64,000 nt of DNA from Phaeobacter sp. CECT 5382. Its GTDB lineage: Bacteria > Pseudomonadota > Alphaproteobacteria > Rhodobacterales > Rhodobacteraceae. This document shows, in pieces, positions 1 to 64,000 of this stretch (the stretch's first letter is position 1; every line of letters starts with the position of its first letter). The notes under the pieces were generated by a model that worked only from the letters and a program-made list of their open reading frames with translations, was not told the origin of the DNA and did no database searches. The stretch lies in the NCBI RefSeq assembly GCF_001457775.1, contig NZ_CYSG01000018.1, positions 1 through 64,000 of the forward strand, written 5' to 3'. The translations under genes and the position numbers were made by a program.

Positions 1-150
1 ATTCCGTCCGGGGAAAGGGGAAGTCCCCTCAGAAACCGATTTGTGCAACAAAGCCATGCGCACGGCATCTTTTTGTGCGTCGACTTCTGCTTGCGGTTGG
101 CTCTCTTGGTCTGCTGCGGCGGCAGTTGGCGCAATTGGCGCAATTGGCAT
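1..150 (-). CDS. Partial CDS, N-terminal 50 residues, unknown product
   Basis: An open frame on the minus strand starts at an ATG at 150 and runs off the window edge. It has a purine-rich stretch (GAGGAAG) about 7 bases before the start. The N-terminus is low in complexity: a short direct DNA repeat encodes PIAPIAPTA, followed by an Ala/Gln-rich segment and then more ordinary sequence (DAVRMALLHKSV). No domain can be recognised from 50 residues. It is divergent from the TetR regulator at 253 and may be that regulator's target, but this is inference from position only. Confidence 0.5.
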   Translation of the reverse strand, partial: MPIAPIAPTAAAADQESQPQAEVDAQKDAVRMALLHKSVSEGTSPFPGRN

Positions 151-252
151 TGTGCGGCTTCCTCAGTTATTGGAGGTAGTAAGGCCGAACCCTGTTAGTT
201 ATGCAAGTGTATAATTATTGAGGGGAAGAAACGGGCTGCGAAAGGAGCAGGG

Positions 253-915
253 ATGGGTGACGAGCGGCGAAAATTTACGCGCGAAAGTGCGGCACAGCGC
301 AAAGAGGCATTAATCAGGGCAACCCTGTCTCTGATCGCCGAAAAAGGTGTGCGCGGCGCCACAGTGCGCGGCATTGCGGAGCGTGCCGAAGTCACTCAGG
401 GGCTGATAAGACATTATTTTTCGTCCAAAGAAGAGCTCGTGACAGCTGCGTTTGACTATCACATGACCCAGATGACGGATCTCACCTTTGCGCCAGCGGC
501 AGAGGTCGAAGGTTCTGCAGCGGACAGGTTACGGGTGTTTGTGCAGTCATCTCTGACGCCGCCGGTGGTGGATCCGCGGTCCATTGCTTTGTGGGCGGGA
601 TTCTTGAACAAGGTGCAGCATGACGCGCAGATGAAAGAGACCCACGCCCGGACCTATATCGATTTTCGCGACCGCCTGCAGGAGTTGATTCGCGCGGCTC
701 TGGAGGAGGCTGGTATCCCGGCCAGACCCGAACGGTTGTACCAGCTGGCGACAGCCTGCAACGCCCTGATTGATGGTTTGTGGATGGAGGGCGGTGCCCT
801 GCCGGAAGCCTTCGCTCCGGGGGAGCTGTCGCAGATCGGTCTGGATGCAGTGGGCGCCATTATTGGGTTGAATTTTGAAGCTGCTTCAGCGCCACGCCGA
901 GGGGCACAGCGCTGA
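253..915 (+). CDS. TetR/AcrR family transcriptional regulator, BetI-like
   Basis: This 220-residue protein has a typical TetR N-terminal helix-turn-helix (residues about 16-62, including TVRGIAERAEVTQGLIRHYF), followed by an all-helical ligand-binding half. The spacing of the HTH and the motif GLIRHYFSSKEEL resemble BetI-type repressors, but the ligand cannot be read from sequence. The ATG at 253 is preceded by AAAGGAG. It is divergent from the truncated gene at the window edge and convergent with the monooxygenase at 938. Repression of the neighbouring partial gene is the likely role by analogy with other divergent TetR genes. Confidence is high for the family and low for the target. Confidence 0.9.
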   Translation: MGDERRKFTRESAAQRKEALIRATLSLIAEKGVRGATVRGIAERAEVTQGLIRHYFSSKEELVTAAFDYHMTQMTDLTFAPAAEVEGSAADRLRVFVQSSLTPPVVDPRSIALWAGFLNKVQHDAQMKETHARTYIDFRDRLQELIRAALEEAGIPARPERLYQLATACNALIDGLWMEGGALPEAFAPGELSQIGLDAVGAIIGLNFEAASAPRRGAQR

Positions 916-937
916 AGCCTGGTCGCCGCGTTCCGGT

Positions 938-2425
938 CTATTCGGCGCGGTACTGCGGCGTCGAGGCGAGAAATTCGCCATAGGCCGGTGCACTCGGATA
1001 GGAGAACTGTTCAGCCAGGGGATTGGAGCGCTTGCATTTGCGTGCCCCCATGTCCGCCAGCAGCTCGTCAAAGTGCTTGAAGTGGAAAGGCGCTGAGCAG
1101 AGCCCGCCATAGACCTGAGCAGCCGGGCGTTCGCGCCGCCGCCAATCTAGCATCATGTCTATGTTTTTATCCATATCGGCCCGGCTGGGTTGCTGCGCAA
1201 GCTGACCGTCAGCATAGCGCACCAGCCAATTGGCGATCATCTCGGCTGACAAAACAGTGCAGAAGCTGGAGTTGAAGCCGACAAAGCCCATATCGGGCAG
1301 GTCCGGGTTCACAGACAGGCGGAAGGTACGGTATTGCCCGTCTGCCTCGATCAGCTTTTCGCGGTATTCCTGCGCCAGATAGGGAATACCCAGCTTCCAG
1401 CCTACCGCCAGCACGATGATATCGGCCTTTACCCGATCGCCGGTGGTCAGGATCACCTCATCGCCCTCATAGTGATCAAAGGTGCCCTGAATGGGTTTCA
1501 CGCTTCCGGATTTGAAACTTTCAAACAGGCCGGGGGTGACGATCGGCAAAGAGCAGGACGCCTCCTTTTCGATCGGCGTGTCCGGCACCATGTTCCATTT
1601 CTTCAGACCCAGTTGAAGTTTGAGCAGGGTCTCCAGGCCACGAAAATTTGCCCAGACCAAGGGTTTCAGTACGGCGGCGATGACCCGCTGCAGCGGGGAT
1701 TTTCCCCATTGGTTGAACTGCTGTTCCTGTGCGCGCATGTAGAGCAGGTTTTTGAAGTTTATACCGCCAACAAAATAAGGCACCCGCCAGACGTTTTCGC
1801 GGTAGACCATGGTCACCTGCTTGGCGCCATTCTTGGCCGCGTTGACCGCAATATCGGTGGCCGATTTGGAGCCGCCGAGCACGACAACCCGCTTGCCCTC
1901 CATCATCGCGGGATCGGTGTAGTCTGACGAATGGATGACCTGTCCGCCCTGGGCGACAAACTCCTCCTGTCCCGGATGGCTGATGATGTTCTTTTCCGAG
2001 AACTGCCCGGTGCAGATGGCGACAAAGTCGAAATCCTCCTGCCGGATCTGGCCTGCCTCATCAATCGTGAGGGTCCAGCCGGGTTTGCCATCGGCCCGGC
2101 GGTCCATCGACTGGATATTGGTGTTCAGCCGGAACAGGCGGCTGAGTTTGTGTTTGTCGGCATAGCTATGCAGATAGGCATGCACCTGCGGGCCTTTTGG
2201 CCACTCCGGGTAGTCTTCCGGCATTGGATGGTCGGTGTAGCAATAAAGCTCCTTTGGGGATTGCGTTTGCACATCCGGGTAGGAGCGCGATAGCTCCCAG
2301 ACGCCGCCAAAGTCATGACTGCGTTCAAAGCCGACCACCCGGTGGCCCTTTTCATCAAAGGCTTTGGCAGCGGCCAAGCCGCTGACGCCGCCGCCGATGA
2401 TGGCGATGGTTTTGCGTTTTACCAT
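938..2425 (-). CDS. Flavin-containing monooxygenase (FAD/NADPH)
   Basis: A 495-residue class B-type flavoprotein monooxygenase. The FAD-binding Rossmann motif is at the N-terminus (IIGGGVSGLAAAKAF, residues about 9-23). The FMO signature region follows in the form FSEKNIISHPGQEEF, and a second dinucleotide motif (VVVLGGSKSATDIA, residues about 184-197) is expected to bind NADPH. Family members oxygenate N, S or ketone carbons of small organic molecules. The substrate here is unknown and I do not claim the trimethylamine monooxygenase Tmm. It lies 15 bases downstream of the cupin gene, in the same direction, so the two are probably co-transcribed and controlled by the divergent AraC regulator. 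Confidence 0.9.
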   Translation of the reverse strand: MVKRKTIAIIGGGVSGLAAAKAFDEKGHRVVGFERSHDFGGVWELSRSYPDVQTQSPKELYCYTDHPMPEDYPEWPKGPQVHAYLHSYADKHKLSRLFRLNTNIQSMDRRADGKPGWTLTIDEAGQIRQEDFDFVAICTGQFSEKNIISHPGQEEFVAQGGQVIHSSDYTDPAMMEGKRVVVLGGSKSATDIAVNAAKNGAKQVTMVYRENVWRVPYFVGGINFKNLLYMRAQEQQFNQWGKSPLQRVIAAVLKPLVWANFRGLETLLKLQLGLKKWNMVPDTPIEKEASCSLPIVTPGLFESFKSGSVKPIQGTFDHYEGDEVILTTGDRVKADIIVLAVGWKLGIPYLAQEYREKLIEADGQYRTFRLSVNPDLPDMGFVGFNSSFCTVLSAEMIANWLVRYADGQLAQQPSRADMDKNIDMMLDWRRRERPAAQVYGGLCSAPFHFKHFDELLADMGARKCKRSNPLAEQFSYPSAPAYGEFLASTPQYRAE

Positions 2426-2440
2426 ATCTGATGCCCTTCC

Positions 2441-2899
2441 TTATTCGGCCGGGGGCGGCAGGAAATCGACTTCGTGTAGGGCAGACAACCGGGTCAGCTC
2501 TTCGGGGTCGGTCACGCCATCCAGAGCGATAAACAGATCATAGAGCTTGCGTGCAGGAGCAACGCCAAAGACGCATTTGGCAGTGGCGCCACTGCGATTG
2601 AAGATGCCATGCGCGATCCCCATCGGCATGCGAACCGTGTCGCCTGGTCCTGCATTTTCGGTTGTCGGCGGGCCTTGATCGTGGCCGAATTCCACCTCCA
2701 GATTGCCCTCAAGCACATAGATCCATTCATCCTGTGTGGGATGGATATGTGGCGGCACGAAGGTTTCGGCCGGAATATCAGCATGCCAGATAAACGCGTT
2801 ATCAGAGTGCAGTTTTGGTGTGTAAGTATGGCCAACCACATTCCAGGCCACCCCGTTGATCCCATCGGCAGATTGGGTAATGCCAGCAGTTTCTTTCAT
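2441..2899 (-). CDS. Single-domain cupin protein
   Basis: A 152-residue protein with one cupin barrel. Motif 1 is visible at residues about 50-73 (PPHIHPTQDEWIYVLEGNL, giving the two His and one Glu metal ligands) and motif 2 near residue 87 (GPGDTVRMPMGIAHGIFN, supplying the third His). Such proteins are often metal-dependent oxygenases, isomerases or sensors. The start is fixed by a strong GGAGGAG site just before the ATG at 2899. It is the first gene of a probable operon with the flavin monooxygenase, suggesting a shared small-molecule pathway. The function beyond the fold is not known. Confidence 0.88.
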   Translation of the reverse strand: MKETAGITQSADGINGVAWNVVGHTYTPKLHSDNAFIWHADIPAETFVPPHIHPTQDEWIYVLEGNLEVEFGHDQGPPTTENAGPGDTVRMPMGIAHGIFNRSGATAKCVFGVAPARKLYDLFIALDGVTDPEELTRLSALHEVDFLPPPAE

Positions 2900-2952
2900 G
2901 TTCTCCTCCCCGAGTTTGAAAGATTATTGCGTGAGCCTAGGGCTCGATTGAT

Positions 2953-2983
2953 ATTTTCTTTGTCCAAATTGCGCAAAGAAAAT
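2953..2983. promoter_or_regulatory. Perfect 10-bp inverted repeat between cupin operon and AraC gene
   Basis: The arms ATTTTCTTTG (2953-2962) and CAAAGAAAAT (2974-2983) are exact reverse complements separated by 11 bases. Their centres are 21 bp apart, two helical turns. The element lies in the divergent intergenic region of the cupin-monooxygenase operon and the AraC-type regulator, so a dimeric operator is the simplest reading. An AraC-family protein more often uses direct repeats, so the binding protein is unproven. Confidence 0.55.
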
Positions 2984-3037
2984 CATCTTGGGCGGAAAAG
3001 CTTTGTTTTAGGTGTGAAATTTATGCAGGGTGGCGGT

Positions 3038-4057
3038 ATGGATCCCAGCACCTTGACGAATTTGGCAGAGCCGCTGAGCGCACATCCCCTGTTTAAAACG
3101 CAGGACATTGATGACGCGCGGCACCGGGTTGCCGGAAAATTCTGCGCCCATGATCTGACACCTGGACCTCAGCACCGCCGGTTTGAGGCGCGCCACAACC
3201 ATGTTGCAGGCCAAAGCCTGTCATTGAACTATCTCAGCTATGGCTGCGAGGTTGCCATCAACCCCGGTGAGCTGGATCGGTTCTATCTGATCCAGCTGCC
3301 GCTGGCCGGAACGGCGGCTGTACGCAATGGCAAGGCAGAGGTGGCGGCGGGAGTCGGCCAGGCATCAGTGCTCAACCCGACACGCGACACCTGCATGACT
3401 TGGCATCAAGGCTGTCGCAAGCTGTTGATGCAGGTCGACCGCGCAGCCCTGCACCGACTTGCCGAAGATCTGCTGGGCCGACCTTTGGGGGAAGCGGTGC
3501 TGTTTGACCCGCATGTGGATCTGCGCAGACCGGGATTGCAACGCTGGCAGAAATCCCTGTTCGCGGCGATCAGCTTGGCACAGAATGGAGCGGCCTTTGG
3601 CACGCAGATGCATCCGCATCAGGCGCGTCTGGAGGAAGAGCTGATCCTTGGGTTTCTGACCCATCAACCCAGTAGTATTTCCCACAGTCTGCAACAGGGC
3701 GCGCACACGGGACAGGACCTGCTGCCGTCGTTTCAGCTGCGCCGGGCTGTGGACTATATCAGGAGCAATCTCGCAGAGCCGCTAACCCTGGCCGGGATCG
3801 CCTCCGAAGCGCGGTGCAGTCTGCGTAGCCTGCAGTTGGGGTTCAAAGCACATTTCAACTGCACGCCAATGCAGTATCTAACGCGGGAGCGTTTGAACCA
3901 CGCGCATTATCTTTTGCAAAGTCTGCCCTCCGACCATCGAGTAAATGCGGTCGCTTTTGATGCCGGGTTCAGTCATCTGGGGCGATTTTCCATCGCCTAT
4001 CGTGCAGCATTTGGGCAATCGCCACGCGAAACCCTCCGCCAGGGCGGGCCAGCCTGA
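3038..4057 (+). CDS. AraC family transcriptional regulator
   Basis: A 339-residue regulator. The N-terminal half resembles the AraC-binding-like (cupin-type) sensing domain. The C-terminal 100 residues carry two helix-turn-helix motifs (FQLRRAVDYIRSNLAEPLTL then FDAGFSHLGRFSIAYRAAFG) and the usual AraC ending PRETLR. The frame is open far upstream, into the antisense of the cupin gene. I choose the ATG at 3038 because AGGG lies 7 bases before it; an in-frame ATG at 3023 is an alternative. The divergent cupin and flavin monooxygenase genes are the obvious targets. The effector is unknown. Confidence 0.88.
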   Translation: MDPSTLTNLAEPLSAHPLFKTQDIDDARHRVAGKFCAHDLTPGPQHRRFEARHNHVAGQSLSLNYLSYGCEVAINPGELDRFYLIQLPLAGTAAVRNGKAEVAAGVGQASVLNPTRDTCMTWHQGCRKLLMQVDRAALHRLAEDLLGRPLGEAVLFDPHVDLRRPGLQRWQKSLFAAISLAQNGAAFGTQMHPHQARLEEELILGFLTHQPSSISHSLQQGAHTGQDLLPSFQLRRAVDYIRSNLAEPLTLAGIASEARCSLRSLQLGFKAHFNCTPMQYLTRERLNHAHYLLQSLPSDHRVNAVAFDAGFSHLGRFSIAYRAAFGQSPRETLRQGGPA

Positions 4058-4240
4058 CTGTCTCTCTCTTAGGTATACCGGCTGGAGGTCAGCTGGGGCA
4101 TGCTGGGGCAGCCTGTCAGGCGTTATTTCCTTGAGGGCCATGCTGAACTGTGGCGATGGTGTGGCAAGACAGGGGCAGGGTGCTTTTCGATTGGTCCGGG
4201 ATGTGTCTTTGCTGCACTAGACCGGAGCGCGGGCCGGGTG

Positions 4241-4255
4241 TTAACGCCTTGTTAA
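4241..4255 (+). promoter_or_regulatory. CtrA-like binding site upstream of the lipid A deacylase gene
   Basis: TTAA-CGCCTTG-TTAA matches the alphaproteobacterial CtrA consensus of two TTAA half-sites separated by 7 bases. It sits 43 bp upstream of the ATG at 4299. The rest of the 241-bp gap after the AraC gene shows no gene. A second match lies upstream of the next gene, at 5384. Confidence 0.5.
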
Positions 4256-4298
4256 GGGCGGCTGCTAAGGTGGCGCAAGATCAGATCGGGATTGATCC

Positions 4299-5318
4299 AT
4301 GTTTCGAAAAGTGGCGCGACAGCTGACACAACAGATAACCATCCTCGCCATCGGCCTGGCTGTACCGACAGCCCTTTGGGCCGAGACTGTCGTGTCCCGA
4401 ACCGAGGACCAGGCACAACGCGAAACGCCAAGCGCAATACCGGACGCAACACCGGGTGCATCACCGGGCAAGCGCCACCGGATCGGCTATGGCTTGATGT
4501 TTTCCAATGACCTTTTCGGGGATGGTGAGGATCGCTGGCGCACCGGGTCGATCACCTCGTCGCGCATTTACGGTTATGGATGGAACGGGCAGGCACCAGC
4601 CGGGTTCGGAGAACTGCTGGAACTGCGGATTCAGGGCCAGATCCTTGCCCCGGAAAGCCTGACCGTTGCCAAGCCTTCGGACCGGCCTTGGGCCGGAGCT
4701 TTGACCGCTGAGCTGAACACGCATATGCAGCGGGGCGATGTTGAGATCTCAGTCGGTGGCGGTCTGACCTTGGTTGGCCCGCAAACGCAGCTGGCGGATC
4801 TGCAGGACTGGTTGCACGACATTACCAGTGCGCCGCAGGTCACAGATGCGGTTCTGGCGTTGCAGGTGCCCAACAAGATCCGCCCGGTGATTTCTGCCGA
4901 AGTTGGCCGGGTGTTGATGCTGTCACCACAGGCGAGCCTGCGCCCCTTTGTCGAAGCGCGGGCTGGTGATGAGACCTATCTGCGCGCCGGACTGGATCTG
5001 ACCCTTGGGCAGCTGGGGCAGGGGGGATTGCTGGTACGTGAAACCGTCACGGGACATCGCTATCGCACCCAGCAGAGCGAGGCCAGGGGCCTGTCTTTGA
5101 CGGCAGGAGCGGATGTTGCCTATGTCGCGGAGTCGATCTTTTTGCCAGACAGCAGCAACTATGATCTGAAGCATAGCCGTCAGCGCGCGCGCTTGGGCCT
5201 GCGTTGGCAGGGGAACAACGCGTCTGCTTTTTATGGTCTGACCTACCTGAGTGAAGAATTCAGCACTCAGGATGAGGGCCAGATCACCGGCTCTCTTCAG
5301 TTGCAGTTGAGGTTTTGA
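4299..5318 (+). CDS. LpxR-family lipid A deacylase, outer-membrane beta-barrel
   Basis: A 339-residue protein with a signal peptide (cleavage near residue 28, after ALWA) and a C-terminal Phe typical of outer-membrane barrels. It carries the key residues known for LpxR, a 3'-O-deacylase of lipid A: an Asn-Asp pair in SNDLFGDGEDRW (residues 70-71), a Thr in WRTGS (82), and a His in DWLHDI (173) after a GP loop. This supports an active enzyme trimming acyl chains from lipopolysaccharide at the cell surface. It stands alone, with a CtrA-like site upstream. The family is fairly clear; the exact position of deacylation is inferred. Confidence 0.8.
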   Translation: MFRKVARQLTQQITILAIGLAVPTALWAETVVSRTEDQAQRETPSAIPDATPGASPGKRHRIGYGLMFSNDLFGDGEDRWRTGSITSSRIYGYGWNGQAPAGFGELLELRIQGQILAPESLTVAKPSDRPWAGALTAELNTHMQRGDVEISVGGGLTLVGPQTQLADLQDWLHDITSAPQVTDAVLALQVPNKIRPVISAEVGRVLMLSPQASLRPFVEARAGDETYLRAGLDLTLGQLGQGGLLVRETVTGHRYRTQQSEARGLSLTAGADVAYVAESIFLPDSSNYDLKHSRQRARLGLRWQGNNASAFYGLTYLSEEFSTQDEGQITGSLQLQLRF

Positions 5319-5383
5319 CGGCACACCCAAAGCCCCCTCCACGTCAGGGCAGAGTTTGCGCTTTATCTGCTGCGTCAGGTTTG

Positions 5384-5398
5384 TTAACAAAACGTTAA
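5384..5398 (+). promoter_or_regulatory. CtrA-like binding site upstream of Hint-domain gene
   Basis: TTAA-CAAAACG-TTAA is a full two-half-site match to the CtrA consensus (7-base spacing) 31 bp upstream of the ATG at 5430. The surrounding sequence is AT-rich compared with the flanks, as expected of a promoter. Confidence 0.5.
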
Positions 5399-5429
5399 TA
5401 ACAAAAACTAAGAGCAGGCATAGAGGCAG

Positions 5430-6503
5430 ATGAAAACGGGCTTTCGTGGCACGTTTGTCATTTCTTGGGCGCAAACAGAGATAGACGGTCTTTTGGCCGC
5501 ACCGATCGACGCTGTTGATGTCGGGGCCGCGTGGTCATGGCATGGAGATACGGTGCGGGTTGATGGCCCGGCTGAGCTTTTGCGACTGGACATGGCAGAT
5601 GGAGAATCTGATCTGAGACGCCGGGCGGCACGCTCGGTGCGTCGGCTGGTTGGCGCAGCCGTGCAAAACCGGACCGACGTCAGAGAGGTGCCGGTCGAAG
5701 ACCCGCTGCTCGACAAGAGTTTTGTCGTTACCAATGGCGTTCAGAGCTATACCGTGACGCTGATCGAGGTCGCAGATTCCACCAGACCACTTTTGATGTT
5801 TGTGAATGAAATCCCGCCAAAGGGCACGGATCTTTGGGTGGTCCATCATTCACTGGGCACTATTGCCTGTCCTGCCGACAGCATGCCGGGACAGCCCGGC
5901 AGCGGCGTTATCTGTTTTACGCCGGGAACCCAGATTGCCACCCCGCAGGGGCCGCGCCGTATCGAAGACCTGCGCGAAGGTGACAAGGTTCAGACCCGTG
6001 ATAATGGCGCCCAGCACATTCACTGGATCGGATCCCGCCGCATCAGTGGTGCCCGTCTTTTTGTGGTGCCAAAATTGCGTCCTGTCCGCATTCGCGCCGG
6101 GGCCCTGGGAATTGACCGGCCTGAAAAAGAACTGCTGGTCTCGCCAGAGCATCGCATGTTGCTGCGGGGGCGTCATGTTCAGGCGCTGTTCAATACCCCC
6201 GAAGTCCTGGTGGCAGCGCGTGATCTGGTCAATGGTCGTACCATTGCGCCTGACACATCGGTCAAGGAAGTCACCTATATTCATCTGCTTCTTGGAAGCC
6301 ATCAGGTGCTTTGGGCCAATGGGGTTGAAAGCGAAAGTTTCCATCCCGCCAGTGCCTCGATGTCGGCGCTTGAGACCCGTGACCGCATCCGGCTGACCGG
6401 GCTTTTACCACTGCTAGAGCGGGACCCGATGTCCTATGGTTCCTATGCCCGCCGCAATCTCAGCGCCTCCGAGGCAGCAATCCTGATGCACGAAGCGGCC
6501 TAA
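5430..6503 (+). CDS. Hint (hedgehog/intein) domain protein
   Basis: A 357-residue protein. Residues 1 to about 160 are of unknown fold. From residue 162 it has a complete Hint domain: the nucleophile Cys in ICFTPGTQIATPQGPRRIED, the block-B-type motif SPEHRMLL, and a C-terminal VLWANGVESESFHP segment. Hint domains of this group in marine alphaproteobacteria are usually attached to secreted or calcium-binding proteins and may self-cleave or form ester or thioester links. No signal peptide is evident. The gene is preceded by a CtrA-like site. A second, degenerate Hint protein lies at 59299-60093. The function is unknown. Confidence 0.82.
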   Translation: MKTGFRGTFVISWAQTEIDGLLAAPIDAVDVGAAWSWHGDTVRVDGPAELLRLDMADGESDLRRRAARSVRRLVGAAVQNRTDVREVPVEDPLLDKSFVVTNGVQSYTVTLIEVADSTRPLLMFVNEIPPKGTDLWVVHHSLGTIACPADSMPGQPGSGVICFTPGTQIATPQGPRRIEDLREGDKVQTRDNGAQHIHWIGSRRISGARLFVVPKLRPVRIRAGALGIDRPEKELLVSPEHRMLLRGRHVQALFNTPEVLVAARDLVNGRTIAPDTSVKEVTYIHLLLGSHQVLWANGVESESFHPASASMSALETRDRIRLTGLLPLLERDPMSYGSYARRNLSASEAAILMHEAA

Positions 6504-6549
6504 ATCCAGATAAACTCCGGCTTTGGATGAGAAACCAGTCGCGACAGTG

Positions 6550-6577
6550 TTGACTCTACGGTCTTTGCCCATATAAG
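6550..6577 (+). promoter_or_regulatory. Probable sigma-70 promoter of rpsD
   Basis: A -35 box TTGACT (6550-6555) and a -10 box TATAAG (6572-6577) are separated by 16 bases. This is the best promoter match in the 285-bp gap before rpsD. It would give a leader of about 200 nt, containing the palindrome at 6729-6753. Confidence 0.5.
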
Positions 6578-6728
6578 CGCCACTTCATTGGTGTTGGTGG
6601 CCCCCGCAAGGGGATGCCTGTCATAGGGAAGATCCCTGATCCCCCTAAGAGGACAACGCCCTTTATAGCCGCCGTTTTTTCTGGCTGCGTTCTGGCTGTT
6701 CATGATTGCTGGCGTCCGCGTCCTCAAT

Positions 6729-6753
6729 CCGAAAAGTGGGGACCGGTTTTCGG
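6729..6753. repeat. Palindromic intergenic repeat element in the rpsD leader
   Basis: Arms CCGAAAA (6729-6735) and TTTTCGG (6747-6753) flank an 11-base centre GTGGGGACCGG. The sequence closely resembles a short palindrome that I recall as widely dispersed in rhizobial and related alphaproteobacterial genomes, which has the same arms and a centre of GTGGGAACCGG type. It ends 35 bases before the rpsD start codon, within the probable transcript. Whether it acts as an RNA hairpin or a DNA element is unknown. Only one copy was seen in this window. Confidence 0.6.
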
Positions 6754-6788
6754 AAAGAATTGCGGAGCCACTAAAAAGGAGAACAGTC

Positions 6789-7409
6789 GTGACTAAACGT
6801 ACGTCTGCCAAGTATAAAATTGACCGCCGCATGGGCGAAAACATCTGGGGTCGTCCTAAGTCCCCGGTCAATCGTCGTGAATATGGCCCCGGCCAGCACG
6901 GTCAGCGCCGTAAAGGCAAACTGTCCGATTTCGGCATTCAGCTGCGCGCCAAGCAGAAGCTGAAAGGCTACTACGGCGACATGACCGAAAAGCAGTTCCG
7001 CCGCATCTATGCCGAAGCTGTTCGTGTGAACGGCGACACCGGTGAAAACCTGATCGGCCTGCTCGAGCGCCGCCTGGACGCCGTTGTTTACCGCGCCAAA
7101 TTCGTTGCAACCGTTTTTGCGGCCCGCCAGTTCGTCAACCACGGCCACGTGACCGTCAATGGCCAGCGCGTCAACATTCCTTCCTACCGTGTAAAGGAAG
7201 GCGACGTGATCGCTGTACGTGACAAGTCCAAGCAACTGGCAGTTCTGATCGAAGCGACCCAGCTGGCCGAGCGCGATGTGCCTGACTACATCGAAGCCGA
7301 CCACAACAAAATGACCGCCACATTCGTGCGCGCACCTGGTCTGGCCGATGTGCCTTATCCGGTTGTCATGGAACCAAACCTGGTTGTGGAATTCTACGCC
7401 AAGAACTAA
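6789..7409 (+). CDS. rpsD: 30S ribosomal protein S4
   Basis: A 206-residue S4 protein starting with [20 protein letters not shown]. It is a primary 16S rRNA-binding protein that starts small-subunit assembly. The S4 RNA-binding domain covers about residues 95-160 ([14 protein letters not shown], then [11 protein letters not shown]). The start is GTG at 6789, preceded by AAAAGGAG at 6775-6782; starting there gives the normal length, while upstream in-frame ATG codons would add unrelated residues. It is monocistronic here, with a promoter and a clear terminator. In many bacteria S4 is in the alpha operon; a solitary rpsD is usual in this group. Confidence 0.97.
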
Positions 7410-7439
7410 TTGGGTGGCCCCCTGGGCCTCCGAAGGAAA

Positions 7440-7465
7440 GGGTCGCCATTTTGGCGGCCCTTTTT
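7440..7465 (+). terminator. Rho-independent terminator of rpsD
   Basis: A 9-bp stem, GGGTCGCCA pairing with TGGCGGCCC (one G-T wobble), is followed by TTTTT. It lies 30 bases after the rpsD stop codon. Confidence 0.85.
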
Positions 7466-7651
7466 GCATTTTGTGTCTTGTCTGCGCACCTGTATTGGGC
7501 GCGGGCTGTTTCTGATTAGCGGTTCTTCGTAGGCGAAAAATCCGCTTCGGCCAGCCCTGCGCTGAAATGCCATTGTCATTTGGCGCGCTGTGTCGTTACC
7601 TTTGAGGCAAGGGCGGGCCACTAAGGGGTCTGCGTTAAACAGGAGACGAGA

Positions 7652-8224
7652 ATGTTCCAGATCAGAACCGGTGTTTTGACCGCTGCTGCAATCCTCATCA
7701 GTACTTTGGTCAGTGCGGCGCCGCTGAAGCTCCAGCCAGCCAACCCTCAGCCCTCGGGTGTTAAATCAGGCCTTTCGGTGCGCTATGCCTATCCACAGGA
7801 CGTCAGAACCCTGAGCGAGGCCTCGTCAGCGCTGAAGATTTCTGCCGAGCGGGGACGGGCGCTCAGCGGGCTGGATTATCGTGACACCAATGAAGGTGAT
7901 CTGACGCTGACCTCAAAGCGGGCTGAGCATGTCGTCGCCTCGATCAAGGGCTATGTGCATTTCGACACGCCGGGTGTTCACAATATCGATTTTTTGACCA
8001 ATGACGGGATAAGGGCCAAAATTGGTGGCAAGGTTGTGGGCAAATTCGACGGGCGCCAAACCTGTGATACCACCATCATGAGTGAGGTCGAGGTGCCCGT
8101 CGCTGGCTGGTATGCCTTGGATATTCTGTATTTCCAACGGTATGGAACCTCCTGCCTGCACATGCGCATGGGCCCAAAAGGCAAACGTGCAGGTTGGATG
8201 CCAAACAAGGCTTTTGGTCACTAA
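7652..8224 (+). CDS. Secreted PA14-domain protein
   Basis: A 190-residue protein with a signal peptide (hydrophobic residues 7-22, cleavage after VSAA). From about residue 35 it reads as a PA14 domain: VRYAYPQDVRTLSEASSALK at the start, GYVHFDTPGVHNIDFLTNDG in the middle, and GWYALDILYFQRYGTSCLHM near the end. PA14 domains bind carbohydrates or take part in recognition on secreted enzymes and adhesins; here the domain stands alone. The ATG follows AGGAGACGAGA. No operon partners are seen: rpsD ends with a terminator upstream and the Lrp gene is convergent. Confidence 0.75.
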   Translation: MFQIRTGVLTAAAILISTLVSAAPLKLQPANPQPSGVKSGLSVRYAYPQDVRTLSEASSALKISAERGRALSGLDYRDTNEGDLTLTSKRAEHVVASIKGYVHFDTPGVHNIDFLTNDGIRAKIGGKVVGKFDGRQTCDTTIMSEVEVPVAGWYALDILYFQRYGTSCLHMRMGPKGKRAGWMPNKAFGH

Positions 8225-8265
8225 TTCTGCATCAGGTCTGTACCAGACCTTTCCCGCGGCTGCTT

Positions 8266-8727
8266 TCACAGTGGCAGCGGGCGCCCCTCGGCAATGGTTT
8301 CCATCGCGAAGTATGAAGTCACGCTGTCCAGCTCGATGCCGCTGATCAAGCGTTGATAGACCCGGTCATAGCTGCGCATGTCCTGGGTCACCACTTTCAG
8401 CTGATAGTCATAGTCGCCACCAATACGGTGAAAATCCACGACTTCAGGGATCGTCAGCACGTGGCGGCGAAAATGGTCCAGCCAATCGGCAGAATGGTGC
8501 CGCGTGCGCAGCATAACAAAAACCACCAGTTCCAGTCCCAGTTTGGCCCGATCGACGCGTGCGGTTGAGCCTTGCAGAACCTTGTTGTCGGTGAGCGCCT
8601 TGAGGCGGCGCCAACAGGCGTTTTGCGACAGGCCGACTATCTCGGCCAGCTCACGTTGGGACAGGTTGGCGTCCTGCTGCAGGGCACGCAGAATGGAGGT
8701 GTCGATATGATCTACATTATTGGTCAT
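8266..8727 (-). CDS. Lrp/AsnC family transcriptional regulator
   Basis: A 153-residue regulator: N-terminal helix-turn-helix (IDTSILRALQQDANLSQREL, then LSQNACWRRLKAL) and C-terminal ligand-binding RAM domain (residues about 70-150). The frame is open back to 8763, but family members begin MTNNVDHIDTSIL, so the ATG at 8727 is preferred; GAGGA lies almost directly against it, which is closer than ideal. It is divergent from a class V PLP enzyme, with a perfect inverted repeat between them. Family knowledge suggests control of that enzyme in response to an amino acid. Confidence 0.9.
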   Translation of the reverse strand: MTNNVDHIDTSILRALQQDANLSQRELAEIVGLSQNACWRRLKALTDNKVLQGSTARVDRAKLGLELVVFVMLRTRHHSADWLDHFRRHVLTIPEVVDFHRIGGDYDYQLKVVTQDMRSYDRVYQRLISGIELDSVTSYFAMETIAEGRPLPL

Positions 8728-8758
8728 TCCTCGATCATATGACCCGAATATTGCAAAA

Positions 8759-8775
8759 ATCAATCAAAGATTGAT
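8759..8775. promoter_or_regulatory. Inverted-repeat operator between Lrp gene and PLP enzyme
   Basis: ATCAATC-AAA-GATTGAT is a perfect 7-bp inverted repeat in an AT-rich stretch of the divergent region. Its position and symmetry fit a site for the Lrp-type regulator. It also resembles an FNR-type half-site arrangement (TTGAT/ATCAA) but in the wrong orientation and spacing. Confidence 0.5.
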
Positions 8776-8834
8776 AAAGAAATCGCGCAATCTGGATGGG
8801 AAGATCTCCGAAAGCTATGCATCAGGAGCCCATC

Positions 8835-10274
8835 ATGACCTCAGCCGCCCCCCTTACGCCTTTCAAAAAGATGCTGCAGAAGGCTGCCCAGGACGATAGC
8901 CTAGCCGAGGGGCTCATTGGCGAAGGCGCGATGATCCCCGGTGCCGAAGGGCCAGTGCCGCTGGTCTATGCCGATTATGTTGCCTCGGGTCGGGCCATGC
9001 AGCAGGTCGAAGATTTCATCGCGACCCAGGTGCTGCCCTACTATGCGAATTCCCATACCGAAGCATCGTTCTGCGGCTCTTATATGACAAGATTACGCCG
9101 CGAGGCGCGGGCCGAGATTGCACGTATCGCTCAGGCGGGAGCTGATGACACAGTGATTTTTGCCGGATCGGGCGCGACGGCGGGGTTGAACCGGCTCATC
9201 AGTCTTTTGGGGGTCAATGAGGCCTCAGATCCAGTCGTTTTCATCGGTCCGTATGAGCATCATTCCAACATTCTGCCCTGGCGCGAAAGCAAGGCGCGGG
9301 TGATTGAAATCCCCGAAGCCCGCGAGGGCGGGCCGGATCTTAACGCGCTGCAGGCGGCTTTGTTGACGCATGGCGAGAGTGATCTGATGATCGGTAGTTT
9401 CTCTGCCGCGTCCAACGTGACTGGTATCGTCACCGACCCCGACGCGATCAGTCGCCTGCTGCATGCGGCGGGCGCACTGGCAGTCTGGGATTATGCCGGT
9501 GCCGGCCCCTATCTGCCGATCTGCATGGCTGGCGTGGATGGTGCGCACAAAGACGCCGTCGTGATCTCACCACATAAATTCCCGGGCGGGCCGGGGAGTT
9601 CGGGTGTGTTGATCGTCAACAAGCATGCGGCACAGCGGCGCTGCCCGTCTTGGCCTGGGGGCGGCACCGTCAGTTTTGTGTCCCCCTGGGGACACGAATA
9701 TAGCCCTGATCTGGCGGCCCGCGAAGAGGCCGGAACGCCAAATGTGATTGGCGATATTCGCGCCGCCCTGGCCTTTTTGGTCAAAGAAGCCGTGGGGGAG
9801 GCCGAAATCGCAGTGCGCGAAGAAAAATACGCTGCTATGGCGCGGGCGGGCTGGGCGGATAACCCGCATTTGACCCTGCTGGGGCATCCTGCGGCGCACC
9901 GCTTGCCGATCTTTTCCTTCACGGTCACGGGATCTTCCGGTGTGCCTGTTCATCAACAGCTCTTTACCCGGATGTTGAGCGACTATTACGGGATTCAGGC
10001 CCGGGGTGGCTGCGCCTGCGCCGGCCCCTATGCGCATCGCCTGCTCGGCATTGAAAGACCCGAATCCGAGGCCCTGTTTCGCGATCTGCAGGCTGGTAAA
10101 GAGCTGCGCAAACCCGGCTGGGTGCGGCTCAATTTTTCCTACCTGATGGCCGAGCAGACGGTGCAATACATCATCGACAGCGTGAATGAGTTGACGCAGC
10201 GAGCAGAAGACCTGGCTTCAACCTATCAGGCAGATCCTGCCACGGCCCGGTTCCAGGCGCTGGCTGCGGAGTGA
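8835..10274 (+). CDS. Class V PLP-dependent aminotransferase / cysteine desulfurase-like
   Basis: A 479-residue fold-type I PLP enzyme. The PLP-binding Lys is in VVISPHKFPGGPG (residue 248), preceded by the cofactor Asp in AVWDYAGAG. A Cys-rich segment ARGGCACAGPYAHRLLG (Cys 393 and 395) sits where cysteine desulfurases and selenocysteine lyases have their active-site loop. The start at 8835 is supported by AGGAG six bases upstream. There is no iron-sulfur assembly gene nearby, so a role in general cofactor assembly is doubtful. The divergent Lrp regulator suggests amino-acid catabolism. The substrate is unknown. Confidence 0.82.
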   Translation: MTSAAPLTPFKKMLQKAAQDDSLAEGLIGEGAMIPGAEGPVPLVYADYVASGRAMQQVEDFIATQVLPYYANSHTEASFCGSYMTRLRREARAEIARIAQAGADDTVIFAGSGATAGLNRLISLLGVNEASDPVVFIGPYEHHSNILPWRESKARVIEIPEAREGGPDLNALQAALLTHGESDLMIGSFSAASNVTGIVTDPDAISRLLHAAGALAVWDYAGAGPYLPICMAGVDGAHKDAVVISPHKFPGGPGSSGVLIVNKHAAQRRCPSWPGGGTVSFVSPWGHEYSPDLAAREEAGTPNVIGDIRAALAFLVKEAVGEAEIAVREEKYAAMARAGWADNPHLTLLGHPAAHRLPIFSFTVTGSSGVPVHQQLFTRMLSDYYGIQARGGCACAGPYAHRLLGIERPESEALFRDLQAGKELRKPGWVRLNFSYLMAEQTVQYIIDSVNELTQRAEDLASTYQADPATARFQALAAE

Positions 10275-10382
10275 CTTCAAAGCTCGGGAAAGGCTGTGAT
10301 GTGATCTTGCGGCTTTCCCATCGCGGTCTGCCTCGTTATGACGAAGGGGAACCAAGGAGCCCGAAGTCAAGGAGCCCGCAGA

Positions 10383-11474
10383 ATGACCCAGATTACGCCG
10401 CAGCCCGGTATTATGGATATCGCTCTTTATCAGGGCGGCGCGGCCCATGTGGCAGGGGTGAGCAACACGGTAAAGCTCTCCTCGAATGAGAACCCACTGG
10501 GACCCAGCCCGCTTGCGATAGAAGCCATGCAGCAAGCGGCGGCGATGATGCATCGCTATCCCAGCTCCGATCATCTGGCGCTGCGGCAGGCGATTGGCAC
10601 TGTCGAAGGGTTGAACCCGGATCAGATCATCTGTGGCGCCGGCAGTGATGAGGTGATTGCTTTCCTCTGTCAGGCCTATGCAGGCCCGGGCGATGAGGTG
10701 CTCTATACGGAACACGGCTTTGCCATGTATCGCATCAGCGCGCTGGCAGCTGGGGCCACCCCGGTTGAGGTTAAGGAGCGCGAGCGGGTCACTGATGTCG
10801 ATGCGCTATTGGCGGGCTGTACTGATCGCACCAAGCTGGTGTTCATCGCCAACCCCAACAATCCCACCGGCACCATGATTGGCGCCGCCGAGGTGGCGCG
10901 GCTGGCTGATGGTTTGCCGCAGGGCGCTTTGCTGGTGCTGGATGGGGCCTATGCCGAATATGTCGAAGGCTTTGATGCCGGTGCTGCGCTGATTGCGGAT
11001 CGCGACAATGTTTTCATGACCCGGACGTTTTCAAAGATCCACGGGCTGGGCGGGGCACGGATCGGTTGGGGCTATGGCCCAGCGGCCATCATTGATGTGC
11101 TCAACCGGGTACGCGGGCCTTTCAATGTATCTTCGACTGCTTTGGCGGGGGCTGAAGCCTCCATTCGGGATCAGGACTACATTGCTCACTGCCGGGCGGA
11201 AAATGCCAAATGGCGCGAATGGCTGGCGCAGGCGCTGGCGGCACTTGGCATTGCGTCTGATACCTCCTGCACCAATTTCATTCTGGCGCGCCTCTCAGAT
11301 CAGGCCGAAGCCGAAGCCTGCGACAGCTATTTGCAGAGTCAGGGGCTGATCGTGCGACGGGTTGCGGGATATAATCTGCCCAATGCGCTGCGCATCACAG
11401 TGGGCGACGAGGCCTCTTGCCGGCGTCTGTTGGCAGCGATTACGGAATTCAAAGCAGGGCAGGGTGCCGCATGA
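10383..11474 (+). CDS. hisC: Histidinol-phosphate aminotransferase
   Basis: A 363-residue class I/II aminotransferase of the HisC branch: [12 protein letters not shown] at the N-terminus, NPNNPTGT for cofactor binding, and the Schiff-base Lys in [15 protein letters not shown]. It converts imidazole-acetol phosphate to histidinol phosphate, and many HisC proteins also transaminate aromatic oxo-acids. The ATG at 10383 follows AAGGAG. Its stop codon overlaps the start of the prephenate/arogenate dehydrogenase gene (ATGA), so the two are translationally coupled. That pairing suggests it serves phenylalanine/tyrosine synthesis as well as histidine. Confidence 0.93.
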
Positions 11475-12388
11475 GCAATATTGTTTACAACCGCGTCGCC
11501 CTGATCGGGCTGGGGCTTATTGCCTCTTCGATGTTTTGGGCGATGAAACGCGCCGGATTGGCCGGTGAGGTCACAGGCTATGCTCGCAGTGCCGAGACCC
11601 GCGATACAGCCCGCCGTATCGGCCTGTGTGATCGCATCTGTGACACAGCGCTAGAGGCCGTCAAAGACGCGGATCTGGTGGTGCTTTGTGTGCCGGTGGG
11701 TGCGATGGGGCCGGTGATGGCCGAAATCGGCCCGGCGCTGAAGCCCGGCGCAACCGTATCGGATGTGGGCTCCGTCAAGGCGCATGTGATCGAGGCAGTC
11801 ACGCCACATATCCCTGAAGGCGTGCATTTCGTGCCGGCGCACCCGCTGGCAGGGACCGAACATTCCGGCCCCGAAGCAGGCTTTGCCGAACTGTTTGATA
11901 ATCGCTGGAGCCTGCTGGTTCCGGTGGAGGGCAGCGACCCTGAGGCGGTCGCGAAACTGCGCGCCTTATGGGAGGGCATGGGGGCCAATGTCGATGAGAT
12001 GGATGCCGACCACCACGATCTCGTGTTGGCTGTCACCAGTCATGCGCCCCACCTTATTGCCTATACTATGGTCGGGGTCGCCGATGATCTGCGCCGGGTA
12101 ACCGATAGCGAAGTGATCAAATACTCGGCGGCCGGTTTTCGCGACTTTACTCGGATTGCCGCCTCGGATCCCACCATGTGGCGCGATGTATTTCTGACCA
12201 ACAAGGACGCGACGCTGGAGATCCTTGGCCGCTTTACCGAAGAACTCTTTGCGCTGCAGCGGGCCATTCGCACCGGCGATGGGGACCATCTGCACGACTA
12301 TTTCACCCGGACACGGGCAATCCGTCGCGGCATTATCGAGGCCGGGCAGGATACAGCAGCGCCGGACTTTGGGCGGGCGCAAAAATGA
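11471..12388 (+). CDS. tyrC: Prephenate/arogenate dehydrogenase
   Basis: A 305-residue NAD(P)-dependent enzyme of tyrosine synthesis. It has the Rossmann motif [13 protein letters not shown] at the N-terminus (the last Gly of the usual GxGxxG is Ala here), [14 protein letters not shown], the loop [11 protein letters not shown], and the substrate-site motif [13 protein letters not shown] with the catalytic His. It overlaps hisC upstream by 4 bases and the extensin-like gene downstream by 4 bases. The symbol tyrC follows common use for this arogenate-type family; choice of prephenate or arogenate cannot be read from the sequence. Confidence 0.92.
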
Positions 12389-13338
12389 GCGCGCGCACGG
12401 GGCTGAGCAGGGCGATATTGGCGACTGCATTCTGTCTTGCACAGAGCGCGCTCGTGCAGGCGCATGCGCCAGAAACCTCGCTGCGCCCCAGTGACAGGCC
12501 TATTGACAGGCCTATTGACGGGCCCGATGAAAGGCACAGTGCCATTTCGACCGGGATCACCGAGAACGCTCTACGTGAGAGTTCGGTGGTTCAGACCGCC
12601 GCCCTGTTGCCGCAAACTTTGGTGGCAACTCCGGTAGATTTGAGCAGCTCGTCCACGAAAATGCGGCCCGTCTTACGACCTGTTTCCGCCCAGATCCTCG
12701 CTGTGGCAGCCCTGCCCAGTGATCTGTCGCAGCTTGGGCCTGATCAATCTTTGCGACCTTGGCTGCGGCCTGACAGCGTCGTCGAGCAGGCCCTGTTCAA
12801 GCGCCGTAAACTGCGCAAGGGATCGGTTTGTGGCGACATCGAAATTCAGGGCCGCACAGTGGGATCTGTAGCGGCGACCCTTCCGGGCTGTGGCGCCAAG
12901 GATGCGGTGCGGGTGAAATCCGTCGCCGGTGTCACCCTGAGCCAGGAATCCCTGATGACCTGCGACATGGCCAAGGCGCTGAAGCGCTGGGTCGACAAGG
13001 ATGTCAGAACCGCCTTTGGCCGCCGCAACCCCGTGGTCACGCTGCGGGTGGCAGCGCATTATGCCTGTCGCACGCGCAACAACCGCCCCGGAGCCAAGAT
13101 CTCTGAACATGGGCGTGGCAAGGCCATCGATATTTCGGGCTTCAAGCTGGAAGATGGCACCATGGTGACGGTTCTGGAAGGCTGGCGCACACGATCAACC
13201 CGCAAACGGTTGGTCAAAATCTGGAAGGCGGCCTGTGGCCCCTTTGGCACCGTGTTGGGCCCCGAAGCGGATCGCTACCATCAGGATCACTTCCATCTGG
13301 ATGTCGCGCGGCATCGCGGTGGTTCCTATTGCCGCTAG
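12385..13338 (+). CDS. Extensin-like family protein, secreted
   Basis: A 317-residue protein. A signal peptide ends near residue 27 (LVQAHA). A Pro/Asp-rich linker contains a short tandem repeat (PIDRPIDGP, DNA at about 12495-12525). The C-terminal half (about 150-317) is an extensin-like C-terminal domain with conserved cysteines, the motif ISEHGRGKAIDISGF, and the ending HFHLDVA. The HxxxxxxxD and HxH arrangement is that of metal peptidases acting on the cell wall, so a peptidoglycan role in the periplasm is likely. It starts inside the tyrC stop codon (ATGA), which is odd for a cell-wall gene behind amino-acid genes. Confidence 0.82.
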   Translation: MSARTGLSRAILATAFCLAQSALVQAHAPETSLRPSDRPIDRPIDGPDERHSAISTGITENALRESSVVQTAALLPQTLVATPVDLSSSSTKMRPVLRPVSAQILAVAALPSDLSQLGPDQSLRPWLRPDSVVEQALFKRRKLRKGSVCGDIEIQGRTVGSVAATLPGCGAKDAVRVKSVAGVTLSQESLMTCDMAKALKRWVDKDVRTAFGRRNPVVTLRVAAHYACRTRNNRPGAKISEHGRGKAIDISGFKLEDGTMVTVLEGWRTRSTRKRLVKIWKAACGPFGTVLGPEADRYHQDHFHLDVARHRGGSYCR

Positions 13339-13394
13339 GCCTGGCGGCTGGTGCTTTAGATATCAGGGCTGAAATGCCGGGCGGTTCTTGAACG

Positions 13395-14393
13395 TCAGCG
13401 CAGGATCAGGCGCGGGGCTGGTCCCAGCGGCAATGGCCCCACCCACATCTGCCCTGTGTCGAACGTGAGGGTGATATCCAATTTTTCCGGCTGTCCCGCA
13501 CGGCCTGCAAAGACCGCCAGAACCTGTTCCAGCCCGCTGCGCAGGCTGGGAGGCAACAGGCTGCTGCGTTCCGCCATATCGAGAACCGAGCGCCAGTTTT
13601 GCGCCTGAAGGGCCAGTATACCGCTCAAGCTTCCTGCCTCGTCCACGGTCAGATCACCGGTGGCCTTTACGCTCAGATCTCCCCACTGGGCTTCGGCCAA
13701 GGTGAGCGAGATCTGCCGGGGCTGCGGGCGTCGCAGCTCGATGGCGCGGCGGTCCCAGGCGGTATCAAACGTCACTTCCGCCAACAGGCCGAGGGTTTCA
13801 AAGCTCTGCGGCAATTGATCAGACGCTGCCAGTAGGCGACGATAGGTGGGGCCGGGCGTGAAGCCTTCGGCACGGGCGGTGAGGGTGTAGCGGTCCGCAC
13901 GAGATTGCTGTTGCATCACCAGAGTGAGGCTTGTGGCCTCCAGTACAGGATCGTCAGCCGTTGCAACCTGCCAATCCGTGCCACTCAGCGCTAGGTGCTC
14001 CAGCTCCAGCGCCAACCCCGGTGAGAGCTGCATTTCGGCCTGCATATTGCGGGCCATCAGGGTCAGGGTCTGGTCGAAATAGGACAATCGCTGCGGGCTG
14101 TCGGAAAAGCGCAGGGTCTGGGCGCCGGGCCACAGGGCCGGGCTTGCAAATTCAGCCCAGTCGGCGCTCCAGGCGGCCCCGGTTCCGGGATCTGCTAGCA
14201 CAGGATGCTGCAGCCGGGTCACGTGCTGGCCGGGGAAGCCGGCTGTGGTCAGCTCGGCATATTCCGCCTGCCAGCCCTGACGGCGCTGTTCTTCAAACCA
14301 CTGCTCCAGCCCGGTACGCAGACCCCAGGCCGCGACGCTCCAATAGGTCATCCAGAGTGCCGCACCCAGGCACAGCCATTTCAGCAGGCGCAT
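13395..14393 (-). CDS. DUF2125 domain protein, membrane-anchored periplasmic
   Basis: A 332-residue protein with an N-terminal uncleaved membrane segment (LLKWLCLGAALWMTYWSVAAW) and a long beta-rich periplasmic part fitting DUF2125, a family common in alphaproteobacteria and related to AsmA-like lipid-transport folds. The ATG at 14393 is preferred over an upstream ATG at 14423 because GAGGG lies before it and the protein then starts directly with its membrane anchor. It is divergent from the ChaC gene and convergent with the extensin-like gene. The function is unknown. Confidence 0.8.
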   Translation of the reverse strand: MRLLKWLCLGAALWMTYWSVAAWGLRTGLEQWFEEQRRQGWQAEYAELTTAGFPGQHVTRLQHPVLADPGTGAAWSADWAEFASPALWPGAQTLRFSDSPQRLSYFDQTLTLMARNMQAEMQLSPGLALELEHLALSGTDWQVATADDPVLEATSLTLVMQQQSRADRYTLTARAEGFTPGPTYRRLLAASDQLPQSFETLGLLAEVTFDTAWDRRAIELRRPQPRQISLTLAEAQWGDLSVKATGDLTVDEAGSLSGILALQAQNWRSVLDMAERSSLLPPSLRSGLEQVLAVFAGRAGQPEKLDITLTFDTGQMWVGPLPLGPAPRLILR

Positions 14394-14463
14394 TCTGCAA
14401 AACCCTCTTTTTTTAGTCTGCAATTTGCTGTTTATAGGCCGCGATCAGAAAGGGCCATAGAGC

Positions 14464-14994
14464 ATGACAATGTGGGTATTCGGATATGGATCGCTGTTGT
14501 GGAACCCGGGGTTCCCGGTCGCACGCCGCGAAGTTGCGACCTTGCAGGGCTATGCGCGCTCGTTCTGCATGTCTTCGATCCATCACCGCGGCACCGAGGA
14601 AAATCCCGGTCTGGTTCTGGCGCTGGATGCCATTGCAGGAAGCCATTGTCAGGGGTTGGCCCTTTGCGTGGCTGCCGGTGAAGAGAGCGCCACGCTGGAC
14701 TATCTGCGTGAGCGCGAGCTGGTCTCGTCTGCCTATCTGGAGCGCGACCTGCCGGTCGCACTGGCCTCAGGCGAGGCGGTGACGGCCGTGACCTATGTGA
14801 TCGACCCCGATCACGTGCAGTATTGCGGGGGTATGGAGCTGGAAAAACAGGCGCAAATCATTGCCAGGGCCGTTGGTGGGCGGGGGCCTAATACCGAATA
14901 TCTTTACAACACTGCTGAACATCTGGCCGAGATCGGCCTTGGGGATGCGGAACTGGAGTGGTTGATGACCCGTGTGCGCCAAATTACGGCATAA
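14464..14994 (+). CDS. chaC: Glutathione-specific gamma-glutamylcyclotransferase (ChaC family)
   Basis: A 176-residue protein with the family's first motif WVFGYGSLLWNPGF at residues 4-17 and the conserved acidic segment YLRERELVSSAYLE near residue 80, where the catalytic Glu lies. ChaC enzymes cleave glutathione to 5-oxoproline and Cys-Gly in the cytosol. The length is normal for a bacterial member. No RBS is strong, but no better start exists. It is followed 78 bases later by the ExbB-like gene in the same direction. Confidence 0.88.
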   Translation: MTMWVFGYGSLLWNPGFPVARREVATLQGYARSFCMSSIHHRGTEENPGLVLALDAIAGSHCQGLALCVAAGEESATLDYLRERELVSSAYLERDLPVALASGEAVTAVTYVIDPDHVQYCGGMELEKQAQIIARAVGGRGPNTEYLYNTAEHLAEIGLGDAELEWLMTRVRQITA

Positions 14995-15072
14995 AGCCTT
15001 GGCGCTTTTGCTTCTTTGCCTTTAAGCTGCCTCGGGCAAAGAGCATTACATCGGGTCAGGACCCCTCCGAAT

Positions 15073-16341
15073 ATGGCGCAACCAGACCGCAAGATCAGGC
15101 CACAGTTTTCGCAACCGGTAAGACAGATCATTCTGATGTTGATCGCATTGGGGATGGCAGGCTTTGGCGCCTTTGTTGCCCTGCCCAAGGTTCTGCCGGT
15201 CTTCCAGGCCAATCCCTGGCTCAACGGGTTTATCATTTTTGTTTTTGTGATCGGGGTGCTGTCCTGTTTCTGGCAGGTGTTGCAGCTGATCGGATCGGTA
15301 CGCTGGATCGAAAGCTTTGCCTCCGGCGGCAGCCGCGGCGAGGATCGCGCCCCTTCCTTGTTGGCACCATTGGCGGCGCTTTTGCGGTCCCGTGCCGCGC
15401 GGATGCAGCTGGGCTCTTCTTCGACGCGTTCGATTTTGGACTCAGTGGCGCAGCGTATCGACGAAGAGCGTGAAATAACCCGCTATATCGTCAACCTGTT
15501 GATTTTTCTGGGTCTGTTGGGCACGTTCTACGGCCTCGCGACAACTGTTCCCGCCGTCGTCGACACCATTCGTAGTCTGGCCCCGCAAGAGGGCGAAGAA
15601 GGGCTGGCGATCTTTAACCGGTTGATGACCGGGCTTGAAGCGCAGCTGGGCGGCATGGGCGTGGCCTTTGCCTCGTCGTTGCTTGGGCTGGCGGGATCGC
15701 TGATCGTTGGCCTTTTGGAACTGTTTGCCGGTCACGGCCAGAACCGGTTCTACCGTGAGCTGGAAGAATGGCTGTCGTCGTTTACGCGGGTCAGCTTTTC
15801 CTCCGGCGAAGAGGGCAATAGTTCTGAGACTGGTGTGGTGTCAGAAGTGCTGGATACCATGGCCGAACAGATGGACGCCCTGCAGGCGATGTTTGTGCAG
15901 AACGCCCAAAGCCGCGCCGAAGTGGACAATAAACTGGCGCAACTGGTGGATGCCATTACCGATATGAATGCGCGCCAGGATCAGACGGCCAGCCTGTCGG
16001 CAGCCCTTGATCGGGTGGCGATTGGGCAAGAAACCCTGACCGAAATCATGCGTGCCCATGGTGACGTCGGGATGGATGCCGAAAGCCGGATGCGGCTGCG
16101 GTCGATCGATGTGCAGATGCTGCGTATTCTCGAAGAGATATCTGCCGGCCGTCAGGAAAGCCTTGCAGAGCTGCGCAAGGATATCGACCTGATGGTCAAG
16201 GCTTTTGCGGTGCCCCGTGGCCGTATGCGTCAGACGCCTAGCCAAACAGCGACTCAAGCACCGGGCCAGCCTGACCCGGCTCAATCTGCTCCGGTGCAGC
16301 CCTCTTCGATCCACAGCGCCTTTAGTCAGGACGAGGATTAA
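15073..16341 (+). CDS. MotA/TolQ/ExbB-like proton channel protein
   Basis: A 422-residue membrane protein. Hydrophobic segments lie at about 18-40, 47-69, 145-165 (IVNLLIFLGLLGTFYGLATT) and 190-215 (MGVAFASSLLGLAGSLIVGL). The last two match the channel-forming helices of MotA/TolQ/ExbB proteins, including the GLLGTFxGL motif. A cytoplasmic tail of about 200 residues follows, helical and then Pro/Gln-rich. The start at 15073 (AQPDRK) fits the family; the frame is open further up. Three bases separate it from the OmpA/MotB-like partner gene, with which it should form a proton-driven complex in the inner membrane. Confidence 0.88.
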   Translation: MAQPDRKIRPQFSQPVRQIILMLIALGMAGFGAFVALPKVLPVFQANPWLNGFIIFVFVIGVLSCFWQVLQLIGSVRWIESFASGGSRGEDRAPSLLAPLAALLRSRAARMQLGSSSTRSILDSVAQRIDEEREITRYIVNLLIFLGLLGTFYGLATTVPAVVDTIRSLAPQEGEEGLAIFNRLMTGLEAQLGGMGVAFASSLLGLAGSLIVGLLELFAGHGQNRFYRELEEWLSSFTRVSFSSGEEGNSSETGVVSEVLDTMAEQMDALQAMFVQNAQSRAEVDNKLAQLVDAITDMNARQDQTASLSAALDRVAIGQETLTEIMRAHGDVGMDAESRMRLRSIDVQMLRILEEISAGRQESLAELRKDIDLMVKAFAVPRGRMRQTPSQTATQAPGQPDPAQSAPVQPSSIHSAFSQDED

Positions 16342-16344
16342 GCC

Positions 16345-18699
16345 ATGGCTCTGTCGCGGCGCACCGGCCAAAGGTTTCAGAACTCGATCTGGCCCGGTTT
16401 TGTCGATGCCATGACCGGTCTTTTACTGGTGCTGATGTTTGTTCTCACCATTTTCATGGTGGTGCAATTTGTCCTGCGCGAGACCATCACCGGGCAAGAA
16501 AGCGAGCTGGATGAACTGGCAACCGAAGTACAGGCGCTGGCCAGTGCACTGGGACTGGAAGAGCGCGCCAACAATCGCCTCAACGCACGGCTTGGGGCGC
16601 TAAGCTCAACGCTTTCGACCACGCAAGAGGATCTGGCGCAGGCCCAGAATGCGATTGCCGAACAGCAAAACATCATCACCGGGCTGACAGCTGAACGGGA
16701 TCAGCAACTGGCCAATCTTGCGCAGGCACAACAACAGATCACCGCCTTTGAGGCCCAGGTCGCGGCCTTTATCGCCGGACGGGATGCAGCGCAGGCGCAG
16801 ATCGCAAGTCTGACTGCGGATCGGGATCGCCTGGACGCGGAACGCAGCAGCCTTCTCAGCGAACAGGACGCCCTGAACTTGGCCCTGGCGCAGGCCCGCG
16901 ACGAGATCGATATCAAGGTCGAGGCTGCACGTCTTGCTGCCGCCAAGCGTGAGGCGCTGGAGGCTTTGATTGCAGATCTGGAGACTGAGGGGGCTGCACG
17001 TCAGGCTGAGCTGTCAGACCTCAGCGCAAAGCTTTCCGCCGAAGAAGCGGCACGTCTGGTTGAGGTCGCAGCCGCCGAGGCGCTGCGTGCCCGGCTTGAG
17101 ACGGCGGATGCAGAATTGACCGCCCTGACGCTTTCGCTTGAACACCAACGGCAGGAGGCCGAAGACACCCTGACGCTGCTGGCGGCTGCGCAGGTGGCGC
17201 GGGACCAGTTGAACAGCGAATTGGAGGCAGCCCTTGCCACGCTTGAGGCCGCCCGGGCCCAGTCGCAAGAACGTGATGAGTTGGCCGAACGGCTGACGCG
17301 GGTTCTGGCCCAGATGCAGGTGAGCCAGTCCGCCGCCGAAGGGCGCGTTGCGGCACTGGAGGTGGAACTGGAGCGCTTGCAGCTGGACGGGGCCGCCACC
17401 CGTGAGCGTTTGGGGCGCGATCTGGATCTGGCACGTCAACAGGCGGCACAAAGCGAGGCTGCGCTGGAGGCGGAACTGGCGCGGCAGCGGGCCGCGAATG
17501 TGGAGACGCAAACGCAATACCAGGATGAACTGGCCCGTCTGCAACAGGATTTTGCCACAGCGCAACATGGGCTGGAACAACAGCTGGCGACGATGCAGGC
17601 CGAAAGCGAAAGCGCTCGTCGTAGTCTGGAAACGAAACTGGCACAGCTGCAAACAGATACAGCCAGTGTGATGGCCGGTCTCGAAGCAGAGTTGGCGCAG
17701 GCCCAGCAGGACCTGGCGCTGGCGCGGTCAGCAGCCTCATCCACCGCAGAAGATCGCGCAACGGTCGAACGGCGTCTGTTGCAGGCGCTGGAGGCCTTGG
17801 AAAACGCCCAGGCTGCGGCCGGTGATCAGGCTGTGCTGCAACAGCGCCTGCTGGCCGCGCTCAACGCTCGGAAGGAGGCAGAAGCCGGGGTTGCAGATCA
17901 ACGCAGCCTAGCTGAGGAGCGCGCAGCCCTTTTGGCGCAGGCGCAAGCCGCGTTGGCGGAACAGAAGACCGTTTCGACCGAAGCGCAACGTGAAACCGCG
18001 CTGCTCAACCAGCAAGTTGCGGCCCTGCGTGAACAGCTGGGCGGGTTGCAGGCGATCCTGGATGACTATGAGGCCCGAGATACGGCGCAGCAGGTGCAGC
18101 TGCAAAACCTGGGCCAGGATCTGAATGCAGCGCTTGCCCGTGCCGCCTCGCAGGAGCGCCGCAGCCGCCTGCTGGAAGAACGCGAGCGCAAACGGTTGGA
18201 GATCGAAGCAGCCGAGTTGGCCAACAAGGCGGCAGATCTGGAGCGCTATCGGTCCGAATTTTTTGGCCGTCTACGTGATGTTCTGGGCAATCAGGATGGG
18301 GTGCGGATCGAAGGCGACCGCTTTGTTTTTGCCTCTGAGGTGCTGTTTGCGTCGGGCAGTGCGGATCTGTCGGCGGCGGGCACAGTCGAGATCGCAAAAG
18401 TTGCGCAGATCCTGCAAACGGTTGCCGCAGAGATCCCACCTGAGCTCAACTGGATCATTCGGGTGGATGGCCACACCGACAATACCGCGATGGCGGGCAG
18501 TGCCAAATACAGTGACAATTGGGAGTTGAGCCAGGGACGCGCCCTTTCGGTGGTGCGTTTCATGATTGAAAATCTGGGCGTGGCCCCGGACCGGCTGGCA
18601 GCCAATGGGTTTGGTGAATTCCAGCCTGTGAACCCTGCTGACACACCGCAGGCCCGGGCGCAGAACCGCCGGATCGAGTTGAAGTTCACCGAACGCTAG
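16345..18699 (+). CDS. MotB/OmpA-like protein with very long coiled coil
   Basis: A 784-residue protein. Residues 15-45 (SIWPGFVDAMTGLLLVLMFV) form one membrane helix that resembles the MotB plug helix; Asp21 sits where MotB has its proton-binding Asp. Residues about 50-640 are almost uninterrupted Glu/Ala/Gln/Leu/Arg heptads, a coiled coil long enough to span the periplasm. The last 130 residues are an OmpA-like peptidoglycan-binding domain (VDGHTDNTAM, then NWELSQGRALSVV and NRRIELKFTE). With the upstream ExbB-like protein it forms a two-gene stator-like unit with no flagellar genes around. The role is unknown. Confidence 0.87.
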   Translation: MALSRRTGQRFQNSIWPGFVDAMTGLLLVLMFVLTIFMVVQFVLRETITGQESELDELATEVQALASALGLEERANNRLNARLGALSSTLSTTQEDLAQAQNAIAEQQNIITGLTAERDQQLANLAQAQQQITAFEAQVAAFIAGRDAAQAQIASLTADRDRLDAERSSLLSEQDALNLALAQARDEIDIKVEAARLAAAKREALEALIADLETEGAARQAELSDLSAKLSAEEAARLVEVAAAEALRARLETADAELTALTLSLEHQRQEAEDTLTLLAAAQVARDQLNSELEAALATLEAARAQSQERDELAERLTRVLAQMQVSQSAAEGRVAALEVELERLQLDGAATRERLGRDLDLARQQAAQSEAALEAELARQRAANVETQTQYQDELARLQQDFATAQHGLEQQLATMQAESESARRSLETKLAQLQTDTASVMAGLEAELAQAQQDLALARSAASSTAEDRATVERRLLQALEALENAQAAAGDQAVLQQRLLAALNARKEAEAGVADQRSLAEERAALLAQAQAALAEQKTVSTEAQRETALLNQQVAALREQLGGLQAILDDYEARDTAQQVQLQNLGQDLNAALARAASQERRSRLLEERERKRLEIEAAELANKAADLERYRSEFFGRLRDVLGNQDGVRIEGDRFVFASEVLFASGSADLSAAGTVEIAKVAQILQTVAAEIPPELNWIIRVDGHTDNTAMAGSAKYSDNWELSQGRALSVVRFMIENLGVAPDRLAANGFGEFQPVNPADTPQARAQNRRIELKFTER

Positions 18700-18801
18700 G
18701 CGGGGAATACCAAACGGGCGGCACCAGATGCAGTGCAACCAGACTGGACTGCTCGTATTCACATGCATTCATAGCGGGAGGCAGCAGGCAGACGAGGCGT
18801 T

Positions 18802-19797
18802 CTAGTAGATTAGGATTTCCTGGGTGATCCGGTCGATTTCTTCATCACCCCGCATCAGCACGGCCATCCCTTGATAGGTTCCTTGCGGCCAGGTCTTGTT
18901 GCGCAGGCGTTTTCCCGAAGCGCGAAAAAACTGTGCCTGGTTACGTTCAAGCGTGATCTCATGAACGGAAAACAATCCCGTTGGCCCGGTGATAGACAGG
19001 CGAATTCGATCGGCTCTGCGGCCGCCATAGGCATAGGCCCAGAAAACCAGCCCCTGCGCGGTTGGAGACAGGCGTGAAAGGGCCGCATCACCGGATTTGA
19101 TGGCGCGAAAGTCCGGAACAGCCGTGTTGAAACCGCTGCCGAGAAAGCCACCGGGCTGATAGGGGAGCGGGTCGGCCCAGAGCGTTGGGCCGGGCACGTG
19201 CGCGGCTTCGGATTCGACGCTGGAAGGGCAGCTTTCAACTCCTTGCGGGGCAAAGGGGTCAACAACTTCTCCATGGTGGCGCAGTGACAGGTGCAGGTGG
19301 GGGAACTGCGTTTTGCCTGAAAGGCCTACCTCGCCGAGCTGGGTGCCAGCTTTGACCTGGTCGCCCTTTTGCACCCGAACAGAGCCCTGCTTCATGTGGC
19401 AGTACTGGGTTTCCCAACCATCCGCATGGCGCAGGACTGCACCATTGCCGCATTCGCGCCCTTTCAGGCTTTCGGCGTTTTCCTCGGTTGCATAGGTGTC
19501 CGGCATTTCGTTGCGCGTTGCCAAAACCTCGCCAGGCGCTGCGGCCTTGATGGCGACGCCAGCGGCGACCTCTCGCAGGAAAGGGATAACGAAATCAGTG
19601 CCCTTGTGGCCATTGTAGGTCAAAGGGTTGCACTGATAGTCCTGGACACGCGGACCGGGGCCATGGTCGACATATTGCTGGATATGGCAGGTCTCACCGA
19701 GACTGCAATCCAGCGGCCATTGCAGTTGAAAATCGCTCGCCGCGATCGGGGTCGCGGCGAGCGTTAAGAGCAATGCGCCAACAGGCTTCTGCATCAT
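18802..19797 (-). CDS. M23 family metallopeptidase, secreted
   Basis: A 331-residue protein with a signal peptide (cleavage near residue 20). The peptidase domain covers about residues 55-185 and keeps all zinc and catalytic residues: His64 and Asp68 in GHKGTDF, His134 in YCHMKQ, and His167 and His169 in PHLHLSL. Such LytM-type enzymes cut peptidoglycan cross-links in the periplasm. The C-terminal 120 residues form a beta-rich region of unknown role. Its start codon overlaps the clpA stop codon (TAATG), so it is likely translated from the clpA message, an unusual partnership. Confidence 0.88.
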   Translation of the reverse strand: MMQKPVGALLLTLAATPIAASDFQLQWPLDCSLGETCHIQQYVDHGPGPRVQDYQCNPLTYNGHKGTDFVIPFLREVAAGVAIKAAAPGEVLATRNEMPDTYATEENAESLKGRECGNGAVLRHADGWETQYCHMKQGSVRVQKGDQVKAGTQLGEVGLSGKTQFPHLHLSLRHHGEVVDPFAPQGVESCPSSVESEAAHVPGPTLWADPLPYQPGGFLGSGFNTAVPDFRAIKSGDAALSRLSPTAQGLVFWAYAYGGRRADRIRLSITGPTGLFSVHEITLERNQAQFFRASGKRLRNKTWPQGTYQGMAVLMRGDEEIDRITQEILIY

Positions 19798-22127
19798 TAT
19801 TCGGCAGTCAGTAGCGGGGGCTTGTCGCCCGAGATCCGTGGCTTGCCAGGACCTTCGATGCGCAGATCCAGCTTGCCGTCCTTGATGCCAACCTTGACCA
19901 GACCACCCTTGGCCAGCTTGCCAAAGAGCAGTTCTTCGGCAAGCGGTTTTTTGATGTGCTCCTGGATGACCCGCCCCAGCGGACGTGCCCCCATACGGTC
20001 ATCATAGCCTTTGTCAGCGAGCCATTCAGCGGCCTTGCGGGTCAGTTCGATCGAGACGTTGCGATCCATCAGCTGGGCTTCGAGTTGCAGAACGAATTTC
20101 TCGACGACCTGCAGGATCACCTCTTTTGGCAGTGGCGCAAAGGCAATCACGGCATCCAGACGGTTGCGGAATTCCGGCGTGAAGGTACGCTCGATCGCGG
20201 CGGTGTCCTCGCCTTCGCGGCGATCACGGCCAAAGCCGATGGCAGCCTTTGCCATATCCGACGCACCAGCGTTGGAGGTCATGATCAGCACGACATTGCG
20301 GAAATTCACCGCACGGCCGTTGTGATCGGTCAGCTGGCCATTATCCATCACCTGCAACAGAATGTTGAAGACATCCGGATGCGCCTTTTCGATCTCATCG
20401 AGCAGCAGCACGCAATGCGGGTGCTGATCAACGCCATCGGTAAGCAATCCACCCTGGTCAAAGCCGACATAGCCGGGAGGGGCACCAATCAGGCGAGAGA
20501 CCGCGTGTTTCTCCATGTATTCCGACATGTCAAAGCGCAGCAGCTCCACGCCCAAGGTGTCCGCCAGCTGTTTGGCCACCTCGGTCTTGCCGACGCCGGT
20601 AGGGCCCGCAAACAGATAGTTGCCGATTGGTTTTTCCGGCTCGCGCAGACCGGCACGGGACAGTTTGATAGCGCTGGACAGGGCGTCGATAGCATCGTCC
20701 TGACCAAAGACCACCCGTTTCAGGCTTTTCTCCAGATCTTTCAGCACCTCGGCATCGTCTTTGGACACGCTCTTTGGCGGAATGCGGGCGATCTTGGCCA
20801 CAACGGCTTCGATCTCTTTCACTCCAATGGTCTTGCGACGCTTGCTTTCGGGCACCAAACGCTGGGCCGCGCCTGCTTCGTCGATGACGTCGATGGCCTT
20901 ATCTGGCAGTTTGCGGTCATTGATGTAGCGCGCAGCCAGCTCCACAGCGGTTTTGATCGCATCGGCTGTGAACTTGATATTGTGGTGTTCCTCGAAATAG
21001 GGCTTCAGCCCTTTTAGAATTTCGATGGAATCCTGCACCGTGGGTTCACTAACGTCGATTTTCTGGAAGCGACGCGCCAGGGCGCGGTCTTTCTCAAAGT
21101 GCTGGCGGAACTCTTTGTAGGTGGTGGACCCCATGGTGCGCAGCTTGCCGCCCTGCAGGGCAGGTTTCAGCAGGTTGGAGGCATCCATTGCCCCACCAGA
21201 AGTGGCACCGGCACCAATCACCGTGTGGATTTCATCAATGAACAACACGCCATCGGGATGGTCTTCCAACTCGGTCACGACCGCCTTCAGGCGTTCTTCA
21301 AAGTCGCCGCGATAGCGGGTGCCGGCCAATAGCGCCCCCATATCCAGCGAGAAAATGGTGGTGTTGGACAGGATTTCGGGCACTTCGCCCTGAACGATCT
21401 TGCGTGCAAGACCTTCGGCGATAGCGGTTTTGCCAACGCCGGGATCGCCCACCAACAGCGGGTTGTTCTTGCGACGGCGGCACAGCACCTGAATGCAGCG
21501 CTCAACCTCCTGGCTACGGCCAATCAGCGGGTCGATATCGCCTTCGCGGGATTTGGCGTTGAGATCGACGCAGTACTTATCAAGCGCGCTCTCTTTCTTG
21601 TCGCCGTCCGGGATGTGGCCGCCGCTGATGGCTTCTTCTTCGCCTTCGGGCGCGCCGGAGACCGGACGGGATTCCCCAAAGGCGGGATCCTTGGCCACAC
21701 CATGGGCGATGAAGTTCACCGCATCATAGCGGGTCATGTCCTGATCCTGCAGGAAATAAGCCGCATCGCTTTCGCGTTCGGCAAAGATCGCAACCAGGAC
21801 ATTGGCGCCAGTGACCTCGGTGCGGCCGGAACTTTGGACGTGAATGGCTGCGCGCTGGATCACGCGCTGGAAAGCGGCGGTAGGCACAGCTTCAGAACCA
21901 TCAACATCCGTTACCAAGTTGGCGAGATCTTCATCGACAAATTCAACCAGCGAGGCACGCAGTTCGGTCAGATCAACGCTACAGGCGCGCATGACACGGG
22001 CGGCTTCGGGTTCTTCGATCAGGGCCAGCAACAGGTGTTCCAGCGTGGCAAACTCATGGCGCCTTTCATTTGCCAGCGCGAGCGCGGCATGAATGGCTTG
22101 TTCTAATGTGCTCGAGAATGAAGGCAC
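19797..22127 (-). CDS. clpA: ATP-dependent Clp protease ATP-binding subunit ClpA
   Basis: A 776-residue double AAA+ unfoldase that feeds substrates to ClpP. The N-terminal Clp repeats cover residues 1-145. The first AAA+ module has Walker [14 protein letters not shown] (near 218) and [15 protein letters not shown]. The second has [13 protein letters not shown] (near 500) and [12 protein letters not shown]. An IGF loop (AAIGFGRD) for docking to ClpP identifies it as ClpA rather than ClpB, and the ClpB middle coiled coil is absent. The adaptor gene clpS is not adjacent. It overlaps the M23 peptidase gene by one base at its 3' end. Confidence 0.97.
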
Positions 22128-22331
22128 GGGCGTGCTCCTCTGTTCTTGGGTTGGCCGAGGCGCTAGGTCTGTTTACCATCCTGCCCCTGCATCAACCATG
22201 TCGTCATAGTATTAGAGTTTGGTTGATAGAGCGGCAGCTTCAAGGACTTTCTTTCAAATTTAGGTCACATTTCTTTCGAAAGCGGCCTTAAAGCTGTCGC
22301 TAGGGTGTAAAAACGGCCCCGATATCAGAGC

Positions 22332-23099
22332 CTAGAAGTTGTCCTTTCTTTTGCGAATTTCGGCGAAAACATGTTCATCATCAGTGCCTTGCAGTCTCAA
22401 TGCGCCTTTGATTTCGTCTGTTCCAGCGCGCAAGAACGGATTTGTGTCCAGCTCTAGCTGTAAAATGACTGGAACAGTGGCTTCGCCTTTGGCTCGTTTG
22501 GCGTCGATGTCGGCAACGCGGGCCTGAAGGGCTGGATTGTCGGGCTCGATGGTTTCGGCAAACCGCGCGTTGGACTGGGTGTATTCGTGACCAGAATAGA
22601 CCAGTGTTTCCGGGGGCAGGTCCATCAGGCGTTGCAGACTGTCCCACATCATGGCCGGGCTGCCTTCGAACAGACGGCCACAGCCAAGAGCCATGAGGCT
22701 GTCGGCGGTAAAGACTGCGGCACTATCGGGCAGGTAAAAGGCGATATGGCCAATGGTGTGACCGGAAACGTCGATCACAATAACGGGTTCGCCAAAGAGA
22801 TCGAAACTCTCATCAACAGAAACGGCATGATCGAGCGGTGGCAGCCGATGGGCGTCTGCCTTGGCACCGTAGACGCTGGCCCCATAGGTGCGGCGCAATT
22901 CTTCTACCCCGTCGATGTGGTCGTAGTGGTGGTGTGTCAGCAAGATTGCATCCAACCCCCAGCCCCGCGCGGACAGAGCGGCCTTGACCGGGGCGGCTTC
23001 CGGGGCATCGACCAGGGCCGTACGGCCGCTCTTGGCATCATGCAGCAGATAGGCATAGTTATCCGACAGGCAGGGCAGAGTAATGATTTCTAGGGGCAT
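22332..23099 (-). CDS. gloB: Hydroxyacylglutathione hydrolase (glyoxalase II)
   Basis: A 255-residue metallo-beta-lactamase-fold enzyme. The two-metal site motif [12 protein letters not shown] is at residues 53-64; downstream metal ligands are in [17 protein letters not shown] and YSGHEYT. The C-terminal helical domain specific to glyoxalase II is present (NPFLR). It hydrolyses S-lactoylglutathione to lactate and glutathione, finishing methylglyoxal detoxification in the cytosol. It is divergent from the methyltransferase at 23174. The length is normal. Confidence 0.95.
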
Positions 23100-23173
23100 G
23101 GTCTTTCGCCTCGGTATTGTTAAACTGGATTGTTAACCTGGCCGCAGATTGGCCGAAGCAGCAGGCACTCGCA

Positions 23174-23920
23174 ATGCATCTTGATGTTCAGGACCTTAGG
23201 AACTTCTACTATCGCAGCACTCTGGGGCGTGCCGCACAGGCGTCGATCCGCAACAGGCTGCTGCAGTTCTGGCCAGATGCGACCGGCCAGACCATGGCGG
23301 GTTTTGGCTTTGCTGCCCCCTTGATGCGCCCGTACCTGGCAGAGGCCCGCAGGGTCATTGCCCTGATGCCGGGCCCGCAGGGGGTAATGCAGTGGCCGGC
23401 CGGGATGCCCAATGTTTCGGTTCTGTGCGAGGAAACCTCTTGGCCGATCGAGACGGGGAGGGTGGACCGGCTGGTGGTGATGCACGGGCTTGAGACGTCA
23501 GAACGGCCCAGTGAGTTGGTCGAAGAATGTCGGCGGGTGCTGGGGCCCGGGGGACGGGCCATCTTTGTGGTGCCGAACCGGGCTGGGTTCTGGGCGCGCT
23601 CGGATAAGACCCCCTTTGGCTATGGGCGCCCCTACACCTTGATCCAATTGGAGAACCAGCTTCGATTCCATGAATTCACCATCGAGCGCCACGCGGCCGC
23701 GCTGTATCGCTTGCCCAGTCAGAAACGCTTTTGGCTGAAGTCTGGCGCCATGTTTGACCGTATCGGGCGCCGCTTGCCGACAATGCTGGCCGGTGGGGTT
23801 TTCATGGTTGAGGTCAGCAAGCAAACCCATCCGCAGCGCGGTCACATGACACGGGTTCAGCGGGCTAATCCGATCCGGGTTCTCGAAGGGTTGTCCAATC
23901 CCTTGCCGGAACCTGTCTGA
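23174..23920 (+). CDS. Class I SAM-dependent methyltransferase
   Basis: A 248-residue protein with a class I methyltransferase core: [15 protein letters not shown] in the place of the SAM-binding loop, [16 protein letters not shown] (motif II/III region) and [19 protein letters not shown] (motif IV/V). The glycine-rich motif I is weak. The frame is open upstream to 23117, but the family begins [19 protein letters not shown], so I use the ATG at 23174. The divergent arrangement with gloB is usual in this bacterial group. The substrate is unknown. Confidence 0.82.
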
Positions 23921-24483
23921 GATCATATCCATTTGACGCGAAATCAGCCTGAAATTCGCCCCAAACCTTCCTTTGAATGCCGTCTGAGTGTCGTCGCGGC
24001 AGGGTCGAACGTCAGGCCGAATGTCAGGCCGAATGTCAGGCCCCATGTCGCGCTGAATGTCGGGTACCATATCGGGCGGAGAGCGGCAGGCCATAAGGCG
24101 AGCTAGGAAATAGGGCTGGACCGTGAAGATGATTCTATTTTTGACATTTTTTGTGATCGCCTCTTGATAGTGCCATGGTTTGAGCAGTCTCTGTTTGCTG
24201 CTTTGTGTCGTTTTTACCCTCCGAGGAATCGCAAATCGCTGCAGTTCGGGGGAATAATTTGTCCTGATTTAGAGGGGCAAAGGGCCGCACTTTGCTTAAG
24301 TTGTTGAAAACACTTAACTCAACCATTTCCGGCATACCACTATAGACAGTTGATAGGTTGCTAACGCTCTGTTACATCCACGCTGATTTTAACGCCCTGC
24401 CACTTTGGCGGGGCTTGCTCACGCCCCCGGACGCCGTCTGCCCGCAGACAAGCCAACCGGGGCCAAATGTCGGAAGGGTGGAC
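23921..24483. other. Long intergenic region before the ATP synthase operon
   Basis: No convincing gene lies in these 563 bases. The first part holds a 12-bp tandem repeat (24007-24078). The second part is AT-rich and should contain the promoters of the atp operon: TTGACA at 24141 with a poor -10 box, and TATAGA at 24341 with no clear -35 box. Two inverted repeats lie between: GCAAAG/CTTTGC (24277-24295) and TTAAGT/ACTTAA (24296-24317). A long 5' leader for the operon is therefore possible. Confidence 0.5.
24007..24078. repeat. 12-bp degenerate tandem repeat, six units
   Basis: Six adjacent 12-base units related to GAATGTCAGGCC: the first three are nearly identical and the last three diverge (for example CCATGTCGCGCT). 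The array lies between the methyltransferase gene and the atp promoter region and is not inside a supported gene. Slippage expansion is the simple explanation. Confidence 0.7.
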
Positions 24484-25044
24484 GTGTCCGAACCAGCTTC
24501 GATTTCAGCAGGCATTGCTGCGCGCTATGCCACTGCGGTCTTTGAGATCGCCGAAGAAAGCAAGGCGCTTGATAGCCTTGAATCCAGCATCAATGATCTG
24601 GCAGCTGCCCTGGCTGACAGTGAAGATCTGCGCAACCTGATCAGCTCACCGCTTATCTCTCGAGATGAGCAGGGTGGAGCCATCACGGCGATTGCCGACA
24701 AGATGGGTCTTGCACCCGTGTTGCGCAATACTTTGGCTCTGATGGCGCAAAAGCGTCGTCTGTTCGTCCTGCCAGCTCTGCTGACGGCCCTGCGGGCGCG
24801 TCTTGCAGAGGCCCGGGGTGAAGTGACAGCCGAGGTGATCTCGGCCAAAGCGCTGACCAAGACCCAAAGCGAAAAGCTGGCCAAGACCCTGGCAGAGCGC
24901 GTGGGCAAGAAGATTACCATCAATGCAACCGTCGATGATAGCATCATTGGCGGTCTCGTCGTTAAAGTGGGCTCGAAGATGATCGATAGCTCGATCCGCT
25001 CCAAGCTCAACTCCCTACAGAATGCAATGAAAGAGGTCGGATAA
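24484..25044 (+). CDS. atpH: ATP synthase F1 subunit delta
   Basis: A 186-residue delta subunit, joining the F1 head to the peripheral stalk. The family pattern is visible from the start (ISAGIAARYATAVFEIAEE) to the C-terminal domain (ATVDDSIIGGLVVKVGSKMIDSSIRSKLNSL). The start is most likely GTG at 24484, five bases after GGAAGGG; another in-frame GTG at 24478 overlaps that site. It is the first gene of the atpHAGDC operon; the stop codon is directly followed by the atpA start. Confidence 0.95.
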   Translation: MSEPASISAGIAARYATAVFEIAEESKALDSLESSINDLAAALADSEDLRNLISSPLISRDEQGGAITAIADKMGLAPVLRNTLALMAQKRRLFVLPALLTALRARLAEARGEVTAEVISAKALTKTQSEKLAKTLAERVGKKITINATVDDSIIGGLVVKVGSKMIDSSIRSKLNSLQNAMKEVG

Positions 25045-26583
<1,539 letters not shown>

Positions 26584-26595
26584 GGGGATAAGGCA

Positions 26596-27471
26596 ATGCC
26601 AAATCTCAAGGACCTGAAAAACAGGATCGCGAGTGTCAAAAGCACGCGTAAGATCACAAAAGCCATGCAAATGGTGGCCGCGGCGAAACTTCGCCGCGCC
26701 CAGGAAGCTGCTGAAGATTCGCGTCCCTATACAAAACGGTTTAACGCCGTGATGGCAGGGCTGGCGGCGTCTGTTGGCGGTAGTGATAGCGCACCGAAAC
26801 TGCTGCGCGGCACCGGTAGCGATCAGGTTCAACTGCTTGTTGTCCTGACCGCCGAGCGGGGCCTGTGTGGTGGCTTCAACGCCAACATCTCCAAGCTGGC
26901 GCGCCAAAAGGCGCAAGAGCTGAAAGCAGCTGGCAAGACGGTCAAGATCCTGACCGTTGGTAAAAAGGGCCGCGACGCACTGCGTCGTGACTTTGCCGAT
27001 GATTTTGTCGGCCACGTGGACCTGAGCGAAGTGAAACGGATCGGCTATGTCGATGCGCAGAGCATTGCAAAGGACATCCTGACGCGCTTTGACGCTGGTG
27101 AATTCGACGTTGCGACGATCTTCTTCTCGGGGTTCGTCAATGTTGTGACCCAAGTGCCAACAGCCCTGCAGATCATTCCGGCCTCTTACGAGGGCGGTGA
27201 AGTCGAAAGCTCATCGGCCGTTTACGACTACGAGCCCAGCGAAGAGGCGATCCTCGCCGACCTGCTGCCCCGTGGTGTATCGACCCAGATCTTTTCGGCT
27301 CTGCTGGAAAATGGTGCATCCGAACAGGGTGCCCGGATGAGCGCGATGGACAACGCCACCCGTAACGCTGGCGAGATGATCGACAAGCTGACAATCGAGT
27401 ATAACCGCTCGCGTCAGGCCGTCATCACCAACGAGCTGATTGAAATCATTTCGGGCGCTGAGGCGCTCTAA
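26596..27471 (+). CDS. atpG: ATP synthase F1 subunit gamma
   Basis: A 291-residue central-stalk subunit that rotates inside the alpha/beta ring. The conserved N-terminal coiled-coil helix ([20 protein letters not shown]) and C-terminal helix ([20 protein letters not shown]) are both present, as is ERGLCGGFN. It lies 12 bases after atpA and 21 bases before atpD, inside the atp operon. An RBS-like AAGGGGA precedes the ATG. Confidence 0.97.
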
Positions 27472-28917
<1,446 letters not shown>

Positions 28918-28928
28918 GGAGGGCCCTG

Positions 28929-29342
28929 ATGGCTGATACCATGCAATTTGACCTCGTGAGCCCGGAGCGAAGCCTTGCTTCGCTTCAGGTGAACGCGGTC
29001 CTGATCCCCGGCGCGGAGGGTGACATGACGGCGATGCCGAACCATGCACCCACCATCACCACCCTGCGTCCGGGTGTCCTGCGGGTGGAAAGCTCGCAAG
29101 GCACTTCGGAGTTTGTGGTCACTGGCGGTTTTGCCGAAATCAGCGCAGAGGCCCTTTCGGTTCTCGCTGAAAAGGCGATCCCGATGGACGAGATGACCCG
29201 TGCCCATCTGGACGAGCTGATCGAAGAGGCTCGCCTGCTTTACAAGACCGCGCAACAAGCCGAGCCACCACATGGCCTAGTTGAAGAGGCAGCTAAGCTG
29301 CTGGCGGATATGGAGGCCCTGGGCACCCACATGAGCCTCTAA
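28929..29342 (+). CDS. atpC: ATP synthase F1 subunit epsilon
   Basis: A 137-residue subunit at the foot of the central stalk. The N-terminal beta domain is clear ([14 protein letters not shown], then [20 protein letters not shown]). The C-terminal helical part is present but diverged. The ATG follows AAGGAGGGCCC, 11 bases after the atpD stop. It ends the operon, followed by a strong terminator. The F0 genes atpI/B/E/F are not next to it, as is usual in this order. Confidence 0.95.
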
Positions 29343-29383
29343 GGCCCCTCTGTGCACCGCCTGGTGTGACCAAAACGATCTAA

Positions 29384-29420
29384 AGCCGGCCCTCAGTGAT
29401 GACGGGCCGGTTTTGTTTTT
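29384..29420 (+). terminator. Rho-independent terminator of the atp operon
   Basis: CCGGCCC (29386-29392) pairs with GGGCCGG (29404-29410) around an 11-base loop, followed by TTTTGTTTTTT. It lies about 45 bases after the atpC stop. Confidence 0.88.
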
Positions 29421-29501
29421 TGATAATTAAGTTCTTTTAGTGTGTACTTGCAGATCTCTCGGTTCCAGAGAGACTGAGGCAAGCGATCGAAACGGCGACA
29501 G

Positions 29502-29852
29502 ATGCAAAGATTGAGCAATCCACGAACTGGTATTGAACAGGGCGATTTGGTCCTGTTTTCCGAGTTCGACAGTGGTGGCAGTATGTGGACCGGTGAGGGC
29601 GCCCGAGAGCGGCGTAAGCTGGTGAGCTTCAAGGAGGCCTATCGCCGCCCGCCTGCCGTGCAGGTCTCGATCTCGCTCTGGGATATGGACACCAATGCCG
29701 CCATTCGCGCCGAGTTGGTAGCCGAGAATATCACTAGCACGGATTTTGAAGTGGTGTTCCGCACTTGGGGAGACAGCCGCATTGCCCGCCTCCGCGCCGC
29801 CTGGACCGCTATTGGAGAGCTGCCCTTTGAGGATGACTGGGACGTGGGCTGA
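29502..29852 (+). CDS. H-type lectin domain protein
   Basis: A 116-residue protein. After a short N-terminal part (TGIEQGDLVLFSEF), residues about 45-110 form an H-type lectin domain (PPAVQVSISLWDMD, then STDFEVVFRTWGDSRIARLR and WTAIG). H-type lectins of animals bind N-acetylgalactosamine; small free-standing forms are common in roseobacters, with unknown roles. There is no signal peptide, so it appears cytosolic. The RBS is weak. It follows the atp terminator. The opposite strand also has a long open frame, but only this one shows a known fold. Confidence 0.8.
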   Translation: MQRLSNPRTGIEQGDLVLFSEFDSGGSMWTGEGARERRKLVSFKEAYRRPPAVQVSISLWDMDTNAAIRAELVAENITSTDFEVVFRTWGDSRIARLRAAWTAIGELPFEDDWDVG

Positions 29853-30054
29853 GGCCTGACGGCGCATTGGGGGCTTTTGTCAACCCTGGTCAAAGGCCGC
29901 CTCGTGTTGGTCTTATGTAATGGCGAATGTCCGCTGTGCGGACTTAGCTGCCTTTCGAGCCATTGTCGCGAAAGTCAGTTTCAATGCGGGTTTTGCCGTC
30001 CGCCTTTGGTAAACGGCTTTTTCAGCGCTAGCCGCGGATGACTAAGATCGAAGA

Positions 30055-30702
30055 ATGAGAAAACCTGTTGTGCTTCGTGGTTACCAGTTCAGCGTCTACA
30101 ATCGCATTGCGCGCGTGGCGCTGCACGAGAAGGGCGTACCCTATGAAACGGAGGAAGTTGATCCATTTGCGATCGACATTCCACGAGACTATTTGAAGCG
30201 CCACCCGTTTCGCCGCGTACCCGTCCTGAGCCATGGCGAATTTGACGTATATGAAACGGCAGCAATCACTCGCTACGTCGATGCTGCTTTTGGTGGTCCG
30301 GACCTAATGCCAACCAGAGCCGAGGTTCTCGCACGTGTGACGCAAGTCGTTTCAATTATGGACATTTATGGCTACCGCCCCATGGTTCGACAGGTGTTCG
30401 CGCACCGTGTATTCCGCCCGGCAGCTGGTGAACAGAGCAACAAAACCGAGATTGCAGCCGGTATCGAAGCCTCGCTCCCCGTTCTAGGCGCATTAGATGC
30501 GCTGGTGTCCGAGGGCCATGTCCTCGACGGTCGGACCTTTACGCTTGCTGATTGCCACCTTGCACCAATGATTGCATACTTCGTCCAAGCGCCGGAAGGC
30601 GCGATGGCATTGAGCAAGTATTCCGCACTTGCCGATTGGTGGGAAAGCGCCTCACAGCGCCCAAGCATCGAAGCAACTGACCCAGGTCTTCCGCTTGGCT
30701 AA
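30055..30702 (+). CDS. Glutathione S-transferase family protein
   Basis: A 215-residue protein with the two GST domains. The thioredoxin-like N-terminal domain has LRGYQFSVYNRIARVALHEK, the cis-Pro motif RRVPVLSHG, and the glutathione gamma-Glu contact YETAAITRYVD. The helical C-terminal domain contains the folding motif DGRTFTLADCHLAPMI. It likely conjugates or reduces small electrophiles with glutathione in the cytosol; the substrate cannot be assigned. Base composition is somewhat lower in GC than its neighbours, which may hint at separate ancestry. Confidence 0.88.
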   Translation: MRKPVVLRGYQFSVYNRIARVALHEKGVPYETEEVDPFAIDIPRDYLKRHPFRRVPVLSHGEFDVYETAAITRYVDAAFGGPDLMPTRAEVLARVTQVVSIMDIYGYRPMVRQVFAHRVFRPAAGEQSNKTEIAAGIEASLPVLGALDALVSEGHVLDGRTFTLADCHLAPMIAYFVQAPEGAMALSKYSALADWWESASQRPSIEATDPGLPLG

Positions 30703-30825
30703 GATCGTGTCTGGGGGTAAAAGCAGCCATCCGTGAATTCTGCAGCATCCTGCAATTTGGGCTCATTGCAGACATTGAAGAACAAGATGACGCGTCACAG
30801 CATTGTCGACCACACTCGATACGAA

Positions 30826-30858
30826 AAAGGCCCCGGCAGATAGCTGCGCGGGGCCTTT
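30826..30858 (-). terminator. Rho-independent terminator of prs
   Basis: AAAGGCCCCG and CGGGGCCTTT are exact complements around a 13-base loop. On the minus strand the hairpin is followed by a T run, 20 bases after the prs stop. The symmetric A/T flanks could also let it end the GST gene on the plus strand. Confidence 0.82.
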
Positions 30859-30878
30859 CAAAATGGTCTGAGAGGGAC

Positions 30879-31901
30879 TCAGGCCCCGTTGGAGCCAAGG
30901 GACTCGTAGATCGGGATCAGGGTCTTGTCTTCAAACAGGGAGGATACAGAGGTGCCATGCCAGATATTCAGAATGGCCTGTGTAAACAGCGGTGCTGTTG
31001 GCAGGATCCGGATATTGGGCGCTGCCAGTACAGCCTCGGTGGGTTGAATGGAATCGGTCAACACCAGTGACTTCATTACCGAGTTGCTGACGCGTTCCAC
31101 AGCAGGGCCGCTCATCACACCGTGTGTGATATAGGCGTGTACTTCCTTGGCGCCATTGTCGAGCAGCACCTGGGCCGCCTTGCACAATGTACCGGCAGTG
31201 TCGCACATATCGTCGATGATCAGGCAGATCTTGTCGGTGACGTCACCAATGACGGTCATCTCGGCGACTTCGCCGGCCTTTTCGCGACGCTTGTCGACAA
31301 TCGACAAAGGCGCGTTGATCCGTTTGGCCAGCTCACGTGCACGCGCAACACCGCCAACGTCGGGAGAGACCACCATGAGATCGTCCATCCGATCCTTGAA
31401 CTGGTTTTTCACGTCCAGCGCAAAGATTGGCGAGGCATAGAGGTTGTCGACAGGGATATCAAAGAAACCCTGAATTTGGGCAGCATGCAGATCCATTGTC
31501 AGGACCCGCTCGATGCCGGCTCCGGTGAGCATGTTCGCAACCAATTTGGCAGAAATGGGTGTGCGGGCCTTGGTGCGGCGGTCCTGACGGGCGTAGCCGA
31601 AATAGGGGATCACGGCGGTGATCCGCTGGGCTGACGAGCGGCGCAGCGCATCAGAGATGATCAGCAGCTCCATCAGGTTGTCATTCGCCGGATTGGAGGT
31701 CGGCTGAATGATGAACATGTCCTCTCCGCGGACGTTTTCGTAAACCTCAACAAAGATTTCGCCATCGTTGAAACGTTCAACACGTGCATCCACCAGTCCC
31801 TGGTCGACACCGCGGTGCATGCTCATACGGCGGGCAATGGTTTTGGCAAGCGGGAGGTTGGCGTTCCCAGCGATAAGCTTGGGTTCGTTCAAAGTCGGCA
31901 T
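30879..31901 (-). CDS. prs: Ribose-phosphate pyrophosphokinase (PRPP synthase)
   Basis: A 340-residue enzyme making phosphoribosyl pyrophosphate from ribose 5-phosphate and ATP, for nucleotide, histidine and tryptophan synthesis. The flexible-loop motif [19 protein letters not shown]-type segment and the PRPP-binding loop [12 protein letters not shown] are both present; the usual Ile of that loop is Cys here. The ATG at 31901 ([19 protein letters not shown]) follows GGGGATA and gives the family length, although the frame is open upstream. It is monocistronic. Confidence 0.97.
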
Positions 31902-32007
31902 TGGCTGATATCCCCGGCAGCAATGGCTATGTGACAGATTCGTGATCTTGCTCACCGCTTAGCATGCGCGTAGCGTCCAGCCTAGTTCTAAGCTGGAGAA
32001 AACCACC

Positions 32008-32601
32008 ATGGCGACCATTGATTACTATTTCTCGACCCTGTCACCCTATGCATATCTGGCCGGAACCCGGCTGGAAGAGGCGATGGCGCGCCAGAATGCG
32101 CAGGTGAATTACAAACCACTGGATATCATGGCGCTATTTGGTCGCACCGGAGGTACAGCCCCCAAGGAACGTCACGTCTCTCGGCAGGAGTACCGGTTGA
32201 TCGAGATGGAACGGCAGGCGAAAAAGTCAGGCATGGTGATCAATCTGAAACCTGCCCATTGGCCAACCAACGCGGCGCCGTCGTCTTATGCGATTATCGC
32301 AGCTCAGACGGCTGGTGGCGGCGATATGGGCGCATTGGTGCACGGGCTGCTGCGGGCGGTCTGGGCTGAAGATCGCGATATCGCGCAGGACGACGTGATC
32401 AAGGATTGTTTGCAAAACGCCGGCTTCGACCCCGCACTGGCGGAGAGCGGGCTTTTGGCCGGCGCGGAGAGATATGCGCAAAACCTCGAGGATGCGGTAA
32501 AGGCCGGTGTCTTTGGCGCGCCGTTCTATGTGACGGCTGATGGGGCACGGTTCTGGGGGCAAGATCGGATCGAGGATCTGGAACAGCATATCGCAGGTTA
32601 G
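32008..32601 (+). CDS. 2-hydroxychromene-2-carboxylate isomerase / DsbA-family (kappa GST-like)
   Basis: A 197-residue thioredoxin-fold protein of the kappa-GST/HCCA isomerase group. YYFSTLSPYAYLAG contains the catalytic Ser in the place of the DsbA Cys, and VKAGVFGAPFYVTADGARFWGQDRIEDL is the conserved C-terminal part. In aromatic degradation the enzyme isomerises a hydroxychromene carboxylate using glutathione, but here no aromatic-pathway genes are near, so the true substrate is open. It is followed closely by an alpha/beta hydrolase in the same direction. Confidence 0.87.
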   Translation: MATIDYYFSTLSPYAYLAGTRLEEAMARQNAQVNYKPLDIMALFGRTGGTAPKERHVSRQEYRLIEMERQAKKSGMVINLKPAHWPTNAAPSSYAIIAAQTAGGGDMGALVHGLLRAVWAEDRDIAQDDVIKDCLQNAGFDPALAESGLLAGAERYAQNLEDAVKAGVFGAPFYVTADGARFWGQDRIEDLEQHIAG

Positions 32602-32634
32602 GTCAACAAAGGGTATGAAACAAAGGATGGCATT

Positions 32635-33438
32635 TTGAGCGAGATCTATTCGCGAAGTTTTGGGGCAGGTGCCCGCCGGGTTCTGGCGGTGCATTGCTCG
32701 CTGGCGCATTCCGGTGCCTGGCGCGCACTGGCAGCCGCAATGCAGGATGAGATCACCCTGACCGGTTTTGACATGTATTCCCACGGGCGCAGCCCAGACT
32801 GGGACGGGCAGGGCAATTTCCAAACTGCCAATGTTGAGGCTGGCCTTCAGCTGTTGCAGGCAGAGGAGGAACCGGTCGATCTGGTCGGGCATTCTTTTGG
32901 GGCGACCGTCGCGTTGCGTATGGCCCGCGCCCGCCCGGATCTGGTAAAAAGCCTCACGCTGATTGAGCCGGTTCTGTTTGCTGTGACGCGGGCTGAAGCC
33001 CCGGAGGCGCAGGCCGCATTGGAGGCTGAAGAGGCGCCCTTTGCCGAGTTCTACGCCGCAGGAGATCTGGAGAACGCGACGCGGTTCTTTAACCGCATGT
33101 GGGGCACGGGGGAGCCAAAGTGGCCGGATCTGCCGGAACAGGCCCGCGCTGCGATGATCCGCGCCATGAAGGTGGTTCCGGCCAGCCATGATACGCTCTA
33201 TCTGGACGATATCGGCTTGCTGGCTCCCGGCGGGCTGGATCTGGTCTCTATGCCAGTTTTGCTGCTGAGCGGTGGCAAAAGCCAGGCTGTGATGCCGCTG
33301 ATCAATGACGGGCTGGTCCGTCGCTTGAAACATGCCAAGGCGCTGGTCGTGCCGGAGGCCGGGCATATGTTGCCGATCACGCATGCTGAAACGACGGCGG
33401 AAATCCTGCGCAGCTTTTGGGCGGATTTGGAGCGCTAG
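32635..33438 (+). CDS. Alpha/beta hydrolase
   Basis: A 267-residue hydrolase with a nucleophile elbow DLVGHSFGATVAL (Ser87) and a catalytic His in VPEAGHMLPITH near the C-terminus; a family acid is likely in the VLLLSGGKSQ region. The start appears to be TTG at 32635, eight bases after AAGGA; no ATG fits as well. It lies 33 bases after the isomerase-like gene, so the pair is probably co-transcribed. The substrate is unknown. Confidence 0.85.
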   Translation: MSEIYSRSFGAGARRVLAVHCSLAHSGAWRALAAAMQDEITLTGFDMYSHGRSPDWDGQGNFQTANVEAGLQLLQAEEEPVDLVGHSFGATVALRMARARPDLVKSLTLIEPVLFAVTRAEAPEAQAALEAEEAPFAEFYAAGDLENATRFFNRMWGTGEPKWPDLPEQARAAMIRAMKVVPASHDTLYLDDIGLLAPGGLDLVSMPVLLLSGGKSQAVMPLINDGLVRRLKHAKALVVPEAGHMLPITHAETTAEILRSFWADLER

Positions 33439-33510
33439 TTTGGAGCGCTAGGTTGAGCCCCATGCATGGATCTGCATTTCTACCTAACGAGCAAAAAACG
33501 TAACGACTAC

Positions 33511-33543
33511 AAAAACACCCCGGCTTGGGCCGGGGTGTTTTTG
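33511..33543. terminator. Bidirectional rho-independent terminator
   Basis: AACACCCCGGC pairs with GCCGGGGTGTT around a short TTGG loop, with an A run before and a T run after. It separates the plus-strand hydrolase from the minus-strand threonine aldolase and can serve both. Confidence 0.85.
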
Positions 33544-33601
33544 TATTTGGTTTGGACATCAGGCCAAGTTTTATCGCAGATATACCTCGGCAAGATACCG
33601 G

Positions 33602-34648
33602 TCAGATCAGGTTGAGAAACTGATCAATCTGATCGCGGCTGATGGCCCAATCACAGACAAAACGCGCTGCAACCAGCTCGTCTGGGTTGCCTTCCAGCGG
33701 TCCATCCCACAGGTGATAAGAGGCACCATTGTCGTATAGGCGCTGATGCGTTGCCCGAGGCAGGGCAGCAAAGATCATATTGGCCTGTGGGTCATGCAGG
33801 AAGGGAGCGCCCTTCTGGTGCAGACCAGCAGTCAGCGTAGCGCAATTGGCATTGGCCGCGCGGGCGTTCGTCAGCCACAGATCATCCGTCAGATAGGCCA
33901 GCATCTGCGCCGACAGGTAGCGATGTTTGGAAAACAGATGGCCACCGCGCTTGCGCCGCAGCTCAAATTCCCAGGCGTGCTTGGGATCAAAGAAGATCAC
34001 CGCCTCGACCCCCATGAGTCCGTTCTTGGTGCCGCCAAACGACACCGCGTTGACGCCAGCTTTCCAGGTCATCTCGGCCGGGGTGCAGTCCAGCGCCACC
34101 AGGGCATTGGTGAATCTCGCGCCGTCCATATGCAGTGGCAGGCCGAATTCGCGCGTGACCGCCGATAGCGCTTGCAGCTCTGCCAGCGAATAGATGGTGC
34201 CGCGTTCGGTCACCTGCGTCAGCGAGACTGGGCCGCGCTGCGGGCCGTGCACGCCGCGGGTTTCTTCCTTGGCAATGGTTGCGCGCAGGGCTTCGGGTGT
34301 CATCTTGTCGTCAAAGCCGGGGGCGCCAGGCACAAGCGTCAGCTTGGCACCACCAGTATAGAACTCAGGCGCGTTGCACTCGTCTTCGTGGATATGCGCG
34401 GTGGGGGTGCAAAAGATCGTCTCAAACGGTTTGCACAGGGTTGCCAGCGCCAATGAATTTGCCGCAGTGCCCGTTGCCACCAGGTACACGGCAGCGTCAG
34501 GGGCCTCAAAGATCTCGCGGATGCGGGTGGTGACCTGTTCCATCTCGGCATCTGCGCCATAGCCCATGGCGTAGCCTGTGTTTGCCTCCGTCAGGGCCTG
34601 AAGCACCTGCGCAGGGATGGGGCCGGAATTGTCAGAGGCAAAAAACAT
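33602..34648 (-). CDS. Low-specificity L-threonine aldolase
   Basis: A 348-residue fold-type I PLP enzyme of the beta-eliminating lyase family. It begins FFASDNSGPIPAQVLQAL; the PLP Lys is in AVSFGGTKNGLMG; LPLHMDGARFTNAL contains the cofactor Asp. It splits threonine or allo-threonine into glycine and acetaldehyde. It overlaps ycgN by one base (the ATG at 34648), forming an operon ribF-ycgN-aldolase on the minus strand. Function is clear at the family level; stereospecificity is not. Confidence 0.9.
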   Translation of the reverse strand: MFFASDNSGPIPAQVLQALTEANTGYAMGYGADAEMEQVTTRIREIFEAPDAAVYLVATGTAANSLALATLCKPFETIFCTPTAHIHEDECNAPEFYTGGAKLTLVPGAPGFDDKMTPEALRATIAKEETRGVHGPQRGPVSLTQVTERGTIYSLAELQALSAVTREFGLPLHMDGARFTNALVALDCTPAEMTWKAGVNAVSFGGTKNGLMGVEAVIFFDPKHAWEFELRRKRGGHLFSKHRYLSAQMLAYLTDDLWLTNARAANANCATLTAGLHQKGAPFLHDPQANMIFAALPRATHQRLYDNGASYHLWDGPLEGNPDELVAARFVCDWAISRDQIDQFLNLI

Positions 34649-35118
34649 CAGATAGGCTCCTCGATGATGTGGTCTTCCCAGTCTTCTTCCGGGGTGTCGA
34701 ATTCGGAAACGGTCCAGCCGCGCACCGAAACACCTGCCGCATGCACACTGTCGGGATCACCGGTCAGCAGCGGATGCCATTGCGGCAGGGGCTTGCCCTC
34801 CCAGAGCAGACGATAGGCGCAGGTCTGCGGCATCCAATAGGCATGCGTGTCAAGATTATCGGGCTTTAGCACGATGCATTCGGGAATGAACTGGTGGCGG
34901 TTTTCATAATGCGCACAGCGACATGTGGCGTCATCCAGCAGGCGGCAGGCGACACGGGTGAGGGCAACCTCGCCACTGTCTTCGTCCTCCAGCTTGTTGA
35001 GGCAGCATTTGCCACAGCCGTCGCACAGCGCTTCCCATTCCTGATCGTTGAGTTTTGCCAGCGGTTTCTTTTCCCAGAACCGTTTGCCCAGACCGCGTCG
35101 GTCGATGCCTTCGCTCAT
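34648..35118 (-). CDS. YcgN family cysteine-cluster protein (UPF0260)
   Basis: A 156-residue protein with conserved cysteine motifs CDGCGKCC (residues 32-39) and CRLLDDATCRCAHYENR, and later Cys residues (PECIVL, QTCAYRLL), fitting the UPF0260/YkgJ CxxCxxCC zinc- or iron-cluster family. The biochemical role is unknown. It overlaps the ribF stop by 4 bases and the aldolase start by one base, so the three are translationally coupled. Confidence 0.88.
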   Translation of the reverse strand: MSEGIDRRGLGKRFWEKKPLAKLNDQEWEALCDGCGKCCLNKLEDEDSGEVALTRVACRLLDDATCRCAHYENRHQFIPECIVLKPDNLDTHAYWMPQTCAYRLLWEGKPLPQWHPLLTGDPDSVHAAGVSVRGWTVSEFDTPEEDWEDHIIEEPI

Positions 35119-36074
35119 GGAAGTGCCTTTGTCGGTAGTTGTGCCTCATGATCGAGGATGTCACGGGCACGGGCGCAATCTGTATTCATTTGTGCCACCA
35201 GCCCCTCCAGCCCGTCGAACTTCATTTCGGGGCGCAGATAGTCCACCAGCGCCACCGACAGCGTGGCACCATACAGGTTACCGGTGAAATCAAACAGGAA
35301 GGTTTCAATATTGGGGTGTTCGCCATCAAACATCGGGCGCACACCAACCGAAGCTGCCCCCTGATAACTGCCCTTGTGCGGCCCGTCGAGCACATCGACC
35401 AGCACCGCATAGACACCAAAGGCAGGTGGATGCAGCCCGTCGATCGACATATTGGCCGTTGGGAAACCAAGATCACGGCCGCGTTGCTCGCCGCCGATGA
35501 CTTCGCCCTCGATCCGGTGCCAATGGCTGAGCATGGCGGCTGCGTCGCGGGGGCGTCCCTCGCTGAGAGCGGTGCGAATGGCCGTGGAGGACACCGTATC
35601 TTCTGAATGTTCCATCAGGGGGGCGATGGTGACGCCAAAGCCCATCTCAGAACCATAACGTTTCAGATCCTCAACGGTGCCGCTGCGGCCTTTGCCAAAA
35701 CAGAAATCAGCGCCCACAACCACATGACGCAGGCCCAGACCCTCGGCGATGACCTTGCGGGCGAAATCTTCCGGGGTCAGGCCAGAGAGGGCTGCGTTGA
35801 AATTCAGCTGGTACAGGCGCGAAACGCCGAGTTTTTCCAGACGCGAGGCACGCGCCTCGGGCGACATCAGCCGAAAGGGCGGGGCATTGGGGGAAAAGAA
35901 TTCGCGCGGGTGCGGCTCAAAGGTCATCACGCCCAAAGGCGCGTCTGGTGCAGCAGCGCGTGCCAGATCGATCACCGACTGATGGCCGCGGTGAACCCCG
36001 TCGAAATTGCCGATCGCAACGCTGGCGCCGCGATCTTGCTCTTCCACAAATTGATAGTCTCGTATGATGCGCAT
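35115..36074 (-). CDS. ribF: Bifunctional riboflavin kinase / FAD synthetase
   Basis: A 319-residue enzyme that makes FMN from riboflavin and then FAD. The N-terminal FAD synthetase half has SVAIGNFDGVHRGHQ (HxGH nucleotidyltransferase motif) and the SSTAIR segment. The C-terminal kinase half has IGGEQRGRDLGFPTANM, the conserved PTAN flavokinase motif. Length is typical. It is the first gene of a minus-strand operon with ycgN and threonine aldolase. No FMN riboswitch is seen upstream. Confidence 0.95.
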   Translation of the reverse strand: MRIIRDYQFVEEQDRGASVAIGNFDGVHRGHQSVIDLARAAAPDAPLGVMTFEPHPREFFSPNAPPFRLMSPEARASRLEKLGVSRLYQLNFNAALSGLTPEDFARKVIAEGLGLRHVVVGADFCFGKGRSGTVEDLKRYGSEMGFGVTIAPLMEHSEDTVSSTAIRTALSEGRPRDAAAMLSHWHRIEGEVIGGEQRGRDLGFPTANMSIDGLHPPAFGVYAVLVDVLDGPHKGSYQGAASVGVRPMFDGEHPNIETFLFDFTGNLYGATLSVALVDYLRPEMKFDGLEGLVAQMNTDCARARDILDHEAQLPTKALP

Positions 36075-36204
36075 AGGAACTGCCTAGCGCCCATGCGAGG
36101 GGCTTGCAAGCGCCTGATCACCAAGACAACGCACTGGGTTCGCCATCGCGCGGTGCCATCTCTTTAGCTGCTGCTAAAATGCATTCTCAGACAAGCAAAG
36201 GTGC

Positions 36205-36648
36205 CTAGTCGAACTTGCGCGAGGGGGCCATGACCATGGCCTCGCCGACCAGAACCTTTTTGCCATCGACCATGCAGCGGCAATCCAGTTTGACCCGGCG
36301 TTTGTCGATGATGATATCGGTCACTTCGACCTCGGCCAGAACCAGATCACCGGGGCGCACGGGGGCGAGGAATTTCAGCGACTGGCTCATGTAGATGGTG
36401 CCGTGGCCGGGCAGTTGCTCACCGATGACGGCAGAGATCAGACCCGCTGTCAGCATCCCATGGGCGATACGGCCCTGAAAGATGGTGTCCTGTGCATAGT
36501 CATCGTCCAGGTGCACCGGATTGCGGTCGGTGGAGACCTGCGAGAACATCTCGATATCCTCATCGGTGATCACTTTGCGGACAAAGCGTGTCATGCCCAT
36601 TTCGATGTCTTCGATGCAGATGGTTCCGCGTGGCATGTTGTCCAACAT
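36205..36648 (-). CDS. MaoC-like (R)-specific enoyl-CoA hydratase domain protein
   Basis: A 147-residue hot-dog-fold protein. The hydratase motif is clear: FSQVSTDRNPVHLDDDYAQ contains the catalytic Asp and His, and FQGRIAHGMLTAGLIS follows. Family members hydrate trans-2-enoyl-CoA to the (R)-3-hydroxy form, supplying polyhydroxyalkanoate synthesis or fatty-acid pathways. I prefer the ATG at 36648, which has GGAGG five bases upstream, over the ATG at 36660, which contains that site. It is monocistronic. Confidence 0.88.
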   Translation of the reverse strand: MLDNMPRGTICIEDIEMGMTRFVRKVITDEDIEMFSQVSTDRNPVHLDDDYAQDTIFQGRIAHGMLTAGLISAVIGEQLPGHGTIYMSQSLKFLAPVRPGDLVLAEVEVTDIIIDKRRVKLDCRCMVDGKKVLVGEAMVMAPSRKFD

Positions 36649-36812
36649 TTGATCCTCCATGAGATCGCCCCGTTGAAGGTGGCTTTGAAATTTTCAGGCG
36701 CTCGGATTGGAGCTGTCGCAACTTTATTACTTTGCAGGTGCAGAAAATCAAGTGGTTTTTCTAGCGCCGTGTCGGGGAGATCAGCGACAAAACGTTGAAA
36801 GATAGCGCAACG

Positions 36813-36840
36813 AAAAACGGCAGAAGCCAAGCTTCTGCCG
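36813..36840 (-). terminator. Rho-independent terminator of the HAD hydrolase gene
   Basis: A perfect 10-bp stem, CGGCAGAAGC and GCTTCTGCCG with a 3-base loop (36818-36840), is followed on the minus strand by TTTTT. It lies 48 bases after the stop of the gene at 36888. Confidence 0.85.
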
Positions 36841-36887
36841 ATCAGGTTTTCGGGTTTTAACTATTTGTAAATAATAGGTTGTTCGCC

Positions 36888-37763
36888 CTATCGCAAAAAG
36901 CCAATGCTATAGGTGGGAGCCGATTGTTCCTGCTCAAGATAGGTGGCTAGGGCCGCGGCATCGGGCTGTTGCGTGGTTTTTGTTTCACTGGCTGCCAGAC
37001 CGCCTGTGATGAAAAGGGAATCGATCCCCTCGCCCATACCACCGGCAATATCCGTATGGGGACCATCGCCAATGGCGAGAATATCGCCATCTGCAATATC
37101 GCTGCCCAGTTCTGCCAGACGGCGGCGCGCGAGGTCGTAGATAGGGGGATGCGGCTTGCCAAAATAAAGGCTCTGGCCGCCCATTTCGGTGTATAGGCGC
37201 GCCAGAGCACCGGCGCACCATTCGCGGGTCTCGCCCCGGTCAACAATGATGTCAGGGTTGGCGCAAAGCAGTTTCAGCCCCTTTTGTTTGGCCAGCAGAA
37301 AATCGGCACGGTTCACATCCGGATCGGCCATGGTGTCAAAGGGGCCGCAGCAGACAATGCCTTCGGCCTCGGCCAGGGAAACACGGGTGATCTCGACCGG
37401 GTTGTGGATGACGTGCAGGGGTTCAAAGAACCCGGCATCGCGCTGCCATTCGCCCATGAAGTAGACCTTGTTGCCAACGGCCCCGGTAAACATTGCGGAG
37501 CGCGCAGAATCGCCAGAGGTGGCAATGGTGTCATAGGCATCGTCCGGCACGCCAAACTCTGCGAGTTGGCTGGCAACACCGGCGCGGGGTTTGGGAGAGT
37601 TGGTCACCAGCACAACCTTGCCGCCTCGGGCGCGGTAGCCCTGGAGGGCAGCGACAGCATCAGGGAAGGCGGTGATGCCATTGTGCACACAGCCCCAGAG
37701 ATCGACAAACAGTGCCTTATAGGGATCAGAAATCTCTGCAAGCGTTTCAATAATGCGGGTCAT
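36888..37763 (-). CDS. HAD-superfamily class IIA hydrolase (NagD-like)
   Basis: A 291-residue phosphatase. HAD motif I is modified (ALFVDLWGCVHNG: the second Asp of DxD is Trp-Gly here, as is usual in this subfamily), motif II is VLVTNSPKPR, and the C-terminal motif is FGKPHPPIYDLA, then ILAIGDGPHTDIAGG. It matches the TIGR01459-type class IIA subgroup of alphaproteobacteria. The substrate is unknown. The start at 37763 follows GGAAAGG. It is monocistronic with its own terminator. Confidence 0.87.
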   Translation of the reverse strand: MTRIIETLAEISDPYKALFVDLWGCVHNGITAFPDAVAALQGYRARGGKVVLVTNSPKPRAGVASQLAEFGVPDDAYDTIATSGDSARSAMFTGAVGNKVYFMGEWQRDAGFFEPLHVIHNPVEITRVSLAEAEGIVCCGPFDTMADPDVNRADFLLAKQKGLKLLCANPDIIVDRGETREWCAGALARLYTEMGGQSLYFGKPHPPIYDLARRRLAELGSDIADGDILAIGDGPHTDIAGGMGEGIDSLFITGGLAASETKTTQQPDAAALATYLEQEQSAPTYSIGFLR

Positions 37764-37871
37764 AAAACGGGCCTTTCCTGTGTGAACCTGGGGGTGTGGC
37801 AATGCAGGCCCAGATATGAACGAGATACTCGCCTTACGCCACTCGGAAAACCCTGCCGGTGGTCAGCGGCG

Positions 37872-37894
37872 TCCTGCCCAAGTGGCAGGATTTT
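37872..37894 (+). terminator. Terminator-like hairpin in the leader region of the glycine-repeat gene
   Basis: TCCTGCC and GGCAGGA form a perfect 7-bp stem with a 5-base loop, followed by TTTT. No plus-strand gene ends here; it lies about 105 bases before the ATG at 37997, so it may be a leader attenuator or a chance hairpin. Confidence 0.35.
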
Positions 37895-37996
37895 GCTCAG
37901 GTTCTTAAATGTCTCAGGAGTAAGGGTTTATTAAACATTCAAAATTAGCCATGTGATAGCGCGCGAACTGTAAAAGCAGTCTGGAAAGGCAGAGCA

Positions 37997-38470
37997 ATGA
38001 GTAACAAAGGTTTCATTCAATTTCTTGCGCCGGCTTTGGCGTCCGCGGTAATTGGAGTTTCAGCCACCCCCGCATTTGCGGCTCACGGGAATCCCTGGGC
38101 AGAAGATGACGATGTTGTCTTTTCTCAGTTCCATGACGAGAACCAGGTCAAGTCTAAAGGCACGCCTGGGCAGGACGAGATGAAGGGCGACAGAGCTCTG
38201 ACAGGGGCAGGCAAAACCGGCTCGGCCAACCGCGGAAGTGGCGGAGGCAGCCTTGGTAACGGCGGCGGTGGCGGCAATGGCGGCGGTGGCAACGGCGGCG
38301 GTGGCAACGGCGGCGGCGGTAACGGCGGCGGTGGCGGCAATGGCGGCGGTGGCAGCGGCGGCGGTGGTAACGGCGGCGGTGGCAATGGCGGCGGTGGCAA
38401 TGGCGGCGGTGGTAACGGCGGCGGTGGCAATGGCGGCGGTGGCAATGGCGGCGGCGGCAACGGACACTGA
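37997..38470 (+). CDS. Secreted glycine-rich repeat protein
   Basis: A 157-residue protein. A signal peptide (residues 1-28, ending ATPAFA) precedes a short acidic unique region (NPWAEDDDVVFSQFHDENQ). From residue about 88 to the end the sequence is almost only GGGGN repeats with one GGGGS unit, finishing NGH. The DNA is a matching array of 15-base units. The ATG has a GGAAAGGCAG site. A flexible exported protein or surface linker is plausible; no catalytic domain is present. The long reading frames on the other frames and strand are consequences of the repeat. Confidence 0.75.
   Translation: MSNKGFIQFLAPALASAVIGVSATPAFAAHGNPWAEDDDVVFSQFHDENQVKSKGTPGQDEMKGDRALTGAGKTGSANRGSGGGSLGNGGGGGNGGGGNGGGGNGGGGNGGGGGNGGGGSGGGGNGGGGNGGGGNGGGGNGGGGNGGGGNGGGGNGH
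38262..38463. repeat. 15-bp tandem repeat encoding GGGGN units
   Basis: About 13 copies of a GGCGGCGGTGGCAAC-type unit with third-base variants (AAC/AAT, GGC/GGT) and two inserted extra Gly codons. All copies keep the reading frame. The array is coding, not an intergenic repeat. Confidence 0.9.
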
Positions 38471-38585
38471 TTGCTTAAATGACAGGACTTTGCAGCTTTT
38501 GTCGGCCCAAGGGGCCACGAAGGCTGCAGAGCCAGAACCGGCGGCGCTCCGGCGCCGCTGGTCATTGCTCCTGAAGCAAGAAAGC

Positions 38586-38729
38586 TTATGCGGCTTTCTT
38601 AAGAGCCTTTTTGGCAGCTTTCTTAAGTGCTCTTTTGGCAGCCTTCAGTTTCTCTCCCTGGCGTGCGACCTTGCTCTTACGCAGGTCGACTTCTTTTTTC
38701 AGGTCTTTGAGTTTTGCTTTTTTGGTCAT
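38586..38729 (-). CDS. Small Lys/Ala-rich histone H1-like peptide (47 residues)
   Basis: A 47-residue frame starting MTKKAKLKDLKKEV. It has 17 Lys and 3 Arg against 4 acidic residues, and ends in AKRALKKAAKKALKKAA, like the tails of histone H1 and bacterial H1-like nucleoid proteins. The start at 38729 has GGGATC upstream, and the gene begins 17 bases after the stop of the ribbon-helix-helix gene, so the two form an operon. DNA or RNA binding is the natural guess from charge; no experimental family is recognised. Confidence 0.65.
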   Translation of the reverse strand: MTKKAKLKDLKKEVDLRKSKVARQGEKLKAAKRALKKAAKKALKKAA

Positions 38730-38746
38730 GTCTGTGATCCCTTCGC

Positions 38747-38932
38747 TTAGCCGTCGGATGTTTTGGTGTCGTGCTCGGTCAGGAACCCCCGGATGAAGCG
38801 GCGAATTTCGCGCGCGGCACTCGTATCGAGCGCATCACAAAGATCCACAAATGCATCCCGCTCTTCTTTCGAAATACGAATGATCAGCTGGGAATCCTTG
38901 CGTCCTTTTTTGGGTTTTTCAGTCTTGGCCAT
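38747..38932 (-). CDS. Ribbon-helix-helix DNA-binding protein
   Basis: A 61-residue protein. A basic N-terminal tail (AKTEKPKKGRK) precedes a ribbon-helix-helix fold: strand SQLIIRIS, helix KEERDAFVDLCDAL, helix SAAREIRRFIRGFL. This is the Arc/CopG/antitoxin-type layout. The ATG at 38932 follows GGGAG; an upstream open frame adds unrelated residues. It is the first gene of a two-gene operon with the Lys/Ala-rich peptide and has a perfect palindrome 49 bases upstream, so it is probably autoregulated. Neither gene resembles a known toxin. Confidence 0.72.
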   Translation of the reverse strand: MAKTEKPKKGRKDSQLIIRISKEERDAFVDLCDALDTSAAREIRRFIRGFLTEHDTKTSDG

Positions 38933-38980
38933 CTGGCGGCTCCCTTTTGAGCACAACTTTGTTACTACAATGTCGTTGCA

Positions 38981-38992
38981 ATGTATATACAT
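38981..38992. promoter_or_regulatory. Palindromic operator upstream of the RHH gene
   Basis: ATGTATATACAT is a perfect 12-bp palindrome, with the TGTATATACA core typical of small dimeric repressors. Two copies of ACATTG on the minus strand lie next to it, 11 bases apart. It sits where a promoter for the minus-strand operon is expected. Confidence 0.55.
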
Positions 38993-39082
38993 TTCTGGCT
39001 GCGGTGCGAGGGGGCTGCGTTTGCAAAGGCGCAGACGGTCTGGAGTTAAGAACGACAGCGGCAACGCAGGAAAGCAACACAG

Positions 39083-39112
39083 AAAAAAAGGGCGCCCTGA
39101 CAAGGACGCCCT
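39083..39112 (-). terminator. Rho-independent terminator of ppaC
   Basis: On the minus strand AGGGCGTCCT and AGGGCGCCCT form a 10-bp stem (one G-T wobble) with a 4-base loop, followed by seven T. It lies 39 bases after the ppaC stop. Confidence 0.85.
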
Positions 39113-39150
39113 GATGCTTACGGATGCGGCCAACGGTTGTGCCGCGCGCC

Positions 39151-40074
39151 TCAGACTTTGAGGTTCGGGATGATCTGTTTTTTGCGGCTCATGATGCCGG
39201 GCAACACAACTGCGTCGCCAGAAACTGCTGCGCCAAAGCTTTTTTCTGCAACGGCTTTCACCAGATCATTGGGCACCAGCAGGGTGGCTTCTTCGTTGAG
39301 AATATCAACAACAAAGAGCAGAACCTGATCAACGCCATCTTCAGTGGCGACCGCTGTCATGCTGTCGATGATCGAGGCCTTGCGGTCCAGCACAACTGCG
39401 GGGGCTGTGGTTTCCAGTACCGAAACGCGGAACTTGGTGCCGTCCACTGCGTATTCCTTGCTGTCCATGCGCAGCAGTTCTGCGTCAGAGAAGGACGAGA
39501 CATCGGATTTGGCGGCGAACATGTCGGCGGCATAGGAGGCAATGTCGATGCCCAGATCGGCAGCCAGCTTTTCGGCCACGGCGCGATCATGATCGGTGGT
39601 GGTGGGCGAGCGGAATTCCAGCGTGTCCGACAGGATGCAGGTCAACGCAGCACCTTTGACGGCTTCGGGCATCTTGGCCATATCGTCGCCGATCAGGTCG
39701 TGCATGATGGTGGCGGTGCAGGCCAGTGGACGGATGGTGATGTCGATAGGGCCTTTGGTCTCCAGGCCGCCAACCAGTTTGTGGTGGTCGATGATGGCCT
39801 GAACATCGGCGCCATTGATATTGGCGGGCAGCTCAGCCGGGTTGTTGGTATCGACGATGACAACGGCCTGATCGTCAGCCACATCGGCGATGATCGCGGG
39901 CTTGTCCAGGTTCCAGCGCTGCAGCATGAAGGCAGCTTCGGTGTTTGGTTCGCCCAGCAATTTGGGCTCAGCCGCGACGCCTTTGATCTCGTTCAGGTAC
40001 CAGGCCCAGATGATAGGAGAGCCAGTGGAATCGGTGTCGGGGGATTTATGGCCAAAAACTTGGACGGTCATCAT
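39151..40074 (-). CDS. ppaC: Manganese-dependent inorganic pyrophosphatase
   Basis: A 307-residue family II pyrophosphatase of the DHH superfamily. Metal-site motifs are GHKSPDTDS (residues 8-16), IVDTNNPAEL, and IIDHHKLVGG; the substrate motif SRKKQIIP is at the C-terminus. It hydrolyses pyrophosphate from biosynthesis. Family II enzymes are typical of Firmicutes but are also found in roseobacters. Two adjacent ATG codons exist (40074 and 40071). It is monocistronic with its own terminator. Confidence 0.95.
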   Translation of the reverse strand: MMTVQVFGHKSPDTDSTGSPIIWAWYLNEIKGVAAEPKLLGEPNTEAAFMLQRWNLDKPAIIADVADDQAVVIVDTNNPAELPANINGADVQAIIDHHKLVGGLETKGPIDITIRPLACTATIMHDLIGDDMAKMPEAVKGAALTCILSDTLEFRSPTTTDHDRAVAEKLAADLGIDIASYAADMFAAKSDVSSFSDAELLRMDSKEYAVDGTKFRVSVLETTAPAVVLDRKASIIDSMTAVATEDGVDQVLLFVVDILNEEATLLVPNDLVKAVAEKSFGAAVSGDAVVLPGIMSRKKQIIPNLKV

Positions 40075-40183
40075 GCTATCCTGTGAACTAAAGGGAGAGT
40101 TTGCGCGCCTTATAAGCTGCAGGTCTCAGCTTGTCACCCCACCTGTACCGCACCCGTGCTGCGATGCGGCATTTGTACGTTCT

Positions 40184-41170
40184 CTAGCGAAACTTGGTGC
40201 GCTCCAAGATGTAGCCTTGGCGTTGCAAAAGATTCAAAACACCGTTGCGACCGGGCAGATGTGCAGCTCCAACGGCCACCAGGATGTCTTTCTCCGTCCG
40301 GCTGCGCAACACCGACATCCAAGCTTTGTTACGATTGTCGTGAAGACGTCGAAATAGCTGTGCGTCAAGGCGCTCTATCTGCGCGCGATCTCTGCCTGCG
40401 GCTTCAGCGCGTTTCCAGCTGGTGAGGATCCATCCCTCGGTGAGATTTTCGTCGAAAAAGGCTTCACGACGTGTGACGGCCAGGTCATTATTGGAAAAGG
40501 AGTTATGGAGGTTCAGCTCTAGCAAACGCAGCTGATCCTTCAGCGGTCGCCCTGAAAAAGCGCGTAACCCGTCCCCCGGTTTTTCCAGTGCGGCCAGTGC
40601 AATCCCTCTTTTCAGCGAAAACCTGCGAATGCGCTCGTCCAGACCGCGGGGTCCGGTCAATCCACGGGGGCCGCAACCAGAAGCCCGCAAGCGCCGCGAA
40701 TAGACCCATGGTTGGACGAAGGGGGCAATGTCCTGGCTGATCCCCAGGAGCTGGGCTTGCAGTCTGATGGCGTCATAATCGGCAGGGCTGAGGAGCTGAT
40801 CAAGGCGCTTGCCACGGGGCATCACAAAATGATGCTGATATGTTTTCATGACCTCCTGCGGATCCTCCGGCAGGTTTGAGGCGAGTTGTTCAAGGAAGAC
40901 CAGGTCCGACGACAGGATCAGGGGACGTAATTGGCGCATCACGCGGTGCATGCGCCCATCTCCCAAATGCATGGTGCCGACAACATGGATGCTTTGCTCT
41001 CCGCGTCTGGCAATCCAGTGATTGCCTTCGGCAAAGGGGACTTTCGCAACGGCCTGTTCCAGCCGTGCTGCTGATTTAGCAGAAAGCCGTGGGCGCAGAT
41101 CTTCCCCGGAGCATGCGGCCTGCGCCAAAGCGGGGAAAAACAGCCAGAAAATGATGAGAAGAAAGCGCAT
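40184..41170 (-). CDS. TraB/GumN family protein, secreted
   Basis: A 328-residue protein with a signal peptide (FLLIIFWLFFPALAQAAC; the Cys could also be a lipobox, but LAQAAC is not ideal). The TraB/GumN domain has the conserved GTMHLGDGR near residue 65 and VAVGAAHLPGRNGV near the C-terminus, which hold the expected catalytic Glu/His residues of this metalloprotease-like fold. The function is unknown. The start at 41170 has GGAGG five bases upstream; the frame is open further but runs into the divergent gene. Confidence 0.87.
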   Translation of the reverse strand: MRFLLIIFWLFFPALAQAACSGEDLRPRLSAKSAARLEQAVAKVPFAEGNHWIARRGEQSIHVVGTMHLGDGRMHRVMRQLRPLILSSDLVFLEQLASNLPEDPQEVMKTYQHHFVMPRGKRLDQLLSPADYDAIRLQAQLLGISQDIAPFVQPWVYSRRLRASGCGPRGLTGPRGLDERIRRFSLKRGIALAALEKPGDGLRAFSGRPLKDQLRLLELNLHNSFSNNDLAVTRREAFFDENLTEGWILTSWKRAEAAGRDRAQIERLDAQLFRRLHDNRNKAWMSVLRSRTEKDILVAVGAAHLPGRNGVLNLLQRQGYILERTKFR

Positions 41171-41273
41171 TCTGCCTCCGTGAAAACACCTCCTGAGGCT
41201 AGCCTTGGCCTTCGGGTGTTGCAACCTTTTAGCCTGACGCCTCTTGCTCTTTCGTTTTCCCTGAGGCCGACCT

Positions 41274-41990
41274 ATGGTCGCATTCATGGACCGCGAAGAT
41301 CAGTTATACCCGCCCGTTAAAAGCCTGCTGCAAGCGCAGGGCTATGAGGTCAAGGGCGAGGTCGGTGCCGCCGATGTGATGGCGCGCCGCGGCGATGAGG
41401 ATCCCGTGATTGTGGAGCTGAAGCTGCGGTTTTCGCTGTCTCTGTTCCATCAGGCAGTAACCCGCCAATCGGTGACCGATCTGGTCTATATCGCGGTGCC
41501 GCGCCCCAAGGGGCGGCAAGCGCGGCGGATGCTCAAGGACAATCTGGCGCTTTGTCGGCGGCTGTGCCTTGGTCTGATTACCGTGCTGCCGGACGGCCGC
41601 TGCGAGGTGCACTGCGATCCCGGCCCCTATGCGCCGCGCAAGTCTAAAAAGCGCCAACAGCGACTGCTGCGGGAATTCAACCGGCTTGAGGGAGATCCAA
41701 ATGCCGGTGGGGCCACGCGCCAGGGCATCGTCACCGCCTACCGCCAGGATGCGCTGCGCTGCGCGGCCTGCCTGGCCGAGGCGGGCGCAAGCAAAGGCGC
41801 AGAGGTCGCCAAGGCATCGGGGGTGGGGCGGGCGACATCGCTGATGGCGGCCAATCATTATGGCTGGTTCGAAAGGGTTTCCACAGGCATTTATCAGCTG
41901 ACAGAAGCAGGGCAGGCAGGGCTGAAACACTGGGCCTATAGCTGGGAGCCTGTGACGTCTGAGACGGATGAAGCAGCCGCCTCCGAGTGA
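41274..41990 (+). CDS. DUF2161 family protein, PD-(D/E)XK nuclease-like
   Basis: A 238-residue protein. The N-terminal half shows a restriction-endonuclease-like core: an early acidic residue, Asp in GAADVMARR and VIVELKLRF (ExK) near residue 47. The C-terminal part (about 145-210) looks like a winged helix (GASKGAEVAKASGVGRATSLM). It matches the DUF2161 putative phosphodiesterase family of alphaproteobacteria. A nucleic-acid role is likely but unproven. GAGG precedes the ATG at 41274; an in-frame ATG at 41286 is an alternative. Confidence 0.82.
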   Translation: MVAFMDREDQLYPPVKSLLQAQGYEVKGEVGAADVMARRGDEDPVIVELKLRFSLSLFHQAVTRQSVTDLVYIAVPRPKGRQARRMLKDNLALCRRLCLGLITVLPDGRCEVHCDPGPYAPRKSKKRQQRLLREFNRLEGDPNAGGATRQGIVTAYRQDALRCAACLAEAGASKGAEVAKASGVGRATSLMAANHYGWFERVSTGIYQLTEAGQAGLKHWAYSWEPVTSETDEAAASE

Positions 41991-42048
41991 TTTTTCCCGC
42001 TTTGTCGCCGGTGGCGTATTTTTGCACAAAATTTCTTGTCCATTTTGG

Positions 42049-42077
42049 TTGACTCATGCCGATCTCGTGCCTAGCTA
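42049..42077 (+). promoter_or_regulatory. Probable sigma-70 promoter of groESL
   Basis: TTGACT (42049-42054) and TAGCTA (42072-42077) are separated by 17 bases. Transcription would start just at the edge of the CIRCE element, as in other HrcA-controlled operons. Confidence 0.6.
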
Positions 42078-42085
42078 TTCCTCCG

Positions 42086-42112
42086 TTAGCACTCATCAGG
42101 TGTGAGTGATAA
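42086..42112. promoter_or_regulatory. CIRCE operator (HrcA binding site) of groESL
   Basis: TTAGCACTC - 9 bases - GAGTGATAA. The left arm is a full match to the CIRCE consensus and the right arm differs by one base (GAGTGCTAA expected). Repression by HrcA in the absence of stress is established for this element; hrcA itself is not in the window. Confidence 0.9.
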
Positions 42113-42177
42113 CGCCCTCTGCGGGGAGTAGAGGGAATAGAGATAACAACCTTTGAGCCTTATAAGGAGCTGCAAAG

Positions 42178-42465
42178 ATGGCATTGAAACCACTTCACGA
42201 CCGCGTGCTGGTTCGTCGCACTGAAAGCGAAGAAAAAACCGCTGGTGGCCTGATCATTCCCGAATCCGCCAAAGAAAAGCCCAGCGAAGGCCAGGTCGTC
42301 GCAACCGGCGAAGGTGCACGCAAAGACAACGGTGAGCTGATCGCAATGGCTGTCAAAGCCGGCGACACCATCCTGTTCGGCAAATGGTCCGGCACCGAAG
42401 TCACCGTCGACGGCGAAGAGCTGCTGATGATGAAGGAAAGCGACATCATGGGTATCATCGAGTAA
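42178..42465 (+). CDS. groES: Co-chaperonin GroES
   Basis: A 95-residue heptameric lid of the GroEL chaperonin. It begins [30 protein letters not shown], including the mobile loop, and ends with the typical [13 protein letters not shown]. The RBS AAGGAG lies seven bases before the ATG. It is first in the groESL operon, behind a sigma-70-type promoter and CIRCE. Confidence 0.98.
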
Positions 42466-42530
42466 GCCTTACCGCTTCTCTGATCCCAAGACATTTCGCT
42501 ATCAAACACAGATTTTCTCGAGGAGAATAA

Positions 42531-44186
<1,656 letters not shown>

Positions 44187-44221
44187 TTGCAAACCCTTTG
44201 GGTTTGTGATGCCTGACAGGC

Positions 44222-44241
44222 GGTCTTCCATATGGAAGACC
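44222..44241. repeat. Perfect 20-bp palindrome after groEL
   Basis: GGTCTTCCATATGGAAGACC is its own reverse complement. It lies between the groEL stop and the terminator. As RNA it would form a stable hairpin, perhaps protecting the 3' end; no T run follows. Confidence 0.7.
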
Positions 44242-44280
44242 TGCCGAAAAGGTAAATCACGCCATCCTGCTGGATGATTT

Positions 44281-44310
44281 GGGGTCGCCTTTGGGCGGCC
44301 CCTTTTTTGT
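44281..44310 (+). terminator. Rho-independent terminator of groESL
   Basis: GGGGTCGCC pairs with GGCGGCCCC (one wobble) around TTTG, followed by TTTTTTGTT. Confidence 0.88.
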
Positions 44311-44367
44311 TGCTCGCCCAAGGAAAGTTGGTGATACGTTGCTGAAAGCCAAGTCTGGAGAAAGCAC

Positions 44368-44904
44368 ATGCCAATCGGACCGGGTAGCAGCCGAGACATG
44401 CGACCAGATGAGGTGACCGAAGTTGATGCGCTTTTGCGGGTCGCCTTTGGTGGTGAAGCGGAGGTTGCGCTTGTCCATGCCCTGCGCCGCAACGGTGACA
44501 TGGTAAGCGAAACAGTGGTTTACTGGCAGGGGCGTATTGCTGGCTATGCAGCCCTGTCACGCATGGTAGCCCCTGCAGGTTGATTGTGCCTGGCGCCAGT
44601 TGCCGTCTGGCCAGCCTTTCAGCGCGGAGCCAGTGCACCGCAGGGACAACCCAAAGGTGCGTGGCAAATAGGGCGACGTCTGGTGAGTGAACTCGCATTG
44701 GCGGCTGAAATCCCGAAAGGTACTGAGGTGCCCGCTATCGTGGTTCTTGGGCAGCCAGGTTTTTACGAGACATGCGGCTTTTCCCGCGCGCGTGCGGCAC
44801 GGCTGACGACACCCTATCCGCTGGAATACACAATGCTTGCGGCCCCCGGAGAGGATGTGCCTGAGGCGGAGCTGATCTATCCGGCTGCTTTTGCCGAGGT
44901 GTAA
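44368..44904 (+). pseudogene. GNAT N-acetyltransferase interrupted by an in-frame TGA
   Basis: Two parts in the same frame are separated only by a TGA at 44581-44583. The first part (71 residues) holds the GNAT start (TEVDALLRVAFGGEAEVALVH) and middle strands (SETVVYWQGRIAGYAALSRM). The second (106 residues) continues the same fold (LAPVAVWPAF, then IGRRLVSELALA and VVLGQPGFYETCGFSRA). A TGG-to-TGA change would restore a Trp and a 178-residue protein of YhbS type. A true nonsense mutation, a sequencing error and read-through are all possible. The second part has no good start of its own. Confidence 0.8.
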
Positions 44905-44980
44905 TCCGCAAAAAGTTTTGATTTTTCTTCGTCGGCCCCTAACCTTGAAACTGTTTGGATGAGCAGCTCTGGGGGAAGAC

Positions 44981-45343
44981 ATGAAGTTTCTGGCATTTTT
45001 TGCAGCAGTAGCACTGGTTATAGGAAGCGTTGTTCCGGCTTCAGCCGATAACCTGAGATGGACCATCCGCAGCGACTACCCGCATATCGTCAGTCTGGAA
45101 TTCTACAGTCAGGACTATAATCGTGCCTGGCCCGGGGATGACGAAGTCTATCTTCTCGATGACTACGATGAGAAGGTCTACAATCTGAATTGCAGCACTG
45201 GCGAGACCATTTGTTATGGCGCCTGGGTGCGCGGCAATACTGACAAATACTGGGGGGTCGGGCTGAACAATTCACAGCGTTGCGAGGACTGTTGCTACAC
45301 CTGTGGTCATGGTGATACCGATTTGCGGATACTTCACGACTGA
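44981..45343 (+). CDS. Small secreted protein, cysteine-containing, unknown
   Basis: A 120-residue protein with a clear signal peptide (MKFLAFFAAVALVIGSVVPASA, cleavage near residue 22). The mature part contains six cysteines (NCSTGETIC, then RCEDCCYTCG), suggesting disulphide bonds in the periplasm or outside. A region rich in Asp and Tyr (DDEVYLLDDYDEKVY) precedes them. GGGGGAAG lies before the ATG. I recognise no family with a known function. Confidence 0.72.
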   Translation: MKFLAFFAAVALVIGSVVPASADNLRWTIRSDYPHIVSLEFYSQDYNRAWPGDDEVYLLDDYDEKVYNLNCSTGETICYGAWVRGNTDKYWGVGLNNSQRCEDCCYTCGHGDTDLRILHD

Positions 45344-45375
45344 GCCGGCACTACCGGCCTGACCGAGGGCCGGGG

Positions 45376-46218
45376 ATGCAGCTGATTGCGCTGATTGTTG
45401 TTGTTTTGGTCGCCTTTGCAGCCAATTCGGTGCTTGGCCGTATGGCCATCGGCGGAGGGTACATGGATGCCCTTGGCTTTGGCCTTTTGCGGCTAGCATC
45501 CGGGGCGGCCATGCTAGTGTTTTTATGTTATCTGCGTGGTGCCGTGCCACGGCAACCCTTGATGTCCAGCCTCAAGGGGGGCGGGTCACTTACGCTCTAT
45601 ATGATCGGATTTTGCCTGGCCTATCAGGGGCTTGACGCGGGGCTTGGCGCCTTGATCCTGTTTGGCGTTGTGCAGATTGCCATGTTTGGCTGGGGGGCCG
45701 TGACGGGCAGTCGCGTCAGTCCGGGACAGCTGGCTGGGGCGGCAATTGCCTTTGCTGGGCTGGCCTATGTGATTTGGCCCGATGAGAGCCTGCAGGTGAC
45801 GTTCAGGGATGCGCTTCTCATGGGCATGAGCGGGTTGGGCTGGGCGATTTACAGCCTTTTGGGGCGCGCGCAGCGTGATCCTCTGGTGGCAACAAGCGTC
45901 AATTTTATCTGGGCGGCTGTGATGATGCTGCCCTTTGTTTTGATCTTGCAGGAAAGCTTGGTTGTCAGTGGGCTTGGCCTTGCTCTGGCGGTGGTTTCGG
46001 GGGCCATAACCTCGGGTCTTGGCTATGCGCTGTGGTACCGGGTCCTGCCGCAGTTGCAGCCGGCCCTTGCCGCCACCATTCAGCTGAGCGTTCCGGTGAT
46101 TGCCATCCTTGGTGGTGTGGTATTCCTGGCAGAACCGGTCGGGCTGCGGCTGACCCTGGGCACAGCGGCAGTTCTGGGCGGCATCGCACTGGTCATCTGG
46201 TCGCCAAAGCGCCTTTGA
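45376..46218 (+). CDS. DMT family transporter (EamA domains)
   Basis: A 280-residue integral membrane protein with about ten hydrophobic helices, arranged as two EamA repeats of the drug/metabolite transporter superfamily. The second repeat ends in the usual QLSVPVIAILGGVVFLAEP. Such proteins export small metabolites or amino acids; the substrate is unknown. It is followed 30 bases later by a lipase-like gene in the same direction. Confidence 0.9.
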   Translation: MQLIALIVVVLVAFAANSVLGRMAIGGGYMDALGFGLLRLASGAAMLVFLCYLRGAVPRQPLMSSLKGGGSLTLYMIGFCLAYQGLDAGLGALILFGVVQIAMFGWGAVTGSRVSPGQLAGAAIAFAGLAYVIWPDESLQVTFRDALLMGMSGLGWAIYSLLGRAQRDPLVATSVNFIWAAVMMLPFVLILQESLVVSGLGLALAVVSGAITSGLGYALWYRVLPQLQPALAATIQLSVPVIAILGGVVFLAEPVGLRLTLGTAAVLGGIALVIWSPKRL

Positions 46219-46248
46219 CAAGGGATCTGGCTTTTTCAAAGGCTGCAA

Positions 46249-47082
46249 ATGCCGTCAGGGCTTTTCTCGTTGGAGTATTCGACCTATCTGCAAGGGATGC
46301 GACGTTTTGTGAAACATATCTTGCCCCGTTTTTCTGCCGTGGTTCTGGCGTTGCTGCCAAGCACGGCTATAGCTGATTGTGTTGTGCTGTTGCACGGGCT
46401 TGCCAGATCGGAGACCTCCTTTGTGGTTATGGAACAGGTGCTTGAAGCTCGCGGGTTTCAGGTAGTGCGGCCAGGATATGCATCAACCGAACGTCCTATA
46501 GCGGACCTGGCGGCTGAAACCTTGCCAGACGCGATTGCCCACTGTGGGGCGCAAAGAGTGCATTTCGTCACCCACTCCATGGGGGGCATTCTGCTGCGTG
46601 ACTGGTTCAAAGCGCCTGAACATCTCCCGAAAGATCTGGGGCGCACGGTGATGCTGGGGCCTCCAAATCAGGGCAGCGAAGTGGTTGATGAGCTGGGCGA
46701 TTGGAAGGTCTTTGGCTTGATCAACGGGCCTGCCGGGGCTTCCTTGGGAACTGGCCCGGACAGCCTGCCAAAATCCCTGCCTTCGGTGGATTTCCCTCTG
46801 GGCGTGATCGCCGGCAACCAATCCATCAGCCCGGTGTTTTCTGCGCTGATTCCGGGCGTTGATGATGGCAAGGTCTCCGTCGCCAGCACCCGTGTTGCAG
46901 GAATGGCGGATCATATCGTGCTGCCGGTGACGCATACCTTCATGATGAATGACCCCGAAGTGATCGCGCAGGTGCTGTCCTTTTTGTCGACCGGGCAGTT
47001 TGATCGTGAAATCACTTGGCTAGAGGCGCTCTATGGGGTTATCGACGGGCGCTGTCTGGGCGCGCGCTGCGCTGCGCAATAA
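46249..47082 (+). CDS. Secreted alpha/beta hydrolase (lipase-like)
   Basis: A 277-residue hydrolase. A hydrophobic export signal ends near residue 43 (LPSTAIADC). The oxyanion region is [10 protein letters not shown], the nucleophile elbow is [12 protein letters not shown] (Ser110), and the catalytic His is in [13 protein letters not shown] lies seven bases before the ATG at 46249; an in-frame ATG at 46297 would give a shorter, more ordinary signal peptide but has AAGGG directly against it. The substrate is unknown; the fold resembles triacylglycerol lipases and PGAP1-type acylhydrolases. Confidence 0.83.
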
Positions 47083-47123
47083 GCTGCTGCTCAGGCCGAT
47101 TGAACGATAAGAACGGAAGATCA

Positions 47124-48275
47124 ATGAATACGCTTGAGATGACCCTGCAAGGGGCGGATATTCTGCACCCGGACGGGCTGGATAGCCATAGTGAGTTGAA
47201 CCTGGCCGATGGTCGGATTAGTGCGACATCTGCCGCACGCAAAGTTGATGTGTCTGGCTATTTGGTTTTGCCGGGGATCATTGACCCGCACGGCGACGGT
47301 TTTGAGCGTCACATGGCCCCGCGGCGCGGCGCCATGAAGCAGATGGAAGAGGGCGTTGTCGCCTCTGAGGCAGAGTTGGCGGCCAATGGTATGACCACCG
47401 CTGTCTTGGCGCAGTTCTACAGCTGGGAAGGGGGATTGCGCAGCCCCGACTATGCGGCGCAGGTCTTTGAGGCCATCCGGCTGGTGCGTGGCGATCTGGT
47501 GACGGATCTTGTGCCCCAGCTGCGGTTTGAAACCCACATGCTGGAGGACTACGCTGACCTTGCCGAAAAGATCGCGGTCTGGCAGGTGCCCTATGTGGTC
47601 TTCAATGATCACCTGCCCCATGACCGTCTGGCCGAAGGCAGAAAGCCGCCTCGGCTGACAGGGCAGGCGCTGAAAGCGGGGCGCAACCCTGAGAAACACT
47701 TTGAGATGCTGCTGGAGATGCATCGCCGCAGTCCTGAGGTTCCGACCGCACTGGAAGCACTCTGCGCCAGTTTGGCGGCACAGGGGCTGCGCATTGGTAG
47801 CCATGACGACCGTAAGGCGGAGGATCGAGCGACATGGCGGGCGCGCGGCGCTGAGATCAGTGAATTTCCCGAAACGCTTGAAGCGGCAGAGGCCGCGCGC
47901 GCGGGTGGCGATCATATCATTCTGGGCGCACCCAATGTGGTGCGCGGGGGCTCGCACAAGGGCAATGCCTCGGCGCTGGATCTCATTGCCATGGGGCTCT
48001 GTGATGCGCTGGCCTCGGATTATCACTATCCCAGCCCGCGCCGCGCGGCGCTGATGCTGGCGCGGTCGGGCTTATTGGATCTGGCTGGGGCCTGGGCTTT
48101 GGTCTCATCTGGTCCGGCAGATTTGCTGGGGCTGGCGGACCGTGGCGATTTCACGCTTGGCATGCGTGCAGATTTGGTGATCCTCGACAAGGTGAGCGAA
48201 AGGGTGGCGGCAACAGTCTCCGGTGGTCGCGTGAGTTATATGTCCGGTGAGGTTGCTACACGTTTCTTTGGTTGA
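47124..48275 (+). CDS. phnM: PhnM-like amidohydrolase (ribose 1-methylphosphonate 5-triphosphate diphosphatase)
   Basis: A 383-residue metal-dependent amidohydrolase. GIIDPHGDGFERHMAPR contains first metal ligands; YVVFNDHLPHD, RIGSHDDRK and ALASDYHYPSP supply the others, and the final ADLVILD is typical. This pattern matches PhnM, which removes pyrophosphate from alpha-D-ribose 1-methylphosphonate 5-triphosphate in the C-P lyase pathway. No other phn gene is in the window, so it is isolated from its usual operon; a changed substrate is possible. The frame is open upstream, but the ATG at 47124 (GGAAGA before it) matches the family start. Confidence 0.82.
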   Translation: MNTLEMTLQGADILHPDGLDSHSELNLADGRISATSAARKVDVSGYLVLPGIIDPHGDGFERHMAPRRGAMKQMEEGVVASEAELAANGMTTAVLAQFYSWEGGLRSPDYAAQVFEAIRLVRGDLVTDLVPQLRFETHMLEDYADLAEKIAVWQVPYVVFNDHLPHDRLAEGRKPPRLTGQALKAGRNPEKHFEMLLEMHRRSPEVPTALEALCASLAAQGLRIGSHDDRKAEDRATWRARGAEISEFPETLEAAEAARAGGDHIILGAPNVVRGGSHKGNASALDLIAMGLCDALASDYHYPSPRRAALMLARSGLLDLAGAWALVSSGPADLLGLADRGDFTLGMRADLVILDKVSERVAATVSGGRVSYMSGEVATRFFG

Positions 48276-48305
48276 TCACCCCGTTGGCTAACGCAGGGGG
48301 TGATC
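48274..48305 (+). terminator. Hairpin after phnM
   Basis: GATCACCCC and GGGGTGATC form a perfect 9-bp stem around a 14-base loop right at the phnM stop. The T tract after it is poor (GTTCTTG), so it is a weak terminator. A second hairpin, GCCACCT/AGGTGGC (about 48349-48366), lies before the purK end. Confidence 0.5.
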
Positions 48306-48378
48306 GTTCTTGAAACTGTTTCAGTTGTCGTGATGGTCGGGCCACGAGGCCACCTAATAGGTGGCTCTCGCTTCTTGA

Positions 48379-49455
48379 TCAGGTTTTGGAGCGAACAATC
48401 CGGTTCACATGGGCCATCTTGCGGCCGGGTTTGGCCTCGGCCTTGCCATAGAGATGCAGTGCGCAGTCGCGCTCCTTGGCCAGATCGGGCAGGCGGTCCA
48501 TGTCATCGCCGATGAGGTTCTCCATCACCACATCGACATGACGCTGCCCGTCACCCAATGGCCAGCCGACCACAGCGCGGATGTGCTGTTCGAACTGATC
48601 CACCGCGCAGCCGTTCTGGGTCCAGTGGCCGGAATTATGCACCCGTGGCGCGATCTCGTTCACCACCAGACCCTGTGGCGTGACAAACAGCTCAACCCCC
48701 ATCACGCCAACATAGTCCAGCGCATTGAGGATCTTGGCGGCCAGCAGAACCGCATCCATGCGCTGGCTTGCGCTCAGGCGGGCCGGAACCGTGGTTGTGT
48801 GCAGGATGCCATCGCGGTGCACGTTTTCGCCGGGGTCATAGCAGGAGACCTCGCCGGTCGCCCCGCGCGCGGCAATCACCGAAACCTCATGGCTGAAATT
48901 GATAAATCCTTCGAGCACCGAGGGGGCCCCAGCCATGGCATCCAGGGCCTCGGGGGCGGCGTCCAGCGTCATGATGCGGGCCTGGCCCTTGCCATCATAG
49001 CCGAACCGGCGCGTCTTGAGGATTGCAGGTGCGCCGATCTCTGCCAGCGCGGCGTCCAGACTGGCTGCATCGCTGATATCGGCAAAGGGGGCGGTCTTGA
49101 GGCCCAGTTCCTGCAGGAAAGTCTTTTCCGTCAGCCGGTCTTGGGAAATACGCAGCGCTTCGCGTCCTGGGCGAATGGTGCAGTGCTGTTCAAGCACGTC
49201 TAGGGCGGCGGTTGGGATGTTTTCAAATTCATAGGTGACAACATCGACCGACTGGGCAAAGGCGACTAGCGCTGCGTGGTCTTCGTAGCCTGCGGTGGTA
49301 ATGCGATGGGCCACGTCGCCTGCGGGTGGGTTGGCACCGGGTTCAAAGATGTGGGTTTTGAACCCCAGCCGCGACGCGGCAGCCGACAGCATGCGCCCCA
49401 ATTGCCCGCCACCCAGAATGCCGATGGTGGCACCAGGTTGTAACGCTTCAGTCAT
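48379..49455 (-). CDS. purK: 5-(carboxyamino)imidazole ribonucleotide synthase
   Basis: A 358-residue ATP-grasp enzyme of purine synthesis, making N5-CAIR from AIR, bicarbonate and [16 protein letters not shown] is the N-terminal signature; [13 protein letters not shown] is the ATP-grasp loop; [15 protein letters not shown] holds the metal ligands. The start at 49455 overlaps the end of purE by 8 bases, and the frame is open further into purE. The purE-purK pair is the usual two-step unit. Confidence 0.97.
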
Positions 49456-49948
49456 CAACAGGCTCCTCTGGGATCGAGGCAGACAGCGCGGCGCGCCAGT
49501 CATCCAGTCGCTGCGCCAGTGCGGGATCCTGCAGGGCCAGAATGCCGGCGGCCATCAGGCCGGCATTGGCAGCCCCGGCGGCGCCAATCGCCATGGTGGC
49601 GACAGGAAATCCCTTGGGCATCTGCACGATGGAATAGAGCGAGTCGACACCAGAAAGCGCGCGGGTCTGTACCGGCACGCCTACAACAGGCACGCGGGTC
49701 TTGGAGGCAACCATGCCGGGCAGATGGGCAGCACCACCTGCACCTGCAATGATGACCTGCAAACCACGATCTGCCGCAGATTTTCCATAGGCCCACAACC
49801 GGTCAGGGGTGCGATGCGCCGAAACGATCTTGGCCTCGTAGGGAATGTAGAGCTCATCCAGAAGGGTGGCGGCTTCTTTCAGGGTTGGCCAGTCAGACTG
49901 GCTGCCCATGATGATGCCTACTTTGATGTCAGAAGAACTGTCTGGCAT
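49448..49948 (-). CDS. purE: 5-(carboxyamino)imidazole ribonucleotide mutase
   Basis: A 166-residue class I PurE that converts N5-CAIR to [18 protein letters not shown] and [10 protein letters not shown] are the active-site motifs, followed by [14 protein letters not shown] choose the ATG at 49948 because AGGA lies eight bases before it; an upstream ATG at 49966 adds six residues. It overlaps purK, forming a minus-strand operon. Confidence 0.97.
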
Positions 49949-50104
49949 GTAATTCGGTCCTGTCATGCCGCATGCCCGTCACTGGGCCGCTGGGGTGGAA
50001 GGAGCGCGCACTATAGTCGATGCGGGTTTTCGTGCAATGCGACAATGCTACAACAAAACGGAGAACTGAGATGCACGATGTCAGGACCAATGCGGCAAAG
50101 CCCT

Positions 50105-50172
50105 GTAACAGGCAATGATGCGTGACAGGCAATGGTGCGTTACAGGCGACGATTCATGTCAGGCGATGATGT
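50105..50172. repeat. 17-bp tandem repeat, four units
   Basis: Four adjacent 17-base units related to GTGACAGGCAATGGTGC, each differing by 2-6 bases. The last unit enters the final codons of the DUF465 gene (ends 50159). The array lies between purE and DUF465 and is not otherwise coding. Confidence 0.75.
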
Positions 50173-50383
50173 CTGGCGTCAAACGGTCTTCGATCTGCGC
50201 GATCTTGTCTTTGAGACCAAGTTTCTTCTTTTTGAGCCGTCGGATTGTTAGCTGATCACTGGTGTCACGTTCCTGCAGTGCTGCAATGGCCTCATCAAGA
50301 TCCCGGTGTTGCCTGCGAAAGACTTCCAACTCGACCTTCAGTACCTCGTTGGTCTTCATTGAAATGTCTGTTGTAGCGTTCAT
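50159..50383 (-). CDS. DUF465 (YdcH family) small coiled-coil protein
   Basis: A 74-residue helical protein with the DUF465 pattern: ELEVFRRQHRDLDEAIAAL, then DQLTIRRLKKKKLGLKDKIAQIED. These proteins form short helical hairpins; their function is not established. The frame is open upstream to 50491, but the ATG at 50383 gives the family length. The 3' end carries part of a 17-bp tandem repeat. Confidence 0.82.
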   Translation of the reverse strand: MNATTDISMKTNEVLKVELEVFRRQHRDLDEAIAALQERDTSDQLTIRRLKKKKLGLKDKIAQIEDRLTPDIIA

Positions 50384-50465
50384 GAGCGACTCGAAATTTG
50401 GGGGGCACTGGGAGCGCCAAGATACTTCCTTAACATCTTTTCCGCTAGACCTATGCAGCCATACA

Positions 50466-50496
50466 CTTGAGAATTTGCCATAAGTTACCATATCCT
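50466..50496 (+). promoter_or_regulatory. Possible promoter of the hsp20-DUF1150 operon
   Basis: TTGAGA (50467-50472) and TATCCT (50491-50496) are separated by 18 bases. The CTTGAG -35 box resembles RpoH-type heat-shock promoters of alphaproteobacteria, but the -10 region fits that consensus poorly. Confidence 0.35.
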
Positions 50497-50559
50497 AGAG
50501 ACGCGGTTGCCGAAACGGGGCCGTTCTCACCGTCGCTTTTAAGATAAAGGACGAAATAC

Positions 50560-50973
50560 GTGTCGAAACTCACTCTGGGCTCATACCCGCATATGTTAGG
50601 GTTTGAGCAATTGGAACGCTTGCTGGAACGGTCTGCCAAGTCCGGGAATGAAGGCTATCCGCCATATAACATTGAACAGACGTCGGATTTTTCCTACCGG
50701 ATCACCCTGGCGGTTGCCGGGTTTGCCGAGGAAGATCTGTCGATAACTGTCGAAGACCGTCAGCTGGTCATTCGCGGACGCCAGGGCGAAGACAGCGAAG
50801 GCCGCGTCTTTTTGCACCGGGGAATCGCGGCGCGCCAGTTTCAGCGCATGTTTGTTCTCGCCGATGGGGTCGATGTTGGCGAAGCGGTGATGGAAAACGG
50901 GCTGCTGCACGTGGATCTCACCCGTTCGCGGCCCGAAACCGTGGTTCAGACAATCAATATCAAGAAGGGGTAA
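50560..50973 (+). CDS. Small heat-shock protein Hsp20 (IbpA-like)
   Basis: A 137-residue alpha-crystallin-type chaperone. Its N-terminus ([20 protein letters not shown]) and crystallin domain (YNIEQTSDFSYRITLAVAGF, then VFLHRGIAARQFQRMFVLAD and ENGLLHVDL) match IbpA-class proteins. It holds unfolding proteins during stress. The start is GTG at 50560, eight bases after AAAGGA. It is followed 5 bases later by a DUF1150 gene, a pairing that is conserved in Rhodobacterales. Confidence 0.92.
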   Translation: MSKLTLGSYPHMLGFEQLERLLERSAKSGNEGYPPYNIEQTSDFSYRITLAVAGFAEEDLSITVEDRQLVIRGRQGEDSEGRVFLHRGIAARQFQRMFVLADGVDVGEAVMENGLLHVDLTRSRPETVVQTINIKKG

Positions 50974-50978
50974 GAGCA

Positions 50979-51203
50979 ATGCACACACCATTTGATTTTG
51001 GCAATACCAGCGCGCGGATCGTCTACGTGAAGGCGGTTGCCGTCTCCGATCTGCCCGAAGATATGCGCGCCAGCGCCGAAGGCCGCGACCTGCTTTATGC
51101 GGTGCACGACGCGGCGGGCGAACAGCTGGCGCTGGTTGCGGATCGCAACACAGCTTTTGTTCTGGCGCGCCAGAATGATCTCTCGCCAGTTCCAGTGCAC
51201 TAA
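50979..51203 (+). CDS. DUF1150 family protein
   Basis: A 74-residue protein (DFGNTSARIVYVKAVAVSDL, then GRDLLYAVHDAAGEQLALVA) that fits DUF1150, a small alphaproteobacterial family found next to Hsp20. Its role is unknown; the pairing suggests a stress-related function. It lies 5 bases after hsp20, with AAGGGGTAAGAG as RBS, and a terminator follows. Confidence 0.87.
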   Translation: MHTPFDFGNTSARIVYVKAVAVSDLPEDMRASAEGRDLLYAVHDAAGEQLALVADRNTAFVLARQNDLSPVPVH

Positions 51204-51249
51204 AGTCAGGGCTGCTTGCTGAGCAGGCGGACCCTATGACGCCAAAGAG

Positions 51250-51290
51250 ATACGGCAGACCAGCCATAAGCGCTGGGGCTGCCGTATTTT
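51250..51290 (+). terminator. Rho-independent terminator of hsp20-DUF1150
   Basis: ATACGGCAG/CTGCCGTAT and the inner CCAGC/GCTGG build a long stem with one small internal loop, followed by TTTA. Confidence 0.8.
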
Positions 51291-51395
51291 ACTTCTGCGC
51301 CTCCCCAAATCAGACCTCACCCCTCGCTGTTGTTCCAAAGCAGGAGCATCATCGCTATAGCTGAGATCAAAGCGTCGCAGACATGGGAGAGCGCA

Positions 51396-52310
51396 ATGAG
51401 CCAAGTTGAGACTGGTCGGTTGGAGACTGGCCGATTTGAATTTGATTGGGTCGATGCCTTTTCTGATCGCGCATTTGGCGGCAATGGCTGCGCCGTGGTG
51501 CACGCCGCTGCACATCTTCCTGAGGCGGTCTGTACAGCTTATGTGCGCGAAACCTCTTTGGTCGAATGCACCTTTACCGGACCATCCGAGATCGCGGACA
51601 TCAAGGTACGCTATTTTCTGGCCAGTCGCGAAATTCCCTTTGCTGGCCATCCGACGATTGCCACGGTTGCAGCCATGCGGGATCGCGGGTTGATCGGGGA
51701 GGGGGAAGTGGTGCTGGAGACCGGTGCCGGACTGGTGCCGGTGACCATAGATGGGGATCTCATTGAAATGACCCAGGTGCAGCCAGTTTTCGGCATTTGT
51801 CCCGATCCTGAACTGGTGGCGGCAGCGGTTTCGCTGCCGGTTGAGGCCATCGTCGGTGCGCCGCAAAAAGTCTCTACGGGTTTGCCATTTTGCATCACGG
51901 TCCTGCGCGATCAGGCCGCCCTGAAAGCTGCCAGGCTGGATCTGACAGCGCTGGCAAAGTTAGGACAGGCGCTGGGCGCCGATGGGATCGACATGATGGA
52001 GCCCTTTCTGGTGACGTTGAATGGCGCAACTGAAGCGGGGGACACCTATTCGCGCCTGCTGATGGCCCCGCCCAGCCCGCCAGAGGACCCCTTTACCGGT
52101 TCTGCTACAGGCGCGATGGCGGCCTATCTTTGGCGCCATGGCTTGATGTCAAAAGACAGTTTCGTGGCAGAGCAGGGGCATGGTTTGGGTCGACCGGGGA
52201 AGGCCCGCGTAACCCGGATTGGCAGTGCTGACGACTTGCAAGGCGTTAAGGTTGCTGGCAAAGGCTTTGTGCTGATGCGTGGCTCAGTTGATCTGCCGGA
52301 TCAGCTGTGA
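51396..52310 (+). CDS. PhzF family phenazine-biosynthesis-like isomerase
   Basis: A 304-residue protein of the PhzF/diaminopimelate epimerase-like fold: DAFSDRAFGGNGCAVV at the start, ETSLVECTF with the conserved catalytic Glu, PFAGHPTIATVAAM, and EDPFTGSATGAMAAYL. No phenazine genes are nearby, so the name gives the fold only; most such proteins have unknown substrates. The ATG at 51396 follows GGGAGAG. It is followed 31 bases later by a glycosyltransferase gene. Confidence 0.88.
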   Translation: MSQVETGRLETGRFEFDWVDAFSDRAFGGNGCAVVHAAAHLPEAVCTAYVRETSLVECTFTGPSEIADIKVRYFLASREIPFAGHPTIATVAAMRDRGLIGEGEVVLETGAGLVPVTIDGDLIEMTQVQPVFGICPDPELVAAAVSLPVEAIVGAPQKVSTGLPFCITVLRDQAALKAARLDLTALAKLGQALGADGIDMMEPFLVTLNGATEAGDTYSRLLMAPPSPPEDPFTGSATGAMAAYLWRHGLMSKDSFVAEQGHGLGRPGKARVTRIGSADDLQGVKVAGKGFVLMRGSVDLPDQL

Positions 52311-52341
52311 GTCCAGATCTGAAACGTGGAGACCTGTGACA

Positions 52342-53202
52342 ATGTCGACCCCTGCAATCGCAGTCATGCCCTATGGCGGCAAGCTTGGCAAAAGCCTGGC
52401 GGCGCGCCCCTTGTCGGAGATGATCTGGCCACTGGGTTGCCCGGAGCGCCTGATCGGACGTCAGGTGAAAGACATGGCGAAGGACGACCACCTGATCGTT
52501 TTTTCCAAGCGGGCGATGCATTTTCAGTCACATCGCGGCTGCCCGGCCCAGATATCCATGATGGTGATGGAGCCCAAGATCATGTCGCTGGCGCATCACC
52601 GGATGCTCCGCCTGAGCCATCGGCGTTTCTTTCGTGTCTTTACCTACGATCCCGATCTTTTGGCGCGTCTGCCGAATGGGCTGATGCTGCCCTATGGCAC
52701 CACCTGGGTGCCAGATTGGCGGCAGCTGGATACTACCAAGACCACAGATCTTTCACTGATTGCCTCGGCCAAAAACGATCACCCCGGCCACAAGCTGCGC
52801 CATCAAATTGTTACCTATTTGCAGGCGCATATGCCCGAGGCCCAGATCCTGGGGCGTGGCTACACGCCCTTTGAGGACAAGGCCGAAGGGCTGGCTCCCT
52901 ATCGCTATTCCGTGGTGATCGAAAATGTGCAGGAACCGAATTACTTCTCGGAAAAATTGATTGATGCGATCTTGTGTGAGACCGTGCCGATCTATTGGGG
53001 CTGTCCCAATGTCACGGATTTCTTCAGCGGCGACGGGATGATCCTGTGCACCGACCAACAGGATTTCGAGACGGCCCTGAAGACCATCGGCCCTGACGAT
53101 TATGCCCGGCGACTGCCAGCCCTACGTGCGCTGAAGGAACAAGCGTCGGCCTTTTGTGATCTGCCCCTGCGCGCGGCGCTGGCCTTGCAAAACAGCCTGT
53201 AG
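52342..53202 (+). CDS. Glycosyltransferase family 10 (fucosyltransferase-like)
   Basis: A 286-residue protein. The C-terminal half carries the GT10 donor-site signature: YRYSVVIENVQEPNYFSEKL, then IDAILCETVPIYWGCPNVTDFF (residues about 190-234). The N-terminal half is poorly conserved, as usual. GT10 enzymes transfer fucose or related sugars to surface glycans. No polysaccharide cluster surrounds it. The start at 52342 gives a normal length; the frame is open upstream into phzF. Confidence 0.82.
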   Translation: MSTPAIAVMPYGGKLGKSLAARPLSEMIWPLGCPERLIGRQVKDMAKDDHLIVFSKRAMHFQSHRGCPAQISMMVMEPKIMSLAHHRMLRLSHRRFFRVFTYDPDLLARLPNGLMLPYGTTWVPDWRQLDTTKTTDLSLIASAKNDHPGHKLRHQIVTYLQAHMPEAQILGRGYTPFEDKAEGLAPYRYSVVIENVQEPNYFSEKLIDAILCETVPIYWGCPNVTDFFSGDGMILCTDQQDFETALKTIGPDDYARRLPALRALKEQASAFCDLPLRAALALQNSL

Positions 53203-53282
53203 GGCGGTTGCCCAAAGGCACTGCCAGCTATTGCATTGAATTTGAGGTGGGCGCGGTTGCCGACAAAGCCTGCAGTCACGAA

Positions 53283-53310
53283 AAAAGGCCGACAAAAGCG
53301 TCGGCCTTTT
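53283..53310. terminator. Bidirectional rho-independent terminator
   Basis: AAAAGGCCGAC and GTCGGCCTTTT are exact complements around AAAAGC, with an A run before and a T-rich end after. It serves the convergent GT10 and sulfurylase genes. Confidence 0.85.
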
Positions 53311-53335
53311 CCTATTTGTCATGATCTTGTCGGGC

Positions 53336-55411
53336 TTAGCCTGCGATCAGACCCATGTTTTCCAGCTTCAGCAGAACCTGATGGGCGCAGTTGTCGACTT
53401 CGACATTCTCGGTCTCAACGCTCAGTTCAGGATTGGCAGGCACATCATAGGGGTCGGAGATGCCGGTGAATTCCTTGATCTTGCCTTCGCGGGCCAACTT
53501 GTAGAGCCCTTTGCGGTCACGGCGTTCGCATTCCTCGATCGAGGTGGCGACATGCACTTCGACAAACGCACCAAAGGATTCAACGTCTTCACGTACCGCA
53601 CGACGGGTGGTCGCGTAGGGCGCGATAGGGGCACAGATGGCGATGCCGCCGTTTTTGGTGATCTCGGAGGCAACATAGCCGATGCGGCGGATGTTGAGGT
53701 CGCGGTGCTCTTTCGAGAAACCCAGCTCAGAGCTGAGGTTCTTGCGCACGATGTCACCGTCCAGCAGTGTCACGGGGCGGCCACCCATTTCCATCAGCTT
53801 GACCATCAGCGCGTTGGCGATGGTGGATTTGCCTGACCCGGAGAAGCCGGTGAAGAACACAGTGAAACCCTGCTTGGAACGTGGTGGCTTGGTCTTGCGC
53901 AACTCCTTGACCACTTCGGGGAAAGAGAACCACTCGGGGATTTCCAGACCTTCGGCCAGACGGCGGCGCAACTCGGTGCCCGAGATGTTGAGGATGGTGA
54001 CATTATCCTTGTCTTCGATCTCGTCGATGGCCTCATATTGTGCGCGTTCCGACACCCAGACCATATGTTTGAAATCGACCATTTCGATGCCCATTTCTTC
54101 TTGATGGGCTCGGAACAGGTCCTGTGCATCATAGGGGCCATAGAAATCTTCACCGGCAGAGTTTTTGCCGGGGCCTGCGTGGTCGCGGCCAACGATGAAG
54201 TGGGTGCAGCCGTGGTTTTTGCGAATCAGGCCATGCCAGACGGCTTCGCGTGGGCCAGCCATGCGCATCGCCAGGTTCAGCAGGCTCATCGAGGTGGTAG
54301 AGGCGGGGTATTTGTCCAGAACCGCCTCGTAACAGCGCACGCGGGTGAAGTGGTCAACGTCACCTGGCTTGGTCATGCCCACAACCGGATGGATCAGCAG
54401 GTTGGCCTGAGCTTCACGCGCGGCGCGGAAGGTCAGCTCCTGGTGGGCGCGGTGCAGAGGGTTGCGGGTCTGGAAGGCGACAACCTTGCGCCAGCCAACC
54501 TTGCGGAAATAGGCGCGCAGCTCGTTGGGGGTGTCGCGACGGGCGCGGAAGTCATAGTGCACAGGCTGTTGAATGCCGGTCACGGGACCGCCCAGGTAGA
54601 TTTTGCCAGCTTGATTGTGTAGGTAGTTGACCGCCGGGTGGGCGTCGTCATCGGCGCCAAAGACCTTTTCGGCTTCGCGGGATTTGTTTGGCTCCCAGCT
54701 GTCGGTCACGGTCATGGTGGCCAGGATCACGCCTTCCTGGTCGCGCAGAGCGATGTCTTCGCCTGCATTCAGGCTGGCAGCAAAATCTTCGGAGACATCC
54801 AGAGTGATGGGCATGGGCCACAGGGCGCCGTTTTCCAGACGCATGTTTTCGACAACGCCATTGTAGTCGGCTTCGCCCAAGAACCCCTTCAGCGGGCTGA
54901 AGCCGCCGTTCATCAAGAGTTCGAGGTCACAGATCTGGCGCGGAGTAAGATCGTGGCTTTTCAGCTCGCCGGCCTCAATTTTGAGTTTCTGTGCAGAATC
55001 GTAAGAGACATAGAGCTCTGGGATGGGGGCCAGGTTGTTTTCCATTGGATGTGTCCTGTGTTTGACGTGGGGCAGGCCGCTTGCGGTGCCGGTAAGTTCC
55101 GCATGTAATGCGTTGTATTCGGCAAGCTTGCGGGCCAGGAATTGATCGGTGAGCTGGTTCTTTTCAGCTGCACCGCGCGTGGTCAGCGTATAGGCGTAAC
55201 GCTGCCTTTTATCCGGGCCGGGTCTGTCGCTGATGGTGATCAGCCCGGCTTCGGTTGCGGTGCGAAGCTGAGTATTCAGCCGACCGAGAGAAATGTTCAG
55301 GGCCGCTGCCGTTGCCCGTTGCGAAGCATCCGGCACCAGATCGAGCTGGCGCAAGAGGCGGAAGAGCAGGTCTTCCTCAATCGGGGTGGGTGTCAGGTTC
55401 GGAGCGGTCAT
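53336..55411 (-). CDS. MarR domain fused to bifunctional sulfate adenylyltransferase / APS kinase
   Basis: A 691-residue open frame. Residues 1 to about 105 are a winged helix of the EPS-associated MarR type (RLLRQLDLVPDASQRATAAA, then RGAAEKNQLTDQFLARKLAE). Residues 123 to about 510 are ATP sulfurylase (QTRNPLHRAH at 314-323, then GRDHAGPG), and the rest is APS kinase (GFSGSGKS near 525, LLDGDIVR). The enzyme activates sulfate to PAPS. An internal ATG at 55045 (residue 123), eight bases after AGGA, would give a normal 569-residue enzyme, so both a fusion and a stand-alone enzyme could be made. No stop lies between the two parts. Confidence 0.9.
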   Translation of the reverse strand: MTAPNLTPTPIEEDLLFRLLRQLDLVPDASQRATAAALNISLGRLNTQLRTATEAGLITISDRPGPDKRQRYAYTLTTRGAAEKNQLTDQFLARKLAEYNALHAELTGTASGLPHVKHRTHPMENNLAPIPELYVSYDSAQKLKIEAGELKSHDLTPRQICDLELLMNGGFSPLKGFLGEADYNGVVENMRLENGALWPMPITLDVSEDFAASLNAGEDIALRDQEGVILATMTVTDSWEPNKSREAEKVFGADDDAHPAVNYLHNQAGKIYLGGPVTGIQQPVHYDFRARRDTPNELRAYFRKVGWRKVVAFQTRNPLHRAHQELTFRAAREAQANLLIHPVVGMTKPGDVDHFTRVRCYEAVLDKYPASTTSMSLLNLAMRMAGPREAVWHGLIRKNHGCTHFIVGRDHAGPGKNSAGEDFYGPYDAQDLFRAHQEEMGIEMVDFKHMVWVSERAQYEAIDEIEDKDNVTILNISGTELRRRLAEGLEIPEWFSFPEVVKELRKTKPPRSKQGFTVFFTGFSGSGKSTIANALMVKLMEMGGRPVTLLDGDIVRKNLSSELGFSKEHRDLNIRRIGYVASEITKNGGIAICAPIAPYATTRRAVREDVESFGAFVEVHVATSIEECERRDRKGLYKLAREGKIKEFTGISDPYDVPANPELSVETENVEVDNCAHQVLLKLENMGLIAG

Positions 55412-55589
55412 GGCAAATGAATCAATCTGTGTTCACGCGTGAACGCATCGCATAAAAGGCGACACCTGCAAAGTGGAAAAAATGGCGCAAACCCTTGCCG
55501 CAGCCCAGCGTGGTGGCGTTGCAACGCCTTTGGTCTGAATTGCCTACCTGTCGGCAGAAACTGTTCCATTCCGTTCTGGCGGCGCGGGA

Positions 55590-57260
55590 TTAATGGCCCG
55601 GAACATCAAGAATTTCGGGAAGTTCCATCGTCTGGCGAACGGGTAGAGCCGCCAGCGGGGCAGAGACACCGCGCAGCTGAAAGTCGCGCAGCCCCAGTTT
55701 CTGGGTGTCATACCCCGCCGCCAGAAGCGCCTGAGCTGAGACCAAAAGCTCGACCCCCAACTCTTTGGTCTGTGCCTCCAGGCGGCTGGCGGCGTTGACC
55801 GTATCGCCTATAATTGTGCGTGGGGCATTGCCGGAAGATCCGATTTCACCGATGACCACCTCACCGAGATGCAGCCCCATGCCGATCCGCACCGGGGCCT
55901 CTCCCTCTGACAGGAGGGTTTCGTTGAAATCTGCAACGGCCCGTCCAATATCGGTGACCGCGTGCAGCCCGGCCTGTGCGGATTTTACCGCATCAGGCGC
56001 CTCAAAGACGGCCAAAAGCCCATCCCCAAGGTATTTATCGACGGTGCCGCCATTGTTGAGGATACAAGGGACGATGGCATCAAAAAAGCGGTTCAGCAAA
56101 AAGACGACATCATAGGGCAGCTGCCCGGACGTGCGCGCGGTAAAGCCGCGCATATCCAGAAACAGAATGGCCAGCTGCCGTTCTTCGCCTTGGCTGGCGT
56201 GGGCGCGACCTTTTTGGCCGTCGGGCCGGAACAGGCGGCAGACGCTCAACGGCGCATTCGGGTGGATCTGGCAGGCCAGTCGCATGTTTTGCGGTGCCCT
56301 GACTGCTGCGAGGCTGCGGGCCTCGGCATCCGAGGGCGGCGGCAGGGTGTCTGCACCATCCTCGATAACCACCCGGCAGGTTGTGCAACGCCCCTTGCCG
56401 CCGCAGAGCGCGGTATGCGGAATGGCATTGGCGCGCGACATTTCCAGCAAGGTCATGCCTTTTTCCGCCACCACAATAGGGCCGTTGCGATAGGTGATAC
56501 GCACGGATCTGCGCCGCCGCAACAGCTTGCGCAGGCCATAGATCATGGCTGTCAGAAACAGAAAAAAGACAAAGATCTGCACCAGGCGCGTCTCAACAAG
56601 TTGCAAGCTGGCAAAGCTGTCCTGGCTGGGCCAGTTGTAGCTTGCCATCAATGCGGCGCGTTCTGTTCCTTCGACGAAGATATCGTAGATCCTGCGGCCT
56701 TCGGTCAAAAGCCCGGCCAGCGCAAAGCTGGGGATAAAGACTGCAAGACCGATCATGTATGGCAGCGCATTGCGCCACCAGTCGGTCAGACGCAGCCAGA
56801 AATGCAGCCCCATGCAGCCGTGGACCCAAACCACAAGCAAAAGTGCCGATTGCCACCAGACGGCTGGCGCGTTCCACATCAAGACAATGACATAGGGGTA
56901 GGTGTCATTCACCGCAAAATTTTGATGGGCGACCGTGGTATGGGTGATGTGGCGCAGCAGTTGCAAAGGGATCAGCAGGCCAAGCGCGGTCTGCACCGCC
57001 TGCGACAGTGGCATGCGCAGGCTGCGACGCAGTGCGAGCCGCCAAAGTGCCAGCCCCAGATGTGTGATCAATGCGCCAGTCAGCACCAGCCCACCAAGGG
57101 GGGTGCGCGTGATCATATGCCGGACGTCCTGCATCCTTTCCATGGTATCAGTTGAGATGAGGCCGAGGCCAAGATTGATGAAGTGGAAAAAGGCAAATGC
57201 GAACAGTATCAACCCGCTTATGATGCGGGTGCGGGTGATCCAGTTGCCCTGCCATAGCAT
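55590..57260 (-). CDS. Membrane-bound class III adenylate cyclase with ferredoxin domain
   Basis: A 556-residue protein with three parts. Residues 1 to about 255 form five or six membrane helices with many His residues in helices (FHFINL, ITHLGL, HITHTTVAHQ, VHGCMGLHFW), like diheme-b succinate dehydrogenase anchors. Residues about 260-350 are a 2Fe-2S ferredoxin (CGGKGRCTTC, then a fourth Cys in LACQIH). Residues about 365-540 are a class III cyclase (LFLDMRGFTART, DKYLGDGLLAVFE, TIIGDTVNAASRLE). Known relatives such as CyaC of Sinorhizobium respond to quinone redox state; that role is inferred here. Confidence 0.88.
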   Translation of the reverse strand: MLWQGNWITRTRIISGLILFAFAFFHFINLGLGLISTDTMERMQDVRHMITRTPLGGLVLTGALITHLGLALWRLALRRSLRMPLSQAVQTALGLLIPLQLLRHITHTTVAHQNFAVNDTYPYVIVLMWNAPAVWWQSALLLVVWVHGCMGLHFWLRLTDWWRNALPYMIGLAVFIPSFALAGLLTEGRRIYDIFVEGTERAALMASYNWPSQDSFASLQLVETRLVQIFVFFLFLTAMIYGLRKLLRRRRSVRITYRNGPIVVAEKGMTLLEMSRANAIPHTALCGGKGRCTTCRVVIEDGADTLPPPSDAEARSLAAVRAPQNMRLACQIHPNAPLSVCRLFRPDGQKGRAHASQGEERQLAILFLDMRGFTARTSGQLPYDVVFLLNRFFDAIVPCILNNGGTVDKYLGDGLLAVFEAPDAVKSAQAGLHAVTDIGRAVADFNETLLSEGEAPVRIGMGLHLGEVVIGEIGSSGNAPRTIIGDTVNAASRLEAQTKELGVELLVSAQALLAAGYDTQKLGLRDFQLRGVSAPLAALPVRQTMELPEILDVPGH

Positions 57261-57422
57261 TGTTCTGCTTTGCTCCTGCGCATCGCGGCGTAGGTGGAAA
57301 CGCCTGTATTTGGTGTCGCTACCCTGCGAGGCGGGGCGGTATCGGTCAAGACAAAGTGCTATGCACTGGCGCAGGCAGCGCCTGCTGTCGAACGGGGATA
57401 ATGCCCAGCGAAAGCGGCCAAG

Positions 57423-57453
57423 AAAAAAGCGGCAGGAGTGATCCCGCCGCTTT
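57423..57453 (-). terminator. Rho-independent terminator of trxB
   Basis: On the minus strand AAAGCGGCGGGA pairs with TCCTGCCGCTTT (one wobble) around TCAC, followed by a T run. It lies 27 bases after the trxB stop. Confidence 0.83.
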
Positions 57454-57479
57454 GCATCTGTGAGGTGGGTTCGCAGGAC

Positions 57480-58421
57480 CTAGTCTTGTTCTGCCAGAAA
57501 ACGTTCTGCATCCAGCGCGGCCATGCAGCCCATACCGGCGGATGTTACCGCCTGACGGTATTTGTGATCGGTCAGATCGCCAGCGGCAAAGATGCCGGGA
57601 ATTGAGGTCTCGGTGGAGCCGGGTTTGACAGAGACATAGCCGCCATTGTGCAGCTCCAGCGTGTCTTTGACCAGCTCATTGGCCGGCGCGTGGCCGATGG
57701 CGACAAAAACACCCTTGCAGGGGATATCGGTGATCTCACCGGTTTTTACATTCTTGACCTTGATGCCTTCGACACCCAGCGGGTTGTCGCTGCCGTAGAC
57801 TTCTTCCAGCTGGTGGAACCACAGAGGCTCAATCTTTTCGTTCTTGAACAACCGATCCTGCAGGATTTTTTCCGAGCGCAGCTCGTCGCGACGGTGCACG
57901 AGCGTGACCTTGGAGGCAAAGTTGGTCAGAAACAGCGCTTCTTCGACGGCAGTGTTGCCGCCGCCGATCACCACGATTTCCTGACCACGATAGAAAAAGC
58001 CATCGCAGGTCGCACAGGCCGAGACGCCAAAGCCCTTGAACTTTTCTTCCGACTCCAGCCCTAGCCATTTGGCGCGGGCACCCGTCGCCAGGATCACCGC
58101 ATCCGCCGTGTAGGTGGTGCCGCTGTCGCCCTTGGCCACAAAGGGACGCTGGGAGGTGTCGAGCGAGGTAATGATGTCGCCAACGATGTCGCAGCCCATG
58201 GCCGAGGCGTGTTCCTGCATCTTGATCATCAGATCAGGCCCCTGCACCTCGGTAAAGCCGGGGTAGTTTTCCACCTCGGTGGTGGTGGTCAGCTGGCCGC
58301 CGGGCTCGATGCCCTGAACCAAAACCGGCTCCAGCATGGCGCGGGCGGCATAGACGCCGGCGGTATAGCCCGCAGGGCCGGAGCCAATGATCAGAACCTT
58401 GGTGTGGCGCGTGTCGCTCAT
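57480..58421 (-). CDS. trxB: Thioredoxin-disulfide reductase
   Basis: A 313-residue NADPH- and FAD-dependent enzyme. FAD motif VLIIGSGPAGYTAGVYAAR, redox-active SACATCDGFF (CxxC), NADPH motif VVIGGGNTAVEEAL, and the final GIFAAGDLTD are all present. It keeps thioredoxin reduced in the cytosol. The start at 58421 (MSDTRHTKVLI) follows GGGGATACGACGAG; the ATG at 58445 upstream is less likely. It is divergent from an Lrp-type regulator, an arrangement conserved in Rhodobacterales. Confidence 0.97.
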   Translation of the reverse strand: MSDTRHTKVLIIGSGPAGYTAGVYAARAMLEPVLVQGIEPGGQLTTTTEVENYPGFTEVQGPDLMIKMQEHASAMGCDIVGDIITSLDTSQRPFVAKGDSGTTYTADAVILATGARAKWLGLESEEKFKGFGVSACATCDGFFYRGQEIVVIGGGNTAVEEALFLTNFASKVTLVHRRDELRSEKILQDRLFKNEKIEPLWFHQLEEVYGSDNPLGVEGIKVKNVKTGEITDIPCKGVFVAIGHAPANELVKDTLELHNGGYVSVKPGSTETSIPGIFAAGDLTDHKYRQAVTSAGMGCMAALDAERFLAEQD

Positions 58422-58721
58422 CTCGTCGTATCCCCAAATCTGCACAGTGGCGGGCCGGAGCGAACCGGGCCGCCGTCAGCTTCTGCATATAGCGACAGGG
58501 CTGGTGCTCTTAAACCCCTGATGGCGCCATGGGTAGTATTCCAATTCACGCTTGTGTGTGCGCCGCCATGGTGGGGGAGATGAGCGAGGGTGGAAACGGG
58601 CTATGACGGTTTTTTGGCGCTTGAACTTGCCAGAGGCAAAGATTATTGCGCCGTTGTGAAATAATATTGCGCGGCCCCGCTGTGGTGCTATAAGAAACGC
58701 AATCTGACAGGAGCTTTACAC
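58422..58721. other. Divergent regulatory region between trxB and Lrp gene
   Basis: These 300 bases contain no gene. The Lrp-proximal half is AT-rich, with a direct repeat (58642-58674) and a promoter: TTGCGC (58667-58672) and TATAAG (58689-58694), spacing 16. The trxB-proximal half is GC-rich, with GGGCCGG/CCGGGCC-type short repeats and no clear promoter. Confidence 0.5.
58642..58674 (+). promoter_or_regulatory. Direct repeat overlapping the Lrp gene promoter
   Basis: ATTATTGCGCCG (58642-58653) and AATATTGCGCGG (58663-58674) are related 12-base units with a 21-bp period, two helical turns. The second overlaps the -35 box, so bound protein would block or recruit polymerase. Autoregulation by the adjacent Lrp-type protein is the simple reading. 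Confidence 0.45.
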
Positions 58722-59222
58722 ATGGTCACAACCCGTCTTGATCCGATTGATCGCAAGATACTCTCGGAATTGCAGGCCGATGGGCGCATGACCAATGTGG
58801 AACTTGCCAAACGCGTTGGCATTTCCGCTCCGCCCTGTCTGCGCCGGGTGCGTGCCCTCGAAGAAGCTGGCCTGATCGGCGGCTACCACGCAGAGGTAAA
58901 TGCACGTGAACTGGGCTTTGAGGTGCAGGTCTTTGCCATGGTGGGGCTGGAAAGCCAGGCCGAAGCCGAGCTTTCTGCCTTTGAAGAGAAGTGCCGTAGT
59001 TGGCCTCTGGTGCGCGAATGCCACATGCTGAACGGAGAAGTGGATTTCATCCTGAAATGTGTCTCACCTGATCTCAGCACCTTTCAGAGCTTTCTGACCG
59101 CGGATCTGCTGACAACACCGAATGTTGCAAGCGTGAAAACCTCGCTGGTCATTCGCGGCGCCAAGGATGAACCCGGCGTGCCGTTTGAGGTTCTCGAAGA
59201 GCGTCTGCAGCGCGAAGCCTGA
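58722..59222 (+). CDS. Lrp/AsnC family transcriptional regulator
   Basis: A 166-residue regulator: helix-turn-helix at residues 5-60 (LDPIDRKILSELQADGRMTN, then VGISAPPCLRRVRALEEAGL) and a RAM domain in the rest (VQVFAMVGLESQAEAELSAF). It is closest to global Lrp-type proteins. AGGAGC lies before the ATG. Divergent from trxB and preceded by a 21-bp-period direct repeat. The regulon is unknown. Confidence 0.93.
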   Translation: MVTTRLDPIDRKILSELQADGRMTNVELAKRVGISAPPCLRRVRALEEAGLIGGYHAEVNARELGFEVQVFAMVGLESQAEAELSAFEEKCRSWPLVRECHMLNGEVDFILKCVSPDLSTFQSFLTADLLTTPNVASVKTSLVIRGAKDEPGVPFEVLEERLQREA

Positions 59223-59298
59223 AAAGCCAGAACTTGAAAAATCTAGGGTTTGAAACCCTGCATGACCGAAGGCTGGTTGTTGCAGCCCGCCTGCGTGT

Positions 59299-60093
59299 TC
59301 ACCCGATAAGCTGATCCGGAGAGGGAGAGGCTACCCTGTCATAAGCAAGCGGGCCAAAATCCTTCAGCGAATCTACGTGACTGAAGAGGTTGAAATAGAG
59401 CGTTTTAATCGCATAGCTCACCAGTTTCAGGGCTTCTGGACCGGGATGGTAGGTCTCAAATTCGAGGCCCCCCACCTTGATCACGGCATGCTGTGGCAGG
59501 CAAAGATGGAACATGTCCACGACAGTAGGTGGCGCGGTTTCAAAGATATTCATGCCATCCTGAAACTCTTCCGCCGGGGTCAGGATCGGGGGAAGCGCAA
59601 GACCATCATCGCTCAGGTAGCCGTTTTGTTGTGGTCGGCGCAGCAGGCGTGCCGAGGGGCCGACAACAACGCAGGACATTGGTTTTTGCAGACCAAGGCT
59701 GTCGGCCATGAAGCTGGTCAGCCGATGGCTCCGCCCCTTGGCATCTTCGCGTGAGGGCACCAAGCTGGTACAGCCCTTCCAGACCAACGTCTGGCTGCCG
59801 CCATCTTGGGTCTGGATTTCATCGCCGGGAATAAGGTCTTCGACAGCAATCGGGCCTTGACTGGTTTCCACGAGCGAGCCTCTGGTAAAGGCGCAAAATG
59901 CGTCCTCAAACAGGGGCAGAGCAGGGGCAATATGACGGGTCTCCGAAAGGGATCCGTTGGGCAACAGGCTGCAGACCTCGTAGCGGCGCAACTGTGGTTT
60001 GTTTGCAAGGCGCTGGGCAGAAGGGTCTTGCAGCAGAGCGCTGGTTTCAGAGGCCCTTGTGGCGGCCTGTTGGAGTGATTGCGGTAGGGTCAT
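59299..60093 (-). CDS. Degenerate Hint-domain protein
   Basis: A 264-residue protein aligning with Hint domains over residues about 65-225 (FTRGSLVETSQGPIAVEDLI, then GDEIQTQDGG and LPQHAVIKVGGLEFETYHPG). The usual nucleophile Cys directly before FTxGT is Ala here (a Cys lies one residue earlier), and the SPEHR motif of the other Hint protein in the window is GPSAR. The domain is therefore likely inactive in self-processing. No signal peptide is seen. The function is unknown. Confidence 0.75.
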   Translation of the reverse strand: MTLPQSLQQAATRASETSALLQDPSAQRLANKPQLRRYEVCSLLPNGSLSETRHIAPALPLFEDAFCAFTRGSLVETSQGPIAVEDLIPGDEIQTQDGGSQTLVWKGCTSLVPSREDAKGRSHRLTSFMADSLGLQKPMSCVVVGPSARLLRRPQQNGYLSDDGLALPPILTPAEEFQDGMNIFETAPPTVVDMFHLCLPQHAVIKVGGLEFETYHPGPEALKLVSYAIKTLYFNLFSHVDSLKDFGPLAYDRVASPSPDQLIG

Positions 60094-60254
60094 CTAACTT
60101 GGACCTTTCTCGAATAATCTTTACCTGTGTAGGCGATCTGAAAAGAGCGCAAATAGTCACGTTTGATCACATTGGTTTGACGCGCCCGGAAAACAATTCT
60201 CGCCAGGCTTCCTGGCAGTGCCGCCACTCTGGTCCGTCCGTCTCAGTCGGGAAT

Positions 60255-60476
60255 TCACGCCAGTATCCCTGTGTCCCTGTATCCTGGGGCGCTGTTGAGG
60301 GCTGCCGCCGAGCTCCGTTTCAGGTAGTGTTGCAGAGCTCTATTAAGAAAGAGACATTGCCATTCTTGGCCGTCCTCGTCGCGGTGGTTGGCCAGAGCTT
60401 GGCCAACTGTCCACAACAGTCCGTCTGATACCTCCAGCCTGCCAAATTCAGGACGAAAGTTACGGGCTGTCTTGGG
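60255..60476 (-). other. Unassigned open frame continuing after the 53-residue gene
   Basis: Directly after the stop of the small gene at 60477, the same frame stays open for 73 codons. Its translation looks protein-like (DGLLWTVGQALANHRDEDGQ, then EWQCLFLNRALQHYLKRSS). It has no ATG; TTG or CTG codons after a GGAGG (about 60431) could start a peptide of 50-55 residues. It may be a small gene with a rare start or the remnant of a longer one. The rest of the 60094-60476 gap shows nothing else. Confidence 0.3.
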
Positions 60477-60638
60477 TCAGGCCCGTTTGAGAGCCTGCAG
60501 ATCTGCTGCCTGTGATTGGGCCTCTTGGCGCGCCGCGACATGGGCGCGGCGTAGGGCTCCACGGGTCCAAGGCATTTCGGTGGTGTCTGTCTTTGCGGCA
60601 GAAATTACCGATCTGAGGAAACGTGTTCTGGCTTTCAT
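60477..60638 (-). CDS. Conserved small protein, 53 residues
   Basis: A short frame, MKARTRFLRSVISAAKTDTT then EMPWTRGALRRAHVAARQEA, strongly basic at the start and helical throughout. Proteins with this pattern (MKARTRF and MPWxRGxRR) are, to my memory, conserved in Rhodobacterales without a known function. AGGAGA lies six bases before the ATG at 60638. An AT-rich promoter-like region with a perfect palindrome lies about 185 bases upstream. Confidence 0.6.
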   Translation of the reverse strand: MKARTRFLRSVISAAKTDTTEMPWTRGALRRAHVAARQEAQSQAADLQALKRA

Positions 60639-60822
60639 CTGTCTTCTCCTGCCCTAGAGAGGTGCAATGCTGTCGTGTCAATCTCTGTGCTGTGTTGCTC
60701 AGGTTATCGGTAATCATTGCGTCCTGAATGTGGCTGTCGCGTGAAAAAGACGGGACAGCACCGGGCAGGTGGGAACAGGAGTAAGCAAAAGCGGTTGCGC
60801 GCATCTATTTGTAAATTAAATA

Positions 60823-60840
60823 AAAGTTTTCAAAAACTTT
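60823..60840. promoter_or_regulatory. AT-rich palindrome in the region upstream of the 53-residue gene
   Basis: AAAGTTTT and AAAACTTT flank a 2-base centre, giving an 18-bp palindrome in an AT-rich patch (60808-60840) that stands out from the GC-rich surroundings. It could be an operator or a hairpin at the end of pgeF (stop at 60907); no T run decides this. Confidence 0.4.
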
Positions 60841-60906
60841 AGGCAGGACACATGTCCTTTGCGCGATTTGTGGCTGAAATGGAGCCAAACAACCGCCTCG
60901 CAGTAG

Positions 60907-61662
60907 TCAGAGCGAGATACAGGAAATTAACCTTCCGTAGTCGGCCTCGCCTGCGTGGGTGGTACGCCGATAGGAGTAAAACCGGTCCGGATCACTATAG
61001 GTGCAGTGACGCGTCCATTCGGCCTGGGCAATACCCGCCTGTCGCAACAGATGTAGTCCGAGGCCCGGCAGGTCAAACAGATAGCGGTCGCCTTTGCCAC
61101 TGGCAAAAAAACGTGCGTGGTCCGGGTCAGCCTGCAGGAAGTCTTCAAAGAACTCAGGACCAACCTCATAGGCCCGCTGCGAGATCGAAGGCCCGATGAT
61201 GGCAACGATGTGATCCCTGCGCGCACCAAGCCCTTCCATTGCAACAACGGTTGCGTCAAGCACCCCATCGAGAGCGCCGCGCCAGCCGGCATGGGCAGCG
61301 CCAATGACGCCGGCTTCTTCATCGGCAAAGAGCACAGGCTGGCAGTCGGCCGTCAGAATGCCCAGAGCCAGACCCGGCGTATTGCTCACCATGGCATCTG
61401 CTTTCGGGCGTTCTGTCGTGGCACTGGTGATCACGGCAACATCCGGTGAATGGATCTGATGCACGCCGACCAGAGCCTCGGGCGCGACCTGCATGGCTGC
61501 GGCAACGCGGGTCCGGTTGAGATCCACTGCCTCGCGCTGATCTGAAGAGCCCAGACCACAGTTGAGGCCCTGAAAGATTCCCGAAGAGGCACCGCCCCGG
61601 CGGGTGAAAAACCCATGGCGGATGCCACCCAAAAGATCAGAGGTCAGAATTTCCAGTGTCAT
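60907..61662 (-). CDS. pgeF: Peptidoglycan editing factor PgeF / polyphenol oxidase family (YfiH)
   Basis: A 251-residue protein of the DUF152/YfiH family. The His-Cys-His metal site is visible in VGVHQIHSPDV, LTADCQPVLF and GAAHAGWRGAL. Family members act on purine nucleosides, and in E. coli the protein prevents wrong amino acids in peptidoglycan precursors. It overlaps midA by 4 bases and is the last gene of the lgt-midA-pgeF operon. Confidence 0.92.
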   Translation of the reverse strand: MTLEILTSDLLGGIRHGFFTRRGGASSGIFQGLNCGLGSSDQREAVDLNRTRVAAAMQVAPEALVGVHQIHSPDVAVITSATTERPKADAMVSNTPGLALGILTADCQPVLFADEEAGVIGAAHAGWRGALDGVLDATVVAMEGLGARRDHIVAIIGPSISQRAYEVGPEFFEDFLQADPDHARFFASGKGDRYLFDLPGLGLHLLRQAGIAQAEWTRHCTYSDPDRFYSYRRTTHAGEADYGRLISCISL

Positions 61663-62729
61663 GAAAGCAATCCAGGTGGTGGAGGTGTTTTGGCGGGGGT
61701 GATCCCGAGCACTTTGAACAGGTTTCCCATTTCCTCGGGGTGCGTCAACCGCCGATGTGCGGCGATCAGGCTTTCCAACGCCGCGCCCTCCAGCGAAGCC
61801 GCCAGCGCGCGGGCGCGATCCGTGATCCCCAACCGTTCAAGGAAGACCCCCTGCGGTGTCACTTTGCTATGGTTGCAGCCCGCACCTGCGGCAACCGTGC
61901 AGAGCACCTCGAAATCGACATGAGCTGTCAGATCTGCAGTGCCGGGCGCAGTCAGAGGGTCCACTGCCGCATGCGATTTCAGCGCCTGCAGGGTATCCCC
62001 CAAAGACCGCCAGTCACCGTAGTCGATTATCAGCGCTGCCCCACCATGCTGGGCGATGCGTTGGGCTAGGGTTGCCATAATCGGCGCAGTTGCAACATTC
62101 ACCTCGACCAGATCATCGTCCTTGGTGTCCAACAGGCGGTGCTCTAGTGCGGGTTGCGGTGCTTCAGGCCCCAGGCCAAAACTCAGTTTTCCATCCGCTA
62201 GGCCTATGCGTTTTTCCCGCCAGGCTTCTCCATCCCGCACAAACTGGCGTATGGGAAGGGCGTCAAAAAACTCGTTTGCGATCAAAAACAGGGGCTGTTC
62301 TGGCAAGGCGTCGATGCTCTCGCACCAGGCGACCTTGAAACCTTTCAGACTGTCTTGCTGCACCTGACGCAGACTAGGCGAGGCTTCGACAAGGTGCAGT
62401 TGCAGGGCTGCATGAAAACCGGGAACGCTGCGGGTCGCGCGCAGGAGATCTGCCATCAAGGTGCCACGACCGGGGCCAAGCTCTGCCAGTGTGAACGGCG
62501 TCGGTGCGCCCTGATCAAGCCAGCATTGCGCCAGCGACAAGCCGATGAGTTCGCCGAACATCTGGCTGATTTCCGGTGCGGTGATGAAGTCCCCCGCTGC
62601 GCCAAAGGGCGCGCGCGTGGTGTAATAGCCGTGTTCCGGGTGCAGCAGGCATTCAGCCATATAATCGGCCAGGCTGATCGGGCCCTCAGAATTGATCCGC
62701 GCAATCAGCTGTGTTTCCAGCGCGTTCAT
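61659..62729 (-). CDS. SAM-dependent methyltransferase, NDUFAF7/MidA family
   Basis: A 356-residue class I methyltransferase of the DUF185/MidA family. [20 protein letters not shown] is the conserved N-terminal motif, [19 protein letters not shown] the SAM-binding motif, and [15 protein letters not shown] follows. Its mitochondrial relative NDUFAF7 methylates an arginine of complex I; the same role in this bacterium is inference. The start at 62729 overlaps lgt by 4 bases; the frame is open into lgt. Confidence 0.92.
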
Positions 62730-63631
62730 GTGGCGGCTTTCGTTTGGGGCTGCGGTTTGGCACGCAGGGCAAAATATAGCCCCAGCGCGATCATCGGCAG
62801 CGACAGGAGCTGCCCCATGGTGAGGCCATAGCCGCCGATCTCCCAAGCAAGACCAAGCGGGTTGCCGGTCGTGACGAACTGCGCGTCCGGTTGGCGAAAG
62901 AATTCGACGACAAAGCGCGCCAGACCGTATCCGGCCAGGAATACCCCAAGATTGAGACCGGGGCGCTGCAGGCTCTGCCGCCGCCAGGTGAGCCAGATCA
63001 GAGCGCCCCCCAGGATCAGACCCTCCATCGCGGCTTCATAGAGTTGCGAAGGATGGCGCGCGCAGATTTCGCCAAGCGCCTGGCCGCAGCTCTGTGCGGC
63101 CTGCCCGGGAAAGGCAACGCCCCAGGCAAGCTCCGTCGGGCGGCCCCATAGTTCTGCATTGATGAAATTGGCCAGACGCCCCAGCATCAGCCCGGCGGGC
63201 ACCGTATAGGCGACCAGATCGGCCATCTGGATCTTGGCAATGCCCTGGCGCGCAGCGTAGACCCACGCGGCGACAATGACGCCGAGCAATCCGCCGTGAA
63301 AGGCCATGCCGCCCTGCCAGATGCGCAGAATTTGCGTCGGATGTGCCAGATAGTAGCCGGGCTGATAGAATAACACAAAGCCAAGACGCCCGCCCAGAAT
63401 CACCCCAAGAATGATCCAGGTCAGCAGATCTTCTACCTGTTCGGGGCGCAGTGGAGGCTGTTGTCCGGGCCAAAGCTGCGGTGATTTGAGCGCTGACACG
63501 GCCAGACGCCAGGCAATCACGATGCCCGCAATATAGGCCAGCGCATACCAGCGCAGCGCGAACTCCATGCCAAACAAGGAAATCGAGAAAATCTCGGGCG
63601 AAATATCGGGGAATGGGATCATGGCCTGCAT
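62726..63631 (-). CDS. lgt: Prolipoprotein diacylglyceryl transferase
   Basis: A 301-residue inner-membrane enzyme with about seven helices. It transfers diacylglycerol to the lipobox Cys of prolipoproteins. The signature [17 protein letters not shown]-type loop, YALAYIAGI with the essential N-terminal Tyr/Ala pattern, and RHPSQLYEA are present. It is first in the lgt-midA-pgeF operon and divergent from ubiK. Confidence 0.96.
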
Positions 63632-63728
63632 GTGGTCCTGAATGCCTTTGCTCGCGAATAGAAGTCAACGGCTTGCCCGCGACCCTTTGCGGCCCCATAT
63701 AGGGGTTAAGAGTGATACGGAGAAGATG

Positions 63729-63971
63729 ATGCAGAGCCGCAATAAGATCATGGACGATATTTCTCAGCTGATGACCAATGCTATGGGCGTGGCCCAGGGC
63801 GCAAAGGACGAGGCGGAGACCGCAATGAAAAGCCTGATGGATCGCTGGCTGGCAGATCGCGATTTTGTCACCCGCGAAGAATTCGACGCTGTCCGCGCCA
63901 TGGCGCAGAAGGCGCGCGAAGAAAACGAAGCGCTGAAAGCCCGTCTTGACGCGCTTGAGACCAAAGGCTGA
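63729..63971 (+). CDS. ubiK: Ubiquinone biosynthesis accessory factor UbiK (BMFP domain)
   Basis: An 80-residue protein with a membrane-fusogenic amphipathic N-terminus (MDDISQLMTNAMGVAQGA) and a C-terminal trimeric coiled coil (EEFDAVRAMAQKAREENEAL, then KARLDALE). UbiK helps the aerobic ubiquinone-synthesis complex in Enterobacteria. GGAG lies seven bases before the ATG at 63729; the ATG at 63726 is an alternative. It is divergent from lgt. Confidence 0.85.
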   Translation: MQSRNKIMDDISQLMTNAMGVAQGAKDEAETAMKSLMDRWLADRDFVTREEFDAVRAMAQKAREENEALKARLDALETKG

Positions 63972-64000
63972 GACTGCAACGCCTGAATGTGACGAGGATT

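Follow-up and report, generated by a model that had tools for sequence, protein, structure and literature searches.

An in-frame fusion of a MarR-type winged helix to a sulfate-activating enzyme, with a conserved internal start and a candidate operator, points to a probable self-regulating dual-start gene

The window (i.e., the whole stretch of DNA analysed, comprising positions 1 to 64,000 of contig NZ_CYSG01000018.1 from Phaeobacter sp. CECT 5382) carries a gene in which a MarR-type winged helix runs, via a short linker, into a sulfate adenylyltransferase-APS kinase (SAT-APSK; Table 1). This anatomy, including an internal AGGA and ATG at the junction, had been proposed in a preliminary description of the sequence and was borne out by the open frame and by profile matches. 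In NCBIfam, residues 12-107 matched TIGR04176 (MarR_EPS), the entire protein scoring 79 bits and the MarR part by itself 83.7 bits, both below the curated cut-off of 88 bits, and residues 121-690 passed the cut-off of NF004040 (SAT-APSK; 1043.6 vs. 669 bits). Nearby genes encode a ferredoxin-adenylate cyclase, a pyridine-nucleotide disulfide oxidoreductase (read as trxB), an Lrp-type regulator, PhzF, HSP20 and, in one case, a GT10-like protein, and the polysaccharide gene neighbourhood that is typical of MarR_EPS was not found among them. The gene located 5′ of the fused ORF (window positions 55590-57260, minus strand) combines a 2Fe-2S ferredoxin domain with an adenylate/guanylate cyclase domain, and such a ferredoxin-cyclase gene also lies near the SAT gene in some relatives. 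At the other end, the call of a terminator-like hairpin is weak, because the scanned region yielded five such matches vs. a mean of 3.3 in shuffled sequence.

Table 1. Features of the fused gene and its upstream region, in window positions.
Feature	Positions	Strand	Remarks
Fused ORF, long form (691 codons): MarR-type winged helix, linker and SAT-APSK	53336-55411	-	no internal stop
Winged-helix domain, residues 10-107 (C-terminal long helix 78-107)	55091-55384	-	TIGR04176 below cut-off; HTH_24; AF2; Foldseek to MarR proteins
Linker, 14 codons, from LTG to codon 123	55046-55087	-	low pLDDT
Internal Shine-Dalgarno AGGA (codon -4 = AGG)	55054-55057	-	AGGA in 90/91 fused loci
Internal start codon ATG (codon 123)	55043-55045	-	8 nt from AGGA
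Short ORF, plain SAT-APSK (569 residues)	53336-55045	-	NF004040 over cut-off; motifs of both enzymes
Long-form start codon	55409-55411	-	no SD tetramer; comparison of 89 loci
Candidate operator, perfect palindrome GTTCACGCGTGAAC	55431-55444		19 nt 5′ of long start; single exact copy in genome
-10-like block TGNNAT	55447-55452	-	directly upstream of palindrome; columns 0.80-0.94, 89 loci
CTTT block, -35-like	55470-55473	-	columns 0.74-0.97, 89 loci
Terminator-like hairpin 3′ of gene	53283-53310		weak; called on + strand only

The enzyme part contains QTRNPLHRAH (residues 314-323) and GRDHAGPG (residues 408-415), which we take to be ATP-sulfurylase motifs, and a P-loop (residues 522-530), presumably that of the APS kinase. 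Nearly all columns of these motifs are invariant over 16 sequences, and the motifs of both enzyme domains are, as judged from this alignment, intact, just as in an ordinary bacterial SAT-APSK (NF004040), with which the fused protein shares the full enzyme. Nearly all of this part can be aligned by sequence with ATP sulfurylases and SAT/APS kinases of solved structure (such as 1i2d and 2gks), the nearest solved structures being 1i2d, 1m8p and 2gks. The genome carries one such SAT-APSK gene, and no match to CysD was found in it.

The MarR-type fold of the N-terminal part is supported by structure prediction. The AF2 model of residues 1-121 is good (mean pLDDT 82.8) and shows a winged helix ending in a long helix; its best Foldseek match was the MarR-family protein HcaR (4rgu_B; E 6e-5, TM about 0.5). 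The top matches were MarR proteins; Sso10a-2 was matched as well (TM 0.73-0.76 by its own length). The full-length AF2 model (mean pLDDT 44.3) was poor outside the winged helix. A search of the genome for a second MarR_EPS gave no match better than 23 bits; a match of that score (TIGR04176, E 2e-4) lies in a 165-codon frame (window positions 8572-8709, minus strand), which probably encodes another winged-helix regulator.

The fusion recurs in relatives. Among 16 relatives chosen by the MarR part alone (with records titled Phaeobacter, Roseobacter, Roseovarius, Thalassovita, Nereida, Cognatishimia, Shimia, Planktomarina and others), the frame was open from the MarR part into the SAT-APSK in all 16, that of L015 reaching the end of its stretch. 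Close MarR matches (E < 1e-31) were present in 65 of 195 genomes of the order, all 65 of them in open frames of 690-788 codons, and at least 57 of 295 genomes of the family had matches spanning from the MarR part to the end. Within the same genus, 11 of 12 genomes carried a full-length fused ORF, the match in the twelfth (G757) being in three broken pieces from residue 106 on. Among the matches listed for 337 genomes of the class, the fusion was seen only in the window's own family.

For comparison of the junction, all 57 family loci, 30 loci from the order search and the 16 relatives were pooled (the other 35 fused matches of the order search were left out here, some of their genomes being covered by the family search). 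Loci that did not differ within 400 bases around the junction were counted once, which left 124 distinct loci, i.e., 91 fused ones and 33 others, the latter drawn mostly from the top of the family match list and not at random. Since a locus was called fused when a MarR match and at least 100 open codons preceded codon 123, openness is no test within the 91 fused loci. It is informative over the 92 of 124 loci with an upstream MarR match, 91 of which were open through the junction, and between residues 105 and 123 none of these 92 was interrupted by a stop or frameshift. As the loci are related, such counts are not independent events. A sequencing error or chance open frame could be rejected as the origin of the fusion from the 16/16, 65/65 and 91/92 open frames. 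The sole exception among the 92 (L116; G157:C81:5377-7877) stops within its MarR part. Its linker, AGGA, internal ATG and examined enzyme start are intact and no palindrome was found there; an assembly problem is possible, because the G157 genome is fragmented. The linker measured 14 codons in 90 of the 91 fused loci and 13 in the remaining one. Over the 1171 of 4095 possible pairs that passed a divergence filter, median dN/dS was 0.22 for the MarR part plus linker vs. 0.15 for the N-terminal part of SAT, and by this comparative measure the MarR part is under selection.

Upstream of the long start lies a DNA target that the preliminary description had overlooked. The palindrome core GTTCA-N4-TGAAC was found there exactly in 89 of the 91 fused loci, with 27 different spacers, and it occurred nowhere else in the 357,527 bp of fused loci nor in any of the 33 unfused loci. 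The two exceptions are L037, in which the contig ends next to the right half-site, and L009, which has one-mismatch forms. In 19 of the 89 loci, another palindrome, deviating at no more than one position, lies 26-49 nt further upstream, the distance being exactly 32 nt (about three helical turns) in eight of them. The conserved CTTT and TGNNAT blocks look like a promoter. Because no consensus sigma-70 promoter was called in 53200-55700, it is from these conserved blocks only that the palindrome is suggested to overlap the start of transcription. Between palindrome and long start, there is a further conserved block, ACActttgagtc (window positions 55419-55430, minus strand; columns up to 0.97), which is no SD tetramer.

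The complete palindrome occurs exactly once in the genome and its exact core five times, and only the site of the fused gene is located in an upstream intergenic region. Three of the other four core sites lie inside genes (which, from their translations, read like infC, phnK and a short membrane-protein gene), and the fourth at the overlap of two co-directional, phage-type primase/toprim-like genes, leaving the gene's own promoter as the evident target. A regulon of other genes in this genome was therefore discarded as far as exact core sites are concerned. An extended palindrome pattern matched in 5 of 60 relatives' genomes but missed the window's own site, being too strict to be of use. The idea of the preliminary description that a sulfate-activating enzyme might bind DNA thus gained support from a candidate operator at its own promoter, whereas the control of other sulfur or exopolysaccharide genes, which it had envisaged as well, gained no support from the positions of the four other core sites.

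Instead of repressing its own promoter, the long form could act as an activator, or mainly control unlinked genes. The layout with a second upstream palindrome could suit activation too, and one- and two-mismatch sites, which the above count of exact core sites leaves aside, do exist in the genome. The main site, however, has the conserved -10-like block on one side and the start codon on the other, and no other exact core site was located in an upstream intergenic region of the genome, so that we regard this alternative as unlikely and repression of the own promoter as the better reading.

Not all orthologues carry the regulatory part. A trxB or cyclase gene lies upstream in 72 of the 91 fused and in 28 of the 33 unfused loci (the flanks differ in length), suggesting that fused and unfused genes are largely at the same place and that MarR part and palindrome are present or absent as a block. 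Since many relatives (cf. the 33 unfused loci examined) do without the MarR part, the control appears dispensable in the long run. The SAT-domain tree was rejected as a means to count gains and losses of the MarR part, as only 7 of its 121 inner branches were well supported, which is too few; the fused label required 27 changes on it vs. a shuffled mean of 29.3 and was not clustered. Close SAT-APSK copies were also found on Roseobacter and Sulfitobacter plasmids (NC_008387, NC_015729, NZ_CP081119 and others), and these are apparently unfused, because the matches of the ten best begin only at residue 115-129.

These unfused orthologues, mostly at a shared location, are what could be expected if only the plain enzyme mattered and the MarR part were a translated leftover that mainly carries the promoter. 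The strong internal ribosome site and start fit this as well, as does L116, from its fragmented genome, in keeping linker, ribosome site and examined enzyme part despite the stops in its MarR part. A mere leftover is difficult to reconcile, however, with a dN/dS of about 0.22 in the MarR part, with open fused frames for each of the 65 close MarR matches, and with a palindrome that is kept together with the fusion. We therefore consider a leftover slightly less probable still than activation, and retain the MarR part as a probable regulator of its own gene.

The internal start that had been proposed to yield a 569-residue enzyme received strong comparative support. Codon 123 (shifted by one codon in L082 to match its shorter linker) is ATG in 81, GTG in nine and TTG in one of the 91 fused loci, i.e., a start-type codon throughout, and a valine at this position is always encoded by GTG (9/9). 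The codon four positions earlier is AGG in 90 of 91, although AGG makes up only 23 of 2299 (1.0%) of the other arginine codons in the same genes. Accompanying this, AGGA is present at the internal site in 90 of 91 (CGGA in the exception, L097). When the first ATG past the palindrome, or failing that GTG or TTG, was assigned as the long start, an SD tetramer (AGGA, GGAG or GAGG) preceded it in only 2 of 89 loci, compared to 90 of 91 for the internal start. At other same-frame places of the MarR region, which served as control, such tetramers occurred in a mean of 4.5% of loci (with a maximum of 58% at one place), and in the unfused loci they were found in 4 of 33, over a wider range of -25 to -5 relative to the position of codon 123. 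The fused genes thus display the conserved internal ribosome site (90/91) and start codon (91/91) of an in-frame dual-start gene; selection seems to keep a strong internal start, and both the long and the plain product look selected. It could still be argued that the long form alone is made and that AGGA and ATG are incidental codons, given that codon -4 always encodes arginine (91/91), but neither the near-exclusive choice of AGG for it nor the start-type codons at position 123 would then be expected, making this very improbable.

The DNA site appears to belong to the MarR subfamily rather than to this gene only. Fifteen stand-alone MarR_EPS relatives were taken from the order-search matches with E 1e-22 to 1e-9 (on 14 stretches; weaker matches were left out), and these are 37-51% identical to the fused MarR part over the matched part. 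Each of the 15 has a related palindrome, GYTCR-N4-YGARC, located 76-137 nt before the matched part, and the same pattern had five matches elsewhere on those stretches, two of which are in L162, a stretch that carries two of the genes and in which the two extra palindromes are presumably the sister gene's own site. That a different regulator binds a palindrome which merely travels with the fused gene is hardly credible, given its presence with the MarR part in 89 of 91 loci vs. none of 33 without, and before all 15 stand-alone relatives.

Fused and stand-alone proteins thus have a homologous winged helix and a related upstream palindrome in common, but differ in their surroundings. Where read, the genes downstream of the stand-alone regulators are of polysaccharide type, and in 14 of the 15 an ops-like GCGGTAGC is located nearer to the gene than the palindrome. 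In the fused loci, which have the regulator joined to an enzyme at a trxB-type locus, GCGGTAGC was absent from 520 to 340 nt before codon 123. The GCGGTAGC element upstream of the stand-alone genes (on L161-L174) also resembles JUMPstart and might serve an RfaH-like antitermination of these exopolysaccharide operons, possibly with the NusG paralogue of genome G312 (see below). In a tree, the 91 fused MarR domains fell on one side of a branch and the 15 stand-alone ones on the other (SH-aLRT 100, on 100 columns only); this is most simply read as a single fusion in which a version of the operator was retained.

The expectation of the preliminary description that relatives have two adjacent genes proved mostly wrong, with a single genome, G312, showing them. 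In this genome (L194, G312:C5:6000-25000; positions 13997-16285), a MarR_EPS gene that stands alone (49% identical) directly precedes a SAT-APSK gene, the two being separated by stops. Downstream are epimerases, glycosyltransferases, a flippase-like gene and a sulfotransferase (L194 5330-6232), and divergently oriented are a NusG paralogue (L194 16300-16989) and YjbH. The SAT-APSK in the cluster would likely provide PAPS for a sulfated polysaccharide; G312 carries another, unfused SAT-APSK in addition. This two-gene arrangement may resemble the state before fusion. Because the stand-alone relatives adjoin polysaccharide-type genes and the G312 pair heads an exopolysaccharide cluster, the exopolysaccharide link of the fused gene appears to be one of ancestry.

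In many marine bacteria of the Roseobacter group, the sulfate-activating enzyme comes with a built-in regulator, its promoter bears a matching DNA site, and a second start would supply the plain form too, so that the enzyme probably controls its own production. We consider it likely that a single self-regulating dual-start gene gives rise to two PAPS synthases, one DNA-binding and one plain, of which the former represses its own promoter. From the comparative data, we infer how two proteins, made in unequal amounts, could achieve this. The MarR-type domain would form a dimer, held by its long C-terminal helix plus the enzyme's own oligomerisation, and would bind GTTCA-N4-TGAAC where transcription of its own gene should start, leading to repression. 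From the same mRNA, the strong internal ribosome site would mostly yield the plain enzyme, and the long start, lacking a Shine-Dalgarno tetramer, would contribute a minority of DNA-binding subunits that join the same oligomers. The amount of enzyme, possibly tuned by APS, PAPS and ATP in the enzyme domains, would in this way feed back on its own gene. A more specific version, which we put forward tentatively and with more doubt than belief, likens the gene to a thermostat. The plain subunits from the strong start and the few DNA-binding subunits from the weak one would mix, and their APS/PAPS state would set promoter occupancy; the control part and a version of its operator would stem from the regulators of operons for exopolysaccharides, one or more of these operons producing their own sulfate donor, and would have been moved onto the housekeeping gene for sulfate activation.

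The activation of sulfate is costly, and both the synthesis of cysteine and every sulfation depend on it. Trigger enzymes such as PutA, BirA and NadR are active metabolic enzymes that double as transcription regulators, and the fused protein resembles them in that sequence features of both an enzyme and a regulator are present. No trigger enzyme known to us activates sulfate, and we know of none whose gene also yields the enzyme by itself from a conserved internal start. DNA-binding domains on enzymes and in-frame dual starts within a gene are, each by itself, already known. In BzdR, a linker is reported to join the DNA-binding domain to an enzyme-like shikimate kinase domain, and the loss of enzymatic activity is reported to have been essential for BzdR (PMC3602430). 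A DNA-binding domain joined by a linker to an enzyme(-like) domain is thus common to BzdR and the fused SAT-APSK, in which, however, the enzyme motifs are intact. On pIGRK, RepR and RepR′ are reported to be a full-length and an in-frame shorter protein made via an internal start, both regulating their own expression (PMC6854812). One locus thus gives a long and an internal-start form in either case, but the pIGRK gene is reported to encode a plasmid replication protein of which both products bind DNA. In the open-access literature, no published account was found of a MarR fusion to a sulfate-activating enzyme with a conserved palindrome and both starts.

If the proposed mechanism is true, it would constitute a direct loop from enzyme to gene in sulfur assimilation, with no separate regulator, in the sea-abundant bacteria of the Roseobacter group, and a trigger enzyme in which a pair of conserved starts fixes the regulatory share. 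The fusion also illustrates a plausible route by which the regulator of a pathway became part of the enzyme, a two-gene arrangement still existing in one genome. Finally, a SAT-APSK match inside a 1101-codon open frame was encountered in another family of the class (G655:C3:373462-375135), where it possibly represents another fusion.
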